A stretch of 64,000 bases of DNA from Sideroxydans sp. (GTDB lineage Bacteria > Pseudomonadota > Gammaproteobacteria > Burkholderiales > Gallionellaceae): contig JAQTUV010000005.1 in the NCBI GenBank assembly GCA_028707175.1, forward strand, positions 124,001-188,000, in the 5' to 3' direction. Positions 1 to 64,000 of this stretch are shown piece after piece; position 1 is the first letter of the stretch, and each line of letters begins with the position of its first letter. The notes beneath the pieces were generated by a model, which saw only the letters and a list, made by a program, of their open reading frames with translations, was not told the origin of the DNA and searched no databases. The position numbers and the translations under genes were made by a program.

Positions 1-271
1 GCGTATCCAGCGGTGCACCGGCCTTGATGAGTGCCGTGACACAAGCTTCATTGTTCGAGTAACACGCAAACCAAAGCGCACCGTTCTTATCGTCATTCAT
101 GGCACGCGTATCGGCACCACGCGCCAACAGCGCCGCAAGCGCTTCGAGGTCGCCCAACTGAGCTGCATACATCAACGGAGTCGTGCCATTGACCGTGGCG
201 ACTTCGATATTCAGCTCGTCTGCATTGAACCCGGATTGGAGCAACCAACATTTCAATTCACTGTCGTTCAT
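1..271 (-). CDS. Ankyrin-repeat protein, 3' part beyond window edge
   Basis: An open frame starts at the ATG at 271 and stays open for 90 codons to base 1, so the C-terminus is missing. Ankyrin-like helices are visible, for example TTPLMYAAQLGDLEAL followed by ARGADTRAMNDDKNGALW, then another repeat unit ending KAGAPLDT. Ankyrin repeats are protein-binding scaffolds; no catalytic motif is seen. It lies 15 bases downstream of the nitroreductase stop and in the same direction, so it is probably the last visible gene of the nifENX transcript. Its partner is unknown. Confidence 0.75.
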   Translation of the reverse strand, partial: MNDSELKCWLLQSGFNADELNIEVATVNGTTPLMYAAQLGDLEALAALLARGADTRAMNDDKNGALWFACYSNNEACVTALIKAGAPLDT

Positions 272-286
272 GTTCGGGCCTTTCAA

Positions 287-1921
287 TTATTCATAAGCAG
301 GTAGCGTCGAGATGCGCGGATCATCCAGCGCCATACCGACTGCATAGTGGTAGATCACCTGAAAGCTATCGTCTTTGATACCCAGCACCTCATGCACCGC
401 GTCATCAAAAAAACAACCGATGCCAGTGCCGCGCCACCCGGCAACTTCCGCTTCCAGTGTGATGACATGCCCCAACATGCCCGCCTCCCAATGCAGATGT
501 CTATACGCCACCGGATCTGCGGCTATCGGCCCAGCGAACTCTGCGATCATCATGAAAGTGACCGCACATTGTGTGGCGATGTCCTGATGGCAGGAGAGCG
601 TGCGCGCCGTCTTACCGGCGCGGGCGGCGATCAGTTGATACAAAGGTAATTCCGAATCAGCTGCTTCCCAGGTGAACGTCTCGCGGAATGCGGCGCGCAA
701 CGATGCCTGTTTCGCTCCGTTTCGCGGCATCACATACACGCCGGGGGCGACACCTTCGACACGATGAACCAACAGCACCGGATGCACGCGCGCCGCAGTC
801 GTCCACACATCCCAAACAGGCGAACCACCCGGTAGCAAGCTAGATAGGATGCGCCTGAACACAGCCCTCGGCAGCACCGATACACCGTCAAAAGCCTGTG
901 CGCTACGTCGCTTCAAGATAACTTGTGCTGCGTTGATGTCGTTCTCATTCGCGCTCATTGCGCGAATCTGTTCCTTCCCCCAAGCAGGGGGAAGGCTAGG
1001 ATGGGGGTTGAGTTGGTGATGGCTCACCGTTTCCACCCCCTCCCTAACCCTCCCCCTACTTGGGGGAGGGGATGTCTCATCCGCTGCGGGGAGTTTGCCG
1101 CGAGTCGCCACGGCGACTTCTTCGATCACCGGCCATTGATACAAAGGGCGTACATCAAGCAGGTTTGGTTTACCCGCCCATTCTTTCCAACTATGCGGTA
1201 TCCCAGTCGCATCCGCCTCTAGCATGAGGATGACTTCGGCTTCTTCAGCCTCGACGCCCTCAAAGTCAGCTGCGCGATCCACGCCAAGACATCGTGCAGT
1301 CATCGCTGAATCGCTATTCAAAATTCGCGGCTTCCAACCATGCAACGCTGCCGCATAACTCACGGCCGCCAGCACATGCCCCATATCAAGTTGGCAATAT
1401 CGAAAAGCGCGTTCACCGTATTTCCATGCTTCACGCCAATGGATGGAACTGAAACCCAGCCACACACCGCTAGCCTGCACATCACCACCCCAAGCTCGGC
1501 GTTCCAAACAATGATGCAGGTTCTGATAGTGATACAGCCCGTCGGCCAAACCCTCCACCTTGGCCGCGATCAACCAAGTCTCGGTAGGATGTAGATTCCC
1601 GGAGGAAGGATGCGCACGCAATGACCAGCGCGAGCCTGCATATTCTTTCCACGCGGTCAGGCCGACGCACAAGCGCAACAGAGAGCCGAGGTTTTGATCG
1701 GTTATAGGTAAAGGCGGGCGTGGCGCAGACAGCGCACCCCAAGGGATATCCGATAGAGTGATCGCACGCGGCAGCGTGATCTGCGCAGTACCTTGCCAAT
1801 CACGGAATGCTTTCGGTTGTGCGTCCCAATCCAGCGTGCCGGGACCTGCTGCATAACGATCCAACGCATGTTTGCTTCGCGTGTGATAACTCAGCACGGT
1901 AGCGACACGGGGATCGCTCAT
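287..1921 (-). CDS. SagB-type double nitroreductase-domain protein
   Basis: The 544-residue product begins with the SagB-type signature (SYHTRSKHALDRYAAGPG) and has two nitroreductase-like FMN domains, about residues 1-270 and 325-540. The second ends in GTGIGCFFDDAVHEVLG, typical of the fold. Proteins of this type occur in nif operons, but their substrate is not established. Residues about 283-316 are encoded by a dispersed palindromic repeat (973-1071) that keeps the frame open, giving a proline/glycine-rich linker between the two domains. The start at 1921 is 2 bases after the nifZ stop, so the gene is translated as part of the nif operon. Confidence 0.8.
   Translation of the reverse strand: MSDPRVATVLSYHTRSKHALDRYAAGPGTLDWDAQPKAFRDWQGTAQITLPRAITLSDIPWGALSAPRPPLPITDQNLGSLLRLCVGLTAWKEYAGSRWSLRAHPSSGNLHPTETWLIAAKVEGLADGLYHYQNLHHCLERRAWGGDVQASGVWLGFSSIHWREAWKYGERAFRYCQLDMGHVLAAVSYAAALHGWKPRILNSDSAMTARCLGVDRAADFEGVEAEEAEVILMLEADATGIPHSWKEWAGKPNLLDVRPLYQWPVIEEVAVATRGKLPAADETSPPPSRGRVREGVETVSHHQLNPHPSLPPAWGKEQIRAMSANENDINAAQVILKRRSAQAFDGVSVLPRAVFRRILSSLLPGGSPVWDVWTTAARVHPVLLVHRVEGVAPGVYVMPRNGAKQASLRAAFRETFTWEAADSELPLYQLIAARAGKTARTLSCHQDIATQCAVTFMMIAEFAGPIAADPVAYRHLHWEAGMLGHVITLEAEVAGWRGTGIGCFFDDAVHEVLGIKDDSFQVIYHYAVGMALDDPRISTLPAYE
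973..1071. repeat. Palindromic repeat, family A, inside a coding sequence
   Basis: Two inverted C-rich/G-rich hairpins (CCTTCCCCC/GGGGGAAGG and CCCTCCCC/GGGGAGGG types) are separated by about 40 bases. The same arrangement recurs at 3219-3332, 6358-6471, 27909-28023 and 38151-38320, all between or at the ends of genes. Here it lies within the nitroreductase gene without breaking the frame. Confidence 0.85.
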
Positions 1922-1923
1922 CG

Positions 1924-2193
1924 TTAATTCAATCCAGTCAGCTCATCAGTCAAACAGCCGATGGGCTCGGACAGCGTACCTTCCGCATCCATCTCGAAGC
2001 GCACCAGATAGATCTCTTCATTCGGCATCTCTTGCGCGTGGCCGACATTCACCACCACACCGCGTGTGCCTGCCGCTGCAAGCAAAGCATCCGGTGCCAC
2101 ACCGGGGATGCTGCTCTCGCCCGTCTCTTCCAACGATTCGTTGTAGAGGTCTTGCGCTGCGAACACCATGTCGCCCAATTGGAATCTGCTCAT
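1924..2193 (-). CDS. nifZ: NifZ-family nitrogen fixation protein
   Basis: The 89-residue product has the NifZ-domain pattern: FQLGDMVFAAQDLYN at the N-terminus, then PGVAPDALLAAAGTRGVVVNVGH, then a YLVRFE strand and a short acidic tail. NifZ acts in P-cluster maturation of the MoFe protein, working with NifH. It sits tightly between the nitroreductase (2 bases) and the 125-residue gene upstream (4 bases), in an operon that starts at nifE. The start ATG at 2193 is the first plausible one after the upstream stop. Confidence 0.85.
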   Translation of the reverse strand: MSRFQLGDMVFAAQDLYNESLEETGESSIPGVAPDALLAAAGTRGVVVNVGHAQEMPNEEIYLVRFEMDAEGTLSEPIGCLTDELTGLN

Positions 2194-2197
2194 TGTC

Positions 2198-2575
2198 TTA
2201 GCCCTCGATACTTGGAATCAATTTAGCCTCTGAGCGCAGATCACCTGCACGCCCCCACGCCGTGACCATCTCGACGAACCAGCGCGCATCGCGCGGGTGT
2301 GGACAGAAAAGATCGTACTCCGCGTAAAAACTATTGTCGCTAGTGAAAGTCAGCATGCCGCATCTGTCATTACGCGAGTTACGCCAGACACCTTCGTATC
2401 CGGGCAATTGGTTGCCCGGATCGATCACGCGGGTGAACTGCAAATCGTTCAGCTCAATCTTCGGCGATGCGCCGCTCACGCTGTGATCGTCTGCCTCTTT
2501 TTGCAACGCTGCCACGATACTCACGGCCAGCGCCTCAAGCTCTGCAGGCAACTGGCGCGAAGCGAGCACTACCAT
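2198..2575 (-). CDS. Conserved small protein of nif operon, unknown function
   Basis: The 125-residue soluble protein shows no signal peptide, membrane segment or metal-binding cysteine cluster (single Cys residues only). It contains the run YEGVWRNSRNDRCGMLTFTSDNSFYAEYDLF and a helix starting AWGRAGDLRSEAKLIPSIEG. It overlaps the end of the upstream ferredoxin gene by 7 bases and is followed 4 bases later by nifZ, so translation is coupled with nif accessory genes. The position suggests a role in nitrogenase maturation or electron supply. The sequence itself gives no function. Confidence 0.7.
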   Translation of the reverse strand: MVVLASRQLPAELEALAVSIVAALQKEADDHSVSGASPKIELNDLQFTRVIDPGNQLPGYEGVWRNSRNDRCGMLTFTSDNSFYAEYDLFCPHPRDARWFVEMVTAWGRAGDLRSEAKLIPSIEG

Positions 2576-2892
2576 ATGTCAGCGGGCGCCTTCAGTCTTT
2601 CCACCACGTTGCCCCCAAGCAGATGTTCGTCGAATATCTCAGTGACATCGGCCTTGGTGACGTTGTTGTACATCACACCTTCGGGGTAGACCAAAACATT
2701 CGGCCCCATGCTGCAAGGACCGATGCAGCCGCTCGGAGTGACCATCACTTGGGCGAACGCTTGGCGCTGCTGCCATTGTTTCATCAACTCGTCCACCACT
2801 TCGGCGCAGCCCTTCTGTGCGCATGAACCGCGCGGATGTCCGGCAGGACGATTCTGTGAGCAGACGAATACGTGTCGTATCGGTTTCGGCAT
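2569..2892 (-). CDS. Thioredoxin-like [2Fe-2S] ferredoxin
   Basis: The 107-residue protein begins MPKPIRHVFVCSQNRP and has the cysteine pattern of thioredoxin-fold 2Fe-2S ferredoxins: C in VFVCSQNR, then GSCAQKGC, then SGCIGPCSMGP. This family includes the Shethna-type and NuoE-like proteins and is often found in nif clusters, where it may donate electrons or protect nitrogenase. The ATG at 2892 was chosen over one 27 codons upstream because that longer frame runs through the fdxB gene. It starts 2 bases after the fdxB stop. Confidence 0.85.
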   Translation of the reverse strand: MPKPIRHVFVCSQNRPAGHPRGSCAQKGCAEVVDELMKQWQQRQAFAQVMVTPSGCIGPCSMGPNVLVYPEGVMYNNVTKADVTEIFDEHLLGGNVVERLKAPADIW

Positions 2893-2894
2893 GG

Positions 2895-3185
2895 TTACGC
2901 TCCCACCGGCATCGGCTGATGTGTATGACACTGCTTCGGACACACGCGTGCGCATGAACCGCAGCCGATGCAATCCAACGCGTTGGAGATAGACATCACC
3001 ATAGCGTTGTCTTCGTCCTCGTCGTAGTTCTCGTCATCCTCGTCACGCTCCAACAATTCGAACACTTGACGCGGACACACTTTGAAACAGCGGCCACAGC
3101 CGATGCAATTCGCTTGATTCAATTCCGTGACGAACGTCGGTTCGTAAGGCGTGCCGCCTCGGGTGCTTCCGGTGATGTTAGCCAT
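2895..3185 (-). CDS. fdxB: Ferredoxin III, nif-specific (2[4Fe-4S])
   Basis: The 96-residue protein has two CxxCxxCxxxCP motifs, CIGCGRCFKVCP and CIGCGSCARVCP, separated by an acidic insertion (ERDEDDENYDEDEDNA) typical of the FdxB family. It carries low-potential electrons to nitrogenase or to cofactor assembly. The start at 3185 has a strong ribosome-binding site (AAGGAGAGAG). Upstream, a family A repeat at 3219-3332 separates it from the rest of the operon. Confidence 0.92.
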   Translation of the reverse strand: MANITGSTRGGTPYEPTFVTELNQANCIGCGRCFKVCPRQVFELLERDEDDENYDEDEDNAMVMSISNALDCIGCGSCARVCPKQCHTHQPMPVGA

Positions 3186-3218
3186 TTCTCTCTCCTTAAT
3201 ATCTTACTGCCTTGAAAG

Positions 3219-3332
3219 CCCCTCTCCCGCAGGCGGGAGAGGGGTTGGGGTGAGGGTCTGCGAGCACAAGCTAGAGGGGCTTTCCCCTTCCGCCCCTCAT
3301 CCCCAGCCCTTCCCCCGCCTGCGGGGGAAGGG
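3219..3332. repeat. Palindromic repeat, family A, full-length
   Basis: A hairpin CCCCTCTCCCGC/GCGGGAGAGGGG is followed by TTGGGGTGAGGG, a 40-base middle, and a second hairpin CCCTTCCCCCGC/GCGGGGGAAGGG. It sits between fdxB and the CCE_0567-type gene, within one transcription unit. Confidence 0.88.
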
Positions 3333-3339
3333 AGCACAA

Positions 3340-3558
3340 CTAACTCTGCATCTCTTTTTGTGCAGCAGCCAATTTCGCACTTGCGATAGCCCAAGCCTCG
3401 CAAGCGTCATACGTCGATTGCGCGATGCCGGGGATCTGCTCGTAACCGGCGGGCAGTTTGTCCTCTACCAGATCGTGCAACTGAGAAGCCCATTCGCTAG
3501 AGATGCGTTTGAGCTTCTTCACTTCCTTGTCCAATGCTTTCAATTCGTCTTCGGTCAT
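3340..3558 (-). CDS. NifX-associated CCE_0567-type small protein
   Basis: The 72-residue, largely helical protein starts TEDELKALDKEVKKLKRISSEWASQLHDLVED. This pattern is that of the CCE_0567/DUF683 family, small helical metal-binding proteins that are nearly always encoded next to nifX and the nifX-associated gene. The exact role in cofactor assembly is not known. It begins 10 bases after the stop of the nifX-associated gene at 3569-4027, supporting co-translation. Confidence 0.85.
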   Translation of the reverse strand: MTEDELKALDKEVKKLKRISSEWASQLHDLVEDKLPAGYEQIPGIAQSTYDACEAWAIASAKLAAAQKEMQS

Positions 3559-3568
3559 CGCCCACTCC

Positions 3569-4027
3569 TTACAAGCCGGCCACTTCTGGATATTTGCCGA
3601 TGAGGCTGAGTGCCACCGACAACAGCTTGTCGCCTTCGTCCTTCATCTTGGACAAGCTCTCGTAACCGTAGCGATGCACATCGCGCAGCGTCTTGTCCAT
3701 CACAACCAATTTGCCAACGGTGATGATGGCGCGACCAAAACCTTCGTGCGTGATGTTGATGCTGGGCACCGCCATCAAGCCGCACTCTTTTTCAATGAGC
3801 GATGACACTGCGTTGTAGAACGCCTTGATGCGCGACAACATGATCTCGTCTGGATCACCGATCACTGGGATCGCGCGGCGTTGTTCCTTAGTGACGACAT
3901 AAGGTGCCAAGATGCGATCTGAAGGCCAGCCGTCATAAGTGCCATAACTGTCGATAGCACGCATCTGCTTGACCATCTCCTTGATGAAGTCGGTGGACAA
4001 CAGATCCTGATCTACTGCTTGATTCAT
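3569..4027 (-). CDS. NifX-associated nitrogen fixation protein (DUF269)
   Basis: The 152-residue protein starts MNQAVDQDLLSTDFIKEMVKQMRAIDSYGTYDGW and has the conserved stretch FGRAIITVGKLVVMDKTLRDVHRYGY. This is the family regularly found after nifX and presumed to help in iron-molybdenum cofactor handling. The ATG at 4027 was preferred to one 17 codons upstream because it forms a four-base ATGA overlap with the stop of the RseC-like gene and has an AGGAGA ribosome site. Confidence 0.88.
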   Translation of the reverse strand: MNQAVDQDLLSTDFIKEMVKQMRAIDSYGTYDGWPSDRILAPYVVTKEQRRAIPVIGDPDEIMLSRIKAFYNAVSSLIEKECGLMAVPSINITHEGFGRAIITVGKLVVMDKTLRDVHRYGYESLSKMKDEGDKLLSVALSLIGKYPEVAGL

Positions 4028-4452
4028 GGTGTTTCTCCTTGTGATGAATGTGTTTGAACGACGAGTCGCGGCGTCCAATTCGACTCGCGCGCCAGAATGA
4101 ATCCCAATGCAAAACCACTTCCCGCTCCGATCGCCGCGCCCACATCGCCCAGTCCGAGCGATGACGCGACACCTGCACAGATCAACGCCAACAGGCTGGG
4201 GAACAGGTAAGCCAACATTCCCGCTTTGAGCAGATCCCCCTCGCGCATGTTCAGATGCAGTTCATCACCCACAGACACGGTCGCATCACATTTCACCGTG
4301 ATGGCTTTGCGATGACTGGAAAAATATTTCCCCAGACCAGATACCCCGCAGCTACTACGCGAAGCACAACCACCACACCCCGATTGCGCTGTCGGTTCGA
4401 CTTGCACGCTACCGTTGCCAGTGGAGATCACACGAACAGGTGCTGAGATCAT
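4024..4452 (-). CDS. RseC/MucC-family membrane protein
   Basis: The 142-residue protein has an N-terminal cysteine-rich part (SGCGGCASRSSCGVSGLGKYF) followed by two hydrophobic segments (about residues 75-93 and 99-116), the layout of the RseC family. Members of this family work with Rnf-type membrane complexes in SoxR reduction, and Rnf supplies electrons to nitrogenase in several diazotrophs. Rnf genes are not in this window. The ATG at 4452 overlaps the nifX stop as ATGA and has GAGGAG upstream, so it is preferred to the GTG at 4461. Confidence 0.8.
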   Translation of the reverse strand: MISAPVRVISTGNGSVQVEPTAQSGCGGCASRSSCGVSGLGKYFSSHRKAITVKCDATVSVGDELHLNMREGDLLKAGMLAYLFPSLLALICAGVASSLGLGDVGAAIGAGSGFALGFILARESNWTPRLVVQTHSSQGETP

Positions 4453-4904
4453 TCTTGCCACTCCTCGTCTTCGGCGAATTTGCCGCTACCAGATTGCTTC
4501 TTGATATGTTTCGCCAACCACACTGGGGTGTCGCTCAGCAGGCTCTTTTGCAGGCCAATCAACAGCTCGTCGATGAGCGTGCCCTCATCCACACGCATCG
4601 GCTGGATACTCTTCGCCAACAATTGTTGGATGGCAGAGGCGCCTACCGCGTTGCAATACACCGCCGCACAGTCACCCAACAGCTCGACCTTCGCAGCCAA
4701 CTTTCCTTCGTGCCCGTCCATCGCGGTCTCGATGAATTCCGCCACCGCGACCAAGCGCGATTCACTCTCGCCCAGTTCGTAGACCGCGAACGCCTCGGCT
4801 GCGCCGAAGTGTTGATTGACCGTACGACGGTCACTACTGGCAAAAGCGATCTTGACCTTCATCTCTTCTTCCTCAATGGGTTGTACTAGGCGCAGGTGTC
4901 GCAT
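4449..4904 (-). CDS. nifX: NifX, FeMo-cofactor carrier protein
   Basis: The 151-residue protein has the NifB/NifX/NafY-type domain with [26 protein letters not shown], characteristic of NifX, which binds NifB-co and the VK-cluster during cofactor assembly. The start at 4904 (RHLRLVQ) has a GGGAGAA ribosome site; a second ATG at 4862 with GAGGAAGAAG is possible. The 5' end overlaps the 3' end of nifN by 32 bases, apparently because a palindromic repeat extended nifN. Confidence 0.92.
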
Positions 4905-6336
4905 GTTTTTCTCCCGTGCGATGCTGTTGTAGGTCGGGATTCATCCCGACATCCGCAACCTGTCGGGATGAATCCCGACCTACTTCTTCACGTTGGCTAT
5001 AGATCGAAACATAGGGCTCGGGCTCGTGGTGTCCGTGCTCCACCAGCATGTTCGCCAGATCGAAGAACGCTTGGCGTGTACCGCGATAGCCCACCCACAG
5101 ACGCTGGTAGCCGCCGATGAGATCGAATTGCGGGAACCCTGCGCGCAGTAACGGCACACCCAAACGGCGCGCCGTCTCCACCGCATGCGAGTTGCTGATG
5201 ACGAGCTGCGCGCCATTTTTTCTGGCCGCTATTTCGAGGTCTTCCAGATCGCCGATGCCGACCTGCGCCGCTGCCACTTCGTTAAGGATGTTGGCGCGTG
5301 CGGGGGCAACAGCAGCCACCACTTCGCAACCCATCTCGGTGACCAGACGTGCGTAACCGTAGAGCAGATCGGGATCAGCTGCGATAGCGACGCGCGCGAA
5401 ACCGAGCATGAAATGTGAATCCACCATCGCGTCCTGCAACTGCGCGCGTTGGCGTTCGATCTTCTCCGGTACGGGCTTGCCGCTGATCTCGACCAGTGCA
5501 GCGACGAAGGCATCCACCGCATCCAATCCCATCAGACTGTCGAAACGGAAGTCCGGCACCGATGTCTGCTCTTTGAGCAGATCTGCGGCCTCATGCAAGG
5601 AGTTACCCAACACCAGCGTGGCGATGGATTCGCCCATGCTGGCGATATCGGTCACGGGTGTGCCGCCCACGGTGAGCGGTGAACTCTCCATCTCAGTGAG
5701 ATGACCGTCGAGTGAATCGCCGATGTCCGGCAACACCAGCGGACGCAGACCGAACGCTTCGATGAGTTCTTTGATGTGTTCGACATCGCCGGGCGTGAGG
5801 AATGATCCAGCCAGCACGTTCACTTGTTTTTTGCGCTTGCCCACATCGTTGCTCTTGTGCGGCAGCATCACTTCCAGTGTCGCCTTCACCGCCAGCGCGT
5901 AACCGCTTTCGAGGCAGCCTGTGAAGTCCGGTGTGTTCACCGGCACTACTGGGATATGTGCGAACTCGGGATGTGCGGCGTAAAAATCTCTCACCAAACG
6001 TTTGATGTCGGTGCCCTGTGTCTCAGACAGCCCCGTGGTCGGCAAGCCGATCAACGCGGGCTTGCTCTTCTCGCACACCGCACGCAGCCCCTCGATCACG
6101 TTCTCGTCCGCATTCATCACAGTGGACACCTGATCCATCGCCGTGGTCTGCAATGGAATAGGTTCGCGGAAATGGCGCACGAAATACACCTTACCGAACG
6201 CGGTGCAGCCCTGCGAACCATGCATCATGGGGATGGCTTTGTTGATGCCAAGGAAGGCGAGCGATGCGCCGACCGGTTGGCTGGCCTTGAGCGGATTCAC
6301 CGCGAGCGCTTTGTTGCGTTTCAGGATCTCGGCCAT
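4873..6336 (-). CDS. nifN: NifN, FeMo-cofactor scaffold subunit
   Basis: The 487-residue protein carries the NifN signature near its start ([18 protein letters not shown], then [21 protein letters not shown]). With NifE it forms the scaffold on which the iron-molybdenum cofactor is finished. The last 35 or so residues after SIYSQRE are atypical: they are translated from a family B palindrome (4929-4983) and from the nifX leader. The start at 6336 was chosen because the longer frame is only repeat sequence. It follows nifE after a family A repeat. Confidence 0.92.
4929..4983. repeat. Palindromic repeat, family B, at nifN 3' end
   Basis: GTAGGTCGGGATTCATCCCGAC is the outline of the left arm (described in two parts: GTAGGTCGGGATT and CATCCCGAC) and the right arm is its inverse, ending CCCGACCTAC. 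The same type occurs at 15162-15207, 29990-30024, 34075-34120 and 51981-52037. Here it is read as the C-terminal tail of NifN. Confidence 0.85.
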
Positions 6337-6357
6337 GTCACGCTCCCACTGTGTAAG

Positions 6358-6471
6358 CCCCTCGCCCGCAAGCGGGAGAGGGGTTGGGGTGAGGGATGGC
6401 AAACTGGCACATACTTACTTTGTACTCACAGTCCCTCATCCCCTGCCCTTCTCCCGCCTGCGGGAGAAGGG
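6358..6471. repeat. Palindromic repeat, family A, between nifE and nifN
   Basis: A hairpin pair with the family A order: CCCCTCGCCCGC/GCGGGAGAGGGG, then TTGGGGTGAGGG, a middle of about 50 bases, and CCCTTCTCCCGC/GCGGGAGAAGGG. It fills most of the 168-base gap between nifE and nifN and could act as an RNA hairpin that sets relative nifE/nifN expression (inference). Confidence 0.87.
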
Positions 6472-6504
6472 AGAAACTGTTCAGAGCGAAATGTTTATTC
6501 ATCA

Positions 6505-7911
6505 TCACGCCCCCAATTCGATGCCAGGCACCGATGTCTTCGCCCACGGCGCAGGTTTGCGCACGCTAGCCCACACTGGGCTTTGTATCGTCAGCGCCAA
6601 TTGGCGCGCGAGTTCGATCATGCCGCTGTAACCCTCGTAACCGAATTCACGTTCTTGGTTGATGTCGAGGAAAGGGATGCGCGCCTTGAGCGCGGTGTAC
6701 ATGTTGCGACCGCCCGCGATGAGGATGTCGGCCTGATATTCCTTCACCACGCCGAGCAGCGCCTTGGGGCTGCCGTCCGTGATCATCTTGGTCTTGTCGC
6801 CCATGATCTCGCGGATGCGCGCCTTGTCTTCCTCAGTGGATTTGCTGGTGCCGGTGGCGACCACATCCATGCCTAAGTCTTGCAATGCAGAGACGATAGA
6901 CCACGACTTCACACCGCCGGTGTAGAGCAACACGCGTTTGCCGCGCAGCTTCTCGCGCCACGGATCGAGTGCCGCATTGATCTTGGCTTCTTCACGCGCG
7001 ATGAGCGCTTCGGTGCGTTCGGTGAGTGAGGGGTCGTTGAGCAACTTGGCGAACTCGCGGAAAGCCATCGAGGTATCGGTCACACCGTAGAAGCTACCCT
7101 CGAAGAACGGAGTCTTGTAATCGGTTTGTAATTTGCGCGCGACGTTGAGTAAGGCTTTCGCACACACCACCATATTGGCTTCGGCGCGGTGCATGGTCTG
7201 CACATCATGAAAGCGTGCGTCACCCGACAGAGTGCACAGGATGCGCAGACCGAGTTCGTCGAACAGCGGCGCAACGTTCCAGAATTCGCCCGCGATGTTG
7301 TATTCGCCGATGAGGTTCACATCGTGCACGGTGATGCCGGGACGCTGCGCACTCTCGGGTACAGGCAGCGGTTCCGACGTACCCACCACATACTTGAACA
7401 TCGCCTCGCCCGCGATGCGGTTGCCCAGATTCTTGGTGCCGTAGAAACCAGCGCAGTCCACCGGGATCACCGGTACGCCCGTCTTCTCGGCGGCACTCTT
7501 GCACACGGCACTGATGTCGTCGCCGGTGAGCGCGGGTACGCAAGTGTTGTAGATGAACACGGCTTTGGGTGAATAACTATCCACCGCTTGTTTGATGGCA
7601 TGGAACAGGCGCTTCTCGCCGCGCCCCATGATGACGTCTTGTTCGGTGAGATCGGTGGTCATGCCGATGCGATACAGCGTCGGACCGGAAGAACGTGTGC
7701 CACGGTTGTCCCAAGAACTGCCCGCACACGCGATAGGCCCGTGCACGATGTGCGCCACATCGGCGATAGGCAACAAAGCGATCTGCGCACCATCGAAGGA
7801 ACAGCCGCCCGCCGTCGCGCCCGGCTTAGGGCGCGCGCAACCGGATTTCTCCTTCTTGTTATGTGTGCAGGCCGGTTCGTTAAGTAACTCGGCTATGTCT
7901 TTGGCTTGCAT
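6505..7911 (-). CDS. nifE: NifE, FeMo-cofactor scaffold subunit
   Basis: The 468-residue protein is a NifD-like scaffold subunit: [20 protein letters not shown] near the N-terminus, [28 protein letters not shown] and the NifE cysteine region [10 protein letters not shown]. It pairs with NifN to complete the iron-molybdenum cofactor. It is the first gene of a long minus-strand operon (nifE-nifN-nifX and accessory genes), with a sigma54 promoter 36 bases upstream and a NifA-type site about 95 bases upstream. Confidence 0.95.
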
Positions 7912-7946
7912 GGCAATGGCTCATGGGTGGTGACGCCCATGTATTC

Positions 7947-7961
7947 GCAAATGCCGTGCCA
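7947..7961 (-). promoter_or_regulatory. Sigma54 (-24/-12) promoter of nifENX operon
   Basis: On the minus strand the sequence is TGGCACGGCATTTGC, matching TGGCAC-N5-TTGC exactly, 36 bases before the nifE start codon. Sigma54 promoters of nif genes are activated by NifA bound upstream; such a site is at 8006-8021. Confidence 0.88.
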
Positions 7962-8005
7962 GAAGACACAGGTTTGATTTATTGGGGATTTATTGGGAGG
8001 AGCTT

Positions 8006-8021
8006 TGTAGCAAAGCAGACA
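8006..8021. promoter_or_regulatory. NifA upstream activator site (TGT-N10-ACA)
   Basis: TGTAGCAAAGCAGACA fits the NifA operator TGT-N10-ACA and lies about 45 bases upstream of the -24 element of nifE. The motif alone is short and occurs by chance, but the position makes it credible. Confidence 0.7.
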
Positions 8022-8118
8022 AAACGGACAGGGACGACAAATCTATAGTGCAGGGTGGCGAGTTGGAGGCTTGGTACAAGCTATTGCGAACCCGATCCCG
8101 TTTTGGGGTTGATGATCC

Positions 8119-9945
8119 TTACTGAATCATGTCTCGAATTTTGGTCAACCAGACGCGAACCTCGCCTTGTGGATCACGCTCATGAATCCTTGCTGCGGTC
8201 ATCAATGGGAATGCACGTTCAGCAAGGCGAAGCTTTGCTTTAGTATCTCCCATGATTGCGTCGAACCCTTGAATGGCTGAGTAAGCCTCTGCGAATCGCT
8301 TCGGTGTCGCCTTTCCATCCACAGGATGATCTGTAACCTCTATCTTGATGTTGAAAGCTTCGTGAATCGCATCGGAATGTAGGTAACTCTCAATTTCGTG
8401 TTTTGTTGTTTGCACGGCCCAAGAGCCGTCTTGCCGTGCATTCACCTTGGTTGCAGCCTCGGCATAACTGGCAACATCACGATCATAGATATGCACTTCT
8501 TTTTTGTTGAGTGCGCGCAAGTAGTTTTCATCGACCCAATGCTTCAAGTTGCCCCCACCCAGCACAATAAAAGCAACTCGTTCGTCGTTTTCTAGGTTCG
8601 GCAACGAATTATCTTCAGCATGAAGTGCCTTGCTGAGTGCCTTAAATGCGGCAACATCGGTGGGGCCTTCTACGCACAGCAAAACCTTTACACGGCTATC
8701 AGGTGTTACTCCGAGGGTTTCCGCGACCGCGCCGAAAACATTTGCACCGGCCTGAATAAATGGCTTACCAGTTGTGGCATCCCGGAAGATAAAGCGGATG
8801 CTGTCGTTGGGTAGATCGGAGGCAAATCCAGGGCTGTGTGTTGTAAGAATGACCTGGCACCCAGTTTCCGAGGAGAGAGATTTGAACGATTCAATCAGTA
8901 TTCGCTGATTGTTCGGGTGTTGGGCGGTTTCAGGCTCCTCGATTGCATAGATGATGCTGCGACGATTGCTGGACTTGAGCAGACGTTTTGCCTCTGCTTT
9001 GAAAAAGCTAACAAGAACCAGTCTCCGAACACCGCTGCCACGTTTATTGAGCGGAATGCCCGCATCAGTGTTAAGCGCAACAGAGAACAATCCTTGCCAC
9101 TTGGCAGCAGTAGGTGGAGTGAATTCGGGATTCAATTCGCTGGCTAACATGGGGTCTATGGTTTTCAGCTCTTCATGCGTGTTCTTGGCGATTTCTTCTG
9201 CCTTTTCCTGGACACGCTGCTGAATCTTGGCGATATCTGCTTGGACTTCGGCTAGGGCAGCGGCAACAGCTGCCTTCATTGGGCTTTGTACTTCATCATC
9301 GGAATCCTTGCTGCTTCTGTCGCTTTGGAAGAGAGCGAACATTGGAAGGTAGCTCTCGATCTGATCCCAAATTCTCTTCGCATCCTCCTTAGCCTTGCTA
9401 ACCGGAATTGCAGTTTCCACTAGTTGTAAATCGCCTGCGGCTGCCCAGATTGCCTTGCGCATTCCGGGGTTGCCCTTCAGCGGTACATCCAGCTGCAGCT
9501 CCTTTACCTTCGCTTGTAGGTCTTTTTCTTTGAGTTCGATAAGGTTCTGAAATCCGGGAGCAGAGGGATGATTGGCAAGCACGAAGATTTCAACCGATGG
9601 CTTCTTGTTACCACAGTCATAAATCTTTCGGAGTTTCAATGTTCCCGTGTTTGTCAGCAGAAACTCCTCTGCAAGCGTTGTTTCAGCTCCGGCATCAAGG
9701 TTGAGCGAATGAGGGAAATCAGTAAACTCGCAAGTAATTTCGACCTTCTCGTCGCCGCTGAATACATTTTTATCGCCTTGTTCAATTGAAACGATGCTGT
9801 TGTTGAAAAAGATCTCCAATGCTTCCAAAACCGATGATTTACCAATGTCGTTCCGCCCCACAAAGGTGGTGAGATCACCAAAACCAACATTTATTTCTTC
9901 CGCGTAGCAGCGAAAGTTTTTCAGCGTAACGGATAACAAGCGCAT
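8119..9945 (-). CDS. OLD-family ATPase/TOPRIM nuclease
   Basis: The 608-residue protein has an N-terminal ABC-type ATPase (GRNDIGKSS Walker A near residue 30; IYAIEEPETAQHPNN Walker B region; TTHSPGFAS switch) and a C-terminal TOPRIM domain (CVEGPTDVAAFKAL, then YDRD near residue 500). This is the layout of OLD (overcoming lysogenization defect) nucleases, often phage-defence proteins. No UvrD-like helicase gene is beside it, so it is not a Gabija pair. It starts with AGGGAGAG upstream of the ATG at 9945 and reads toward nifE. Its position between nif operon and kup looks like an insertion. Confidence 0.85.
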   Translation of the reverse strand: MRLLSVTLKNFRCYAEEINVGFGDLTTFVGRNDIGKSSVLEALEIFFNNSIVSIEQGDKNVFSGDEKVEITCEFTDFPHSLNLDAGAETTLAEEFLLTNTGTLKLRKIYDCGNKKPSVEIFVLANHPSAPGFQNLIELKEKDLQAKVKELQLDVPLKGNPGMRKAIWAAAGDLQLVETAIPVSKAKEDAKRIWDQIESYLPMFALFQSDRSSKDSDDEVQSPMKAAVAAALAEVQADIAKIQQRVQEKAEEIAKNTHEELKTIDPMLASELNPEFTPPTAAKWQGLFSVALNTDAGIPLNKRGSGVRRLVLVSFFKAEAKRLLKSSNRRSIIYAIEEPETAQHPNNQRILIESFKSLSSETGCQVILTTHSPGFASDLPNDSIRFIFRDATTGKPFIQAGANVFGAVAETLGVTPDSRVKVLLCVEGPTDVAAFKALSKALHAEDNSLPNLENDERVAFIVLGGGNLKHWVDENYLRALNKKEVHIYDRDVASYAEAATKVNARQDGSWAVQTTKHEIESYLHSDAIHEAFNIKIEVTDHPVDGKATPKRFAEAYSAIQGFDAIMGDTKAKLRLAERAFPLMTAARIHERDPQGEVRVWLTKIRDMIQ

Positions 9946-10025
9946 TTATCTCTCCCTAGTCTTTTGCAATTATTGGGTCGGGTTCGGAATACTTTTTCAG
10001 CTCAGCCACATTCCATCGATTCCGT

Positions 10026-10322
10026 CTAAGAAAAGTATTCCGCATCAATATCCCTTGCATGGTGCAACACGCGAACGACTAGCAATCCATCGTCATCGGG
10101 CAAGTAGAAAATCAGGTATGGCGTGCGGGTTGGCAGACTGCGCAATCCTTCGGCTAGTTCGGGACGCGCTCCGCCCATTTCTGGCTGTGTACCTAAAATC
10201 ATTGCTGTTGCTTGGATAACATCCAGTATTTCGTCTGCTGCTGTAGGATTTTCTTCCGCGATTGTCACCCACAATTCCAGCAGGTCTGTTTCTGCTGAGA
10301 GGGTAAATCGGATGCGGGACAT
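10026..10322 (-). CDS. parE: RelE/ParE-family toxin
   Basis: The 98-residue protein has the ParE pattern: RFTLSAETDLLELWVTIAEENP, a middle PEMGGARPELAEGLRSLPTRTPYLIFY, and RVLHHARDID near the end. ParE toxins poison DNA gyrase. The gene overlaps the last base of the antitoxin gene, the usual type II arrangement. Confidence 0.85.
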   Translation of the reverse strand: MSRIRFTLSAETDLLELWVTIAEENPTAADEILDVIQATAMILGTQPEMGGARPELAEGLRSLPTRTPYLIFYLPDDDGLLVVRVLHHARDIDAEYFS

Positions 10323-10594
10323 CAGGCGGCCTTGCGGTCTTTGAGTATTTGGCGGCCTTGCTGTTTCAGGCTGGCGAAATCGATTTCTTTGGTGCGACCA
10401 TTTTGGGCATCGCTCAACCCCTTGGCTATATCTTGGCGCAGGTTGTCGAGTTTTGCTGTTCTGACATCTTCATAGGCTTCGAACAAGTTGAGCGCTTCAC
10501 GGATCATTTCGCTTGCCGAACCATACTTGCCCGATTCAACGCGCTGACGGACTCGATCTTCCAGTTCAGGTGGCAAAGTTACGTTCATGGACAT
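10322..10594 (-). CDS. parD: ParD/CopG-like antitoxin
   Basis: The 90-residue protein starts MSMNVTLPPELEDRVRQRVESGKYGSASEMIREALNLFE, a ribbon-helix-helix DNA-binding domain of the ParD type; its C-terminal part would bind the toxin. It lies directly upstream of parE and presumably represses the pair. The pair could stabilise the adjacent OLD nuclease region. Confidence 0.87.
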   Translation of the reverse strand: MSMNVTLPPELEDRVRQRVESGKYGSASEMIREALNLFEAYEDVRTAKLDNLRQDIAKGLSDAQNGRTKEIDFASLKQQGRQILKDRKAA

Positions 10595-10686
10595 GGCTGT
10601 TCTCCTGTTGATTGCTGTCCAAAGTATGGCAGTTTATGGCTTGAATTTCCACCAGAGCCAATGGGGCAGCATGAGCCGACCAAGAT

Positions 10687-10959
10687 TTATTGAATGAAGC
10701 CGCTTGCCCTATATATTCCGATCATGCCCACCATGATCCAAAACGCGTTGAGCGTGATGTAGGCTCTATCTCGTTTGAGCAACGCACACCAAGTTAGCAT
10801 CACCGCGTCGATCGTATTGAATACCCAAACGAACATGAATGGACTGGCGGGCCCTAGCCAACTGACCAGCGAAAAGCTGAAGATTCGCATCAACACACCC
10901 ACCATTTCGATGGACGATATATGTCGTTGCACAAATGTGTTCATCACTGCTATTCCCAT
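10687..10959 (-). CDS. Small membrane protein, unknown function
   Basis: The 90-residue protein has three hydrophobic segments (around residues 20-38, 40-58 and 70-86: MRIFSFSLVSWLG, FMFVWVFNTIDAVML, LNAFWIMVGMIGIY). No function is recognised. The start at 10959 has AGGTGAT before it; an ATG five codons later is the alternative. It lies 85 bases downstream of kup in the same direction and may be co-transcribed. Confidence 0.65.
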   Translation of the reverse strand: MGIAVMNTFVQRHISSIEMVGVLMRIFSFSLVSWLGPASPFMFVWVFNTIDAVMLTWCALLKRDRAYITLNAFWIMVGMIGIYRASGFIQ

Positions 10960-11044
10960 AGATCACCTGTCGTCTGAACAGCCTCTGGATAGAGGCTGCA
11001 AAACTGCGATGCTCGCTCCATCCACCATGACTGTGCAAGTAAAA

Positions 11045-12919
11045 CTACAACACGACCTTGGTGCCAAGTTCGACCACTTGGTTGGGCGGCAGGTTGAAGA
11101 AGCTGGCCGCGCCTTCCGATTGGCGCGTCATCCACGAGAACAGCGCAGAACGCCACGATGGCAGACCGCCTGGGCCATCGACCACGTTGGAGCGGGCGAT
11201 GAAGTAAGTGGCGCTCATCGCTTCGTAGCTCACGCCGCGTTTTGATAAACCTTCCAACTCGAACGGAATGTCGATCTCTTGGCGGAAGCCGAAATGCAGG
11301 GCGACGTCATACATTCCCGGTGCAAGTTTTCTGACTTCAAGACGATCTTGCTTCGAGATGTGAGGCACATCTTCCGTCACCACATGTACGAACAAGGTCT
11401 GCTCGTGCAGCACTTTGAAGTGCTTAAGGTTGTGGAACAGCGCGCTCGGGACGAACTTAGGGTCTGCGGTCAGATAGATGGCCGTACCGCTGACGCGTGG
11501 CACGTCGGGATGTGTGCTGGAAACGAACACCTCCATCGGGATGTCCAATTTTTGTCGCTGCTTGGCGATCATGGAGCTGCCTTTCTTCCAAGTAGCAAGC
11601 AACACGAACAATACCAATCCAAGTGCCAGCGGCATCCAACCACCACTGAACACCTTGGTAAGGTTAGAGCCGAAGAACAGTATCTCCAACAGGGCGAACA
11701 GTGCCAATGCGATGAGCAAAGGCAAACGTGCGCGCCCCGGCATCATCAGCGTGACGAACACGGTGAGCATGGTCGTGATGATCATGGTGCCGGAGACGGC
11801 GATGCCGTAAGCCGCCGCCAACGCACCCGACGAACCGAACTCAAGCACCAGAATGATCACACCGACCAGCATCATCCAGTTCACAGCGGGGATGTAGATC
11901 TGGCCGCGTTGCGAATCGGAAGTGTGCTGGATGAACAGACGTGGCAGGTAACCCATGCGCATCGCCTGCAAGGTGATGGAGTAAGCGCCAGAGATGGTGG
12001 CCTGCGAAGCGATCACCGTAGCGGCAGTGGCCAGCGCGACCAGTGGCAACATGAACCAATCCGGCGACATCATATAGAACGGATTCTGTGCCGCTTCCGC
12101 CGAGCGCATCACCAGCGCGCCTTGGCCGAAATAATTGATGAGCAGCGCCGGACATACCAACCCGTACCACGCCAAGCGCACTGGCTTGGCACCGAAGTGC
12201 CCCATGTCGGCATACAGCGCTTCACCGCCGGTGAGTGCGAGGAACACCGCCGACAACAACAGGAACATACCCGCCGGATGTTCGATGGCAAAAGTGATGG
12301 CGTACATCGGACTCAATGCGCGCAACACAGACGGTGTCTCAGCGATGCTGATCATGCCCAGCACAGCCAGCGCTGCGAACCACACCAGTGTGACGGGGCC
12401 GAACAACTTACCCATGCTACCCGTGCCGCGACGTTGGATGAGGAACAGACCGGTGATGACGCCGAGCGTGATCGGGATGATGAGACTTTCCAGCGCGGGT
12501 GCGGCGACGCTCAAGCCCTCCACCGCAGAGAGGACAGAGATAGCAGGCGTGATGAGTGCATCGCCATAGAACAACGAGGCCGCGAAGATGCCGCCTGTGG
12601 CGATGAGTAATTTCCATCGTGAGGTGCTTCCTGCCGAGCGGTTCGCCAATGCGGTCAAGGCCAGCACTCCGCCTTCGCCGTTGTTGTCGAACTTGAGCAT
12701 CACCCACACGTATTTGATCGAGATGATGAGCATCATCGCCCAGAACAAAGCAGACAACGTCGCCAACACGTTCGGCTCAGTGGGGGCGAGATGGCCTCCG
12801 GCAAATGCTTCTTTGAATGCGTACAGCGGGCTGGTGCCGATGTCGCCGTACACCACGCCGAGGGCGGCGAGGGCTAAGGCACTCGTAGTGGCCTTCTCTT
12901 TTGAATGCTGCTGGTTCAC
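11045..12919 (-). CDS. kup: Kup low-affinity potassium uptake permease
   Basis: The 624-residue protein begins with the Kup hallmark ALGVVYGDIGTSPLYAFKEAF and has about twelve membrane segments up to residue 450, followed by a soluble C-terminal part (VPRVSGTAIYLTADP, VVDGPGGLPSW). Kup is a potassium-proton symporter of the inner membrane. The start is a GTG at 12919 with AAGGAG at a good distance. It diverges from the kdp operon, so constitutive and inducible potassium uptake lie back to back. Confidence 0.95.
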   Translation of the reverse strand: MNQQHSKEKATTSALALAALGVVYGDIGTSPLYAFKEAFAGGHLAPTEPNVLATLSALFWAMMLIISIKYVWVMLKFDNNGEGGVLALTALANRSAGSTSRWKLLIATGGIFAASLFYGDALITPAISVLSAVEGLSVAAPALESLIIPITLGVITGLFLIQRRGTGSMGKLFGPVTLVWFAALAVLGMISIAETPSVLRALSPMYAITFAIEHPAGMFLLLSAVFLALTGGEALYADMGHFGAKPVRLAWYGLVCPALLINYFGQGALVMRSAEAAQNPFYMMSPDWFMLPLVALATAATVIASQATISGAYSITLQAMRMGYLPRLFIQHTSDSQRGQIYIPAVNWMMLVGVIILVLEFGSSGALAAAYGIAVSGTMIITTMLTVFVTLMMPGRARLPLLIALALFALLEILFFGSNLTKVFSGGWMPLALGLVLFVLLATWKKGSSMIAKQRQKLDIPMEVFVSSTHPDVPRVSGTAIYLTADPKFVPSALFHNLKHFKVLHEQTLFVHVVTEDVPHISKQDRLEVRKLAPGMYDVALHFGFRQEIDIPFELEGLSKRGVSYEAMSATYFIARSNVVDGPGGLPSWRSALFSWMTRQSEGAASFFNLPPNQVVELGTKVVL

Positions 12920-13074
12920 CTTATATTCTCCTTGCAGGTTCTGGATCGGCTGAGCGACAGAGGATTTAGAAAAATCGGGCGCGGATTATTCCAGTTCGCG
13001 TGTAAAAAAGTTGTAAAGACGGCGACCAATCAGGCCTTGGCCTACCCATAAACAGCGCCTCTCGAAGCAAAATC

Positions 13075-13112
13075 TTTATAGCTTTTATACGTCCCTGCCA
13101 AACATCTTTATA
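13075..13112 (+). promoter_or_regulatory. Probable KdpE-binding T-rich repeats upstream of kdp
   Basis: TTTATA occurs three times (13075-13080, 13084-13089 and 13107-13112) about 60-100 bases before the first kdp small gene. KdpE operators in enteric bacteria are T-rich with TTTATA/TTTACA half-sites. A related pair (TTGATA-N5-TTTATA) lies at 17992-18008 upstream of the CorA-like/kdpDE unit. Confidence 0.45.
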
Positions 13113-13172
13113 CCGTTTTGATTCTCCATTTCCTACCATGCTCCCCGTAGTTTTTACACTAAGGAGTGGAAT

Positions 13173-13265
13173 ATGGACTGGTTATATCTGTTGTTGATCG
13201 TCGCCTTTTTCGGCTTGAGCGTGCTGCTGGTGCGCGGCCTTGAAAAATTGGGAGACCGCTCATGA
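13173..13265 (+). CDS. 30-residue membrane peptide preceding kdpF
   Basis: The frame ATG 13173 to TGA 13265 encodes 30 residues: a hydrophobic segment (DWLYLLLIVAFFGLSVLLV) followed by RGLEKLGDRS. A strong ribosome site (AAGGAGTGG) lies before it, and the stop overlaps the kdpF start as ATGA. It is probably a small accessory peptide of the Kdp operon; no function is known. Confidence 0.7.
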   Translation: MDWLYLLLIVAFFGLSVLLVRGLEKLGDRS

Positions 13266-13347
13266 CTTTCTACATCATCGGTGCCGTCGTGGCCTTGTGC
13301 CTGATGGTCTATCTCGTCGTCGCTTTGCTTAAACCGGAGCTGTTCTC

Positions 13348-13351
<4 letters not shown>
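13262..13351 (+). CDS. kdpF: KdpF, small subunit of Kdp potassium ATPase
   Basis: A 29-residue peptide starting MTFYIIGAVVALCLMVYLVV and ending ALLKPELFS. The ALLKPE-F ending is typical of KdpF, a single membrane helix that stabilises the KdpABC complex. It overlaps the preceding peptide gene and kdpA by four bases each. Confidence 0.9.
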
Positions 13352-15153
<1,802 letters not shown>

Positions 15154-15161
15154 TTCTGACA

Positions 15162-15207
15162 GTAGGTCGGGTTTCAACCCGACGCGTCGGGCTGAAGCCC
15201 GACCTAC
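15162..15207. repeat. Palindromic repeat, family B, between kdpA and kdpB
   Basis: GTAGGTCGGGTTTCAACCCGAC-type left arm and inverse right arm ending CCCGACCTAC, with GCGTC between. It lies within the operon, in the 74-base gap, and ends 20 bases before the kdpB start. Confidence 0.85.
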
Positions 15208-15227
15208 ACCAGAAATAGGAGATTTTT

Positions 15228-17300
<2,073 letters not shown>

Positions 17301-17313
17301 GAAAGGAAACATC

Positions 17314-17886
17314 ATGTTTAAAGAACTACGCCCCGCAGTCATCAGTTTTGTTGTGCTGAGCTTGCTCACCGGCATCGCCTATCCCCTGTTGGTGACGGGC
17401 ATCTCGCAGGCGACCCTATCCGACAAGGCCCACGGCAGTCTGATCATTAATGATGGCAAGACGGTTGGCTCCAGCCTGATCGGCCAGTCGTTCTCCGACC
17501 CAAAATATTTCTGGGGTCGTCCTTCTGCGACTGGGCCGGTGCCCAACAACGCTGCGGCTTCGAGCGGCTCCAACCTCGGTCCGACCAATCCGGCGCTGAT
17601 CGATGCAGTGAAGTCGCGCGTGCAGGCGCTACGTGAAGCCGACCCCGGCAACACCACGCCAGTACCGGTCGATCTGGTCACCGCTTCCGCCAGCGGCCTC
17701 GATCCGCACATCAGCCCGGCGGCAGCGGAATACCAGCTCGCCCGTGTGGCGCGAGTGCGCAACCTCGATGCGACATACGTGCGCATGCTGGTGGCAGAAC
17801 ACACCGAGGCACGCCAGTTCGGCATTCTGGGCGAGCCTCGGGTGAATGTGCTGGAACTCAATCTGGCACTGGATGCAACACATTAA
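17314..17886 (+). CDS. kdpC: KdpC, potassium ATPase assembly subunit
   Basis: The 190-residue protein has one N-terminal membrane helix ([19 protein letters not shown]) and KdpC motifs: [39 protein letters not shown]. KdpC helps the KdpB subunit bind ATP. It follows kdpB after 13 bases with GAAAGGAAA before the start. Two hairpins after its stop end the first kdp transcription unit. Confidence 0.96.
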
Positions 17887-17929
17887 TTCGGTAGGTTGGG
17901 CACATAAGACGTGCCCAACCTACCGAATT
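17885..17929. repeat. Long perfect hairpin after kdpC (family B-like)
   Basis: A 19-bp perfect inverted repeat (AATTCGGTAGGTTGGGCAC and its complement) with a 7-base loop directly overlaps the kdpC stop codon. The core GTAGGTTGGGCAC resembles family B repeats. Confidence 0.8.
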
Positions 17930-17937
17930 AAGCATTT

Positions 17938-17960
17938 GGGCGCCGATCGGCGCCCTTTTT
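17938..17960 (+). terminator. Rho-independent terminator after kdpFABC
   Basis: GGGCGCC-GATC-GGCGCCC followed by TTTTT: a GC-rich stem with a T-run, the standard intrinsic terminator form. Confidence 0.88.
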
Positions 17961-18079
17961 ATTTCTTCGGCGCAAACTCACCGAAAAAATCTTGATAAAT
18001 TCTTTATATCGGATGCACGACAATTTATCCCGTCTTTATGTTGCCTTGCCTAACATGCGCAACATTACAAAGCGGAGGG

Positions 18080-18367
18080 ATGGATATGATCGTAGGTAGG
18101 CGGGTGAAATCGGAGAAACTCAGTCAATGCCAGATAGCACTGGCTGACGAGATGAAGCGGGATACGGTCACGCCCATCCCCTATTGGATGTGCAGGGTCG
18201 ATATGATTGACCTACACAGCGAGATGAGGATCAAGGATCTAGCATTTGCTAACCAAACAGTCACTACGGGGCGTTCTGGTGTCGCCAGTTCCTTTACGCT
18301 TAAACTCTCGCAGAGAGGTAAGCGCATCTTTGGCGTGTTTCAAAAATCCGCCCAAAGGAGCATTTAG
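18080..18367 (+). CDS. Hypothetical protein, possibly not coding
   Basis: An open frame of 95 codons from an ATG with GGAGGG before it. The product (MDMIVGRRVKSEKLSQCQ, later IPYWMCRVDMIDLHSEM) resembles nothing recognised. It ends 2 bases before the next small gene, which favours a real leader gene of the CorA-like/kdpDE unit. An alternative is an untranslated leader. Confidence 0.35.
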   Translation: MDMIVGRRVKSEKLSQCQIALADEMKRDTVTPIPYWMCRVDMIDLHSEMRIKDLAFANQTVTTGRSGVASSFTLKLSQRGKRIFGVFQKSAQRSI

Positions 18368-18369
18368 CC

Positions 18370-18564
18370 ATGGGACCGTTTTTTATGGACTCCGTCATAG
18401 ATCCCTTGCTTGCCATTTTCGGGATTCTCGTTCCGCTGGGTGTGGCTTACTTGATCTTGCTTATAAATGTGAGCAATCCAAAGAGCGATGACTGTAGGAT
18501 GCCACTCGAAGTGGAAGATGATCACGCTCAAGTAACGCAAAAAATCCAAAATAAATTACGTTAG
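18370..18564 (+). CDS. Small membrane protein upstream of CorA-like gene
   Basis: A 64-residue product with one strong hydrophobic segment (VIDPLLAIFGILVPLGVAYLI... about residues 9-32) and a charged C-terminal tail. AAAGGAG precedes the start. It is the first or second gene of the unit running into the CorA-like gene and kdpDE. Function unknown; it may be a regulatory small subunit of the transporter. Confidence 0.6.
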   Translation: MGPFFMDSVIDPLLAIFGILVPLGVAYLILLINVSNPKSDDCRMPLEVEDDHAQVTQKIQNKLR

Positions 18565-18573
18565 GCTCTTTGT

Positions 18574-20226
18574 ATGAAGACAAGCTCTACCATCGAACAC
18601 AACGTCCGCCACTTCCGCGAAGTATTGTTCTGGCCTGTGCAATTGATGCCGACTTCGAAGGCGAGCAATACCCCTTGGGAACTACTCGAACAATGCGCAG
18701 ATGACAATCAGTGGGAACGATTGGATGATCGTTTCCAAGTGGGCTCTACTGATTTCGAAGAGCGACATTACAAAGAGTTCGTTGCATTCCTTCCCTACGT
18801 GCAACGCTTCATTTATGGCGAATGCCACAGTAGCTTTTCGCATGAGTCAGGTGACAAGCCTGGCGGCTCGGCCATCAAGATATACCGCAGACGCGACATC
18901 ACTGCTTTGAGGTTGTCATTACGCGAGGGCGAAGCGCCCGTACTACTCGCGCTCGAACATGTCGAGTTGTGGTTCTTCGACGACATCAATGTCGCCTTTC
19001 TCAAACTAGAACTATCGGGAAACGACCTGCCCTACCACACGGTGTGCGACCTGCTGTACCGCTTTGGCCGCATCTACCCGACCGGATGGGATCGGGACGG
19101 ACACGGCAAACACAATGTCTTGCACGCCGAGTGGCTGGGAGCGAACGGTACGGTACTCACCTCTTCCGATTCTGATGATCAGGGGAAATTCCTTTCCTAT
19201 ACCCAAAAACATCGTTCGCCCGGCATCTCTTCCCACTGGGATTTTTTGCTACGTCCGCTGGTGTTGGATCCGTCAGACGAAAAAGGCTATCTACGCTACC
19301 GCCAGATCGAATATCACCGCATGCCGCTGATGGCGTTCATCGCCGTGGATGATCCGCGCACGCTGAGTCGTGACGAATGGCTACGATTGGGCTTGGTGGC
19401 CACCCTACATCCAGATGAAGCAGTCCCCGCCAGTGATCCTGATGTGAGTGAGTTCGAATCACGTTACTGCTACGACCGCTTTTGGACGGATACTGAGGCA
19501 GGCCCCAACACGCGCTTCATCTGTACCGGACGCGCCTTCATCGTGGTGGGTGACTCACGCGCGGAGTATTTCAGCGACCCCAAGCGCGGTATCTTGGCGC
19601 AATTCCGCCACCAATATGTGCTGCTGTTCATGATCGCGCATTTTCACCGCGCCGCGTTGCTGGTGTTCTCGGACCGTATGGTGGATGCGGTACATGATCT
19701 CGACATTCGTTTGGCGCATTCCATCAGCCGCTTCCGGCGCAGGGTGTACGGCGGGTTCGAAGCCTTCTTGCGCTTCACCCACCGCTACTGGTTCCACGAG
19801 ATCTCCGAACGTCCTCATGTGCAGGCGTTGTATCGCCTGTCCAGCAAACATCTGGGCAACGATGCCTTGTATCAGGAAGTGAAGGATGAACTCCAAGACA
19901 TGAGTCAGTATCTGGACAGCAATTCCCAACGCCAACAGTCCACCACCATCGTGCGCCTGACCGTGGTGACCACGTTCAGCATGGTGGGTGCGGTCACCAC
20001 AGGGCTGCTGGGTATGAACTTAATTGCCGAGGCAGAATCCCCCATCGCCGAACGCTTGGTATTTTTTGTGGTCGCGGCGGCACTCACCCTGAGTTTCATG
20101 TTGTTCGCCATCCTTAAATCCAAACAACTATCCGACGTGATGGATGTCCTATCAGATGACCAAAAGAGTCTGCGCAAGCGCCTTTCCTCTGTGAGCAATG
20201 CGTGGAAGCGTAGTCCCAATCCATGA
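18574..20226 (+). CDS. CorA-like GMN-motif membrane protein in kdp operon
   Basis: The 550-residue protein has a long soluble N-terminal part and two membrane helices near the C-terminus. The first helix is followed by GLLGMNLIAEA (about residue 480), with the GMN signature of CorA-type magnesium/metal channels. A coiled-coil-like region (about 395-455, including YLDSNSQRQQSTTIVRLTVV) precedes it, as in CorA. It overlaps kdpD by four bases (ATGA), so it is translationally coupled to the potassium sensor. Its ion is not clear: magnesium, or another cation linked to turgor. It is longer than classic CorA (about 320 residues). Confidence 0.75.
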   Translation: MKTSSTIEHNVRHFREVLFWPVQLMPTSKASNTPWELLEQCADDNQWERLDDRFQVGSTDFEERHYKEFVAFLPYVQRFIYGECHSSFSHESGDKPGGSAIKIYRRRDITALRLSLREGEAPVLLALEHVELWFFDDINVAFLKLELSGNDLPYHTVCDLLYRFGRIYPTGWDRDGHGKHNVLHAEWLGANGTVLTSSDSDDQGKFLSYTQKHRSPGISSHWDFLLRPLVLDPSDEKGYLRYRQIEYHRMPLMAFIAVDDPRTLSRDEWLRLGLVATLHPDEAVPASDPDVSEFESRYCYDRFWTDTEAGPNTRFICTGRAFIVVGDSRAEYFSDPKRGILAQFRHQYVLLFMIAHFHRAALLVFSDRMVDAVHDLDIRLAHSISRFRRRVYGGFEAFLRFTHRYWFHEISERPHVQALYRLSSKHLGNDALYQEVKDELQDMSQYLDSNSQRQQSTTIVRLTVVTTFSMVGAVTTGLLGMNLIAEAESPIAERLVFFVVAAALTLSFMLFAILKSKQLSDVMDVLSDDQKSLRKRLSSVSNAWKRSPNP

Positions 20227-22970
20227 TCGATCATCGTCCCGATCCCGACGCCTTGCTGGAGAAGGTGCAACGCGCCGAGGCGCAGCGCCGTCGCGGCCGC
20301 CTGAAGATATTCTTCGGCGCTTCCGCTGGCGTCGGCAAGACCTTCGGTATGTTGCTGGCCGCGCGCGAAAGGCGTGCGGAAGGCTTGGATGTGGTAGCCG
20401 GTTATGTGGAGACACACAAACGTGTCGAGACGCATCAATTGCTGGAAGGGCTGGAGATATTGCCGCCACGGCTGGTCGAGTATCGCAATACGCAGTTGCA
20501 AGAATTCGATCTGGATGCCGCGCTCAAGCGCCACCCTGCGCTGATCTTGGTAGACGAACTAGCGCATACCAACGCGCCGGGTTCGCGTCACCCCAAACGC
20601 TGGCAGGACGTGGAAGAGTTGCTGGATGCGGGCATCGATGTCTATACCGCGATCAACGTGCAACATATCGAGAGCCTCAACGATGTAGTGTCACAGATCA
20701 CCGGCATCCCCGTGTGGGAGACCGTACCGGATGCGGTATTGGAGAAGGCTGACGAGATCGAGTTGATCGACTTGCCGCCAGATGAACTGCTACAACGCTT
20801 GAAGGAAGGCAAGGTTTATCTGCCGCAGCAGGCAGAACGCGCGGCGCAGAACTTCTTTCGCAAAGGCAACTTGATCGCGCTGCGCGAACTGGCCTTGCGG
20901 CGCACCGCAGATCGTGTCGATGCGCAGATGCGCGACTATCGTGAAGACAATGCGATCAAAGATGTATGGCAAGTGAAGGAGCGGATATTGGCCTGTATCG
21001 GGCCGGGCGGATCGTCCGAGAACCTAGTGCGTGCCACCTATCGTCTAGCGCAACTGCTACGAGCGGAATGGATCGTGGTGTATGTCGAGACCACGAAGTT
21101 GCAGCACCTTTCCCGTGAACAGCGCGATGCCATATTACGCACGCTGAAACTGGCCGAGGAATTGGGTGCTGAGACGGTCACGCTGGGCGGACACCAACTG
21201 GCCGACGAAGTGATCGCGTATGCCCGCACCCGCAACGCCAGCCGCATCGTGCTGGGTAAGCCGACCTACGTTGGCTGGCGACGCTGGCTGCATGGCTCAT
21301 TGGTTGACACCATCGTGCGTCAGGCGGATGACATTGACATTCATGTGGTGGGCAAGGAATCCAACTTCCTAGCGCAGGCCAAGGCTACCCCCTATTTCTC
21401 GCGTAGTCGTCTGTATCTAGGCTTGGGAAGTGATGAGCAGCGTCCACTGCTCAAATGGCAGCCAGATTACCTCTGGGCGATCACAGCTTCGGCGATCAGC
21501 ACTGCGATCGCTTGGCTCATGTTCGAGCACGTCGATCTGGCCAACCTGATCATGGTCTATTTGTTGGGCGTGGTGGTGGTCGCAGCGCGTTATGGACGTG
21601 GCCCATCCGTGCTGGCTTCGGTGTTGAGCGTATTGCTGTTCGATGTTTTCTTCGTGCCGCCACGTTTCAGTATCGCCGTCTCGGATACGCAATATCTGAT
21701 CACCTTTGCCATCATGTTGCTAGTCGCATTGGTGATCAGCGGAATGACGGCAAACACCCGCCACCAAGCGAAGATCGCCGGGCTGCGTGAGCGTCGCATC
21801 ACCTCCTTGTATGCGCTGAGCCGTGAACTAGCCGCGACACGTGGCGAAGTTAACGTCCTGAACATTGCAGTAAAACATGTGGCAGATGTATTCGAGGCAC
21901 AGGCAGTCATCTTGTTGACCGATGCGAACGGGCACATCGTCTATCCTCGCGATGAGGGAGCGCCGCAGTCTGCCCACGGCAGCGATTTGAGCGTGGCGCA
22001 ATGGGTGTTCGATCATGGACAGATGGCGGGACAGGGAACGGATACGTTGCCCGGGGGCGACATGGTTTATCTGCCATTGACGGCACCGTCCGGCGTGAAG
22101 GGTGTGCTGGCCTTGTTGTCGCTCAATCCGAACCGACTTGCCCTGCCTGAGCAACAACGCCTGCTGGAGACCTTCACCAGTCAGATCGCACTTGCCTTAG
22201 AGCGAGTCAGGCTTGCAGCAGAAGCACATAACACGCAGTTGAAGATGGAGACCGAGCAACTACGCAATGCCTTGTTGTCGGCCATCTCGCACGACCTACG
22301 CACGCCGCTGGCCGCCATCGTCGGCGCATCCAGCAGCCTAGTACGCGACGGCGAACGCTTGCCAGTCCAAGCGCGCTATGAACTTAGCCAAGCCATCTAT
22401 GATGAGGCCACGCGTATGTCCGGGTTAGCCAACAACCTGCTGGACATGGCGCGCTTGCAGTCGGGCGGCGTAGTGCTGAACCGCCAATGGCAGCCGCTTG
22501 AAGAAGTCGTCGGTGGCGCACTGGCTGGAATGAGTGCGCGTTTGCTAGGCCATCCGGTCAGCGTCCGCTTGCCGCATGACCTACCGCTGGTCGAGATCGA
22601 CAGCATGTTGATCGAACGGGTGTTCGCCAACCTGCTAGAGAATGCGGTGAAATACACGCCCTCAGGCACGGCCATCAATATTTCAGCCGAGAGTAGCCTT
22701 GGCGAGGTGATCGTCACTGTTGCCGATCATGGACAGGGGATCCCGCTGGGCGAAGAAAAGCGCATCTTCGAGAAATTCCACCGTGTCGCCAATGAAGGCA
22801 ATCAGGGTGGTGCCGGACTGGGCTTGACTATCTGCCGTTCCATCGTGGAAGCACACTGCGGCAAGATATGGGCAGACAATACAAGTGAGGGCGGCGCAGC
22901 ATTCCATTTCGCATTACCCTTGGGTGAAGCCCCGCCCGAGATCGAACAGGAAGAGATCGCTGGATCATGA
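20223..22970 (+). CDS. kdpD: KdpD, potassium/osmotic sensor kinase
   Basis: The 915-residue sensor has the KdpD N-terminal domain with Walker A (GASAGVGKT, about residue 30) and DELAHTNAPGSRH, a universal-stress-like domain, four membrane helices (about 410-500), a GAF-like region, the phospho-accepting histidine in SAISHDLRTPLAAIVG (about 687) and a C-terminal ATPase domain (GAGLGLTICRSIVEAH). It phosphorylates KdpE under potassium limitation. It overlaps both neighbours by four bases. Confidence 0.96.
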   Translation: MIDHRPDPDALLEKVQRAEAQRRRGRLKIFFGASAGVGKTFGMLLAARERRAEGLDVVAGYVETHKRVETHQLLEGLEILPPRLVEYRNTQLQEFDLDAALKRHPALILVDELAHTNAPGSRHPKRWQDVEELLDAGIDVYTAINVQHIESLNDVVSQITGIPVWETVPDAVLEKADEIELIDLPPDELLQRLKEGKVYLPQQAERAAQNFFRKGNLIALRELALRRTADRVDAQMRDYREDNAIKDVWQVKERILACIGPGGSSENLVRATYRLAQLLRAEWIVVYVETTKLQHLSREQRDAILRTLKLAEELGAETVTLGGHQLADEVIAYARTRNASRIVLGKPTYVGWRRWLHGSLVDTIVRQADDIDIHVVGKESNFLAQAKATPYFSRSRLYLGLGSDEQRPLLKWQPDYLWAITASAISTAIAWLMFEHVDLANLIMVYLLGVVVVAARYGRGPSVLASVLSVLLFDVFFVPPRFSIAVSDTQYLITFAIMLLVALVISGMTANTRHQAKIAGLRERRITSLYALSRELAATRGEVNVLNIAVKHVADVFEAQAVILLTDANGHIVYPRDEGAPQSAHGSDLSVAQWVFDHGQMAGQGTDTLPGGDMVYLPLTAPSGVKGVLALLSLNPNRLALPEQQRLLETFTSQIALALERVRLAAEAHNTQLKMETEQLRNALLSAISHDLRTPLAAIVGASSSLVRDGERLPVQARYELSQAIYDEATRMSGLANNLLDMARLQSGGVVLNRQWQPLEEVVGGALAGMSARLLGHPVSVRLPHDLPLVEIDSMLIERVFANLLENAVKYTPSGTAINISAESSLGEVIVTVADHGQGIPLGEEKRIFEKFHRVANEGNQGGAGLGLTICRSIVEAHCGKIWADNTSEGGAAFHFALPLGEAPPEIEQEEIAGS

Positions 22971-23662
22971 ATCATTCCGCCACCATCATCGTTGTCGAAG
23001 ATGAAGCACAGATACGTCGCTTCTTGCGCTCGGCATTGGATACCGAGGGCTACCAAGTGGTCGAAGCTGAGACCGGCAAGCAGGGGTTAGCCGATGCTGC
23101 GACGCGCAAACCGGACTTGGTCATACTCGATCTAGGCTTACCCGACATGGATGGTATCGAGGTGGTGAAAGCGCTACGCACTTGGACATCTGTTCCTATC
23201 GTCATCCTCTCCGCACGTTCTCAGGAAAATGACAAGATCGCTGCACTAGATGCCGGTGCCGACGATTACCTTGTCAAACCATTCGGTGTCGGCGAATTGC
23301 TGGCCCGCATTCGTGTGGCGCTACGCCATGTGTCTTCGGTCGCGGGGGATGGGAATGAAGGACTCTTCGCCGTGGATGAGCTGAAGGTGGATATGATCCA
23401 TCGCAAGGTCATGGTCGGCGATGCGGAAGTACACCTTACCCCGATCGAATACCGCTTACTCACTGTGTTGATCAAACATGCGGGAAAGGTGCTGACGCAC
23501 CAAGCATTACTCAAGGAAGTGTGGGGGCCGAGTTATGTGGAGCGCGCCCACTACCTGCGCATCTACATGGGCAACCTGCGCCACAAGTTAGAAAAAGATC
23601 CCGCAAGGCCACGCTTCCTACTCACTGAGGTGGGTGTGGGTTATCGCTTGGCTGTCATCTGA
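22967..23662 (+). CDS. kdpE: KdpE, response regulator of kdp
   Basis: The 231-residue OmpR-type regulator has a receiver domain (VVEDEAQIRRFLRSAL; phospho-aspartate in VILDLGLPDMDG at about residue 54; LVKPFGVGELLARI) and a winged-helix DNA-binding domain (EYRLLTVLIKHAGKV, GVGYRLAV at the end). It activates kdpFABC. The start overlaps kdpD as ATGA. Confidence 0.96.
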   Translation: MNHSATIIVVEDEAQIRRFLRSALDTEGYQVVEAETGKQGLADAATRKPDLVILDLGLPDMDGIEVVKALRTWTSVPIVILSARSQENDKIAALDAGADDYLVKPFGVGELLARIRVALRHVSSVAGDGNEGLFAVDELKVDMIHRKVMVGDAEVHLTPIEYRLLTVLIKHAGKVLTHQALLKEVWGPSYVERAHYLRIYMGNLRHKLEKDPARPRFLLTEVGVGYRLAVI

Positions 23663-23718
23663 CCGCACAAGCCAAGCGGGAGATAACCATTTGTCCCTTT
23701 CGATCTCCCCTCGTTAAA

Positions 23719-23819
23719 TCAGACCGAATAAGATACTGCCGCACGATCGAATGCTTGTAACTGTGCGCTCATCTCGACACCTGACAATTCAACGTTCCAA
23801 TGGAAGGGTTTGAGCGCTC
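23719..23819 (-). pseudogene. Remnant copy of the 32144-33109 gene, internally deleted
   Basis: Read on the minus strand this encodes ALKPFHWNVELSGVEMSAQL then QAFDRA joined to AVSYSV and a stop. The intact gene at 32144-33109 has ALKPFHWNDELSGVEMSAQL, QAFDRA, then 45 further residues ending AAVPYSI. So this is the 3' end of a second copy with an internal deletion. It lies in the same orientation as the intact gene, on the other side of the formate module. Confidence 0.8.
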
Positions 23820-24012
23820 AGGTACTCGACCAGCCACGGCAGATTTTTACGCGTCAACGGTTCTCCACCCGTCAGGCTGATCTTGCTGACGCCCATCTCT
23901 ACAAATGTTCTGCCGACTTGCAGACATTTTCCCAGAGACAATATTTCACCGCGCGGCAGGAATCATATCTTCTCCACCATGCAGTAAGTGCAGCGAAAAT
24001 CGCAGCGGTCGA
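23819..24012 (-). pseudogene. moaA: moaA (GTP 3',8-cyclase) fragment
   Basis: The minus strand reads LIDRCDFRCTYCMVEKI, a TGA stop, FLPRGEILSLGKCLQVG, then MGVSKISLTGGEPLTRKNLPW and VEYLS. This is the radical-SAM CxxxCxxC region and SxTGGEP motif of MoaA. The rest of the gene is missing on both sides and a stop lies in frame, so it is dead. MoaA starts molybdopterin synthesis, which formate dehydrogenase needs. Confidence 0.82.
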
Positions 24013-24234
24013 TCAACCCACACTCTGCACCAGCGCCAGCGCATCGCGCACGATGGGCGACAACTCCGCATCGCCGCATTGGACGATGTGCTGGTGCAAC
24101 TCGTTACGCATGCGCGGCTCCCAATTCCTCTGGATATGCGCGGCGATATCCTTTACCGCCTGCTCACGGTTGGGCATGGCCTCAAAAAAGGTGCCTATCT
24201 GGTTAGCCATCCTGATCAAGTTGGCGGGATTCAT
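24013..24234 (-). CDS. fdsD: Formate dehydrogenase delta subunit
   Basis: The 73-residue protein starts MNPANLIRMANQIGTFFEAMP and contains AVKDIAAHIQRNWEPRMRNEL, the FdsD/delta-subunit pattern. This small subunit goes with NAD-dependent, molybdenum-containing soluble formate dehydrogenases. It overlaps fdhD by four bases. The moaA remnant begins immediately after its stop. Confidence 0.9.
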   Translation of the reverse strand: MNPANLIRMANQIGTFFEAMPNREQAVKDIAAHIQRNWEPRMRNELHQHIVQCGDAELSPIVRDALALVQSVG

Positions 24235-25040
24235 GTCGTGATTCCTTGCAGTCGTTGCGTATGGGTGTAGATCGTGCAGTTTGAGCCGCGCAAAAAACCC
24301 ACCAAAGTTAAATTATGCTTTTCCGCCAAGCGTATCGCTGCCGCTGTTGGTGCCGAGACTGCAGCGAGGATACCGTAACCTAGCGCTGCTGATTTCTGCA
24401 CCATCTCAAAACTGGCGCGGCTAGTGATGAGCAGCGCACCTTCGGGTTTTGCATCCACCGCTGCCAGCGCGCCCAGCGTCTTGTCTAGCGCGTTATGGCG
24501 GCCTACATCTTCGCGCACGTGGCTGATACTTCCATCACTCGCCACATGGCAGGCGGCATGCACTGCACCCGTGGACATTTGCAGCACCTGCTGCGCAGGC
24601 AAGCGATGCATGCCTTCACTTATCGCCGCCAATGGAAAGACATTTCCGTCAGCCACAGGCGCTAGCTCACGCATCACTTGCGTCAGACTTTCCGCACCGC
24701 ACAAGCCGCAACCGGTGCGCCCAGCCAGACTGCGCCGCCGTTCCTTGAGTCTAGCAAAAGCGCCACCCGCGATCTTCAGGTGAAGGGTGATGCCCGCCTC
24801 AGCTTCTTCGATCTCGATATCGAACACCTCGCTGCGCCGCGTGACGATGCCCTCGGTCAGACTGAATCCCAGCGCAAAATCCTCAAGATCAGAGGGGGTG
24901 GCCAGCATCACCGTGTGCGAGATGCCGTTGTACTCGAAAGCGACCGGCACTTCTTCGGCGATTGTGTCGGATTGCGGCGCACATCCCGGGCGATGCACTT
25001 CCATCTGCACCTTTGATTGGATCTGTTCCACCGTGATCAT
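24231..25040 (-). CDS. fdhD: FdhD, formate dehydrogenase sulfurtransferase
   Basis: The 269-residue protein carries the CxxC motif in GRTGCGLCGAESLTQV (about residue 115) and the FdhD stretch HVREDVGRHNALDKTLG (about residue 176), then SRASFEMVQKSA. FdhD transfers sulfur from IscS to the molybdenum cofactor, essential for formate dehydrogenase activity. The start overlaps the fdsA stop as ATGA, so the two are made together. Confidence 0.95.
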   Translation of the reverse strand: MITVEQIQSKVQMEVHRPGCAPQSDTIAEEVPVAFEYNGISHTVMLATPSDLEDFALGFSLTEGIVTRRSEVFDIEIEEAEAGITLHLKIAGGAFARLKERRRSLAGRTGCGLCGAESLTQVMRELAPVADGNVFPLAAISEGMHRLPAQQVLQMSTGAVHAACHVASDGSISHVREDVGRHNALDKTLGALAAVDAKPEGALLITSRASFEMVQKSAALGYGILAAVSAPTAAAIRLAEKHNLTLVGFLRGSNCTIYTHTQRLQGITT

Positions 25041-27874
25041 TTGGCAGCCGCGACCGCCAACAGGCGACGCTGTTCCCTGTCTTCACGCACATTGCGCTTC
25101 TGCCATTCCGACGGCTGGTCGACCTGCACCAGTTGCACCGCTGTCACCTTGTATTCGGGGCAATTGGTCGCCCAATCCGAGTTGTCGGTGGTGATGACGT
25201 TGGCGCCGGACTCGGGGAAGTGGAAGGTGGTGTAGACCACGCCGGGTTGCACACGCTCGGTGACGGTGGCACGCAGCACGGTGTCGCCCGCCCGCGACTG
25301 GATACCGACCCAGTCGCCATCCTTGATGCCGCGTTCATTGGCGTCGTGTGGGTGGATCTCCAGCACATCCTCGCTGTAGAACTGCACGTTCTCGGTGCGC
25401 CGTGTCTGCGCGCCGACGTTGTACTGCGACAGGATGCGGCCGGTGGTGAGCAGCAGCGGGAAGCGCGGCGTGACCTTCTCGTCGGTCGGCACGTATTGTG
25501 TATTCATGAAGCGGCCCTTGCCGCGCACAAAACCGTTCACATGCATCAGCGGCGTACCGTCGGGCGACTTGTCGTTGCACGGCCATTGCACGCTGCCCAT
25601 GCGTTCCAGCTTGTCGTAGTTGACCCCGGCAAAGGTCGGCGTCAGACGCGCGATCTCGTCCATGATCTGCGACGGGTGTTCGTAATGCATCGGGTAACCG
25701 AGCGCATTCGCCAACGCCATTGTCGTTTCCCAATCCGCCTTGCCAGACAGCGGCGGCATGGCCTTGCGTACCCGCGAGATGCGGCGCTCGGCGTTGGTGA
25801 AGGTGCCGTCTTTTTCTAGGAAGGAAGCGCCGGGCAAGAACACATGCGCGTACTTGGCCGTTTCGTTGAGAAATAGATCTTGCACCACCACGCATTCCAT
25901 CGCGGCCAGCGCGGCCTGCACATGCTGCGTGTTGGGATCGGACTGTGCGGGGTCTTCGCCCTGGCAGTAGAGCCCCTTGAACCCGCCGTCGAGTGCGGCT
26001 TCCAGCATGTTGGGGATGCGCAATCCCGGTTCGGCTTGCAGGCTCACGCCCCACGCTTTTTCAAATAGCTCGCGCGTGGCGGCATCGGACACGTGGCGGT
26101 AGCCGGGGAAAATATCCGGGAAGCCGCCCATGTCGCAGGAGCCCTGCACGTTGTTCTGCCCGCGCAACGGATTCACGCCCACACCTTCGCGCCCGACGTT
26201 GCCGGTCGCCATGGCGAGGTTGGCGATGGCGATCACCGCCGTCGAGCCTTGCGAATGTTCGGTCACGCCAAGACCGTAGAAGATGGCCGCGTTGCCGCCG
26301 GTCGCATACAAACGCGCCGCTGCACGTATTTCGGCGGCGGGGACACCGGTGACGGCTTCCATCGCTTCGGGCGAATTGGCGGGACGCGCGGCGAACTCGC
26401 GCCAATCGGCAAAGGCCTGCGTCTCACAACGCTCGGCGATGAATTGTTCGTTGATCAGTCCTTCCGTCACGATCACATGCGCCAATGCCGAGAGCATGGC
26501 GACGTTGGTGCCGGGGCGCAATTTCAGATGGTGCGTGGCGCGCGCATGAGGGGCGTTCACCATGTCGATCTCGCGCGGGTCGATCACGATGAGTTTCGCG
26601 CCCTCGCGCACGCGCTTCTTGAGACGCGCACCGACCACCGGATGCCCTTCGGTAGGATTGATGCCGATCAGCAACAGCACATCGGCTTTTTCCAGAGACT
26701 TGAACGTCTGCGTACCCGCCGACGTACCCAGCGTCTGGCCGAGGCCGTAGCCGGTGGGCGCATGGCACACACGCGCGCAGGTGTCGACGTTGTTGTTGCC
26801 GAAGGCGGCGCGCACCAGCTTCTGCACCAGATAATCTTCCTCGTTGGTACAGCGACTGGACACCAGCGCGCCGATGGAATTCTTGCCGTATTTATCTTGG
26901 ATGCGGCGGAACTCTTTCGCGGCGTGGGCGAAGGCCTCCTCCCACGACACTTCGCGCCACGGGTCGCTGGTCTTGGCACGTATCATCGGCTTGGTGATAC
27001 GGTCCTTGTGCGTCGCATAGCCCCACGCGAAACGGCCTTTGACACAGGAATGCCCCTCGTTCGCTTTGCCGTCTTTCCACGGCACCATGCGCACTACCTC
27101 GCTGCCTTTCATCTCGGCCTTGAAACCACAGCCGACGCCGCAGTAAGCGCAGGTGGTGGTCACATCATGCTCGGCCTGACCTTTGGCGATCACCGATTTT
27201 TCCATCAGCGTCGCCGTCGGGCAGGCATTCACGCACGCACCGCAGGAGACACAATCCGACTCCATGAAGCTGTCACTCTGCCCAGCCGTCACGCGCGACT
27301 CGAAACCGCGACCGGAGATGGTCAGCGCGAATGTTCCCTGCTGTTCCTCGCAAGCACGCACGCAACGATTGCACACGATGCACTTGGCCGGATCGTAAGT
27401 GAAGTAAGGGTTCGATTCATCTTTCTTCACGTCGGTGAAATGGTTGGCACCCGCCATGCCATAGCGCACTTCGCGCAGACCGACTGCACCCGCCATCGTT
27501 TGCAGTTCGCAGTTGCCGTTGGCGGCGCAGGTGAGGCAGTCGAGCGGATGGTCGGAGATATACAGCTCCATCACATTGCGGCGCAGGTCGGCCAGCTTGG
27601 GCGTTTGCGTCTTCACCTTCATGCCCGCCTCTACCGGCGTAGTGCATGAAGACGGATAGCCGCGACGACCTTCGACTTCCACCAGACACAAGCGGCAGGA
27701 GCCGAACGGCGCGAGCGAATCGGTGGCACACAGTTTTGGGATCATCACGCCCGCTTTGACGGCGGCACGCATGACCGAAGTGCCCGCAGGGACAGTGACG
27801 GCGACGCCGTCGATGTTGAGGGTGACTTCGCGGTCGGAGGTGACGGCGGGGGTGCCGTAGTCGAGTTCGTTCAT
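25037..27874 (-). CDS. fdsA: NAD-dependent formate dehydrogenase alpha subunit
   Basis: The 945-residue catalytic subunit has an N-terminal 2Fe-2S domain (FGSCRLCLVEVEG), a HxxxCxxCxxxxxC cluster motif (HPLDCLTCAANGNC), two 4Fe-4S motifs (CIVCNRCVRACEE and CVSCGACVNACP), then the molybdopterin domain with its own 4Fe-4S (CAYCGVGCGF) and the molybdenum-ligand cysteine in RVCHAPTGYG (about residue 370). It oxidises formate to carbon dioxide. Length matches Fds-type enzymes. It is cytoplasmic: no Tat signal is seen. Confidence 0.96.
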   Translation of the reverse strand: MNELDYGTPAVTSDREVTLNIDGVAVTVPAGTSVMRAAVKAGVMIPKLCATDSLAPFGSCRLCLVEVEGRRGYPSSCTTPVEAGMKVKTQTPKLADLRRNVMELYISDHPLDCLTCAANGNCELQTMAGAVGLREVRYGMAGANHFTDVKKDESNPYFTYDPAKCIVCNRCVRACEEQQGTFALTISGRGFESRVTAGQSDSFMESDCVSCGACVNACPTATLMEKSVIAKGQAEHDVTTTCAYCGVGCGFKAEMKGSEVVRMVPWKDGKANEGHSCVKGRFAWGYATHKDRITKPMIRAKTSDPWREVSWEEAFAHAAKEFRRIQDKYGKNSIGALVSSRCTNEEDYLVQKLVRAAFGNNNVDTCARVCHAPTGYGLGQTLGTSAGTQTFKSLEKADVLLLIGINPTEGHPVVGARLKKRVREGAKLIVIDPREIDMVNAPHARATHHLKLRPGTNVAMLSALAHVIVTEGLINEQFIAERCETQAFADWREFAARPANSPEAMEAVTGVPAAEIRAAARLYATGGNAAIFYGLGVTEHSQGSTAVIAIANLAMATGNVGREGVGVNPLRGQNNVQGSCDMGGFPDIFPGYRHVSDAATRELFEKAWGVSLQAEPGLRIPNMLEAALDGGFKGLYCQGEDPAQSDPNTQHVQAALAAMECVVVQDLFLNETAKYAHVFLPGASFLEKDGTFTNAERRISRVRKAMPPLSGKADWETTMALANALGYPMHYEHPSQIMDEIARLTPTFAGVNYDKLERMGSVQWPCNDKSPDGTPLMHVNGFVRGKGRFMNTQYVPTDEKVTPRFPLLLTTGRILSQYNVGAQTRRTENVQFYSEDVLEIHPHDANERGIKDGDWVGIQSRAGDTVLRATVTERVQPGVVYTTFHFPESGANVITTDNSDWATNCPEYKVTAVQLVQVDQPSEWQKRNVREDREQRRLLAVAAAK

Positions 27875-27908
27875 ATCAAACCTTTAATTGCAAATAAGCC
27901 GATCTGCT

Positions 27909-28023
27909 CCCTTCCCCCGCAAGCGGGGGAAGGGCTGGGGATGAGGGTCTGTGGGCTCAATCTAAATTGGATTCGCATCACCGCCCCTCACCCCAACCCC
28001 TCTCCCGCTTGCGGGAGAGGGGC
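27909..28023. repeat. Palindromic repeat, family A, at fdsB 3' end
   Basis: CCCTTCCCCCGC/GCGGGGGAAGGG hairpin, CTGGGGATGAGGG, middle part, then CCCTCACCCC and CCTCTCCCGC/GCGGGAGAGG. The fdsB reading frame runs into it and takes its last residues and stop codon from it. Confidence 0.87.
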
Positions 28024-29523
28024 TTTAACGGCAGAGAAATCCTCCGCAAAATGATTCAGCGCCGATAACACCGGGTACGGCGTCATGCCACCCATCGCGC
28101 ACATCGAGCCGTAGGTCATGGTGTCGCACAGATCGCGCAACAACGGGATTTGTTCGGTGGCACCGGCGCGGATGCGGTCAATCACTTCGACGCCGCGCGT
28201 GGAGCCGATACGGCACGGCGTACATTTGCCGCAGGATTCGAGCGCACAGAATTGCATGGCATAACGTGCCTGTTTGGCCATATCGACGGTGTCGTCGAAC
28301 GCCACGATGCCGCCGTGACCAAGCACCGCACCGACTGCTGCGAAAGCTTCGTAGTCGAGTACGGTGTCGAATTGAGATTCGGGTAGATAGGCACCAAGCG
28401 GTCCGCCCACTTGCACCGCGCGCAACGGACGGCCGGAACGTGAGCCGCCGCCGTAGTCGTACAGCAATTCGCGCAGAGTCGCGCCGAACGGGATTTCGAC
28501 CAGTCCGCCAAACTTGATGTTGCCCGCCAACTGGAACGGCAACGTGCCGCGCGAACGGCCCACGCCGAGGTCGCGGTAAAACGCCGCGCCCTGCGCGAGG
28601 ATGTCCGGCACGCTGGCAAAGGTGATGACGTTGTTGATGACGGTGGGCTGGCCGAACAAACCAGAGATGGCGGGCAGCGGCGGTTTGCTGCGCACGATGC
28701 CGCGACGGCCTTCGATGCTTTCCAGCAACGCGGTCTCTTCGCCGCATACATAAGCCCCTGCCCCCATGCGTACTTCGATGCTGAAATCGCCCAGCCAGTC
28801 GCCCGCATCTTTCAATGCCGCATTCAACGCGGCGATGGCATGCGGATATTCGGAGCGCACATAGATGTAGCCTTTATTCGCACCGACCGCGAGACCAGCA
28901 ATCGCCATACCTTCGAGCAGGCAGTACGGATCGCCTTCCATCAGCATGCGGTCGGAGAAGGTGCCGGAGTCACCCTCGTCGGCGTTGCACACGATGTATT
29001 TTTGTGTGGCGGTTGTATCGAGTACGGTCTTCCACTTGATGCCGGTGGGGAAAGCTGCACCGCCACGTCCGCGCAGGCCGGAGTCGGTGACTTGTTGCAC
29101 GATGGCAGCCGGTGCCAGCTTGCGCGCGCGCGCCAAGCCTTTACCCCCGCCTTGTGCCAGATAGTCGGACAACGAGCGCGGATCGACGATGCCGACACGG
29201 CGCAGGCTGACGCGCTGCTGTTTGGCAAGATAGGGCAACGTTTCGATGTCACCCAGACGCAGGGCATGTTTGTCGCCCTGCAAGAATTTTGCAGCGAATA
29301 GTTCCGGCACATCGGCCTTTGTCACCGGGCCATAGGCCACGCGTCCTTGTGCGGTGACAACCTCGACCAACGGCTCCAGCCAGAACAGTCCTCGCGAACC
29401 GTTACGCACGATATCGATCTTGATGTTGCGTTGCATCGCTTCGGCTGTGATCGCATCTGCGACCGCATCCGCCCCCATGGCCAGCGCGGCGGCATCGCCG
29501 GGAATATAAATGGTGATACTCAT
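27988..29523 (-). CDS. fdsB: NAD-dependent formate dehydrogenase beta subunit
   Basis: The 511-residue NuoF-like subunit binds FMN, NAD and one 4Fe-4S cluster: SGLRGRGGAAFPTGIKWK (about 170), CNADEGDSGTFSDR, AYVCGEETALLESIEGRRG, and the cluster motif ESCGKCTPCRIGSTRG near residue 430. It passes electrons from FdsA to NAD. The last dozen residues ([10 protein letters not shown]) are encoded by the family A repeat. The start overlaps the fdsG stop by four bases. Confidence 0.95.
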   Translation of the reverse strand: MSITIYIPGDAAALAMGADAVADAITAEAMQRNIKIDIVRNGSRGLFWLEPLVEVVTAQGRVAYGPVTKADVPELFAAKFLQGDKHALRLGDIETLPYLAKQQRVSLRRVGIVDPRSLSDYLAQGGGKGLARARKLAPAAIVQQVTDSGLRGRGGAAFPTGIKWKTVLDTTATQKYIVCNADEGDSGTFSDRMLMEGDPYCLLEGMAIAGLAVGANKGYIYVRSEYPHAIAALNAALKDAGDWLGDFSIEVRMGAGAYVCGEETALLESIEGRRGIVRSKPPLPAISGLFGQPTVINNVITFASVPDILAQGAAFYRDLGVGRSRGTLPFQLAGNIKFGGLVEIPFGATLRELLYDYGGGSRSGRPLRAVQVGGPLGAYLPESQFDTVLDYEAFAAVGAVLGHGGIVAFDDTVDMAKQARYAMQFCALESCGKCTPCRIGSTRGVEVIDRIRAGATEQIPLLRDLCDTMTYGSMCAMGGMTPYPVLSALNHFAEDFSAVKAPLPQAGEGLG

Positions 29524-29957
29524 TTCTTGACTCCCAACCCGTTCATCAGCGCGTCGAACTTCTGCGGCGTGACATGCGCATGCAGTTCATCTTCGCCGAT
29601 CAGCACAGCGGGGCCGATGGAACATAGCCCTAGGCAGTACACCGGCTCCAGTGTGACATCGGCACCCTGCAGACGTTTGGCAGCATGTGCGGCCAGCGCT
29701 TCGCTGCCGTTAGCTTGGCAGGCTTCCGCGCAGCATAGTTGCACGACATGCTTGCCCGGCGGTGTCTGGCGGAAGTGGTGGTAATAGGTGATAACGCCAT
29801 GCACTTCGGCTCGCGACAGGTTGAGTTGTTTCGCGATCAGGGGCACCGCTTCTTCCGGCACATAGCCTAAGGCATGCTGAATATCGTGCAAGATGGGCAG
29901 CAGTGCGCCATCCTTGCCTTTGTGTGTGTCGAAGATGGGTTGCAGCTTTGTATTCAT
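29520..29957 (-). CDS. fdsG: NAD-dependent formate dehydrogenase gamma subunit
   Basis: The 145-residue NuoE-like subunit has a thioredoxin-fold 2Fe-2S domain: CCAEACQANG followed by CLGLCSIGPA. It transfers electrons within the Fds complex. It is the first structural gene of the fdsGBA-fdhD-fdsD unit, with CAGGAATC before its start. Confidence 0.94.
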   Translation of the reverse strand: MNTKLQPIFDTHKGKDGALLPILHDIQHALGYVPEEAVPLIAKQLNLSRAEVHGVITYYHHFRQTPPGKHVVQLCCAEACQANGSEALAAHAAKRLQGADVTLEPVYCLGLCSIGPAVLIGEDELHAHVTPQKFDALMNGLGVKK

Positions 29958-29989
29958 GGCGATGATTCCTGTTTTCTAATTCAAACCCC

Positions 29990-30065
29990 GTAGGTCGGCT
30001 TACTCTGTCGCGAACCCGACCTACGGTGCTGGCATACACCCTTCCCCCGCAAGCGGAAGAGGGGC
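29990..30065. repeat. Family B repeat next to half of a family A repeat
   Basis: GTAGGTCGG...CCCGACCTAC (29990-30024) is a degenerate family B palindrome. After 14 bases comes a single family A hairpin (30039-30065, CCTTCCCCCGC/GCGGAAGAGG, imperfect). Together they fill the gap between the transporter gene and fdsG. Confidence 0.75.
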
Positions 30066-30085
30066 TTGTGTAGCGCTTCCTGAAC

Positions 30086-31744
30086 TTATTTGAACAAGAC
30101 GATGGTCTTCTGCACTGTCATCCAGATGCCCCAGCCCAGCGGGATCCACACTGCCCCCCAGGCCAGCATGACTTTCCAAGAGTGGCTGACTTCAACCGCG
30201 AGCGCAGACACGTCAGCACCGAAATGCTGGTGCGTATCGTCGGCGATCTTTTTCTCTTCCGCATGTTGCTCGGGTGACATGTGGTGCACTTCATCCACTT
30301 CTTTCACCAGCCAGTTGCAGATGAAACCGAAGATCAACAATCCGGACAGGATATACATGGTGATGGTGTAGGCCTCCGCGCGCGCCACGCCGTGGTCGAG
30401 CTGGTATTCACGAATATAGTTCACCAGCACTGGGCCGAAGATACCGGCCGCCGCCCAAGCAGTCAGCAGACGACCGTGAATCGCGCCCACGAACTTGGTG
30501 CCGAACATGTCTGCCAGATACGCCGGAATGGTGGCGAAACCGCCGCCATACATGGACAGGATGATGCAGAAGAACGCCACGAACAGCGCCAGACTGCCGC
30601 CCTGTGCAGTGGACGGAATGGCGGCATACAGCGCAAAGCCCAGCAGGAAGAAGATGTAGTAGGTCATCTTGCGGCCGATCTTGTCCGACAGCGAAGCCCA
30701 TACGAAACGGCCACCGATGTTGAACAACGAGAGCAAGCCGGTGAAGCCTGCGGCCACGGCGGCGATGGCGGTCTTCTGCTCCATGGTCAGATCATTGAAG
30801 GCGACATCGATGCCGATCAATTTACCTCCGAACACTTCTTGCAACATAGGAGAAGCCATGCCGATGATACCGATACCGGCGGTCACATTCAGACACAACA
30901 CGCCCCACAGCAGCCAAAATTGCTTGGTCTTCCAAGCCACATCCAGATGCACATGATTCTCAGTGATGAGCGAGTTCTTGGCCTTGGGTGGAGGCACCCA
31001 ACCTGCCGGTTTCCAATTTTCAGCAGGCACGCGATAGCCCAAAGCACCGGCCATCATGAATACGAAATAGATCGCGGCCAGCGCCAAGAAAGTTTCCATC
31101 ACACCCACCGAAGTTGGTGTGGCGAAATGTTTCATCAGGTTGTTGGCTAGCGGTGCACCGATCATCGCGCCGCCGCCGAAACCCATAATGGCCATGCCGG
31201 TCGCCATGCCGCGACGATCTGGAAACCATTTGATCAGGGTCGATACAGGAGAGATATAACCCAAGCCGAGACCGATACCGCCGATCACACCGGAGCCCAG
31301 CCACAGCATCCATATCTGGTGGAATTTCACGCCCAGCGCGGAGATCACCAGACCGCCACACCAGCAGAACGCCGCCACCACACCCGCCTTACGCGGACCG
31401 GCTTTTTCCAGCCATCCGCCCCAGAGTGCAGCGGAAGAACCGAGTAGCACGAAGAACAGGGTGTACATCCAGCCCAGCGTGGAGATCTTCCAGTCGCAAT
31501 CGGTCGCAAACATCTGCGCAAAGAAGCCCATATCTTTAGCGCAATCAACAGAAGTGGTGATGCCGATGGCATGCGAAAGCGGTAACCAGAACACGGAGAA
31601 ACCATAGGCCATACCGATACAAAGGTGGATAGCTAAAGCAGCTGGCGGAACCAACCAGCGGTTGAAGCCGGGTTTGGCGATGGTGCGTTCTCGGTCTAAA
31701 AAGCCGGGCTGCGCGGGTGCAGCTGAGGCAATTGCGGTCTCCAT
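30086..31744 (-). CDS. OFA-family MFS transporter, probable formate/oxalate carrier
   Basis: The 552-residue protein has about twelve membrane segments and MFS features: GYISPVSTLIKWFPDRRGMATG, and SLFNIGGRFVWASLSDKIGRK. These are typical of the oxalate/formate antiporter (OFA) family. Upstream of fdsGBA in the same direction, it most likely carries formate. A long soluble C-terminal tail contains a histidine-rich EEKKIADDTHQHFG stretch and is followed by one more membrane helix. AGGGAGA precedes the ATG. Confidence 0.85.
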   Translation of the reverse strand: METAIASAAPAQPGFLDRERTIAKPGFNRWLVPPAALAIHLCIGMAYGFSVFWLPLSHAIGITTSVDCAKDMGFFAQMFATDCDWKISTLGWMYTLFFVLLGSSAALWGGWLEKAGPRKAGVVAAFCWCGGLVISALGVKFHQIWMLWLGSGVIGGIGLGLGYISPVSTLIKWFPDRRGMATGMAIMGFGGGAMIGAPLANNLMKHFATPTSVGVMETFLALAAIYFVFMMAGALGYRVPAENWKPAGWVPPPKAKNSLITENHVHLDVAWKTKQFWLLWGVLCLNVTAGIGIIGMASPMLQEVFGGKLIGIDVAFNDLTMEQKTAIAAVAAGFTGLLSLFNIGGRFVWASLSDKIGRKMTYYIFFLLGFALYAAIPSTAQGGSLALFVAFFCIILSMYGGGFATIPAYLADMFGTKFVGAIHGRLLTAWAAAGIFGPVLVNYIREYQLDHGVARAEAYTITMYILSGLLIFGFICNWLVKEVDEVHHMSPEQHAEEKKIADDTHQHFGADVSALAVEVSHSWKVMLAWGAVWIPLGWGIWMTVQKTIVLFK

Positions 31745-31905
31745 GTATCTTTCTCCCTGTTAGTTTTTCAGTTCATCCGAACAGACGGACTCGCCGAGGA
31801 TAAACCATGCAACGTAATACTGACTACATTGACTTGTTATTCGAGTTGGGGAGTGAACGCTACGACAAGGTAGGAGACGAGATGAAAGCGAGAAATAACG
31901 AATGA

Positions 31906-32171
31906 CTATTCGTCTTCGGTGAACGAATCGTTAAGACCCAGTGCTTCTGCCAGCAGGTCTTTTTCATGGGGGGCCTAGGTTCGCGCAAGGGCACCACCAA
32001 TCCCGTGGCCCAATCCATCGTTGGCTCGACCATCGCCACACCCAGCTCCGCTTCGAGATCACTGATCGCTGCCGACAGGATGGAAGGCGAGATATGGCAC
32101 GCGACTGCCGCACGCCCGAAATGCTTTTCCCGAGCGAGGGCAATCAGATCGAATAAGGTACCGCCGCCCAA
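31906..32171 (-). pseudogene. Truncated LysR-type regulator (likely former fdsR)
   Basis: The N-terminal helix-turn-helix of a LysR regulator is readable (FDLIALAREKHFGRAAVACH, then SPSILSAAISDLEAELGVA). After about 60 residues the effector domain is missing; a short tail in another frame (HEKDLLAEALGLNDSFTEDE, stop at 31906) looks like the true C-terminus. So roughly 200 codons are deleted and a frame shift sits at a run of six C (about 31970). Fds operons are often controlled by an adjacent LysR gene. The start overlaps the end of the next gene upstream. Confidence 0.78.
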
Positions 32172-33109
32172 CTCTTTATCAGCGCCGCTTCTGTCTCTGG
32201 CAGATAACTGAAGCCTGCCTCCAAGTCACGCATCACGGCGTAGGCGATCTTGGGTGGGGTGATGGTGCCGGCGACGAGATGGAAATACCAAGCCGACGGA
32301 TAACCCGCCGCGCGATCGAATGCTTGCAACTGCGCACTCATCTCGACACCAGACAATTCATCATTCCAATGGAAGGGCTTGAGTGCGCGTGCATGACGTG
32401 AGGTGAGGGAGGCGCTGAGCATAGGGTTGCGATATCGATCTAGGTGCTCGCGTACCGCAACGATCCAATGATCGCTGAAGTGACCGCGTGTCGCGGCACT
32501 GCTATGCGACCACTCGGCCAGCATGCGCGTCAAGGCGCTCATGCGTCCATCCACGCTGGATAGACGGGCGACAATCTGGCGCATGTCGATCAAACGACGG
32601 AATTGATATTGCGGCGCTTTGACAGTTTGGGCATCCAACATGATGGGCGAGATCGGCTCGATGAATTCCATCAACTCTTCAGCGGGGTTATCCGGATCGA
32701 TCAACTTGCGATCCAACACTTCTTGCAACTCTTCCACTTCAAGCTGCATGAAGTCGACTGGCGCAGGCCCATACGCCGCGACGAAATAATGTGTCTGGCC
32801 AGAATGTCTCGTCACCAGATAATCTTTGGCAGCGTAACGCTCCATCAACTCGCCCATGTCATCCGAACAATCTTTCAGTTCAGCTCGTGCCCATGGCTCC
32901 AGACTGTCTGCGATGCGGCTGCCGTCTGCGGCAATGACACCACCGGAGCGATACCAGCCACCTCGGCTCAAGGCATATTTGAAAGTGCATCCGGGACGGA
33001 TGTCGTTAGCGATCGTGAGCAAACCACTGTGGTGCGGACGCGGCGCGACGGCAGCGATAGCGGTAGATAGTTTGTTCAATAACGTCTCATCATTCGTGTA
33101 GATACTCAT
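32144..33109 (-). CDS. Nif-linked protein of unknown function (321 residues)
   Basis: The protein is soluble, with no signal peptide or recognised motif. Visible features: LEVEELQEVLDRKLIDPDNP, a proline-containing link PISPIMLDAQTVK, and RLIDMRQIVARLSSVDGRMS; the C-terminal half is helical. It overlaps the LRV gene as ATGA and shares its sigma54/NifA promoter, so it should be made during nitrogen fixation. A degraded copy of its 3' end lies at 23719-23819. Confidence 0.75.
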   Translation of the reverse strand: MSIYTNDETLLNKLSTAIAAVAPRPHHSGLLTIANDIRPGCTFKYALSRGGWYRSGGVIAADGSRIADSLEPWARAELKDCSDDMGELMERYAAKDYLVTRHSGQTHYFVAAYGPAPVDFMQLEVEELQEVLDRKLIDPDNPAEELMEFIEPISPIMLDAQTVKAPQYQFRRLIDMRQIVARLSSVDGRMSALTRMLAEWSHSSAATRGHFSDHWIVAVREHLDRYRNPMLSASLTSRHARALKPFHWNDELSGVEMSAQLQAFDRAAGYPSAWYFHLVAGTITPPKIAYAVMRDLEAGFSYLPETEAALIKSWAAVPYSI

Positions 33110-33873
33110 TGTTCATCCTCGTGAAGGAATTCATTCAAGCGCCTTCTGACAGCGGCCCGCACATCCGGTTCGGCATCATCCACTAAATCGGCGACAGATT
33201 CGAGTGGGGCGCGTTGCACGGCTTCTAAACGCACAACCCAATCGTCATCGTTAAACATCTTCGCAAGCTCATTGACCATTAGACGCGACGCCACGATTCG
33301 TCTGACCTCCGCATCGTCGTCTTTCATCAATCTGCCCAGCGCGAAAGGCGGTAAGCGGCGAGCCACCTCTTTGCGCACCTCTCTATCCTCATCACCCACC
33401 ATACGCCCCAACTGCCCATGCGGCATACGCTTGGCGACTTGCAAACGCACCAGATAATCCTCATCGCTTATCAAGGCGCTCAAGCGTTCTGGTGCGATAC
33501 GCTCCGCCACCGTCATGCGCACCTCGCGGTCTGAGTCATGCAGGTAGTCGTCCAGTTCATCGACCGGCAAGCGACTCGCCACCACTCTACGCACCACCTC
33601 GTCCGCATCACGCGGAAGTTGTTTGACCACGTCCAAGGGCGCGTAACGCGCAGCGATGGCACGGCGCTCCCAAAAACCATCAGCCAGATAGTCTTGTGCG
33701 AACTGCGGATTGCGCCGCAAGAAACGATCTATCTGCCGACCACTCTGCGCGACGATGCAAACGTCCCCCTGCACGCACTTAGCTTCCAACAGCAGCGCGC
33801 GATGCGGGCAGACCGAGCAATCGACGCAGATGACTTCCGTCAACGGCGATGCCACGGGGTGAGATCCCGTCAT
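33106..33873 (-). CDS. LRV protein with N-terminal 4Fe-4S cluster
   Basis: The 255-residue protein begins with a cysteine cluster (CVDCSVCPHRALLLEAKC, then VQGDVC) and continues as about eight repeats of 24 residues of the form DxDxxVRxxVAxRLPxxxL (for example DADEVVRRVVASRLPVDEL). This is the leucine-rich-variant protein known from Azotobacter, which carries a 4Fe-4S cluster; it is encoded near nif genes in several diazotrophs. Its role is not established. GAAAGG precedes the start, and a sigma54 promoter lies 49 bases upstream. Confidence 0.88.
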   Translation of the reverse strand: MTGSHPVASPLTEVICVDCSVCPHRALLLEAKCVQGDVCIVAQSGRQIDRFLRRNPQFAQDYLADGFWERRAIAARYAPLDVVKQLPRDADEVVRRVVASRLPVDELDDYLHDSDREVRMTVAERIAPERLSALISDEDYLVRLQVAKRMPHGQLGRMVGDEDREVRKEVARRLPPFALGRLMKDDDAEVRRIVASRLMVNELAKMFNDDDWVVRLEAVQRAPLESVADLVDDAEPDVRAAVRRRLNEFLHEDEQ

Positions 33874-33921
33874 GTTTTAACCTTTCAGAACCTGCTCAAA
33901 TTGAAATCCATAGTGAACACA

Positions 33922-33936
33922 GCAACCACCGTGCCA
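33922..33936 (-). promoter_or_regulatory. Sigma54 promoter of LRV gene
   Basis: On the minus strand: TGGCACGGTGGTTGC, an exact TGGCAC-N5-TTGC match, 49 bases before the start at 33873. Confidence 0.85.
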
Positions 33937-34011
33937 TCTTTTGATCATACCCAGAAACCCATCAGGCAAGGGGAGGTGAGGGAAAGAGCCCGTGAGGTCT
34001 GGTGAAGGTTT

Positions 34012-34027
34012 TGTAGTGATTCCTACA
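34012..34027. promoter_or_regulatory. NifA upstream activator site of LRV gene
   Basis: TGTAGTGATTCCTACA fits TGT-N10-ACA and is itself a near-perfect palindrome (TGTAG...CTACA). It is about 76 bases upstream of the sigma54 promoter at 33922-33936. Confidence 0.78.
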
Positions 34028-34074
34028 AACGGGAAATTCAACCTATTTGAACAGGCCCGATCTATCAGTGATTG

Positions 34075-34188
34075 GTAGGTCGGGCTTTAGCCCGAAATGT
34101 CGGGTTGAAACCCGACCTACATTCAATATTAAATCGTGCCGGATCAATAGATAACCACAACATCTCTTCCCCCTGCATGGGGGAAGGA
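34075..34188. repeat. Family B palindrome and a family A half element
   Basis: GTAGGTCGGGCTTTAGCCCGA and inverse arm (34075-34120), then a short family A hairpin CTTCCCCC-TGCAT-GGGGGAAG (34165-34188). No gene is seen between 33874 and 34218; the gap holds the LRV promoter, the NifA site and these repeats. Confidence 0.8.
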
Positions 34189-34218
34189 ACTGGTTCAGTT
34201 CTTATGATCTATCTAAAT

Positions 34219-34695
34219 TCAAGCCAAGGGCTTGCGTAGCACCACCATGTTGGAAAGCTCGAACTCGAGGTTGTCGTAGAACGCCAGTGCGGAACGGTTA
34301 TCACCATCTGCCAGCAGGGTGACACGTGTCATCCCCTGCCCTTTCGCCCAGGCCACCACATGATCGAACAAACGCCGTCCCAATCCCATGCCGCGATACG
34401 TGCCGCTGATGATGATGTCTTCCAGCAACACCACTGGGCCACCTTCCGCCGTGCTGATGGTGATGAGCGCATTCGCCATCCCGGTCACTTTGCCATCGAC
34501 ACGTAATACGAATAGTCGGCCTATCGCGGGATCATTAAGGATGAGTCGCAGTCCGCGCATTTGCTTTTCGCGGTCAGGTTGAAAATCGCTTTCCAATGCG
34601 AAGAGTTCTGCCAGCAGATCGGCAAGCTGCGGCAAGTCTTCTTCAGTGGCGAATTCGATGTCTGGTTTAGCTTCGTTAGGTTTGTTGGGCTGCAT
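34219..34695 (-). CDS. GNAT-family N-acetyltransferase
   Basis: The 158-residue protein has the acetyl-CoA binding motif IIISGTYRGMGLGRRLFDHV (about residues 95-115) and ALAFYDNLEFE near the C-terminus, both typical of GNAT enzymes. It overlaps the end of modD by 20 bases, so it is the last gene of the molybdenum operon. Its substrate is unknown. Confidence 0.85.
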   Translation of the reverse strand: MQPNKPNEAKPDIEFATEEDLPQLADLLAELFALESDFQPDREKQMRGLRLILNDPAIGRLFVLRVDGKVTGMANALITISTAEGGPVVLLEDIIISGTYRGMGLGRRLFDHVVAWAKGQGMTRVTLLADGDNRSALAFYDNLEFELSNMVVLRKPLA

Positions 34696-35521
34696 AAAAA
34701 GTCACCTGCACATCCTTGGGGGGTGCAGTATACGGCGCTGAGGTCACCAATAAATCTGCTCCTGCTCGTACGTACTCCGCCGCATTCTCAACTTTGATCC
34801 CGCCAGCGACGGCGAGTGACGTTTGCAACTCCAATCGTTTTAATGCCGCACGACACACTGTGATGTCATCGGGGGTGAATTTTTCCAGTTGCAGCACATC
34901 TGCACCCGCCTTTGCCCAGAGCATGGCTTCCGCCACATCAGCCACTTCGACCACCAGTTTCTTCTCGGGCTCGGCCCGTTTGAAGCGAGCCACAGTGTGT
35001 GCGGGCGGCTCATCCAGAAAAAGCCGATGCTCGGCAAACAGCAACAATGTTTCCGACAATCCAAGTCGATGCATGGTCGCACCGCCTGCCCGCACCGCTT
35101 TGATAGACAGCGCCTTGGTGCCCGGCACATTTTTGCGCGTACAGGCCAGCGCGATGGGCGACGCCGCTTTCACGATGGCGGCAGTCGCCGTGCTGATGCC
35201 ACTCGCCCACTCCACCAATACCTGTGCGCTCTTCCATACTCGGTGTAGGGTGCGGGCATCACCCTGCGCTTCCAGCAGTAGTTCGTCTTTGCTTACTGCT
35301 TGCCCTGAATGGACAAACACTGCGATCTTTGCTCCGCTCAATTCGAACAATCTCGCGGCTTCCTCGATGGCGCACACCACCATGTCTTGCCGCGCACAAA
35401 ATTGGAGGCGCGCAGCTTGTTGGCCGATGCCGGCAGTTTCCGTAGTCAGATCGCCACAGGGCACATCGTCAGCCAGTAGGTGTAACAACTCTGCATCTGT
35501 CAGCGCGAGGTGAGACATCAT
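34676..35521 (-). CDS. modD: ModD, quinolinate phosphoribosyltransferase-like
   Basis: The 281-residue protein is related to nicotinate-nucleotide pyrophosphorylase (NadC): DVPCGDLTTETAG at the N-terminus, TRKNVPGTKALSIKAVRAGGATMHRLGL-type core in two parts (TRKNVPGTKALSIKA and RLGLSETLLLF), and LAVAGGIKVENAAEYVRAGAD. ModD proteins of this type are encoded with molybdate transporters; the reaction is not settled. The start at 35521 overlaps the upstream stop as ATGA; an ATG one codon later is equally possible. Confidence 0.87.
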   Translation of the reverse strand: MMSHLALTDAELLHLLADDVPCGDLTTETAGIGQQAARLQFCARQDMVVCAIEEAARLFELSGAKIAVFVHSGQAVSKDELLLEAQGDARTLHRVWKSAQVLVEWASGISTATAAIVKAASPIALACTRKNVPGTKALSIKAVRAGGATMHRLGLSETLLLFAEHRLFLDEPPAHTVARFKRAEPEKKLVVEVADVAEAMLWAKAGADVLQLEKFTPDDITVCRAALKRLELQTSLAVAGGIKVENAAEYVRAGADLLVTSAPYTAPPKDVQVTFYAAQQT

Positions 35522-36360
35522 TCCTTGGCAGCCGCGATTTTCGCGTCCGCAGCCTGCGTGTGCTGAAATACTTTGATGGCGGAGACCAGCAAGATGATGC
35601 CCAGTCCGAACAAGAGCCATGATGAAGGAATCACGCCCAGCATCAGCCCGCCGATGGCCGCGCCGAGGATAGAACCTGCCGCCATCCAGACCAACAAGCC
35701 GCGTTCGCGTTTCAGCGCGGCAAAAGCATTCGATTCGCGGTAGCGGGCGAAGCCCACGAGCATGGTGGGCAGGCTGACCATCAACGACAAGCTGCCCGCC
35801 AGTTTGATATCCAGCCCATAGAGCAGCACCAACGTGGGGATCAACAATTCACCGCCCGCCACACCCAGCAGCGCAGCCACCATGCCGATGAACAATCCTG
35901 CCACCAGACCTGCCACCCAACGCAATGCACCGTCGGCGATCAGCGGCGCGCCGCCGTCGTGCGCGCCCAGTCCGGCTTCGGCTAGGATCACGAGGGCGAG
36001 CATCACCAGCAGGATGAGGATCACGCGGTCGAGCATCTGGCGCGACAGGCGCATGGCATGACCCGCCGCCCACCATGCACCGACCAAACTACCGGCCAGC
36101 AAGTTGATGGCGATGTCGACATGCTTCAACAAATCAGCAAAGGGAATCGTGCCGCCGCGAAACAGCAGCGCGAACGCCACCACCACCAGACTCATCGCCT
36201 TGTTGAGGATCACCGCTTCCAGCGTGGGCAATCGGAAGCGCGCCACCAGCACCGGCAGGCGAAATTCCGCCCCGCCCAGACCGATGAGCCCGCCAAGGCT
36301 ACCGATCAGCGCGCCCCAGCCAAAACTGGCGGCATTCTTATTTTGCGATGGTGCGCTCAC
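35518..36360 (-). CDS. TauE/SafE-family membrane permease
   Basis: The 280-residue protein has about eight hydrophobic segments and two similar halves with GxxGLGGAEFRLPVL (about residues 20-35) and LLGVAGGELLIPTLV (about 165-180), the DUF81/TauE pattern of sulfite or sulfur-compound exporters. Here it lies inside the mod operon, coupled to modC and modD by ATGA overlaps. This suggests that it moves an oxyanion related to molybdate chemistry (inference). Confidence 0.85.
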   Translation of the reverse strand: MSAPSQNKNAASFGWGALIGSLGGLIGLGGAEFRLPVLVARFRLPTLEAVILNKAMSLVVVAFALLFRGGTIPFADLLKHVDIAINLLAGSLVGAWWAAGHAMRLSRQMLDRVILILLVMLALVILAEAGLGAHDGGAPLIADGALRWVAGLVAGLFIGMVAALLGVAGGELLIPTLVLLYGLDIKLAGSLSLMVSLPTMLVGFARYRESNAFAALKRERGLLVWMAAGSILGAAIGGLMLGVIPSSWLLFGLGIILLVSAIKVFQHTQAADAKIAAAKE

Positions 36361-37430
36361 GCCATCAGTGCCACGCTCTTCACCTGAGCGAACACTTCTC
36401 TACCGACGAACAAACCCAGTTGATCGTGTGAGCGGCGGGTGATGCGCGACAGCAACACCTGCGACTCACCGATCTTGATGCGCAGCATCAGTTTGTCCGG
36501 TCCTTCATCGCGGATCTCGGTGATCATTCCGCTGAGGATGTTGGAGATACTGGTTGCCTGCGGCATCTGCGTGGCGACACTCACATCGCGCGCCAGGATG
36601 CGGGCACGCACGGTTGTGCCGAGCGGCTGTTCCACTTTCCCTACCCACAGCGCCCCCTCAGAGAAATCCAGACGCGTCAGGTGATAGGGTTCGTCGTGCC
36701 CTGCCACCGCCGCTTCGATCACTGCGCCCGCATCATCGAAGTGCGCGGTGGGCAAGTCGAGTCGTGCGAGCGTTTCGTGCAGTGATCCACTGGCGATGAC
36801 GCGCCCTTTTTCCAGCAACACCAGATGATCGGCCAAACGCGCCACTTCCTCCATGGCGTGGCTGACATACAACACGGGGATATTCAGCTCGCGGTGCAGG
36901 CGTTCCAGATACGGCAGGATCTCTTGCTTGCTGTTGGTGTCGAGCGCGGAGAGCGGCTCATCCATCAGCAGGATGCGAGGACTGGTGAGCAGCGCGCGAC
37001 CGATGGCGACACGCTGGCGTTCACCACCGGAAAGTTGCATTGGATCGCCGCGCTCGATGAGATGACTCAAGCCCAGCCATTCCACGACTTGCTCCAGTTG
37101 CACCTTACGTTCACCAGGTGCGATACGTTTGTAGCCGTATTCCAGATTCGCTCGCACCGACAGATGCGGGAACAGACTGGCTTCTTGAAACACATAACCC
37201 AGCGGACGCTTGTGTACTGGCACGAAGGTCTTGTCGTCTTGCCACGTTTCGCCGTTCACGTGCAATGAACCTTGGACACGTTCCAATCCTGCGATGCAAC
37301 GCAGCAAGGTGGTCTTGCCCGAACCGGAGGGGCCGAACAAGGCGGTGACACCCGTCGCAGGTGCATCAAACGTTGCATCTAGGGAAAAGCTATCCAACTG
37401 CATCTTGAACTGTGCGCGGATGGAATTCAT
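36357..37430 (-). CDS. modC: ModC, molybdate ABC transporter ATPase
   Basis: The 357-residue ATPase has Walker A (GPSGSGKTT, about residue 35), the signature [16 protein letters not shown] (about 130), Walker B ([12 protein letters not shown]) and a C-terminal Mop/TOBE domain (about 290-355) that binds molybdate. It energises uptake through ModB. Both ends overlap neighbours by four bases. Confidence 0.95.
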
Positions 37431-38116
37431 TTCGTCACCTTGGATAATTTGCCGCCCGCCAAGTACAGCGACAGCAACACCACGAACGAGAACAGGACCA
37501 TGCCACCCGCCAGCAGATGCGCCGAGTTATATTCCATCGCCTCGACGTGGTTGTAGATAGCCACAGAGAGCACGCGTGTCTCGCCGTCGATATTGCCCCC
37601 CAGCATCAGCACCACGCCGAACTCGCCCACGGTGTGCGCGAAAGCCAGAATGATCGCGGTGAGGAAACCGGGACGCGCGAGCGGCAAGGCCACACTGAAG
37701 AATCGGTCTAGCCTACTTGCACGCAACGTCGCCGCTACTTCCAACGGACGTTGGCCTATCGCCTCGAAGGCGTTTTGAATAGGCTGTACGGCGAAGGGCA
37801 TGGAGAAGACCACCGAGCCGATCACTAGACCGTAAAAGGTGAAAGGCAAGCGCCCCAACCCCAGTGCCGTGGTCAGCTCACCCACCATGCCGTGCGGCCC
37901 CATCAACAACAGCAGATAGAAGCCCAGCACCGTGGGCGGCAACACCAGCGGCAAAGCAACCACCGCCGCCACCGGCCCCTTGTACCACTTGCGGCTATGC
38001 GCCAACCACCACGCCAGTGGCGTGGCGATGAGCAGCAGCAAACAGGTGGTGACACTCGCCAGCTTGAGCGTGAGCCAAACGGCTTGAAGGTCGGCGGGGT
38101 CTAACGTGGTCATCAT
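37427..38116 (-). CDS. modB: ModB, molybdate ABC transporter permease
   Basis: The 229-residue protein has five or six membrane segments and the EAA-loop pattern [22 protein letters not shown] (given in two parts: [22 protein letters not shown]). It forms the inner-membrane channel with ModA and ModC. An ATG at 38113 is an alternative start. Confidence 0.94.
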
Positions 38117-38150
38117 ATTTTCAAATCATCGAAATACTTTTTTGGTTATT

Positions 38151-38320
38151 CCCCTCTCCCGCAGGCGGGAGAGGGTTAGGGTGAGGGTCTATGCGAATCT
38201 CAAAATTTTATTACAACTCAACACCCCTCATCCCCAGCCCTTCTACCCGCAAGGAGTACGCCGGTGGGTACCCCGTCGCTACGCGGCGACCCTTCCGCAG
38301 TCCCGCCTGCGGGAGAAGGG
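38151..38320. repeat. Enlarged family A repeat between modA and modB
   Basis: The left hairpin (CCCCTCTCCCGC/GCGGGAGAGGG) and TTAGGGTGAGGG are normal. The right half is interrupted: after CCCTTCTACCCGC comes about 50 extra bases containing a small inverted repeat (GTCGC-TAC-GCGAC type), and then CCCGCCTGCGGGAGAAGGG. It looks like a repeat that acquired an insertion. Confidence 0.75.
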
Positions 38321-38330
38321 AGTAAACACA

Positions 38331-39086
38331 TCACGGAAGTTCGTAACCAAAATTGCGGATGATCGCTACGGCTTTTTCACTCTTCAAGTAAGTGAGGAAA
38401 GCTTTCGTTGCTTCTTTGTCTTTTGCGGCCGTCAATTGCACCGCCGCCTGCTTGATGGGATTGTACATATGCGCAGGAACGACCCACCATGAACCTTCAG
38501 TCACCTTGCCATCTTTGGTGATCTGCGACAACGCGATGAAGGCCAACTCGGCATTGCCTGTCGCAGCGAACTGGTAAGTCTGGGTGATGCTCTCACCGGT
38601 CACCAGCTTGCCTTGCACGACTGTCCACAAGCCTTGATCTTCCAACGTCTCTTTCGCAGCCAGCCCATAGGGAGCAAGTTTCGGATCAGCATAAGCGATC
38701 TTGTTGTAATTCCCCTTACGCAAAACATAACCCTTGCCATCAACCAATCCCGGTTGTGCGCTCCACAACACCAGCTTGCCCAATGCATAAACGAAACGCG
38801 AACCTTCGACTGCCAATCCTTCCTTCTCTAGCAATTTCGGATTCTTCTCATCCGCCGCAAGGAACACATCGAACGGTGCGCCCTCTTTTATCTGCGAAGT
38901 AAACTTACCGCTCGAACCGAAAGACAATTTCACCGTGTGCCCAGTCTCTTTCTGGAACAACTCGGCGATCTGCTTCACCGGCTCAGTGAAGTTGGCCGCT
39001 ACTGCCGCATTCACTTCGCCCGCATTCGCCACTTGCACCATCGTTGCCAACAGCGCGCCCAACAATCCGAATTTGATCGACTTCAT
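38331..39086 (-). CDS. modA: ModA, periplasmic molybdate-binding protein
   Basis: The 251-residue protein has a signal peptide (MKSIKFGLLGALLATMVQVANA) cut before GEVNAAVAANF, and ModA features: FGSSGKFTSQIKEGAPFDVFLAAD. It binds molybdate or tungstate in the periplasm. AAGGAG precedes the start. Confidence 0.95.
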   Translation of the reverse strand: MKSIKFGLLGALLATMVQVANAGEVNAAVAANFTEPVKQIAELFQKETGHTVKLSFGSSGKFTSQIKEGAPFDVFLAADEKNPKLLEKEGLAVEGSRFVYALGKLVLWSAQPGLVDGKGYVLRKGNYNKIAYADPKLAPYGLAAKETLEDQGLWTVVQGKLVTGESITQTYQFAATGNAELAFIALSQITKDGKVTEGSWWVVPAHMYNPIKQAAVQLTAAKDKEATKAFLTYLKSEKAVAIIRNFGYELP

Positions 39087-39098
39087 TTTTTTCGCTCC

Positions 39099-39920
39099 TT
39101 ACGCGTTGACTGCCAAAATAACGTGCGATGCCTTGATCAGCGCACACGCCTTCACACCATCCTTAAGTCCCAATGTCTTGATGCTGTCATTGGTCACGAT
39201 GGCCGCCACACTCTTGCCACCCGCCAATTCGATGATGACCTCACCATTGACCGAGCCTTCTTGGCAACGCACCACCGTGCCATGCAATTCGTTGCGGGCG
39301 CTGGTCTTGAAGCCGTCCGAAGTGGTCACGATCACCCACGGCGCTTTCACCATCGCATAAGCCTCGCTGCCCACCCTCAAACCAAGATGGCTCACGCTGT
39401 CGTTGGTGATCACTGCAGCCAGCGTGTCGCCACCACCAATGTCCAGCACCACCTCTGCATTGATCGCCCCCAGCTTCAGACTTTTCACCGTACCCAAAAA
39501 CTGATTTCGTGCGCTTGTTTTCATGTCGAATCTCCTTATCAAATGGTAATACTCATCAAAATCATCCATCACCTGCGCCAGCTTTTTGAGCACCTCTTCC
39601 CGCTCCTGCTCCAAACGCCGATACGCTCCCACTACCCGGCGACCATGTTGGGTAAGCGTTGTTCCGCCCCCTTTTGATCCGCCAGTCTTGCGCTCTACTA
39701 AAGGTTGCTCAGACAGGTTGTTGATCGCCTCCACCGCTTCCCACGCGGCCTTGTAGCTCATACCCATCGCACTGGCTGCAGCAGTGATGGAGCCTGATGC
39801 ATCGATACGCTCCAACAATTCCAGATGATCCCAGCGCCGCCCCTTGGCGAGCTTCAACTTGGAAACCACGCCAGACTCAGATTTCTTCCCAGTCTTCTTC
39901 TCTACAACTGATAGCACCAT
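39099..39920 (-). CDS. modE: ModE, molybdate-responsive regulator
   Basis: The 273-residue protein has a LysR-like helix-turn-helix N-terminus (WDHLELLERIDASGSITAAA, SAMGMSYKAAWEAVEAINNL) and two Mop domains (about 130-200 and 205-270: TSARNQFLGTVKSLKLG and TSARNELHGTVVRCQEG). Molybdate-bound ModE represses uptake genes. The start at 39920 (GAGGT upstream) was chosen over one 46 codons farther up that would read through the promoter. It is the first gene of the mod operon. Confidence 0.93.
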   Translation of the reverse strand: MVLSVVEKKTGKKSESGVVSKLKLAKGRRWDHLELLERIDASGSITAAASAMGMSYKAAWEAVEAINNLSEQPLVERKTGGSKGGGTTLTQHGRRVVGAYRRLEQEREEVLKKLAQVMDDFDEYYHLIRRFDMKTSARNQFLGTVKSLKLGAINAEVVLDIGGGDTLAAVITNDSVSHLGLRVGSEAYAMVKAPWVIVTTSDGFKTSARNELHGTVVRCQEGSVNGEVIIELAGGKSVAAIVTNDSIKTLGLKDGVKACALIKASHVILAVNA

Positions 39921-39932
39921 GATGACCTCACA

Positions 39933-39957
39933 CGTTATGTCTCTGTACAACCTAACG
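39933..39957. promoter_or_regulatory. Degenerate ModE-type palindrome before modE
   Basis: CGTTATGT...CCTAACG: outer arms CGTTA/TAACG are perfect inverses 13-37 bases before the modE start, and overlap the expected start point of the minus-strand sigma54 promoter. The inner parts are imperfect. Compare the better site at 40195-40218. Confidence 0.5.
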
Positions 39958-39961
39958 CACA

Positions 39962-39976
39962 GCAAGAGCAATGCCA
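39962..39976 (-). promoter_or_regulatory. Sigma54-type promoter of modE-mod operon
   Basis: Minus strand TGGCATTGCTCTTGC: GG-N10-GC spacing is exact, with one mismatch in TGGCAC. It is 42 bases before the modE start and faces away from the promoter at 40167-40181. Confidence 0.6.
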
Positions 39977-40064
39977 TCGCTTCAACCAGAGCAATAAAAC
40001 CCTCTAGCCATTGGATTACACGCCATCCCTGCGCCCAATTCAAGCTCTTCAAACCCAAGCGTTA

Positions 40065-40080
40065 TGTAGCCTTTTAAACA
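40065..40080. promoter_or_regulatory. NifA-type activator site between modE and TonB operon
   Basis: TGTAGCCTTTTAAACA fits TGT-N10-ACA. It lies about 100 bases upstream of the plus-strand sigma54 promoter and about 90 bases upstream of the minus-strand one, so it could serve both. Confidence 0.68.
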
Positions 40081-40166
40081 AATTGGCACATTCGTTACAA
40101 CCTATAAGCTACAACGGAATACCCCTTTAACCACGAACTCCCCAGCCACATAGGCCTTCGCCGTAT

Positions 40167-40181
40167 TGGCACATCCCTTGC
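40167..40181 (+). promoter_or_regulatory. Sigma54 promoter of TonB-receptor operon
   Basis: TGGCACATCCCTTGC matches TGGCAC-N5-TTGC exactly, 64 bases before the receptor start. Confidence 0.82.
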
Positions 40182-40194
40182 TGAGTCGAGATAG

Positions 40195-40218
40195 CGTTAT
40201 GTACTAGTTTACATAACC
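40195..40218. promoter_or_regulatory. ModE operator at TonB-receptor promoter
   Basis: CGTTATGTA-N6-TACATAACC: 8 of 9 positions are inverted-symmetric, and it fits the ModE-box form CGNTATRTA-N6-TAYATANCG. It overlaps the predicted start point of the sigma54 promoter at 40167-40181, so bound ModE would block transcription. Confidence 0.75.
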
Positions 40219-40244
40219 AAATCCATTTTACATAGGAGCGACGA

Positions 40245-42218
40245 ATGAAACCGCACAACAAAACAAATACCTTATGGCTGGCTTGTCTGTTGGCCTGTAG
40301 TGCAACTGCGACAGCCGAAACCTTCAGCTTGGGTGAGCTCACGGTGACTGCGACCAAACCGCAGGTTGGAGAAATCGGCACAGACCAAACATCGTCGGTC
40401 GTTACCCAAAAAGACATAAAGCAATTCAACCGCGACAACGTAGGCGATGCGCTGAATCTGCTTTCCGGCGTTACGCTCACCAACAGTGGCATGCGCAACG
40501 AAAAGATGATCTATGTGCGCGGCTTTGATGCCCGTCAAGTACCGTTATTCATCGACGGCATTCCTGTTTATGTTCCTTATGACGGTTATGTCGATTTGAA
40601 TCGCTTCACCACTGCCGATCTGGCCGCTATTCAAGTTTCCAAGGGCTTCAGCTCTGTCTCCTATGGCCCTAACACGCTCGGCGGCGCAATCAACCTGATC
40701 TCGCGCAAACCTAAAACCAAATTCGAGGGTGATGTTTCAGTCGGCATCGCCTCCGGCAACGAGAAACAAGCACAAGCGAATGTCGGAACCAACCAAGGTA
40801 TGTGGTATGCACAGGCGGGCATCTCTTACTTGAAAAGTGACGGCTACCCACTATCGGCAAGCTTCACCCCCACCGCCACCGAAGACGGTGGCACACGCAA
40901 CAATTCCTACCGCAAGGATGACAAGATCTCCATCAAGTTTGGCCTGACACCTAATGCCAGCGATGAATATGCGATCAGTTACTACAAACAGAATGGTGAA
41001 AAGGGGCAGCCTCCCTCCACGGGCGCTGGGGCTCGCTACTGGAAGTGGCCATTCTGGGACAAGGAAAGTCTCTATTTCCTGTCGAACACACAGCTAGGAG
41101 ACAACGAAAAGCTCAAGGTCCGGCTCTATGAAGACAAGTACGGCAATGGCTTGGACATCTACGCTAACGCGAGTTATCCGACCATCACCAATCCCGTCGC
41201 CAACCAAAGTACCTATGATGACAAGACTCGTGGAGGCTCTGTTGAACTGAGTACGACTCGCCTAGCCCGACAAGAAATCAAGTTGGTCACCAACTACAAG
41301 GTTGATAAACACATCGCACGGGATGGTGTTGCAACCATCACAGAATCTTTTCAGGACACGTTGTCGTCTTACGCTATTGAAGACAACGTAGCGATCAACG
41401 ATTCGACACTGCTCTCTCTCGGCATCACTCGACATACCCTGCGTCCGCAGGAAGTCTATAAGCCAGGAAGTCCATTCACGTTGCCCGATGCAAAGTCGGC
41501 GACCAACGGTCAGGCTGGGCTGTATTACGATCTCACCGCAGACACCCGTCTCTACGCGACACTCGCTCAGAAATCTCGATTACCTACACTGAAAGACCGT
41601 TACTCCGCACGGTTTGCGACCTATATCGAGAACGCGGCACTGCGTCCCGAAACGTCGATCAACTATGAGATCGGCTACCAAGGCACTCCTTGGGATGCAG
41701 TCAAAGCTGAAGCAGCGATCTTCTACAGTGATATCACCGACAAGATCCAGACGGCCTATCAGACTGGCACGACTACCTGTAGCGCCGGCGCCAAGTGCCA
41801 GATGCAGAACATCGGCAAGGTCAGTTCCACAGGTATCGAACTGGGCATGCGCGGTGCAGCGAACACCGCGCTGGAACTGGGCGGCAACTACACACTGACC
41901 GTACTCAAGAACGTCAGCGACCCCGCGACCAAACTCACCGGCATCCCTCGTCACAAACTGACCGCACATGCCTTGTACAAAGTGGGCGATGCAATCGATC
42001 TGATCTCGTTCGCCGAATACAACAGCAGCCGCTGGGCTTCGAACACGGTCGAATTGTCCGGCTTCGCAACGCTGAACCTGAAAGCAGTTTATCGCGTCAC
42101 CCAAACCATCTCGACAGAAGTAGGGATCAACAATCTAACGGACCGCAACTACTCGCTGGCTGACGGCTACCCGAACCCTGGTCGCACTTGGTTCGCCAAC
42201 GCATCAATGAAGTTCTAG
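40245..42218 (+). CDS. TonB-dependent outer-membrane receptor
   Basis: The 657-residue receptor has a signal peptide (LWLACLLACSATATA cut before ETFSLGELTV), a TonB box-like start (GELTVTATK), a plug domain (NVGDALNLLSGVTLTNSGMR, GPNTLGGAINLISRKP) and a beta-barrel ending in NASMKF with terminal phenylalanine. It takes up a metal chelate or similar ligand across the outer membrane. TAGGAG precedes the start. The sigma54 and ModE sites upstream suggest a molybdenum-related ligand; iron or copper chelates are alternatives. Confidence 0.88.
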   Translation: MKPHNKTNTLWLACLLACSATATAETFSLGELTVTATKPQVGEIGTDQTSSVVTQKDIKQFNRDNVGDALNLLSGVTLTNSGMRNEKMIYVRGFDARQVPLFIDGIPVYVPYDGYVDLNRFTTADLAAIQVSKGFSSVSYGPNTLGGAINLISRKPKTKFEGDVSVGIASGNEKQAQANVGTNQGMWYAQAGISYLKSDGYPLSASFTPTATEDGGTRNNSYRKDDKISIKFGLTPNASDEYAISYYKQNGEKGQPPSTGAGARYWKWPFWDKESLYFLSNTQLGDNEKLKVRLYEDKYGNGLDIYANASYPTITNPVANQSTYDDKTRGGSVELSTTRLARQEIKLVTNYKVDKHIARDGVATITESFQDTLSSYAIEDNVAINDSTLLSLGITRHTLRPQEVYKPGSPFTLPDAKSATNGQAGLYYDLTADTRLYATLAQKSRLPTLKDRYSARFATYIENAALRPETSINYEIGYQGTPWDAVKAEAAIFYSDITDKIQTAYQTGTTTCSAGAKCQMQNIGKVSSTGIELGMRGAANTALELGGNYTLTVLKNVSDPATKLTGIPRHKLTAHALYKVGDAIDLISFAEYNSSRWASNTVELSGFATLNLKAVYRVTQTISTEVGINNLTDRNYSLADGYPNPGRTWFANASMKF

Positions 42219-42228
42219 GAGATCAGCC

Positions 42229-43500
42229 ATGACAAAGTGGATCGTTTCCCTTTGCTTCTTGCTGCTATCGCAACTGGCTACCGCCACCGAAAAGGTGGTG
42301 GTGGTTTCCAGTTACCCGCAAGAGGTCATCTCTCAATTCGAGGCAGCCTTCGAAAAGAAGTATCCGCAATACCGACTGGAAATCCTGTGGCGACAATCGC
42401 GCGATGCGATGAGCTACCTGCATCAACCACACAGCCCGGTGGATGTGTACTGGACACCCGCACAGCGCAACTTCGTGATGCTGGCGAAAGAAGGTGCATT
42501 CCACAAACTGGATATCGAGCTGCAAGGATTGCCAAAGAAGATCGGCGGCTTCCAGATTTCCGACACCGAGGGTTACTACGTCGCGCACGAGACTGCCGGT
42601 TACGGCATGGCCTATCACCCCGCCGAATTGGAACGTCTGCACCTGCCCGTGCCGACGGATTGGAAGACGCTGACTGACCCCGCCTTTGACGGGCGTGTGA
42701 TGTTGCCCATCCCTTCCAAGGTCGGCTATGCACCCATCCTCATCGACACATTGCTGCAAAGCTACGGCTGGGAACAGGGCTGGCAAGTGCTATCGCAGAT
42801 CGCCGCCAACGCTGTGCTGGCGGATGCAGGGGCGACTTTCATCTCGGACGATGTGGGTAGCGGGCGCGTAGCGGTGGGCATGACCATCGACTTCTTCGCC
42901 GTCTCCGCCATCGCCAACGGCAAGCCGTTGCGCTTCACCTATCCCGAACGGGTCGGCTATTCCCCCGCGCATGTCGGCATCTTCAAGGAAGCGAGCAACC
43001 TAAAAGGCGCACGCGCCTTCGCCAGTTTTGTGCTTTCCGATGAAGGCCAGCAACTGTTGTTCCATCCCGACATCCGCAAGTTACCCGTGCGCCCATCTGT
43101 CTATGCGAAAAAACCGCAAGGATATTTCGATCCGTTTGCCGCCGCACAACGCGCCACCTACGACTACGACGTAGCCTCCGGCCTGCAACGTCAAGACGTA
43201 GTCAGCGCATTGTTCGATGCGCTCATCACGCGTCACCATACCGAGTTGAAGGCGATGCACCAAGCCCTGCGCCGTGCTGAACAGAAATCGTCCGCTGATG
43301 TACGCCTTGCAGAGGCTCGCATACATGCTTATTGGCTGCCGCTGAGCCTCGCTCAGATCAACGATGCGACGCTACAACAAAGTTTCATCAAACGTGACGG
43401 CAAGACTGAAAGCATCGAGAAGCAATGGGATGCGGAGATCTCCGCACACTACGCGCAAGCCACCCGTATCGCACTAACCATCGCGGAGGGAAAACCATGA
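42229..43500 (+). CDS. Periplasmic solute-binding protein (iron-type fold)
   Basis: The 423-residue protein has a signal peptide (MTKWIVSLCFLLLSQLATA) and a binding-protein body of the Fe(III)/polyamine type: VVVVSSYPQEVISQFEAAF, WRQSRDAMSYLHQ, TAGYGMAYHPAELERL. Its C-terminus is longer than usual, with a helical extension (about 330-420: LKAMHQALRRAEQKSSADV). No ABC permease or ATPase gene is beside it, so it may hand its ligand to another system (ModBC is next door) or work with the TonB receptor. TAGGAGA precedes the start, 10 bases after the receptor stop. Confidence 0.8.
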   Translation: MTKWIVSLCFLLLSQLATATEKVVVVSSYPQEVISQFEAAFEKKYPQYRLEILWRQSRDAMSYLHQPHSPVDVYWTPAQRNFVMLAKEGAFHKLDIELQGLPKKIGGFQISDTEGYYVAHETAGYGMAYHPAELERLHLPVPTDWKTLTDPAFDGRVMLPIPSKVGYAPILIDTLLQSYGWEQGWQVLSQIAANAVLADAGATFISDDVGSGRVAVGMTIDFFAVSAIANGKPLRFTYPERVGYSPAHVGIFKEASNLKGARAFASFVLSDEGQQLLFHPDIRKLPVRPSVYAKKPQGYFDPFAAAQRATYDYDVASGLQRQDVVSALFDALITRHHTELKAMHQALRRAEQKSSADVRLAEARIHAYWLPLSLAQINDATLQQSFIKRDGKTESIEKQWDAEISAHYAQATRIALTIAEGKP

Positions 43501-44843
43501 ACCGCCACGTGCTGTCGATATTGATCGCCCTTGCCGCAGTGCAGCCCGCACTCGCCAACGATGCCGCCATTGCCGTCAACGATGCGACTCGCGAGGCTTA
43601 CACGCAGCCGGTTCCGGCAATGGAGGAAACCGACCGTGCCAAGTTTCTCAAGGGGCGCGGTCTGGTGCGGCAGATATGGGTGATCCCACCTAGCGAGAAT
43701 CGCGAGATCGCCGGGCTTGGCCCCTTGTATAACCGTCTCTCATGCATCGCCTGCCATCCGGCGAACGGCCGCGGCTTTGCGCCGGAGAACAAGGACGAGC
43801 CGATGCGAGCCATGCTGGTGCGCTTGAGCGTGCCGGGCAGCGACCCGCACGGTGGCCCGTTGCCTCACTCGGCCTACGGCGGACAGTTGAACGAGAACGG
43901 TGTGCCCGGCGTAGCGGGTGAAGGCCGCGCAGAAATTCGCTACACCACACACACCGTCACGCTGCACGGCGGAGAAAAAATAACACTGCGCAAACCGTCT
44001 TTTCGCTTCACCGATCTGGCCTACGGCGCCATGCCGAAAAACCTGATGACCTCGCCGCGCATCGCACCTTCGATATTCGGCCTAGGCTTGCTGGAAGCCG
44101 TACCGGACAGCACGTTGGTCGCATTGGCTTCTGTGAGCAAACCGACGGGCATCAAAGGCAAGATCAATCTCGTATGGGATGAGGAGCAGAAAAAATCTGT
44201 GCCGGGGCGCTTCGGCTGGAAGGCCAACATGCCCAATTTGCGCCAGCAAATCGCAGGGGCATTCGTCGGCGACATGGGCGTCACCTCGCCGCTGTTCCAG
44301 CAGGAGAACTGCATGCTCGCCCAGAGCGAGTGCGCAAAATCTCCCTCCGCAGGTAAGCCCGAGTTGAATAAGGAGCAGCTCGATGCCACCGAGTTCTATC
44401 ACTTCGCGCTCGCCGTACCGCAACGACGCGACACGGATGATCGACGAGTGCAACGCGGCGCAAAACTTTTTGATCAAGCTCAATGCGGTGCATGCCATGT
44501 AAGCGAACTGAAGACCGGCGAGTTCTCCAAATATCCGACGCTGGCCAACCGCACCATCCATCCCTACACCGACCTGCTGCTGCACGACATGGGCGAGGCG
44601 CTGGCTGACCACAGGCCCGACTACCTTGCCAGCGGACGCGAATGGCGCACCCCGCCGCTGTGGGGCATCGGCCTCGCACAAAAAGTCGAACCGCGCGCCA
44701 ATTTTTTGCACGACGGACGCGCACGAACTTTGTTGGAAGCTGTGTTGTGGCATGACGGAGAGGCTGCCCCTGCTGCACGTAGCGTGAAGCAGATGACCCT
44801 CCAAGACCGACATGCCCTCATTCGTTTTTTGGAGTCGCTATGA
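43497..44843 (+). CDS. Di-haem oxidoreductase-like cytochrome c (DHOR family)
   Basis: The 448-residue protein has a signal peptide (HVLSILIALAAVQPALA) and two CxxCH haem sites, CIACH (about residue 83) and CGACH (about 330). The sequence around NRLSCIACHPANGRGF and FLHDGRARTLLEAVLWHDGEA is the DUF1111/DHOR pattern, related to MauG-like peroxidase cytochromes. It overlaps the binding-protein gene by four bases, so it is part of one system. It may change the redox state of the transported ligand (inference). Confidence 0.85.
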   Translation: MNRHVLSILIALAAVQPALANDAAIAVNDATREAYTQPVPAMEETDRAKFLKGRGLVRQIWVIPPSENREIAGLGPLYNRLSCIACHPANGRGFAPENKDEPMRAMLVRLSVPGSDPHGGPLPHSAYGGQLNENGVPGVAGEGRAEIRYTTHTVTLHGGEKITLRKPSFRFTDLAYGAMPKNLMTSPRIAPSIFGLGLLEAVPDSTLVALASVSKPTGIKGKINLVWDEEQKKSVPGRFGWKANMPNLRQQIAGAFVGDMGVTSPLFQQENCMLAQSECAKSPSAGKPELNKEQLDATEFYHFALAVPQRRDTDDRRVQRGAKLFDQAQCGACHVSELKTGEFSKYPTLANRTIHPYTDLLLHDMGEALADHRPDYLASGREWRTPPLWGIGLAQKVEPRANFLHDGRARTLLEAVLWHDGEAAPAARSVKQMTLQDRHALIRFLESL

Positions 44844-44922
44844 ATGGAAGGAGAACTATTCGATTCGATGAATGACCACCGCCCAATCACAAATCTCATC
44901 TTTATTTTTACAGGAGCCACAA

Positions 44923-46011
44923 ATGTCTAAACGCAATCTGAACCACTTGCTCGCAACTTCTCTGTTCGCCTCCATGCCCGTATTCGCGGATACCGCCAAT
45001 GTGTCCGTGTATGGCGTGGCGAACATCTCTATCGACCGCATCGACACCGGAACCGCCACCAACGGCACAAAGGGAACCAGCATCCTCAAAGCTTCAAGCA
45101 ATGCCTCGCGTATCGGCTTCAAGGGAGTGGAAGAATTGGGAGGCGGCATATCGGCTATCTGGCAGATCGAGTCCTTGATCGCGCAGGACAATGCGGGTGG
45201 CACTTTCGCCACACGCAACAGCTATGCAGGTCTGAGCAGCAAAGACTACGGCACGGTATTGGTAGGTCGTAATGACACACCCTACAAAGTCATCACCCGC
45301 AAGCTGGATAACTTCGGCGACACACTCGGTGACAACCGCAGCTTGTTCGGTACCGTGAAGAGCAAATCATCCAGCACCGTCGCCTCGTTCGTCACCAAAC
45401 AACCCGATGTGATCGCATATAACTCACCTAGCTTCAGCGGGTTCACCGCCTCAGTCGCCTATGTAAACTTGACCGAGACTGCCACCAAAGCCACCGACAA
45501 AAAGGACGATGCAACTTCCTTAGCCGCTTCTTACGACAATGGTTCCTTGTATGGCGCGTTGGGATACGAGACGCATAAGCTCAACACACTCGGCGGTACA
45601 GAAAAAGCATGGAATGCCGCAGCCAGCTACAAGTTGGAGGCCTACTCGCTCGCATTGGCCTATGAGAAGACCAGCGACACGTTGGGGACAGCCGGTGCCA
45701 ACAAATACGGGCATGCGGCACTGTATGTCACCGGCAAATTCGAGTTCGATGCGAGTGCGCTCAAGGCCGCCTATACAAAGGCGAACGATCTGGCCGGTAC
45801 CGCCAACTCGGGAGCGACACATCTCTCGCTCGGTTACGACTACCGGATGAGCAAGCGCACTACGCTGTATGCGCTGTACACCCAGCTGGCCAATAAAAGT
45901 GCGGCCAATTACGACTTGGGCGGTGCAGCCTGGAGCAGCGGGTTGACTACTTCCATCGGTGCCGGCTCAAAGCTGTCTGCATTTTCGCTGGGGGTGAAAC
46001 AGGTGTTCTAA
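44923..46011 (+). CDS. Gram-negative general porin (16-strand type)
   Basis: The 362-residue protein has a signal peptide (LNHLLATSLFASMPVFA) and the betaproteobacterial porin features NVSVYGVANISIDR, SRIGFKGVEELGGGISAIWQ, and a C-terminal phenylalanine (SLGVKQVF). It forms an outer-membrane pore. CAGGAG precedes the ATG at 44923; the longer frame from 44872 has no signal. It is the last gene of the TonB-receptor operon; a hairpin follows at 46030-46057. Confidence 0.9.
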   Translation: MSKRNLNHLLATSLFASMPVFADTANVSVYGVANISIDRIDTGTATNGTKGTSILKASSNASRIGFKGVEELGGGISAIWQIESLIAQDNAGGTFATRNSYAGLSSKDYGTVLVGRNDTPYKVITRKLDNFGDTLGDNRSLFGTVKSKSSSTVASFVTKQPDVIAYNSPSFSGFTASVAYVNLTETATKATDKKDDATSLAASYDNGSLYGALGYETHKLNTLGGTEKAWNAAASYKLEAYSLALAYEKTSDTLGTAGANKYGHAALYVTGKFEFDASALKAAYTKANDLAGTANSGATHLSLGYDYRMSKRTTLYALYTQLANKSAANYDLGGAAWSSGLTTSIGAGSKLSAFSLGVKQVF

Positions 46012-46029
46012 GGAATGTTTGGTATCAAT

Positions 46030-46057
46030 GTAGAACGGGCCGCATGACCCGTTCTAC
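46030..46057. terminator. Hairpin between porin and convergent gene
   Basis: GTAGAACGGG / CCCGTTCTAC, a perfect 10-bp stem with an 8-base loop, lies 18 bases after the porin stop and 20 bases before the stop of the convergent gene. There is no clear T-run, so it may be a bidirectional terminator or a small repeat. Confidence 0.6.
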
Positions 46058-46076
46058 TTGATGTATCCGACTGCAC

Positions 46077-46592
46077 TCAGCCACGCTCAGCGCATCTGTT
46101 TTTCGAGCGAAATTCGGATTGTTTCAGCACATTCTCCATCTGCCCCGATAACAAGCGGCGTGCTTCAGTGTGGGCAGCAGAGCTCTCTCCCAGAAAGAGC
46201 GCTTCTAAATATGAGATGCAGATCGCTTCGTACAACTCATTATCAGCGCGATCGAACACATTGGCGATCAAAGACAGGTGGGTACTCACCGTGGCGAAGT
46301 CACGCCTCATAATCGCTTCGCGAGTGGCCAGCTTCAGCGCGCCCACCTCTAGATGCACGATGCCAAAATCGCTCTCTTCGATACGATCCGCAACATCGGG
46401 CATATACAGTGTGAGTTGTTTGACGAAATCGGCTCGTCCGATAAGTGGCTTTTTTTGCTGATGCCCCACCATGCGTCGCAACGACATGAAGGTCTTGAAG
46501 TCGAGAAAAGATTCAGCCGGGTATTTTGCACTGAGGGCAACAGCCTGCTCGTTGCGTGACAACGTGTGTGTGATGAGGTTGATCATGTTCAT
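46077..46592 (-). CDS. Nif-linked helical protein, unknown function
   Basis: The 171-residue protein is mostly helical: VKQLTLYMPDVADRIEESDFGIVHLEVGALKLATR, (given as VKQLTLYMPDVADRIEESDF and VHLEVGALKLATREAI), then DNELYEAICISYLEALFLGE. No known catalytic motif. It might belong to the DUF7674-type group, but that is uncertain. AGGGAGA precedes the start. It ends the nifHDK-direction series and is 119 bases from the next gene up. Confidence 0.65.
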   Translation of the reverse strand: MNMINLITHTLSRNEQAVALSAKYPAESFLDFKTFMSLRRMVGHQQKKPLIGRADFVKQLTLYMPDVADRIEESDFGIVHLEVGALKLATREAIMRRDFATVSTHLSLIANVFDRADNELYEAICISYLEALFLGESSAAHTEARRLLSGQMENVLKQSEFRSKNRCAERG

Positions 46593-46710
46593 TTCTCCCT
46601 AGGGTGGAATGAGCTCACAATAAACCTGACTTGTTACAAGGTCATTAAAGAAAAGTTGCATGTGGATATACCACGCAACTTACACCCTCCTACAGGGCTG
46701 ACTTTTTTGC

Positions 46711-46977
46711 TTAGCGTAACGCGCCGACATAACGCTCGACATTCTTTTTTTCTGCTGGCTTAGCGGTACTGCTGACTATATCGAGCATGCCGTACAAGTT
46801 CATCAATTGGAGGACGACCATAACCAAATCTGGATCGTCTGCATTGCTGAGTTCTTTCAGAGTGTGCGTGGCATATTGCTTGTCTTCACTCAATTTCATG
46901 ATGTCGATATTGCCTTCCATTTTTCGAGTCAATATCTTTAGCTTGGCCAGCAAGGCCAATGTGGCGTTATCGAGCAT
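46711..46977 (-). CDS. Small helical protein near nif genes, unknown
   Basis: The 88-residue protein has a starting helix LDNATLALLAKLKILTRKME and a hydrophobic helix VMVVLQLMNLYGMLDIV. No signal peptide, cysteines or recognised family. ATAGGAAC precedes the start. It is placed after the 90-residue gene in the same direction; a T-rich stretch (46998-47095) separates them. Confidence 0.6.
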   Translation of the reverse strand: MLDNATLALLAKLKILTRKMEGNIDIMKLSEDKQYATHTLKELSNADDPDLVMVVLQLMNLYGMLDIVSSTAKPAEKKNVERYVGALR

Positions 46978-47097
46978 GTTCCTATCCCCGTGGTGTCGCT
47001 TATGTTCTTATTGTTAAGCAGCGAAATAAATAAAACGGACACCCTCCTCGTTACTTCTCTTTTCTTATTTTTTTGTATTTCTGTTATTGCTATTTAT

Positions 47098-47370
47098 TCA
47101 GTCACCATCCACTTCAGCTAACACCACGCCAATGGCATGCAACGGATCATCCGTCAGGCTGAGGCAGTGTTCGCTGCCATTCACCAGATACAGATTAAAT
47201 CTTTCGCGCTTCAGCGCAGCCGGCAGGCGTGCGGGCATGTCATCGTCGTTGCAGAATGTGAAACGCAGATCTGGCCATTTCTGTTTCAACTCAACCAGCG
47301 AAGCCTCGTTCAATACAGCAAGTGAATCCGCCATGTTGGCAATGCGCTCTAACGTTTCAGGAACAATCAT
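47098..47370 (-). CDS. Nif-linked small protein (DUF6129-like)
   Basis: The 90-residue protein contains LVELKQKWPDLRFTFCNDDDMPARLP and FNLYLVNGSEHCLSLTDDP (each under twenty residues when split at CNDDD). It looks like the DUF6129 group, often beside nifY-type genes; this assignment is from memory and not certain. GAGGGGA precedes the start, which is 10 bases after the nifY-like stop, so they are co-transcribed. Confidence 0.65.
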   Translation of the reverse strand: MIVPETLERIANMADSLAVLNEASLVELKQKWPDLRFTFCNDDDMPARLPAALKRERFNLYLVNGSEHCLSLTDDPLHAIGVVLAEVDGD

Positions 47371-47379
47371 TTTCCCCTC

Positions 47380-48087
47380 CTACTCTTCCGTTTCAGCAAA
47401 GCGGCTCAGTGATTTTGCTTCCACACCAATAATCTTGGCCAGCCAAGGTGGTGGAGCATCAAGCACTGCTTGTAGGCGTTGCAAAGCGATGCTGGCTCTG
47501 CCCCCCTCGGGAGCTTTTATTGGGTGGATGTTCGCACGCACAGCCTTGGCGGCAGCGGGGCCACCGATGGATTGCACGTAAACAATCTGACAATCTTTGA
47601 TGAGATTGGCGCGTGCCACGTTCTTGTCTTCAGCCTCATCAGTGGCAGCGGTAAAGCGCACATCAACAAGACGTATCTCGTCACGCCCAACTTGGTAAAT
47701 CAAAAAGCGAGGGCATGAACCAAAATGCCCATCGAGATTTTCTTCAGTATTAGAAGCAATGGCGACACGTAAACTGCCAGGCATATCACCCTCGTTATAT
47801 TCCGCTACGGGAGGCAGACTTTCCACATCATCCGCAGCACCCCACAAATGACGCACAGCCAATTTAATGGAAGCGCTGTCAACATCTGGATCAACCGTTT
47901 CTTCGCCAGACAGAATGAGCTTGATATCCGACACGGTCACCTTGGCGAGTTTTTCTTCGGTGATGGGCAACCCAATCTGATCACCCAACTTGGCCGCAAA
48001 GGCACCCGCATTCACGTTGTCCAATGCACGCGCAGCCTGCGCGATGCGCAACGCGGCGATTTTGGTGATGACGCTGCTGGTAGTCAT
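47380..48087 (-). CDS. nifY: NifY/NafY-like FeMo-cofactor-binding protein
   Basis: The 235-residue protein has an N-terminal helical domain (about 1-95) and a C-terminal NifX-type domain with VAIASNTEENLDGHFGSCPRF and VYVQSIGGPAAAKAV. This two-part layout is that of NifY/NafY, which bind apo-nitrogenase and the cofactor. The ATG at 48087 (GAGAGGTT upstream) was chosen over one 18 codons farther up. nafY is an equally good name. Confidence 0.82.
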   Translation of the reverse strand: MTTSSVITKIAALRIAQAARALDNVNAGAFAAKLGDQIGLPITEEKLAKVTVSDIKLILSGEETVDPDVDSASIKLAVRHLWGAADDVESLPPVAEYNEGDMPGSLRVAIASNTEENLDGHFGSCPRFLIYQVGRDEIRLVDVRFTAATDEAEDKNVARANLIKDCQIVYVQSIGGPAAAKAVRANIHPIKAPEGGRASIALQRLQAVLDAPPPWLAKIIGVEAKSLSRFAETEE

Positions 48088-48207
48088 GTTGAACCTCTCT
48101 GAAATGGTTGGAAGGTCGTGGGAAGAAAACATGGAGTACACCTGCGGCGCTAAGGACGAAATTAAGCCAACGTCCTCTCTCCGTATACTCTTCCCCCTTC
48201 CCGCTTG

Positions 48208-48402
48208 TTATGCTTGAACGATACAACCCTTGATCGGGCAGACCTTCACGCATTGAGGCTTAGAAAAGTCACCTTCGCATTCGGTACATTCGCTTGCGTT
48301 GATGATGTACAGCCCCTTCTTGACGCTGATGGAAGCTGTAGGACACTCGGGTTCGCAATCACCACAAGATGTGCACAGGTCCGTAAGTATCTTCATTGCC
48401 AT
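48208..48402 (-). CDS. 2[4Fe-4S] ferredoxin (nif-associated)
   Basis: The 64-residue protein has two cluster motifs, [13 protein letters not shown] and [13 protein letters not shown] with VCP after it; the long spacer between the second and third cysteines of the second motif is typical of FdxN-like ferredoxins. It would donate electrons to nitrogenase or NifB-related steps. TAGGAGA precedes the start. It lies between nifT and the nifY-like gene. Confidence 0.9.
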
Positions 48403-48420
48403 GATGATTCTCCTATTCGT

Positions 48421-48645
48421 TTATTCCGCCGCATCCAAGCGCTTGGCGCGCAAAGATATTGGCAATCTGGCTGGAGCAGCTTGAGGCTCGATGTAATAGC
48501 AACCGCCGTTGTTCAGTTTGATCTCGCCGCCCCATTTTTCCGGGGTGTTGAACTCCATCGAAATGATGTCGTCCTCAAGGTCACGCTTGGGCAGGTAGAA
48601 CACATACTCGGTCTTGCTGCCACGCTGGATCATGATGTTTGCCAT
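48421..48645 (-). CDS. nifT: NifT/FixU protein
   Basis: The 74-residue protein MANIMIQRG...YLPKRDLEDDIISMEF...WGGEIKLNNG matches the small NifT/FixU family, found after nifK; its role is not known. The ATG at 48645 has AAGGAATT upstream. Confidence 0.9.
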   Translation of the reverse strand: MANIMIQRGSKTEYVFYLPKRDLEDDIISMEFNTPEKWGGEIKLNNGGCYYIEPQAAPARLPISLRAKRLDAAE

Positions 48646-48667
48646 ATGCAATTCCTTTGGAATTGCA

Positions 48668-48742
48668 GGATTCAGGATCCGGGATTCTGGATTCAGGAGA
48701 GCGGCGTAACCGCTTTTCCTGAATCCCGAATCCTGATTCCCG
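48668..48742. repeat. Long inverted repeat between nifK and nifT
   Basis: GGATTCAGGA-g-AGCGG-cgtaa-CCGCT-t-TTCCTGAATCC at 48689-48726, with further paired GGATTC/GAATCC units outside. It is a different sequence from families A and B. It may stabilise the nifHDK mRNA or reduce read-through to nifT (inference). Confidence 0.75.
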
Positions 48743-48751
48743 ACCCCTGCC

Positions 48752-50320
48752 TTACCTGACCAAGTCGTGGTTGTAGTCCGTCGTTCCCATACCGCGTGTA
48801 TCTTCGTCCAGCTTTTCCAGCACTGCGTTAGTCAGTGTGGTGAGCATCTGCATCGCACCTTCATAGCCCAAGGTGGTGGCGCGATGTAGGTGGTGACGAT
48901 CGAAGATCGGGAAGCCGATACGGATCAGCGGCACTTCGAACTCTTTACCTTTGTGCAAGGTATCGCGTTGGATGAACTTGCCGTAGCTGTTGCCGATCAT
49001 GAAGTCTGGCTTCTCAGTCAGCACCAGTGAACGGAAGTGCCACAAGTCTGCACCTGCGAACAACTGGGTGTTCTTGCCGTACGGAGTCTCGGCCAACATC
49101 TTCTCCATGGCTTTCGTCCACTTCTTGCTGCCGTTGTTGCACAACACATGAAGAGGTTCGATGCCGAGTTCGGTGAGGAACTTGGTCATGCCGAGGGTGA
49201 AGTCAGGATCACCGTACAGGCTGATCTTCTTGCCGTGCAGCCAAGTGTGGCTGTCGGTCATCATGTCGACGAAGCGACCGCGCTCTTTTACCAGCGATGC
49301 AGGGATCTCTTTGCCCGTGACTTTGGAGACTTCCATCAACCATTCGTCTGTCCACTCCAAGCCCATCGGAATGTTCAACTTCGCTGGTTCATGTTTCCAG
49401 ATCTGCTCGACGTACTTCTTGGTCTTCTCCAGTTGCATCGGTTGCATCAAGAAAGTGTTCGTCGCATTTGCTGCGTCCTTCACTTCATCCTGAGTCGTGC
49501 CGCCTGCATACATACGGAACTGGCCGTCAGCAGGTGTATCCAGCACTTCGGTCGGATCGCTCAACATGGTGTGTGCTACGCCCATCTCGTCCAACATACG
49601 ATGGATGACGCGGTAGTTACCCAAGTAAGTCTCGAAGCCAGGAACGATGTTGATCTTGCCGTTCGAGCCTGCGACTTTGCCTTCCATGGTGTTGCGTGTG
49701 AAGTAGCTGATGATGCCTTCGAACATGTTGTCCCAACCTGTCACGTGCGAACCCACGAACGATGGAGTGTGCGCGAATGGAACAGGATAGTCGTCAGGGA
49801 TGTTGCCCGCTTTCTTCGTGTTACGGATGAAGGCGTTCAAGTCGTCACCGATGACTTCGGCCATACAAGTCGTGGACACAGCGATGACGTCTGGCTTGTA
49901 GATCGCTTTGCAGTTCTCCAGACCGTCGATCATGTTCTTCTGACCGCCGAACACGGCTGCGTCTTCAGTCATGGAATCGGACACGCAGGAGACTGGCTCA
50001 CGGAAATGACGATTGAAGTAGGTACGGAAGTAAGCCACACAACCTTGCGAACCGTGCACATACGGCATGGTCTTCTCGAAGCCGAGTGCGCACAACACCG
50101 CGCCCAACGGTTGGCAAGCCTTAGCCGGATTCACGGTCAACGCTTCGCGCTTGAAGTTCAACTCACGATATTCCATCGTGGTCGTCCAAGTGAAAGTGTC
50201 TTGCACTTTGCCAGCTTCGTGACGCTCTTCGAACTGGTCTTGTTTATTGCCTATCGATTCCTTGTACTCGTCCTGACGGAACAATGGATAACAAGGTTTG
50301 ATGTCATCAGCTTGTTGCAT
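48752..50320 (-). CDS. nifK: Nitrogenase MoFe protein beta chain
   Basis: The 522-residue protein has the P-cluster cysteines in PLGAVLCALGFEK (about 70), HGSQGCVAYFRTY (about 95) and STTCMAEVIGDD (about 153). With NifD it forms the MoFe protein. The length and N-terminal extension fit the standard NifK of proteobacteria. AAGGAG precedes the start; it follows nifD after 134 bases containing a half family A repeat. Confidence 0.97.
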   Translation of the reverse strand: MQQADDIKPCYPLFRQDEYKESIGNKQDQFEERHEAGKVQDTFTWTTTMEYRELNFKREALTVNPAKACQPLGAVLCALGFEKTMPYVHGSQGCVAYFRTYFNRHFREPVSCVSDSMTEDAAVFGGQKNMIDGLENCKAIYKPDVIAVSTTCMAEVIGDDLNAFIRNTKKAGNIPDDYPVPFAHTPSFVGSHVTGWDNMFEGIISYFTRNTMEGKVAGSNGKINIVPGFETYLGNYRVIHRMLDEMGVAHTMLSDPTEVLDTPADGQFRMYAGGTTQDEVKDAANATNTFLMQPMQLEKTKKYVEQIWKHEPAKLNIPMGLEWTDEWLMEVSKVTGKEIPASLVKERGRFVDMMTDSHTWLHGKKISLYGDPDFTLGMTKFLTELGIEPLHVLCNNGSKKWTKAMEKMLAETPYGKNTQLFAGADLWHFRSLVLTEKPDFMIGNSYGKFIQRDTLHKGKEFEVPLIRIGFPIFDRHHLHRATTLGYEGAMQMLTTLTNAVLEKLDEDTRGMGTTDYNHDLVR

Positions 50321-50418
50321 TTTTATCTCCTTAGCCGCACTGCCAATTTGCAGATGCCGGCACAGATTGATTAATAGAGCGCGCTGTTTTGCGCATCTCC
50401 TGACTTGTTCCCTCTGCT

Positions 50419-50442
50419 CCTTCCCCCTGCAAGGGGGAGGGA
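50419..50442. repeat. Family A half element between nifD and nifK
   Basis: CCTTCCCCC-TGCA-GGGGGAGG: one hairpin of the family A kind, about 13 bases after the nifD stop. Confidence 0.75.
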
Positions 50443-50454
50443 ACAGCGTGATGC

Positions 50455-51930
50455 CTACGCTGCTTTTTGTTCCGCTTCCGCTTCAGGCTTCTTCAACCAT
50501 GGTGCTTGCATCTTGCCCCAGCACGGATTGTTCAAAGTCATGTCCATGTCGCGGGCGAAGATGGCGAAGCCGTCATAGCCGTGATACGGACCGGAATAGT
50601 CCCAAGAGTGCATCTGACGGAAAGGCACACCCATCTTTTGGAAGATGAACTTTTCCTTGATGCCGGAACCGACCAAGTCAGGCTTAACCTTCTTCACGAA
50701 CTCTTCAAATTCGAAGCCGGTGACATCGTCATACAGCAGAGTGGCGTTGCCCATATCTTTGATGGTGCGATCGTAGTCGTCGTTGTGACCGAACTCGTAA
50801 CCGGTACCGACCACTTCCATACCCAAGTCTTCGTAAGCACCGATGACGTGACGTGGACGCAGACCACCCACGTACAACATGACGCGCTTGCCTTGCAAAC
50901 GTGGCTTGTACTTGTCGATCACGGCTTGCATCAAAGGTTGATACTTGGCGATGACGCGCTCAGCACCTTCTTTGATCTTATCGTCGAACAGTGCAGCGAT
51001 AGCACGCAACGATTCAGCGACTTTGGTTGGGCCGAAGAAGTTGTATTCCATCCAAGGGATGTTGTACTTCTCTTCCATGTGGCGCGCGATGTAGTTCATC
51101 GAACGGTAGCAGTGGATCAGGTTGACCTTCACGTAAGGTGTCTTTTCCATCTCAGCGATGGTGCCGTCGCCGGACCATTGCGCGACAACGCGCAGACCCA
51201 TCTCTTCCAACAAGATACGAGAGGACCAAGCGTCGCCGCCGATGTTGTAGTCGCCGATGACAGCTACGTCATACGGTGTGCCTTCGAATGGTTTGCCTTC
51301 GCGACGTGGCAAGACCCAATCACGGATCGCGTCGTTGGCGATGTGGTGACCAAGAGATTGCGACACACCACGGAAACCTTCGCAGCGCACAGGAACGACT
51401 GGTTTGTCGATCTCTTTGGCCGCTTTCTTGGAAACCGCTTCGATGTCGTCACCGATCAGACCGATAGGGCACTCGGATTGAACAGAGATACCTTTGTTCA
51501 GTGGGAACAGTTGTTCGATCTCGGTGATCAGTTTGGCGAGCTTCTTGTCGCCGCCGAACACGATATCCTTTTCCTGGAAATCGGAAGTGAAGTTCATCGT
51601 GCCGAATGTGTTCACGCCGGTGGTACCGACGTAGTAGTTACGGCGACCGGCGCGGGAATACTGACCGCAGCCAACCGGGCCGTGGGAAATGTGGATCATG
51701 TCCTTGATCGGGCCCCACACCACGCCTTTGGAACCAGCGTATGCGCAACCGCGAATGGTCATCACACCCGGCAAAGATTTGCGGTTAGAGGTGATGCACT
51801 TCTTGGACTGTTCGATAGATTGATCGTTGACAGCGAGGTGTTTCTCGCGGTCTTTCTTAGCTTTCTCTGGATAGACCTCAAGCACCTCTTGAATGAGGGC
51901 TTCGGTCTCTTCGCGTGTTAATGCAGACAT
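50455..51930 (-). CDS. nifD: Nitrogenase MoFe protein alpha chain
   Basis: The 491-residue protein has the P-cluster cysteines ([36 protein letters not shown]), the cofactor cysteine in [12 protein letters not shown] (about 275) and the cofactor histidine in [16 protein letters not shown] (about 445); HHIAND and [10 protein letters not shown] are also present. It binds the iron-molybdenum cofactor and reduces nitrogen. AAGGAG precedes the start. Confidence 0.98.
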
Positions 51931-51980
51931 TTCATTCTCCTTTTATGACCCACCAATATGTGGAGTCTGTCAGGGGTTAT

Positions 51981-52037
51981 GTAGGTCGGGTTTTATCCCG
52001 ACCCGCACCGGCCAAGTCGGGATAAATCCCGACCTAC
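51981..52037. repeat. Palindromic repeat, family B, between nifH and nifD
   Basis: GTAGGTCGGGTTTTATCCCGAC-type left arm, CCGCACCGGCC loop, and the inverse right arm. It ends 4 bases from the nifH stop. An RNA hairpin here could favour excess NifH over NifDK, as is usual (inference). Confidence 0.85.
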
Positions 52038-52041
52038 AACA

Positions 52042-52947
<906 letters not shown>

Positions 52948-52988
52948 TTAAGTCGCGATTGAAAACTGTCGCTCGCACCCTTAACATC

Positions 52989-53003
52989 GCAAGCACCGTG
53001 CCA
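52989..53003 (-). promoter_or_regulatory. Sigma54 promoter of nifHDK
   Basis: Minus strand TGGCACGGTGCTTGC, an exact TGGCAC-N5-TTGC, 69 bases before the nifH start. Confidence 0.92.
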
Positions 53004-53100
53004 CACCACCCTCTCCAAGCTAAGCACATGAAATATCTAATAAAAAAATTTCGGCGCAAAACGCATTGGAGCAAGTGCAACACAACAAACCCGAAGGCTT

Positions 53101-53116
53101 TGTAGCAGTGACTACA
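53101..53116. promoter_or_regulatory. NifA upstream activator site of nifHDK
   Basis: TGTAGCAGTGACTACA fits TGT-N10-ACA and is a near-perfect palindrome, like the LRV site at 34012-34027 (TGTAGTGATTCCTACA). It is 98 bases upstream of the promoter. Confidence 0.85.
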
Positions 53117-53164
53117 ACACCAACCATCAAAAAAATTCTCGCGCAGCGAGGGCATACCGTACCC

Positions 53165-53200
53165 CTCGCCCTCGGGGAGAGGGGGAACGGGGGTGAGGGA
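53165..53200. repeat. Degraded family A element before draT
   Basis: CTCGCCCTCGGGGAGAGGG followed by GGGTGAGGGAG, as in the left half of family A repeats but without a clean stem. It lies between the NifA site and the draT start. Confidence 0.55.
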
Positions 53201-53218
53201 GACGGACGGGGTTGCATC

Positions 53219-54034
53219 ATGTCCGTCGTCTTACCCCGCACTGCTCGTTTACCGATCAATCACTGCAACCTGCCTGCCGACATCTTGGGCGGACTCACAT
53301 TCCAACGCGCACCCGTCGCGCTCGAACTCGATGGCGTCGCACAATTCCATCGCGGCTTGTTCGCTCTCCTCGCCAAGATCGACGATGCAAAAGAAAGAGC
53401 CGCAGCATTCAGCATGCACATGAATGCCTCGTTCTATCTGAACGAACCAGAACAAGCGGGATACTCCGCACTCACCACCAACAAACGACAAAAAGCCGAT
53501 TACCTGCGCATGGTGCGCGGCTGGAGTTTTGATGCGGATGGAAGAGAAGGCGCTGCGTTGAAAGGCTGGGTCGAATCACGTTTCGGATTGTTACCCAGAC
53601 ACCACGGCGGACCGATACGCGACTTCTCGGGTGAAGCCTATCGGCACTATCTGGAGATGCGCGCCAGCGCGCTGTATGGAACGAATGCGTTGGAATCGCA
53701 ATTCGACCTGCTCTACACCTACTGCCAATTCGAATTGGCGCGAGCACATCCGCACCAGACCCACCTCACCCTCTATCGTGGTGTGAACCGCGTGGACGAT
53801 CACGAGACAGTCGCCACACTGGAAAACAAACAGCGCGTCGTATTGCTCAACAACTTGAACTCCTTCACCGCCAACCGCGAACGTGCCGACGAATTCGGTG
53901 ACTACCTACTCACCACACAAGTGCCCTTGTCAAAAGTGTTCTGCTACACGAGCTTGCTGCCGGGGATGCTGCAGGGGGAAGATGAATACACCGTGGTGGG
54001 TGGGTTGTATGAGGTGAGTATTGCGGCGTATTGA
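53219..54034 (+). CDS. draT: DraT, dinitrogenase reductase ADP-ribosyltransferase
   Basis: The 271-residue protein has DraT features: FNRCNLP-like INHCNLPADILGGLTFQRAP, YLRMVRGWSFDADGREGAAL, VESRFGLLPR, YGTNALESQFDLLYTYCQ and ADEFGDYLL...GEDEYTVVGGLYEV. It inactivates NifH by ADP-ribosylating the arginine in GCAGRG when ammonium or darkness/energy shock comes. The longer frame from 53066 is only promoter sequence. It is divergent from nifH. No draG (the reversing enzyme) is within the window. Its 3' end recurs twice downstream. Confidence 0.93.
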   Translation: MSVVLPRTARLPINHCNLPADILGGLTFQRAPVALELDGVAQFHRGLFALLAKIDDAKERAAAFSMHMNASFYLNEPEQAGYSALTTNKRQKADYLRMVRGWSFDADGREGAALKGWVESRFGLLPRHHGGPIRDFSGEAYRHYLEMRASALYGTNALESQFDLLYTYCQFELARAHPHQTHLTLYRGVNRVDDHETVATLENKQRVVLLNNLNSFTANRERADEFGDYLLTTQVPLSKVFCYTSLLPGMLQGEDEYTVVGGLYEVSIAAY

Positions 54035-54048
54035 AAGTCTGCTAGATA

Positions 54049-54894
54049 TTATTTTTCCTTTTTCAGCCGCTTCCTTACCACCGCCTCGGGAAGTTGCTTA
54101 TAGTTTTCGCTACTGGCAATACGCTTCCCCGATTTCTTCTCCAGGTCGCGCCGCGCACGCCCGGCCACTGATCCGCCTTCCACGGCTGCATCACGGTTTT
54201 CCACATAACCCTGCGAGTCTTTATTGCGCGCAATCTCCGTAGTGGAAGCTTCACCCAACATAGTGAAGATCAATTCCAGATCATTCATGTGGTCGCGCAG
54301 GTTGTCCGCCGGTTTATCGAGGCTTTTAAATTCCTTGTACTCGGCAGGAGTCATGCCGAATGTAGCACGGCTGATTTCGGCGGTGAGGATGGAATATTCG
54401 CGCTGCTCCTTCACGCCGCGTTTCTTCCACTCGTTGGTCAACTCGTCGCGGATAGCGATACCGCGCACGCGCTTTTCTATCCATTCGTCGCTGTAGCCTT
54501 TGGCCTTGTACAACTCGCGCATCCGCGCGGCGGCCAACTCCGGGTTTTCGATTTCTTCCAGCCGCTCGTAGCCAACCTGCGCTAACCAACGTTTGAATGG
54601 TTCGGCTTTGGGCGAGGGGATGGACTGGATGATGCGGAGCAAGCCTTCGGTGTGAGAGCAGTCCGTTTCGCGTAATTTGCCGTCCGATGATTCAAGTTTG
54701 AACTGTCGACAGATTGTCGACAGTTCCATACCGCTGATTTTTTCGCGCTGCTTGATGCGATACCAATAGTCCCGAGGGTTCAAGCTATCAGTCAATGCCG
54801 CAACCACATCAATGATAGAAAAGTACCATTTCTGATCTTCTTCGCTCCAGACAGAACGAATCTGCTTCGATTCAAACAGTTTAATGTTGCTCAT
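54049..54894 (-). CDS. BRO-N-type DNA-binding protein
   Basis: The 281-residue protein starts with a BRO-like domain (IRSVWSEEDQKWYFSIIDVVAALTD, LNPRDYWYRIKQREK), as in phage antirepressors and the DNA-damage-inducible D group. The rest is helical and charged (MRELYKAKGYSDEWIEKRVRG; FGMTPAEYKEFKSL). It lies between draT and a partial duplicate of the draT 3' end and points toward draT. Probably mobile; function unknown. Confidence 0.75.
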   Translation of the reverse strand: MSNIKLFESKQIRSVWSEEDQKWYFSIIDVVAALTDSLNPRDYWYRIKQREKISGMELSTICRQFKLESSDGKLRETDCSHTEGLLRIIQSIPSPKAEPFKRWLAQVGYERLEEIENPELAAARMRELYKAKGYSDEWIEKRVRGIAIRDELTNEWKKRGVKEQREYSILTAEISRATFGMTPAEYKEFKSLDKPADNLRDHMNDLELIFTMLGEASTTEIARNKDSQGYVENRDAAVEGGSVAGRARRDLEKKSGKRIASSENYKQLPEAVVRKRLKKEK

Positions 54895-54993
54895 AAGATT
54901 TCCTTTCCACCATGCTTCACATTTAGAAAACCCAATGTGATGCCGACTGCGTTAGTACAAATGACAATCACATCCTAGAGAACGAACGTTCTG

Positions 54994-55179
54994 ATGTCAA
55001 CTTGCCCCTTATTCTTTAACCGCCAACGCGCATACGAATTCGGTGACTACCTGCTCACCACACAAGAGCCCTTGTCAAAAGTGTTCTGCTATACGAGCTT
55101 GCTGCCGGGGATGTTGCAGGGAGAGGATGAATACAGCGTAGTGGGCGGGTTGTATGAGGTGAGTATTGCGGCGTATTGA
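54994..55179 (+). pseudogene. Second copy of draT 3' end
   Basis: Reads FNRQRAYEFGDYLLTTQEPL, then SKVFCYTSLLPGMLQGEDEY and SVVGGLYEVSIAAY, the last 50 or so codons of draT with a few substitutions. No start of draT is here; homology begins near 55015. It follows the BRO gene, so that gene is flanked by two draT ends. Confidence 0.88.
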
Positions 55180-55480
55180 AATTTCCGTTCGCCTTTGATC
55201 TGTTGATGGGTGGACGGTAAACCAGCAAGCCGAACCAAGTTGAAGGTGTTGCGTTTCAGTGCGGATACTGCAATCCTTCGCCCCAAACTTATCGCGCCCT
55301 TGGTGTAGCTATTTGTGAGATTAGGTCATGTCGTATTTATCTGAAAAATTAGGGTGTGCGATCAATTCACATTCAATCAATACAAGACACCACATGAATC
55401 AATCCAGAATAGACACCTCGAAGGTGCCTTTCACGGCATTTTTTGGGGTGTCTACTTTACGTTAGGGTTTGAACATAGCG
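55180..55480. other. Non-coding stretch with first cassette junction
   Basis: No gene is seen. At 55410-55454 there is a perfect 8-bp inverted repeat (TAGACACC/GGTGTCTA), followed by TTTACGTTAGGG at 55456-55467. The GTTAGGG is the right core of an attC-like site, and its inverse CCCTAAC begins the next attC at 55799, as expected for one cassette. Confidence 0.6.
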
Positions 55481-55804
55481 ATGTTTGAGGAACTAAAATC
55501 TCTGTTGCCCACTCCAGGAGCGCGACTGTCCGCACTCCTGACTAGTGTGCTACTAACACCTGCATTCTTTGCTCCGCCGTTTTTGAAACCGCTCTTGTGG
55601 CCCACTGCAACTGAAAGAGAGTTAGTGCTACTCCAAATATCAGCTAGCACTCTTGTGCTGCTAATAGGTTCATTGATTGCTATCATCATTGTTGTTCGGC
55701 ATCGCCGAGTTATAAAAACACAACTTGAAAAACCAACAATTGCATTTGGTGTATCCATCGAACCGCCAAGGCGCAAAACGCTGATGGGCAGAAATGCACC
55801 CTAA
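55481..55804 (+). CDS. Cassette gene: small membrane protein
   Basis: The 107-residue product has two hydrophobic segments (LLTSVLLTPAFFAPPF and LVLLIGSLIAIIIVV) and a basic tail. No known family. It starts 16 bases after the GTTAGGG core and its stop codon overlaps the R'' core CCCTAAC, the usual tight fit of a gene in an integron cassette. Confidence 0.6.
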   Translation: MFEELKSLLPTPGARLSALLTSVLLTPAFFAPPFLKPLLWPTATERELVLLQISASTLVLLIGSLIAIIIVVRHRRVIKTQLEKPTIAFGVSIEPPRRKTLMGRNAP

Positions 55805-55876
55805 CCCTACGCTCAAGTTCGCTCCCTCCGGTCGCTGGGACGCGCCTTCGGCGCGCCCCTGAGCTTTACGTTATGC
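55799..55876 (+). repeat. attC-like recombination site 1
   Basis: Left core CCCTAAC with GCTCAAG after a 5-base spacer, a GC-rich imperfect stem, then CTGAGC and right core TACGTTATGC. The left core is the inverse of GTTAGGG at the start of this cassette. Confidence 0.75.
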
Positions 55877-56463
55877 AGCTTTCACTTATGGTGCCATCTG
55901 ATCATATGAATAACCAGAAACTCTCTTGCAAAGCCACCATTGACGGGGAACCTCTGGAGTCAGAGGCCGCGTGTTACGTCGACCCAATGCACGGCCACCT
56001 CAGTATTCATTTTGCAAGGTCAGTTGCGTTAGTTGGATCACGACGACAACAATTTTCACAATCAAGCTTCTCTCTGTATCCATTCACTCCATCACTACTT
56101 ACTCGGTGGAATGATCAAGTACTGTCGGAAGGCACCACGCTTGAAATGTCTGGCACAGACATTGGCTATTGGCGTGTAGAACACGATCCAAAGGAACGTC
56201 GAGCCGACTCTTATCGCTTGAAATCGGTGATCGTCCGAACGACGTTTTTTCGGGATGGAATTGGTTTGAAAATAGAGGCTCGTACAGATGTTGGGGTTAG
56301 TGAATATGAAGGTCACACACTAGAACGCGATCTTCCCCGGGTTGCTATCTCAATATCGATATTTGTCCCAACATCGGAACTCGGAAGATTCCTTATGCCG
56401 CAAGAATCGCCCCTCTTTTCCATGGAGGAGAGACTGTCAAAGCTTCCCCCAAGTCCGACTTGA
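55873..56463 (+). CDS. Cassette gene: protein of unknown function
   Basis: The 196-residue product has no recognised motif; it is mixed strand-rich, with SIHFARSVALVGSRRQQF and VGVSEYEGHTLERDLPRV. The ATG is inside the right core of attC 1 (GTTATGC), so the gene begins at the very start of its cassette. Attachment-site cores GTTATGC and GCATAAC frame it. Confidence 0.6.
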   Translation: MQLSLMVPSDHMNNQKLSCKATIDGEPLESEAACYVDPMHGHLSIHFARSVALVGSRRQQFSQSSFSLYPFTPSLLTRWNDQVLSEGTTLEMSGTDIGYWRVEHDPKERRADSYRLKSVIVRTTFFRDGIGLKIEARTDVGVSEYEGHTLERDLPRVAISISIFVPTSELGRFLMPQESPLFSMEERLSKLPPSPT

Positions 56464-56526
56464 CTATGGCTTCCCAGATGGTTGGTTCGCGAGATCGAAA
56501 GCACAAGCTGGCCAAAAAGGCCGACT

Positions 56527-56593
56527 GCATAACACTACAATGCATTGGACCTGCGCATAAGGCCGCGCAGTCCGGTGATTTTAGACGTTAGCC
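56527..56593 (+). repeat. attC-like recombination site 2
   Basis: Left core GCATAAC (inverse of GTTATGC of the previous site) and right core ACGTTAGCC, 67 bases in all, with an imperfect GC-rich stem between (CTGCGC/GCGCAG). Confidence 0.72.
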
Positions 56594-56615
56594 CTCTCAT
56601 TCACACTTCTTCACC

Positions 56616-57047
56616 ATGACTGAAATCACCGGAATCGACCATATCTACATCACAGTGTCTGACCCTCAGCACTCTGAATCTTTCTACGATAGCGTTTTGC
56701 TTGAGGCGCTTGGTTTCCGAAAGAACAAATTCGTCTTGGGTGGCGATCCGCACATCCAATACTTCAACCGTCATTTCGGTTATGTTCTCCGTCCGTCACG
56801 CAATTCCAATGGGCACGACTCCTATGCGCCTGGGCTCCATCATTTTTGCCTTCGCGTCGAGTCAATCGCCGATGTTGTCGCCGTTGCCAATCAACTTCGT
56901 GCGGCTGGTGTCGAAGCATCGGAAGCAAAGCTCTATCCTGAGTACGCGCCCGATTACTGGGCCACGTACTTCACTGACCCCGATGGCGTTCGCCTCGAAG
57001 TAACCAACTATCGCCAGGAACGTCGAGACCGTCATGACAATTGGTAG
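56616..57047 (+). CDS. Cassette gene: VOC/glyoxalase-fold protein
   Basis: The 143-residue protein has the vicinal-oxygen-chelate pattern: GIDHIYITVSDPQHSESFY at the start, LHHFCLRVESIADV in the middle, and YATYFTDPDGVRLEV-type end (TYFTDPDGVRLEVTN). Metal-ligand candidates are H8, H74-like in LHHFCLRV and E in RLEV. Such proteins include glyoxalases and antibiotic-binding proteins. The substrate is unknown. Confidence 0.82.
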   Translation: MTEITGIDHIYITVSDPQHSESFYDSVLLEALGFRKNKFVLGGDPHIQYFNRHFGYVLRPSRNSNGHDSYAPGLHHFCLRVESIADVVAVANQLRAAGVEASEAKLYPEYAPDYWATYFTDPDGVRLEVTNYRQERRDRHDNW

Positions 57048-57053
57048 ACAGAG

Positions 57054-57133
57054 GGCTAACCCAGCGCTCAACCTCGCTCCCTTCGGTCGCTGCGCGATAA
57101 AGCCGCGCAGCGCCGGTTAGCTCTACGTTAACC
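57054..57133 (+). repeat. attC-like recombination site 3 (canonical)
   Basis: GGCTAAC-ccagc-GCTCAACC ... GGTTAGC-tctac-GTTAACC. The inner arms pair if one extra base (the C in GCTC) is bulged out, which is a known mark of attC sites. The left core is the inverse of GTTAGCC of site 2. Confidence 0.85.
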
Positions 57134-57153
57134 CCATTCATTCCCTTTAGCTT

Positions 57154-57606
57154 ATGACCCATATTTCTACAAGACTCGCCGAGCAACAAGATATCGAATC
57201 TATTGCCTTACTATTTGATGCATATCGCCAGTTCTACGATCAAAAAGCTGATCTTCCGTTAGCCCAAGCGTTTGTTCGCGAGCGAATTGAAAAGAACGAG
57301 TCGTTTGTCTTCGTTGCAGAAAACGAAGCCCATGAAATGCTTGGCTTCTGTCAGCTCTACCCAACTTTCTGTTCCGTCGTCGCGGCGCCTATTTGCGCCT
57401 TATACGATCTGTACGTAAAACCCGAAGCACGCAAATCTGGCGTTGGTGCGATTCTGCTTCTTGCTGCCGAACAATATGCCAAGCAACATGGTTTCGTGCG
57501 CATGGACCTCACAACCGCTAAAACCAATTTCCCCGCTCAATCGCTCTATGAATCACTCGGTTGGGAACGAGATGAAATTTTTTATGCCTACAGCAAAATC
57601 CCATAG
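57154..57606 (+). CDS. Cassette gene: GNAT-family acetyltransferase
   Basis: The 150-residue protein has the GNAT acetyl-CoA motif in LYVKPEARKSGVGAILLLAA (about 88-107) and QSLYESLGWERDEIFY near the end. Starts 20 bases after the right core of attC 3. The substrate is unknown. Confidence 0.87.
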   Translation: MTHISTRLAEQQDIESIALLFDAYRQFYDQKADLPLAQAFVRERIEKNESFVFVAENEAHEMLGFCQLYPTFCSVVAAPICALYDLYVKPEARKSGVGAILLLAAEQYAKQHGFVRMDLTTAKTNFPAQSLYESLGWERDEIFYAYSKIP

Positions 57607-57647
57607 AGCTAACCCGGCGCTCAACCTAGGTTAGCTCTACGTTAGGC
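57607..57647 (+). repeat. attC-like recombination site 4 (minimal loop)
   Basis: AGCTAAC-ccggc-GCTCAACC-ta-GGTTAGC-tctac-GTTAGGC, only 41 bases, with the same bulged-base arrangement as site 3 and almost no loop. The left core does not exactly match the GTTAACC of site 3. Confidence 0.83.
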
Positions 57648-57654
57648 GTCGGCG

Positions 57655-57828
57655 ATGACCTTTACCTTTCAGTGCGTCACCTGCGGAAAAACCCACGAAG
57701 GCATGCCGAGCTTTGGTGCTTCGGCACCACTGAGCTACTACGAAGTACCGGTGGAGGGGAAAGCCGTTGGGGTCAGCCTCACAATTGTTTACCCCTCACC
57801 TCAAAGTCCATTCGATCAAGCAAAGTAG
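57655..57828 (+). pseudogene. Truncated DUF2199-like cassette gene
   Basis: The 57-codon frame starts MTFTFQCVTCGKTHEGMP and continues SYYEVPVEGKAVGVSL, as in DUF2199 proteins (zinc-ribbon-like CxxC start). After about 46 residues it departs from the family and stops, so most of the gene is missing. It is the last visible cassette. Confidence 0.6.
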
Positions 57829-57931
57829 GCACCAAATGAGTGCTCACCCTACAGACTCAACAATGGCCTACTTCTTCCCAAGCTTCCCCGTCCATCAGGG
57901 CGTGATGATGCCTATCTCACAGATGTCGCAA

Positions 57932-57987
57932 GGCGGATGAGTATGCCGTGGTGGGTGGGTTGTATGAGGTGAGCATTGCGGCGTGAT
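57932..57987 (+). pseudogene. Third copy of draT 3' end
   Basis: Reads DEYAVVGGLYEVSIAA then a stop: the last 16 or so codons of draT. The nucleotide sequence GTGGTGGGTGGGTTGTATGA is identical to that of the intact gene. It marks the right edge of the cassette array. Confidence 0.85.
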
Positions 57988-58021
57988 GATGTCAGCTATA
58001 AAGAAGGCATGACTTTTATGT

Positions 58022-59764
58022 TTACCGCTGCATATCTTTACAGTTCACTTTAGCCCGGTACATCGCTGAATCGGCCTTACATAGAAGCGTCTCCATATCA
58101 GCGCCATCTTCAGGATAGATCGCCACGCCCAAGCTTCCTGATATATCGATCTTGTTGCCTTCGATCACGAATGTTTGCATCAGTGAAGAGTGTATTTTGT
58201 CTGCCAAGTTTGAAACATCCTGCTCACTCTTCACCTCTGTCACCAAGATGGCGAACTCATCCCCGCCAAATCTGGAAACAGTATCGATCTCTCTAACAAG
58301 AACACTCAAGCGCTCTGCAACAGCGATCAGAAGTAAATCCCCCACTCTATGACCCAATGAGTCATTGACCGACTTGAAGCCGTTCAAATCCATAAAGATC
58401 ACGGCAAACTTACTCTTGTGTCGCTTTGCGATGGCTAACTGTTGATTAAACCTATCTTGAAATAAAAGGCGATTGGGCAAGTTAGTTAAAAAATCATGCT
58501 GAGCTTGGTGCGCTACATTTTCTTGTTCTGCTTTACTTAATGTGATGTCTGTAAATATTCCTATTCGATTGATAACTCGGCCTTGAGAATCGAGTAGTGA
58601 ATGAATAGACAGTTTCTCAAGGAAGGCTGATCCATCTTTGCGACGATTCCATACCTCACCTTCCCAGCGCCCGCATTCAGTCAATGTCTTCCACATATCA
58701 GCATAAAACTCTCGACTCTGACTGCCTGATGACATCAACGAGGGATTACTGCCGACAGCTTCTTCACTTGTATATCCAGTGAGCTTTGTGAAGGCCGGAT
58801 TCACAGCAACAATTTTATTGTCAGCATCCACGATGACAATACCATCTTGGCTAACAGCAAAGACTTTGGCACTCAGCTCATTCTGCTTGGTGGACTTTCG
58901 ATGTGCGGAAGAAAGGATCGCTAATGTCATCCCCGTGATAGCCATCAACATGGCGAACATCCAGAAATTGGCTAATCCATTGCGCGAAAACTCCTCTGCA
59001 AAGAGCCCCGTTTGTAAATGCGCGCTCAACAATGCTTGAGTCAACAACATGAGTTGGATCAGCGCAGAATTTCTTCTTCCACTTCGCAATCCAGCCCATA
59101 TCAAGAATGGGAATACCCATGCAATTCCGGCTCTTTGTTCGAAAGATATACCCAGCACTTGCCAATCAAAGAATATGTATTGCCCAACTAGAAATGAAGA
59201 TATCCATAAAGCCAATATCTCTCCCGTTCGGGCTAATTGGAAGTGTCTAGCTTTGTTTTTTGAAAATACCAGTATCAGAGGCGTGAAGAAGGCGATACCC
59301 AATACATCAGCTCTCCACCAACGCCACATGATGGCAGGCAACATCTCAGAAGAAATCAGGCCGGATTGCATAAGGGCAAGAGGCCCCAATATCGCGCTAA
59401 CAATTGAGGGGACAGCGCCACCTGCCAAGATGACAAGCCACAGATCCCTAATGCGAGATAACTTAAGGTCTACACTCCCTATTCGATTGATCAGGAGATA
59501 ACCCACTAATGGCTCGAGTGTGTTTCCAGCCGCCGATCCTAAAGCAAAGATAATTGGGGCATCCACCATGATTGCCACGATATAGGCCGCAACAAATATC
59601 GATGGTAGAAATTGGATGCCACCCAGCAATAGTGCCGCTAAGGCAATTCCACTGGGGGGCCAAAAGATAGTCGCGCTATTGCTTACAGTGCCAAACGACA
59701 ATCCTATTTTGGCAGCCAAAACATACAGAACAACCAACACCACTGACTTGAAGATGAATAACAA
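58022..59764 (-). CDS. MASE1-PAS-GGDEF diguanylate cyclase
   Basis: The 580-residue protein has an N-terminal MASE1 membrane sensor (about eight segments, FWPPSGIALAALLLGG), a PAS domain (AVSQDGIVIVDADNKIVAVN, about 300-410) and a GGDEF domain (DFLTNLPNRLLFQDRF; SRFGGDEFAILV, about 500). GGDEF is intact, so it should make cyclic di-GMP. The start is a TTG at 59764 by this reading; a downstream start is possible. Its position outside the nif operons suggests no direct nif link. Confidence 0.88.
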   Translation of the reverse strand: MLFIFKSVVLVVLYVLAAKIGLSFGTVSNSATIFWPPSGIALAALLLGGIQFLPSIFVAAYIVAIMVDAPIIFALGSAAGNTLEPLVGYLLINRIGSVDLKLSRIRDLWLVILAGGAVPSIVSAILGPLALMQSGLISSEMLPAIMWRWWRADVLGIAFFTPLILVFSKNKARHFQLARTGEILALWISSFLVGQYIFFDWQVLGISFEQRAGIAWVFPFLIWAGLRSGRRNSALIQLMLLTQALLSAHLQTGLFAEEFSRNGLANFWMFAMLMAITGMTLAILSSAHRKSTKQNELSAKVFAVSQDGIVIVDADNKIVAVNPAFTKLTGYTSEEAVGSNPSLMSSGSQSREFYADMWKTLTECGRWEGEVWNRRKDGSAFLEKLSIHSLLDSQGRVINRIGIFTDITLSKAEQENVAHQAQHDFLTNLPNRLLFQDRFNQQLAIAKRHKSKFAVIFMDLNGFKSVNDSLGHRVGDLLLIAVAERLSVLVREIDTVSRFGGDEFAILVTEVKSEQDVSNLADKIHSSLMQTFVIEGNKIDISGSLGVAIYPEDGADMETLLCKADSAMYRAKVNCKDMQR

Positions 59765-60124
59765 AATAGCCTCTGTTCATAGGGAACGTTAAGCCTTCCA
59801 CCTCTCCTCGATTCCCACTTCTTTTTTTTGATTTATAGGCTTGGCGCATTAACTAGTCAATATATTTCAATTGGCCTACACAAAGCGCCGCCGAACACCA
59901 CTCTCCGCACATCGCCACTGCTTCTCCCTTGCCCCATCTTATGCGAAAAGTTCTTACCCAATGTGGCCGACTTCTTGCTCATCATTCCTCGCAACATCAA
60001 CAGCCACTTGCCTTAGCCAACACATTCACGTTAGTCCGCTGCATGTGTGACATGAATGTAGGTAAAGCAACATTAACTGGCGATGTTTGTTGCGCAATTT
60101 TCCCTGTAAATATTTGGAGCAACA
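59765..60124. other. Long intergenic region before the GST gene
   Basis: No convincing gene. A 42-codon frame on the minus strand (59857-59985, MMSKKSATLGKNFSHKMG) has a fair ribosome site, but nothing else supports it. A TGT-N10-ACA motif is present at 60057-60072 and a sigma54-like TGGCGATGTTTGTTGC at 60079-60094, whose spacing is one base too long. Confidence 0.5.
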
Positions 60125-60742
60125 ATGAAGTTCTACATGACACCCGGCTCGTGCTCGACCGGCATCCATATCTTGCTCGAAGAACTGGAGCTTACGTTCG
60201 AGGTATATCTGGTGAACCTGATGGCGGGCGACCATCTCAAGCCAGAGAATCTGGCGGTGAATCCCAAAGCCACTATCCCGACGCTGGTCCGCGATGACGG
60301 TTCGTCCATCACCGAATTCCAAGCCATCGCATGGTGGCTGGCGCGCACTTATCCCAAGGCAAAGTTACTACCAAATGACATCGAAGGCGAAGTGCGTGTG
60401 ATCGAAACGCTGGACTACGTGATCGGCACGATTCACGGGCAAGGCTACACGCGCATCTTCACCACCGATAATTATTCATCCGATACCTCACAGCACGAGG
60501 CGATCCGAGCACGCGGGCGCGAGATCGTGAGCAAAGGTTTCGCGGTGATGAATGAAGCACTGGCTGGCAAGGAATACGTGGTCGGCAAATTCAGCATCGC
60601 CGATGCAGCGCTGTTCTATGTGGAATTCTGGGCGGACAAGATCAAGCTCGAACTACCACCGAACTGCCTCGCGCATTACCGGCGCATGCTGCAACGACCT
60701 GTAGTGCGACGGGTGTTGATGGAAGAGGGCTACCGAGTATGA
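60125..60742 (+). CDS. Glutathione S-transferase family protein
   Basis: The 205-residue protein has the GST thioredoxin-fold start MKFYMTPGSCSTGIHILLEE, a cis-proline region NPKATIPTLVRDDGSSITE, and the helical C-terminal domain (KFSIADAALFYVEFWADK). GGAGCAAC precedes the start. It overlaps the Fe-S protein gene by four bases, so the two likely act together. Enzyme substrate unknown. Confidence 0.88.
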   Translation: MKFYMTPGSCSTGIHILLEELELTFEVYLVNLMAGDHLKPENLAVNPKATIPTLVRDDGSSITEFQAIAWWLARTYPKAKLLPNDIEGEVRVIETLDYVIGTIHGQGYTRIFTTDNYSSDTSQHEAIRARGREIVSKGFAVMNEALAGKEYVVGKFSIADAALFYVEFWADKIKLELPPNCLAHYRRMLQRPVVRRVLMEEGYRV

Positions 60743-62130
60743 GCGAGAAGCCTGTGCAGATACAGACGAAGCTCGACTGGTCCGGCTACGAGAGCTACGG
60801 CAGTTTTGGCAGCTTTGATTTTGGCGGTTTCGGCGAAAGCGAGGCGGCAGCGCCTGCTGCAGGCGGCGGTTATGCCAAGGCAGCCGCGGTGTGTATGGGC
60901 AAGCGTCATTGCCAGCAAAAATACCAAGGGGTGATGTGCCCCAGCTTCCGCGTCACCGACGACGAGAAACATTCCACCCATCATCGCGCCGTCACGCTCA
61001 AGGCTGCGCTCGATGGCGAATTGGGTGCGCATCCATTTCTGAGTGCGGAGTTGTCAGAGGCGATGGAATTGTGTGTGAGTTGCAAGGGCTGCAAAAGTGA
61101 ATGTCCGCACGGGGTGGATATGGCGTTGCTGCGCGTGGAAGCGCTGGCACAACGTTGGGAGCAACTCGGCCACGTGCCGTTGCGCGAGCGCTTGTTCGCC
61201 TTCACGCCGCGCTATGCCAAACACCTGAAGCACTTCAACTGGTTGGGCGCGTTGCGCACACACATGCCGCTGCTCGCTAAGGCGATGGAGCGCTGGTTGG
61301 GTATCGCCGCCCAGCGTTCAATACCGAAGGCGGCAGCACGCGATTTCATCTCGACGCAAGCACAGTCGGTCGCGGTCGCCGAAGGTGCGCGCGAGGTCGT
61401 GCTGCTGGTGGACACCTTCTCCAACCATCTCGATCCACAGATCGCGCAGGCTGCACTGCATGTGTTGCAAGCAGCCGGTTACACGGTGCATGTCGCGCAA
61501 GCTGCGGCGGGCGAACGCGCGCTGTGCTGCGGTCGCACTTTTCTTTCCAGCGGCTTGATAGACGAAGCGCGCGCCGAAGCCACGCGTTTGCTGGATGCAC
61601 TGACACCCTATGCCGAGCGCGGACTACCGGTGATCGGGCTAGAGCCGTCTTGCCTGCTGATGTTGCGCGACGAGTATCACACGCTGGGGCTGGGCGAACG
61701 TGTCGCGACGCTCGCGAGATCTGCCGTGTTACTGGAAGAGTTCCTCGCGCGCGAACACGATGCCAAACGCCTGACCTTGCCGCTCAAACCGCTGACTGAA
61801 AAAGTGTTGGTGCACGGCCACTGCCACCAGAAGGCATTCGGTGTGATGCCGGCAATGGCAAAGGTATTGGGGCTGGTGCCGGAGTTGCAGGTGGAATTCA
61901 TCGAATCGAGCTGTTGCGGCATGGCAGGTTCGTTCGGCATGGAAGCGGAGCATTACGACATGTCTATGCAGATGGGTGAACTCTCATTGCTGCCCAAGGT
62001 CCGCGCCGCCGAGGCAAACACGCTGCTGATCGCCAACGGCACCAGCTGCCGTCACCAGATACGCGACGGTGCAGCGCGCGAATCGCAACATCTGGCGCAA
62101 GTGCTGCGGCGTGCGATCCTTCCTCGATAA
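60739..62130 (+). CDS. Fe-S protein with cysteine-rich CCG domains
   Basis: The 463-residue protein has an unusual N-terminal run with Tyr/Gly/Phe (SYGSFGSFDFGGFGES), a 4Fe-4S motif (CVSCKGCKSECPHGVD, about residue 115), and two CCG-type domains (RALCCGRTFLSSG about 258; SSCCGMAGSFGMEAEHY about 390). It resembles the C-terminal, iron-sulfur part of glycolate-oxidase/YdiJ-type FAD enzymes, but has no FAD domain itself. It could pass electrons to a partner; the GST gene is coupled upstream. Confidence 0.85.
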   Translation: MSEKPVQIQTKLDWSGYESYGSFGSFDFGGFGESEAAAPAAGGGYAKAAAVCMGKRHCQQKYQGVMCPSFRVTDDEKHSTHHRAVTLKAALDGELGAHPFLSAELSEAMELCVSCKGCKSECPHGVDMALLRVEALAQRWEQLGHVPLRERLFAFTPRYAKHLKHFNWLGALRTHMPLLAKAMERWLGIAAQRSIPKAAARDFISTQAQSVAVAEGAREVVLLVDTFSNHLDPQIAQAALHVLQAAGYTVHVAQAAAGERALCCGRTFLSSGLIDEARAEATRLLDALTPYAERGLPVIGLEPSCLLMLRDEYHTLGLGERVATLARSAVLLEEFLAREHDAKRLTLPLKPLTEKVLVHGHCHQKAFGVMPAMAKVLGLVPELQVEFIESSCCGMAGSFGMEAEHYDMSMQMGELSLLPKVRAAEANTLLIANGTSCRHQIRDGAARESQHLAQVLRRAILPR

Positions 62131-62251
62131 GCTTCCCGCGATACACTACAGCCGTCGCTACAGAGCGGCGGTTCTCGCGCCATGCGTGTAGATGCGCAAC
62201 CTCAGTCAGGCACTTCCCCGCTCTGCTCTGTATCTTGTCATCCAAGGAGAT

Positions 62252-63124
62252 ATGACAGTGAACACATCCAGAGCAGACCTGTACGCGGCACGATTCAACA
62301 AGGTGTTCGATTTCATCGATCATCACCTAGACGAACCGTTGTCCGTGGAGCAATTGAGTCAGGTCGCGCATTTCTCGAAGTTCCATTTTCATCGCCAGTT
62401 CTCCGATTACTGCGGCATCAGTGTGATGCGGTACATCCAGTTGATGCGTTTGAAGCGGGCCTCTTACCGGCTGGTCTTCAACACGCTAGAACGGATCACC
62501 GACATCGCGCTGGATGCCGGTTTCGAAAATCCGGAATCGTTCTCGCGCGCGTTCAAGAACACCTTCGGGCAAACCCCGACTGAATTCAGGCAACAGCCAA
62601 AATGGCAACCCTGGAACGAGCGCTACCGATTCCCCAACATAGATAGGAGTAAACAAATGGAAGTGAATATCTGGGAATTCGAGGAAACACCCATCGCAGT
62701 ATTTGAGCATCGCGGCCCACCCGATCTGGTCAATGATTCGGTGAAGATATTCATCGACTGGCGCAAGACGAGCGGCCTGTCACCGACCCAGACCAGCGAC
62801 AGCTTCGGCATCGCCTACGACAATCCTGACACGACGGCCCCGGCGGATTTCCGCTTCGACATCTGTGGCTCGGTGACAGAAGCCGTGCCCGCCAACCCGC
62901 AAGGTGTGATCAACAAGCGCATCCCGGCAGGTCGCTGCGCAGTGGTGCGTCATCAAGGCTCGCATCAACGTATCGGCGAAGCAGCCTATTACTTGTATCG
63001 GGACTGGTTGCCGAACAGCGGCGAAGAGTTGCGCGATTTCCCGCTGTTCTTCCACTATCTGAACCTGATGCTGGACACGCCAGAGCATGCCTTGCTAACA
63101 GATGTCTATCTGCCGTTGAAATAG
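62252..63124 (+). CDS. AraC-family regulator with GyrI-like domain
   Basis: The 290-residue protein has an N-terminal AraC double helix-turn-helix (PLSVEQLSQVAHFSKFHFHR, ITDIALDAGFENPESFSRAF) and a C-terminal GyrI-like ligand-binding domain (about 135-290: YRFPNIDRSKQMEVNIWEFE, PAGRCAVVRHQGSH). Such proteins respond to small organic molecules. AAGGAGAT precedes the ATG at 62252, better than the longer frame from 62192. Confidence 0.9.
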   Translation: MTVNTSRADLYAARFNKVFDFIDHHLDEPLSVEQLSQVAHFSKFHFHRQFSDYCGISVMRYIQLMRLKRASYRLVFNTLERITDIALDAGFENPESFSRAFKNTFGQTPTEFRQQPKWQPWNERYRFPNIDRSKQMEVNIWEFEETPIAVFEHRGPPDLVNDSVKIFIDWRKTSGLSPTQTSDSFGIAYDNPDTTAPADFRFDICGSVTEAVPANPQGVINKRIPAGRCAVVRHQGSHQRIGEAAYYLYRDWLPNSGEELRDFPLFFHYLNLMLDTPEHALLTDVYLPLK

Positions 63125-63175
63125 CCTTCCAGCGTGCGATCGACTAGGCGAATCCGCTCTACCCCCATACCCATT

Positions 63176-63203
63176 CCCGACAACGGTTTAGCCTTTGTCG
63201 GGT
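63176..63203 (+). terminator. Possible terminator after AraC gene
   Basis: CCCGACAA-cggtttagcct-TTGTCGGG followed by TTT, 50 bases after the AraC stop. The loop is rather long. Confidence 0.45.
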
Positions 63204-63256
63204 TTGCCACCAATCCTCCTGCACCACAAACCCCGCCGTTACAGGCTTCGTATGAC

Positions 63257-63271
63257 TGGCGCGTTTATTGC
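63257..63271 (+). promoter_or_regulatory. Sigma54-type promoter of SIR2-like gene
   Basis: TGGCGCGTTTATTGC: GG-N10-GC spacing is exact with one mismatch (TGGCGC for TGGCAC), 40 bases before the start at 63311. A near NifA motif (TGT-N10-ACC) lies at 63195-63210. Confidence 0.62.
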
Positions 63272-63310
63272 GAGTGATTCCCGCATTACCAACACGCGGA
63301 GTCATCTCAC

Positions 63311-64000
63311 ATGAGCACAACATTCGACAACATCTTCACTGGCCTATTCGACGGCAGTGTCGTTCCCTACCTTGGCGCAGGCGCACTCAATGGCGTGATC
63401 GATCCAGCCACCGGCAAGGCTATCCCCGCCGACAGCGACAGTCTCATCCTGGCGATGAACAACGGGCAGCCGATGGCACCCAAGTTGATGTTCGAATTCC
63501 CGCGTGCGGCGATGAACGTGGAGTTGAAACGCGGCCGTTCCGCCGTGAACAAGTTCCTTGATGCGACCTATCGCGACACACAGTGGAGCACCTCTGCACT
63601 GCACACTTGGTTGGCGCAACAAAAGCTGCCTTACATCATCGACTGCAACCGCGACACGCAATTGCAAAAACAATACGCCAGTACACCGCACACCCTCATC
63701 GTCGGTATCGCACGCATGTCCGGCAAAGAGTATCGCTTCCGCCTCTTCAACTACGATGGCACTAGCTACTCCGCCATCGAGCAAGAAGCAGTGGATAGCA
63801 GCCTGCCTATCTTATTCAAACCGCTGGGCACACCCCTGCCGGAATCGAACTACATCGCATCGGATGCCGACTTCGTGGACTACATCACCGAGTTGATGGG
63901 AGGCTTCGCCATCCCGTCCTTCGTCAAGCGCATGCGCCAAAACAAACGTTATCTGCTGCTCGGTATGCGTTTGAACCGCGACACCGACCGCATGGTGTTC
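63311..64000 (+). CDS. SIR2-like protein, 3' part beyond window
   Basis: The 230 visible codons begin MSTTFDNIFTGLFDGSVVPY, with LGAGALNG after it like the NAD-binding start of SIR2 proteins, then LPYIIDCNRDTQLQ and ILFKPLGTPLPESNYIAS, which occupy the places of the TxNxD and KxHG motifs (the histidine is not seen: FKPLG). SIR2-like genes of this type are found in nif regions of other diazotrophs, and the sigma54 promoter fits that. Substrate unknown; the end is missing. Confidence 0.7.
   Translation, partial: MSTTFDNIFTGLFDGSVVPYLGAGALNGVIDPATGKAIPADSDSLILAMNNGQPMAPKLMFEFPRAAMNVELKRGRSAVNKFLDATYRDTQWSTSALHTWLAQQKLPYIIDCNRDTQLQKQYASTPHTLIVGIARMSGKEYRFRLFNYDGTSYSAIEQEAVDSSLPILFKPLGTPLPESNYIASDADFVDYITELMGGFAIPSFVKRMRQNKRYLLLGMRLNRDTDRMVF

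Follow-up and report, generated by a model that had tools for sequence, protein, structure and literature searches.

Introduction

ModABC works at the inner membrane, and to our knowledge little is known about how nitrogen fixers move scarce molybdenum through the outer membrane. The closest described case of a combined control by NifA and molybdate comes from Rhodobacter capsulatus where, according to the passages on these genes, the molybdate-transporter-like operon morAB, which is divergent from morC, strictly requires NifA and is repressed with molybdate by the ModE-type proteins MopA and MopB (PMC6925177). In the section concerned, modAB of Pseudomonas stutzeri is counted among operons reported to depend on NifA and RpoN (sigma54), with the data not shown by its authors (PMC2820453). 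Passages on other organisms describe modABC as predicted to be linked to NifA in several alphaproteobacteria (PMC4999443) and modA1/modE as increased during N2 fixation in Azoarcus BH72 (PMC3916325). In synthetic sigma54 enhancers, looping can be quenched by a protein that occupies the DNA between enhancer and promoter, as described in the relevant part of that work (PMC4740811).

Here we describe a two-way control region at positions 39921-40244 of a 64,000-nucleotide stretch of DNA (the window), located in the nif island of a Gallionellaceae host (Sideroxydans/Sideroxyarcus-like) with a genome of 2.89 Mb. Comparison with related sequences makes it likely that both of its arms are activated by NifA and sigma54 and repressed by ModE-molybdate and that modE itself is under the control of NifA; the right arm is predicted to provide for molybdenum entry across the outer membrane.

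The control region and its genes

The window contains nifH, nifD, nifK, nifE and nifN, and the genome encodes both NifA and RpoN with scores over the cut-off. Divergent gene sets flank the control region, with the mod genes constituting its left arm:

34219-39086, minus strand: modA, modB, modC, a TauE-like membrane protein gene, modD and a GNAT gene, the remainder of the presumed minus operon
39099-39920, minus strand: modE, with HTH and two Mop/TOBE domains, a predicted molybdate-responsive repressor gene heading the minus operon
40245-42218, plus strand: TonB-dependent outer-membrane receptor (siderophore/heme/B12-like) with plug and barrel (Pfam PF07715, PF00593), heading the plus operon
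42229-43500, plus strand: periplasmic substrate-binding protein, whose closest relatives of solved structure are binding proteins for pyridoxal phosphate or ferric iron
43425-44843, plus strand: di-haem oxidoreductase (DHOR, Pfam PF06537), whose open frame overlaps the preceding gene and whose start is uncertain
44872-46011, plus strand: Porin_4 porin, final gene of the presumed plus operon

The product of modE matches Pfam HTH_1 and TOBE and scores above the cut-off for Mop and below the curated cut-offs for NCBIfam NF007957 and ModE_repress; a ModE with HTH and Mop domains is thus encoded. In the remainder of the minus operon, the mod profiles TIGR01256, TIGR02141, TIGR02142 and TIGR01334 are matched above cut-off, and matches to TauE and Acetyltransf_1 were also found. 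The presumed plus operon has no ABC permease adjoining the binding protein, which may work with ModBC or another permease. The DHOR in this predicted metal-uptake operon stays with the receptor in several lineages, and a reductive release of metal would be possible. Elsewhere in the window, near nifE, an AAA/RecF-like ATPase (8119-9945) shows weak similarity, far under the cut-off, to retron and anti-phage ATPases.

The sites between the two arms are described with reference to the consensus sequences of sigma54 -24/-12 promoters (TGGCAY-N5-TTGC) and ModE boxes (CGTTATRT-N8-AYATAACG):

39933-39957, no strand: ModE-type box on the modE side, CGTTATGTCTCTGTACAACCTAACG, 25 bases, lying over the predicted modE start (about -6 to +19)
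39962-39976, minus strand: sigma54 -24/-12 promoter of modE, TGGCATTGCTCTTGC, of the form TGGCAT-N5-TTGC, predicted start at about 39951
40065-40080, no strand: shared NifA upstream activator site, TGTAGCCTTTTAAACA, of the form TGTAG-N8-ACA, about 120 bases from each predicted start
40093-40116, no strand: third, ModE-like box, CGTTACAAC-N6-GCTACAACG, starting 28 bases after the start of the NifA site
40167-40181, plus strand: sigma54 -24/-12 promoter of the TonB operon, TGGCACATCCCTTGC, an exact match, predicted start at about 40192-40194
40195-40218, no strand: ModE box on the TonB side, CGTTATGTACTAGTTTACATAACC, lying over the predicted start of the TonB operon (about +2 to +26)

Both NifA/sigma54 and ModE site types are present at both promoters, with a variant form of the ModE box on the modE side. 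An earlier note, made from the window alone, had placed all of these sites except for the third box, with a ModE box over the expected start point of each promoter, and had suggested that the five be sought in related genomes. Their sequences and positions match, and the conservation is found. A wider search identified 64 modE places in 57 of 158 genomes of the family, the best 30 of which were used for comparisons. In eight genomes modE and a TonB receptor gene are divergent neighbours, and in the alignment of these loci the five sites are kept in all eight (minus promoter, NifA site, plus promoter, TonB-side box and a modE-side box of the form CGTTAT..AACG), with the NifA site of one genome (G156) reading TGTTG. 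The aligned regions are delimited by the two promoters; our other searches locate the sites without that delimitation.

Genes facing the outward promoter

An outward sigma54 promoter is present at 15 of the best 30 of the 64 modE places, and in every case (15/15) a ModE box follows at 27-30 bases from the promoter start (28 bases in the window). These promoters face eight TonB receptors, six porins and one porin remnant. The six porins (L091, L092, L094, L095, L101, L111) stand directly behind the promoter and share 56-80% identity with the porin at the end of the window's presumed plus operon. The apparent remnant (L107 in G033) is still preceded by the promoter, together with a ModE box that fits perfectly. 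The other 15 loci have no outward promoter, and none of the three longest frames in the surrounding 1.5 kb or so matched the receptor or the porin; instead, there is a second modA-like gene at six of these loci, a nifX-type gene at seven and neither at two. The association of outward promoter and receptor or porin has a Fisher p of 2e-7, with the remnant scored as a miss and kinship left uncorrected. In three loci (L097, L099, L100) the outer-membrane gene is absent beside modE, yet a ModE-like box (3, 3 and 1 mismatches) lies near the usual place of the plus promoter.

The receptors at this locus do not form a single orthologous family, an assumption that was rejected in light of three receptor clades. 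Five window-type receptors group with a support of 1.0, those of G023 and G156 with 0.999 and those of G192 and G348, the latter from outside the family, with 1.0. Between clades the receptors share 33-46% identity, compared to 68-82% for the binding proteins and 82-90% for modE of the same eight loci (including L061, L068 and L069); the eight binding proteins form a clade of weak support (0.44) despite this identity. Since the receptors have diverged into three clades while the binding proteins remain 68-82% identical, receptors appear to have replaced one another while the switch stayed in place. Among the close named relatives of the window's receptor are proteins from MAGs assigned to Sideroxyarcus (79% identity) and Sideroxydans (70%) and from one labelled just Gammaproteobacteria (80%). 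Sideroxyarcus and Candidatus Nitrotoga both belong to the Gallionellaceae, and a Nitrotoga genome (G056) is contained in the window's family.

Phylogenetic distribution of the control sites

For a comparison beyond the modE loci, we collected 28 genomes with a receptor match at E <=1e-60, counting the window's own. The counts leave out weaker matches, including fragments in G018 and G033, and the named loci L033-L035, L037-L039 and L041. Of these left-out loci, L034, L037, L038 and L041 have ModE-like boxes when up to 4 mismatches are allowed, and L033, L035 and L039 have none; L038 and L041 carry an exact TGGCAY sigma54-like site pointing away from the receptor, accompanied in L041 by TGT-N10-ACA.

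NifA scores over the curated cut-off in 11 of the 28 genomes, ten of which also have nifD over the cut-off, with G021 holding only part of nifD, at the end of a contig. Eight of the 11 being one family, they represent four lineages (Gallionellaceae, G095, G214 and G348). A sigma54 site with at most one mismatch together with a NifA site precedes the receptor within 450 bases in all 11, and neither site was found in the same interval in any of the 17 genomes without NifA. This split has a Fisher p of 4.7e-8, uncorrected for kinship and spread over four lineages. In the three nif-bearing cases outside of the Gallionellaceae, the promoters of G214 and G348 have one mismatch; G214 has a ModE box at 3 mismatches, and none was found in G095 and G348 at the thresholds used.

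As background we used 492 upstream regions of the same loci, excluding the target regions, which contain 38 sigma54 sites, 38 NifA sites, six spaced pairs and six ModE boxes; all six pairs are from nif-bearing genomes. With the target regions included, 552 regions contain 52, 58, 20 and 40, respectively. As one-mismatch sigma54 sites are common (38/492), their absence in the 17 genomes is weak evidence if taken alone.

Of the 17 genomes without NifA, 11 have a ModE box with up to 2 mismatches ahead of the receptor, which in seven cases fits the degenerate pattern with 0 mismatches; elsewhere in these loci, such a box is present in 3 of 296 upstream regions. The remaining six have no box at 2 mismatches, and three of them have one at 3. 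The mod or modE genes adjoin the receptor in G479, G274, G176 and in named Azonexus and Janthinobacterium loci. Because boxes precede the receptor in genomes without NifA and mod genes adjoin it in several loci, control by ModE looks like the wider state of the receptor family, with a control by NifA that accompanies nitrogen fixation.

These observations bear on the cargo, which for the receptor is predicted to be a molybdenum compound. Alternatively, the operon encoding receptor, binding protein and cytochrome could supply the nitrogenase with iron (siderophore uptake), with ModE conveying a secondary signal of metal status. The receptor is closest to siderophore, heme and B12 receptors, and of five solved sequences matching the binding protein, four carry the names of iron-binding or iron-transport proteins; since such relatives include ferric-binding proteins, the cargo might be iron, and they would suggest iron or a chelated substrate. 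We regard iron uptake as rather unlikely in view of the ModE boxes before the receptor in 11/17 genomes without NifA, the mod genes adjoining it in several lineages and the promoter of same kind that drives a porin in six relatives.

Candidate repressor sites

The box on the TonB side differs from the ModE pattern at a single position; it is the best match of the genome and the only one with fewer than 3 mismatches. At 3 mismatches there are seven more places in the genome, and at that level the pattern shows no enrichment (8 places compared to 17 for the reversed control, whole genome). A reading of this box as hairpin was rejected: the strand folds (z -3.9), as would any such palindrome.

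The box on the modE side had been described in the earlier note as a degraded palindrome. It appears instead to be a conserved form with a spacer that is one base longer and a variant right half, as CGTTAT..AACG is kept in 27 of the best 30 of 64 modE places. The exact 25-base form has zero matches in the genome. To rank positions we used a matrix built solely from ModE boxes of genomes lacking nif genes, which places 40195 first among the 24-base positions of the window and 39933 first among the 25-base positions, the latter rank being partly post hoc because the 25-base spacing was derived from 39933 itself.

It is conceivable that ModE represses the TonB arm alone, in which case the box on the modE side would be vestigial and modE-modABC simply activated by NifA. 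Consistent with this idea, the right half reads CCAACG or CTAACG in place of ATAACG in the window and several relatives. We consider it unlikely, since the CGTTAT..AACG form is kept in 27/30 places, with the full ATAACG half in five (best 30 of 64), and since the box scores as high as its TonB-side counterpart with the independent matrix.

While the two boxes of the earlier note are both present, a third, weaker ModE-like box beside the NifA site (40093-40116) had been overlooked, as had the block TTCGTTACAA (40091-40100). This block, just past the NifA site, is invariant in the eight loci with modE opposite a TonB receptor, and comparison of the best 30 of 64 modE places identifies it as left half of the third box. 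Within the window, this box deviates from the ModE consensus and ranks fifth by the matrix. Among loci with a NifA site, the top-scoring place lies at +27 to +29 from this site in 22 of 29, with positive scores in 21 and a negative score in one; in G054 it outscores the TonB-side box of the window itself. The block TTCGTTACAAC was rejected as a general nif motif, as it occurs once in the genome and, at up to 1 mismatch, once in the window.

Candidate promoters and activator site

Across the 2.89 Mb genome there are 17 exact matches to TGGCAC-N5-TTGC, compared to four for the reversed control. The modE promoter has 1 mismatch to TGGCAC and 0 to TGGCAY. Besides the promoter of the TonB operon, the window contains three exact sigma54 sites, ahead of nifE (7947), the LRV gene (33922) and nifH (52989), with TGTAG-type NifA sites of the same form as at 40065 located upstream at 8006, 34012 and 53101. 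The gene behind the second of these pairs (33106-33873) encodes an LRV/FeS protein.

Among the best 30 of 64 modE places, an exact TGGCAY promoter faces modE in 27, and 26 of these 27 have a NifA site 60-160 bases further. No minus promoter was found at the modE position in G137 and G125, and G045 has a promoter with one mismatch and no NifA site. The TGT-N10-ACA motif is usually located at least 100 bases 5' of the start, as stated in the section consulted (PMC2820453). Within the window it is not enriched (13 observed, 14.4 expected), and a lone match therefore carries weight only via its position and conservation. The sequence TGGCACATTCGTTAC at 40084 was rejected as an extra promoter, as relatives keep just its TTCGTTAC part. 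A basal sigma70 promoter may exist for modE, which would weigh against the control proposed here.

A chance occurrence of the NifA and sigma54-like sites, with ordinary ModE-repressed sigma70 promoters driving both operons, would agree with the lack of enrichment of TGT-N10-ACA across the window and is extremely improbable in light of the conservation in 8/8 and 27/30 loci (best 30 of 64), spacings that hardly vary and the contrast between genomes with and without NifA; a chance origin of the sites was also rejected on genome, matrix and background controls.

Proposed model of the switch

Taken together, the comparison lends good support to that part of the earlier interpretation which proposed activation by NifA and sigma54 and a blockade by ModE at the starts of both arms: sigma54 and NifA sites accompany NifA-bearing genomes, and ModE boxes are found in 11 of the 17 without NifA. 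We thus propose that, upon scarcity of fixed nitrogen, NifA would loop from a single site midway between two divergent promoters to RpoN polymerase at either of them. The leftward transcript would encompass modE-modABC-tauE-like-modD-GNAT and the rightward transcript the TonB receptor, the periplasmic binding protein, the di-haem cytochrome and the porin, with the right arm mediating the entry of molybdenum across the outer membrane. If molybdate is plentiful, ModE-molybdate would occupy the boxes over both starts, and perhaps the third box too, where it would block the polymerase and possibly also the contact of NifA or its loop. Because modE resides on the transcript driven by NifA, its product would mainly be made while its targets are on, and the circuit would therefore act as self-limiting homeostat. 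We prefer this description over the plain AND-NOT gate of the earlier note, with which it shares the activation by NifA and the repression by ModE.

As a tentative extension, which could well be true, we propose that receptor, binding protein and di-haem cytochrome import molybdenum under joint control of NifA and ModE, possibly bound in an organic or siderophore-like complex, and that the receptor is an exchangeable cassette, with three strongly diverged types or a porin placed behind a fixed switch. The variety of cassettes would suggest either different forms of molybdenum or the evasion of phages that exploit the receptor. A receptor under predicted nitrogen and molybdenum control would offer a named candidate for the entry of molybdenum across the outer membrane, and the region a compact natural case in which a repressor gene shares the activator of its targets, with two enhancer-driven promoters sharing one activator site.

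Relation to described systems

The regulatory logic, which the earlier note did not recall as described, is not new. The morAB operon of R. capsulatus, with putative NifA and RpoN sites and Mo-boxes, follows the same AND-NOT logic as is proposed for the window (PMC6925177). It differs in containing ABC-type genes and no outer-membrane receptor, whereas the window has a TonB receptor, and in that its repressor gene mopA is part of a separate, NtrC-controlled mopA-modABC operon, whereas modE of the window would be located on a NifA-driven transcript; a shared divergent sigma54 pair and a third box are not mentioned in section 3.3 and the accompanying passages (PMC6925177). The mopA-modABC operon resembles our left arm in combining the gene of a ModE-type repressor with mod genes in a nitrogen-activated and molybdate-repressed unit, but, as described in the same passages, it employs NtrC and the housekeeping sigma factor in place of NifA and sigma54 (PMC6925177).

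In P. stutzeri A1501, PST1348, a putative molybdenum-binding protein, adjoins modABC and has NifA and RpoN consensus sites, although the section mentions neither a ModE box nor a divergent arm or a TonB receptor (PMC2820453). Likewise, the passages on alphaproteobacterial modABC and on Azoarcus BH72 contain no TonB arm (PMC4999443, PMC3916325). In Sideroxydans lithotrophicus ES-1, a member of the same family, genes of a molybdate transporter adjoin nif genes, but the passages describe neither their regulation nor a TonB receptor at that place (PMC3770913). The quenching in synthetic enhancers illustrates a possible role of the third box, although the portion of that study concerns synthetic constructs and other proteins (PMC4740811).

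In the portions of the open-access literature that were covered, we found neither a TonB receptor or porin under double control by NifA and ModE nor a shared divergent three-box layout, an absence that carries little weight because subscription papers were mostly outside the search and 'ModE' also matches 'mode'. Within the literature searched, two features of the locus look new compared to these systems: the shared divergent layout, and an outer-membrane target in which three receptor types or a porin are placed behind one promoter.
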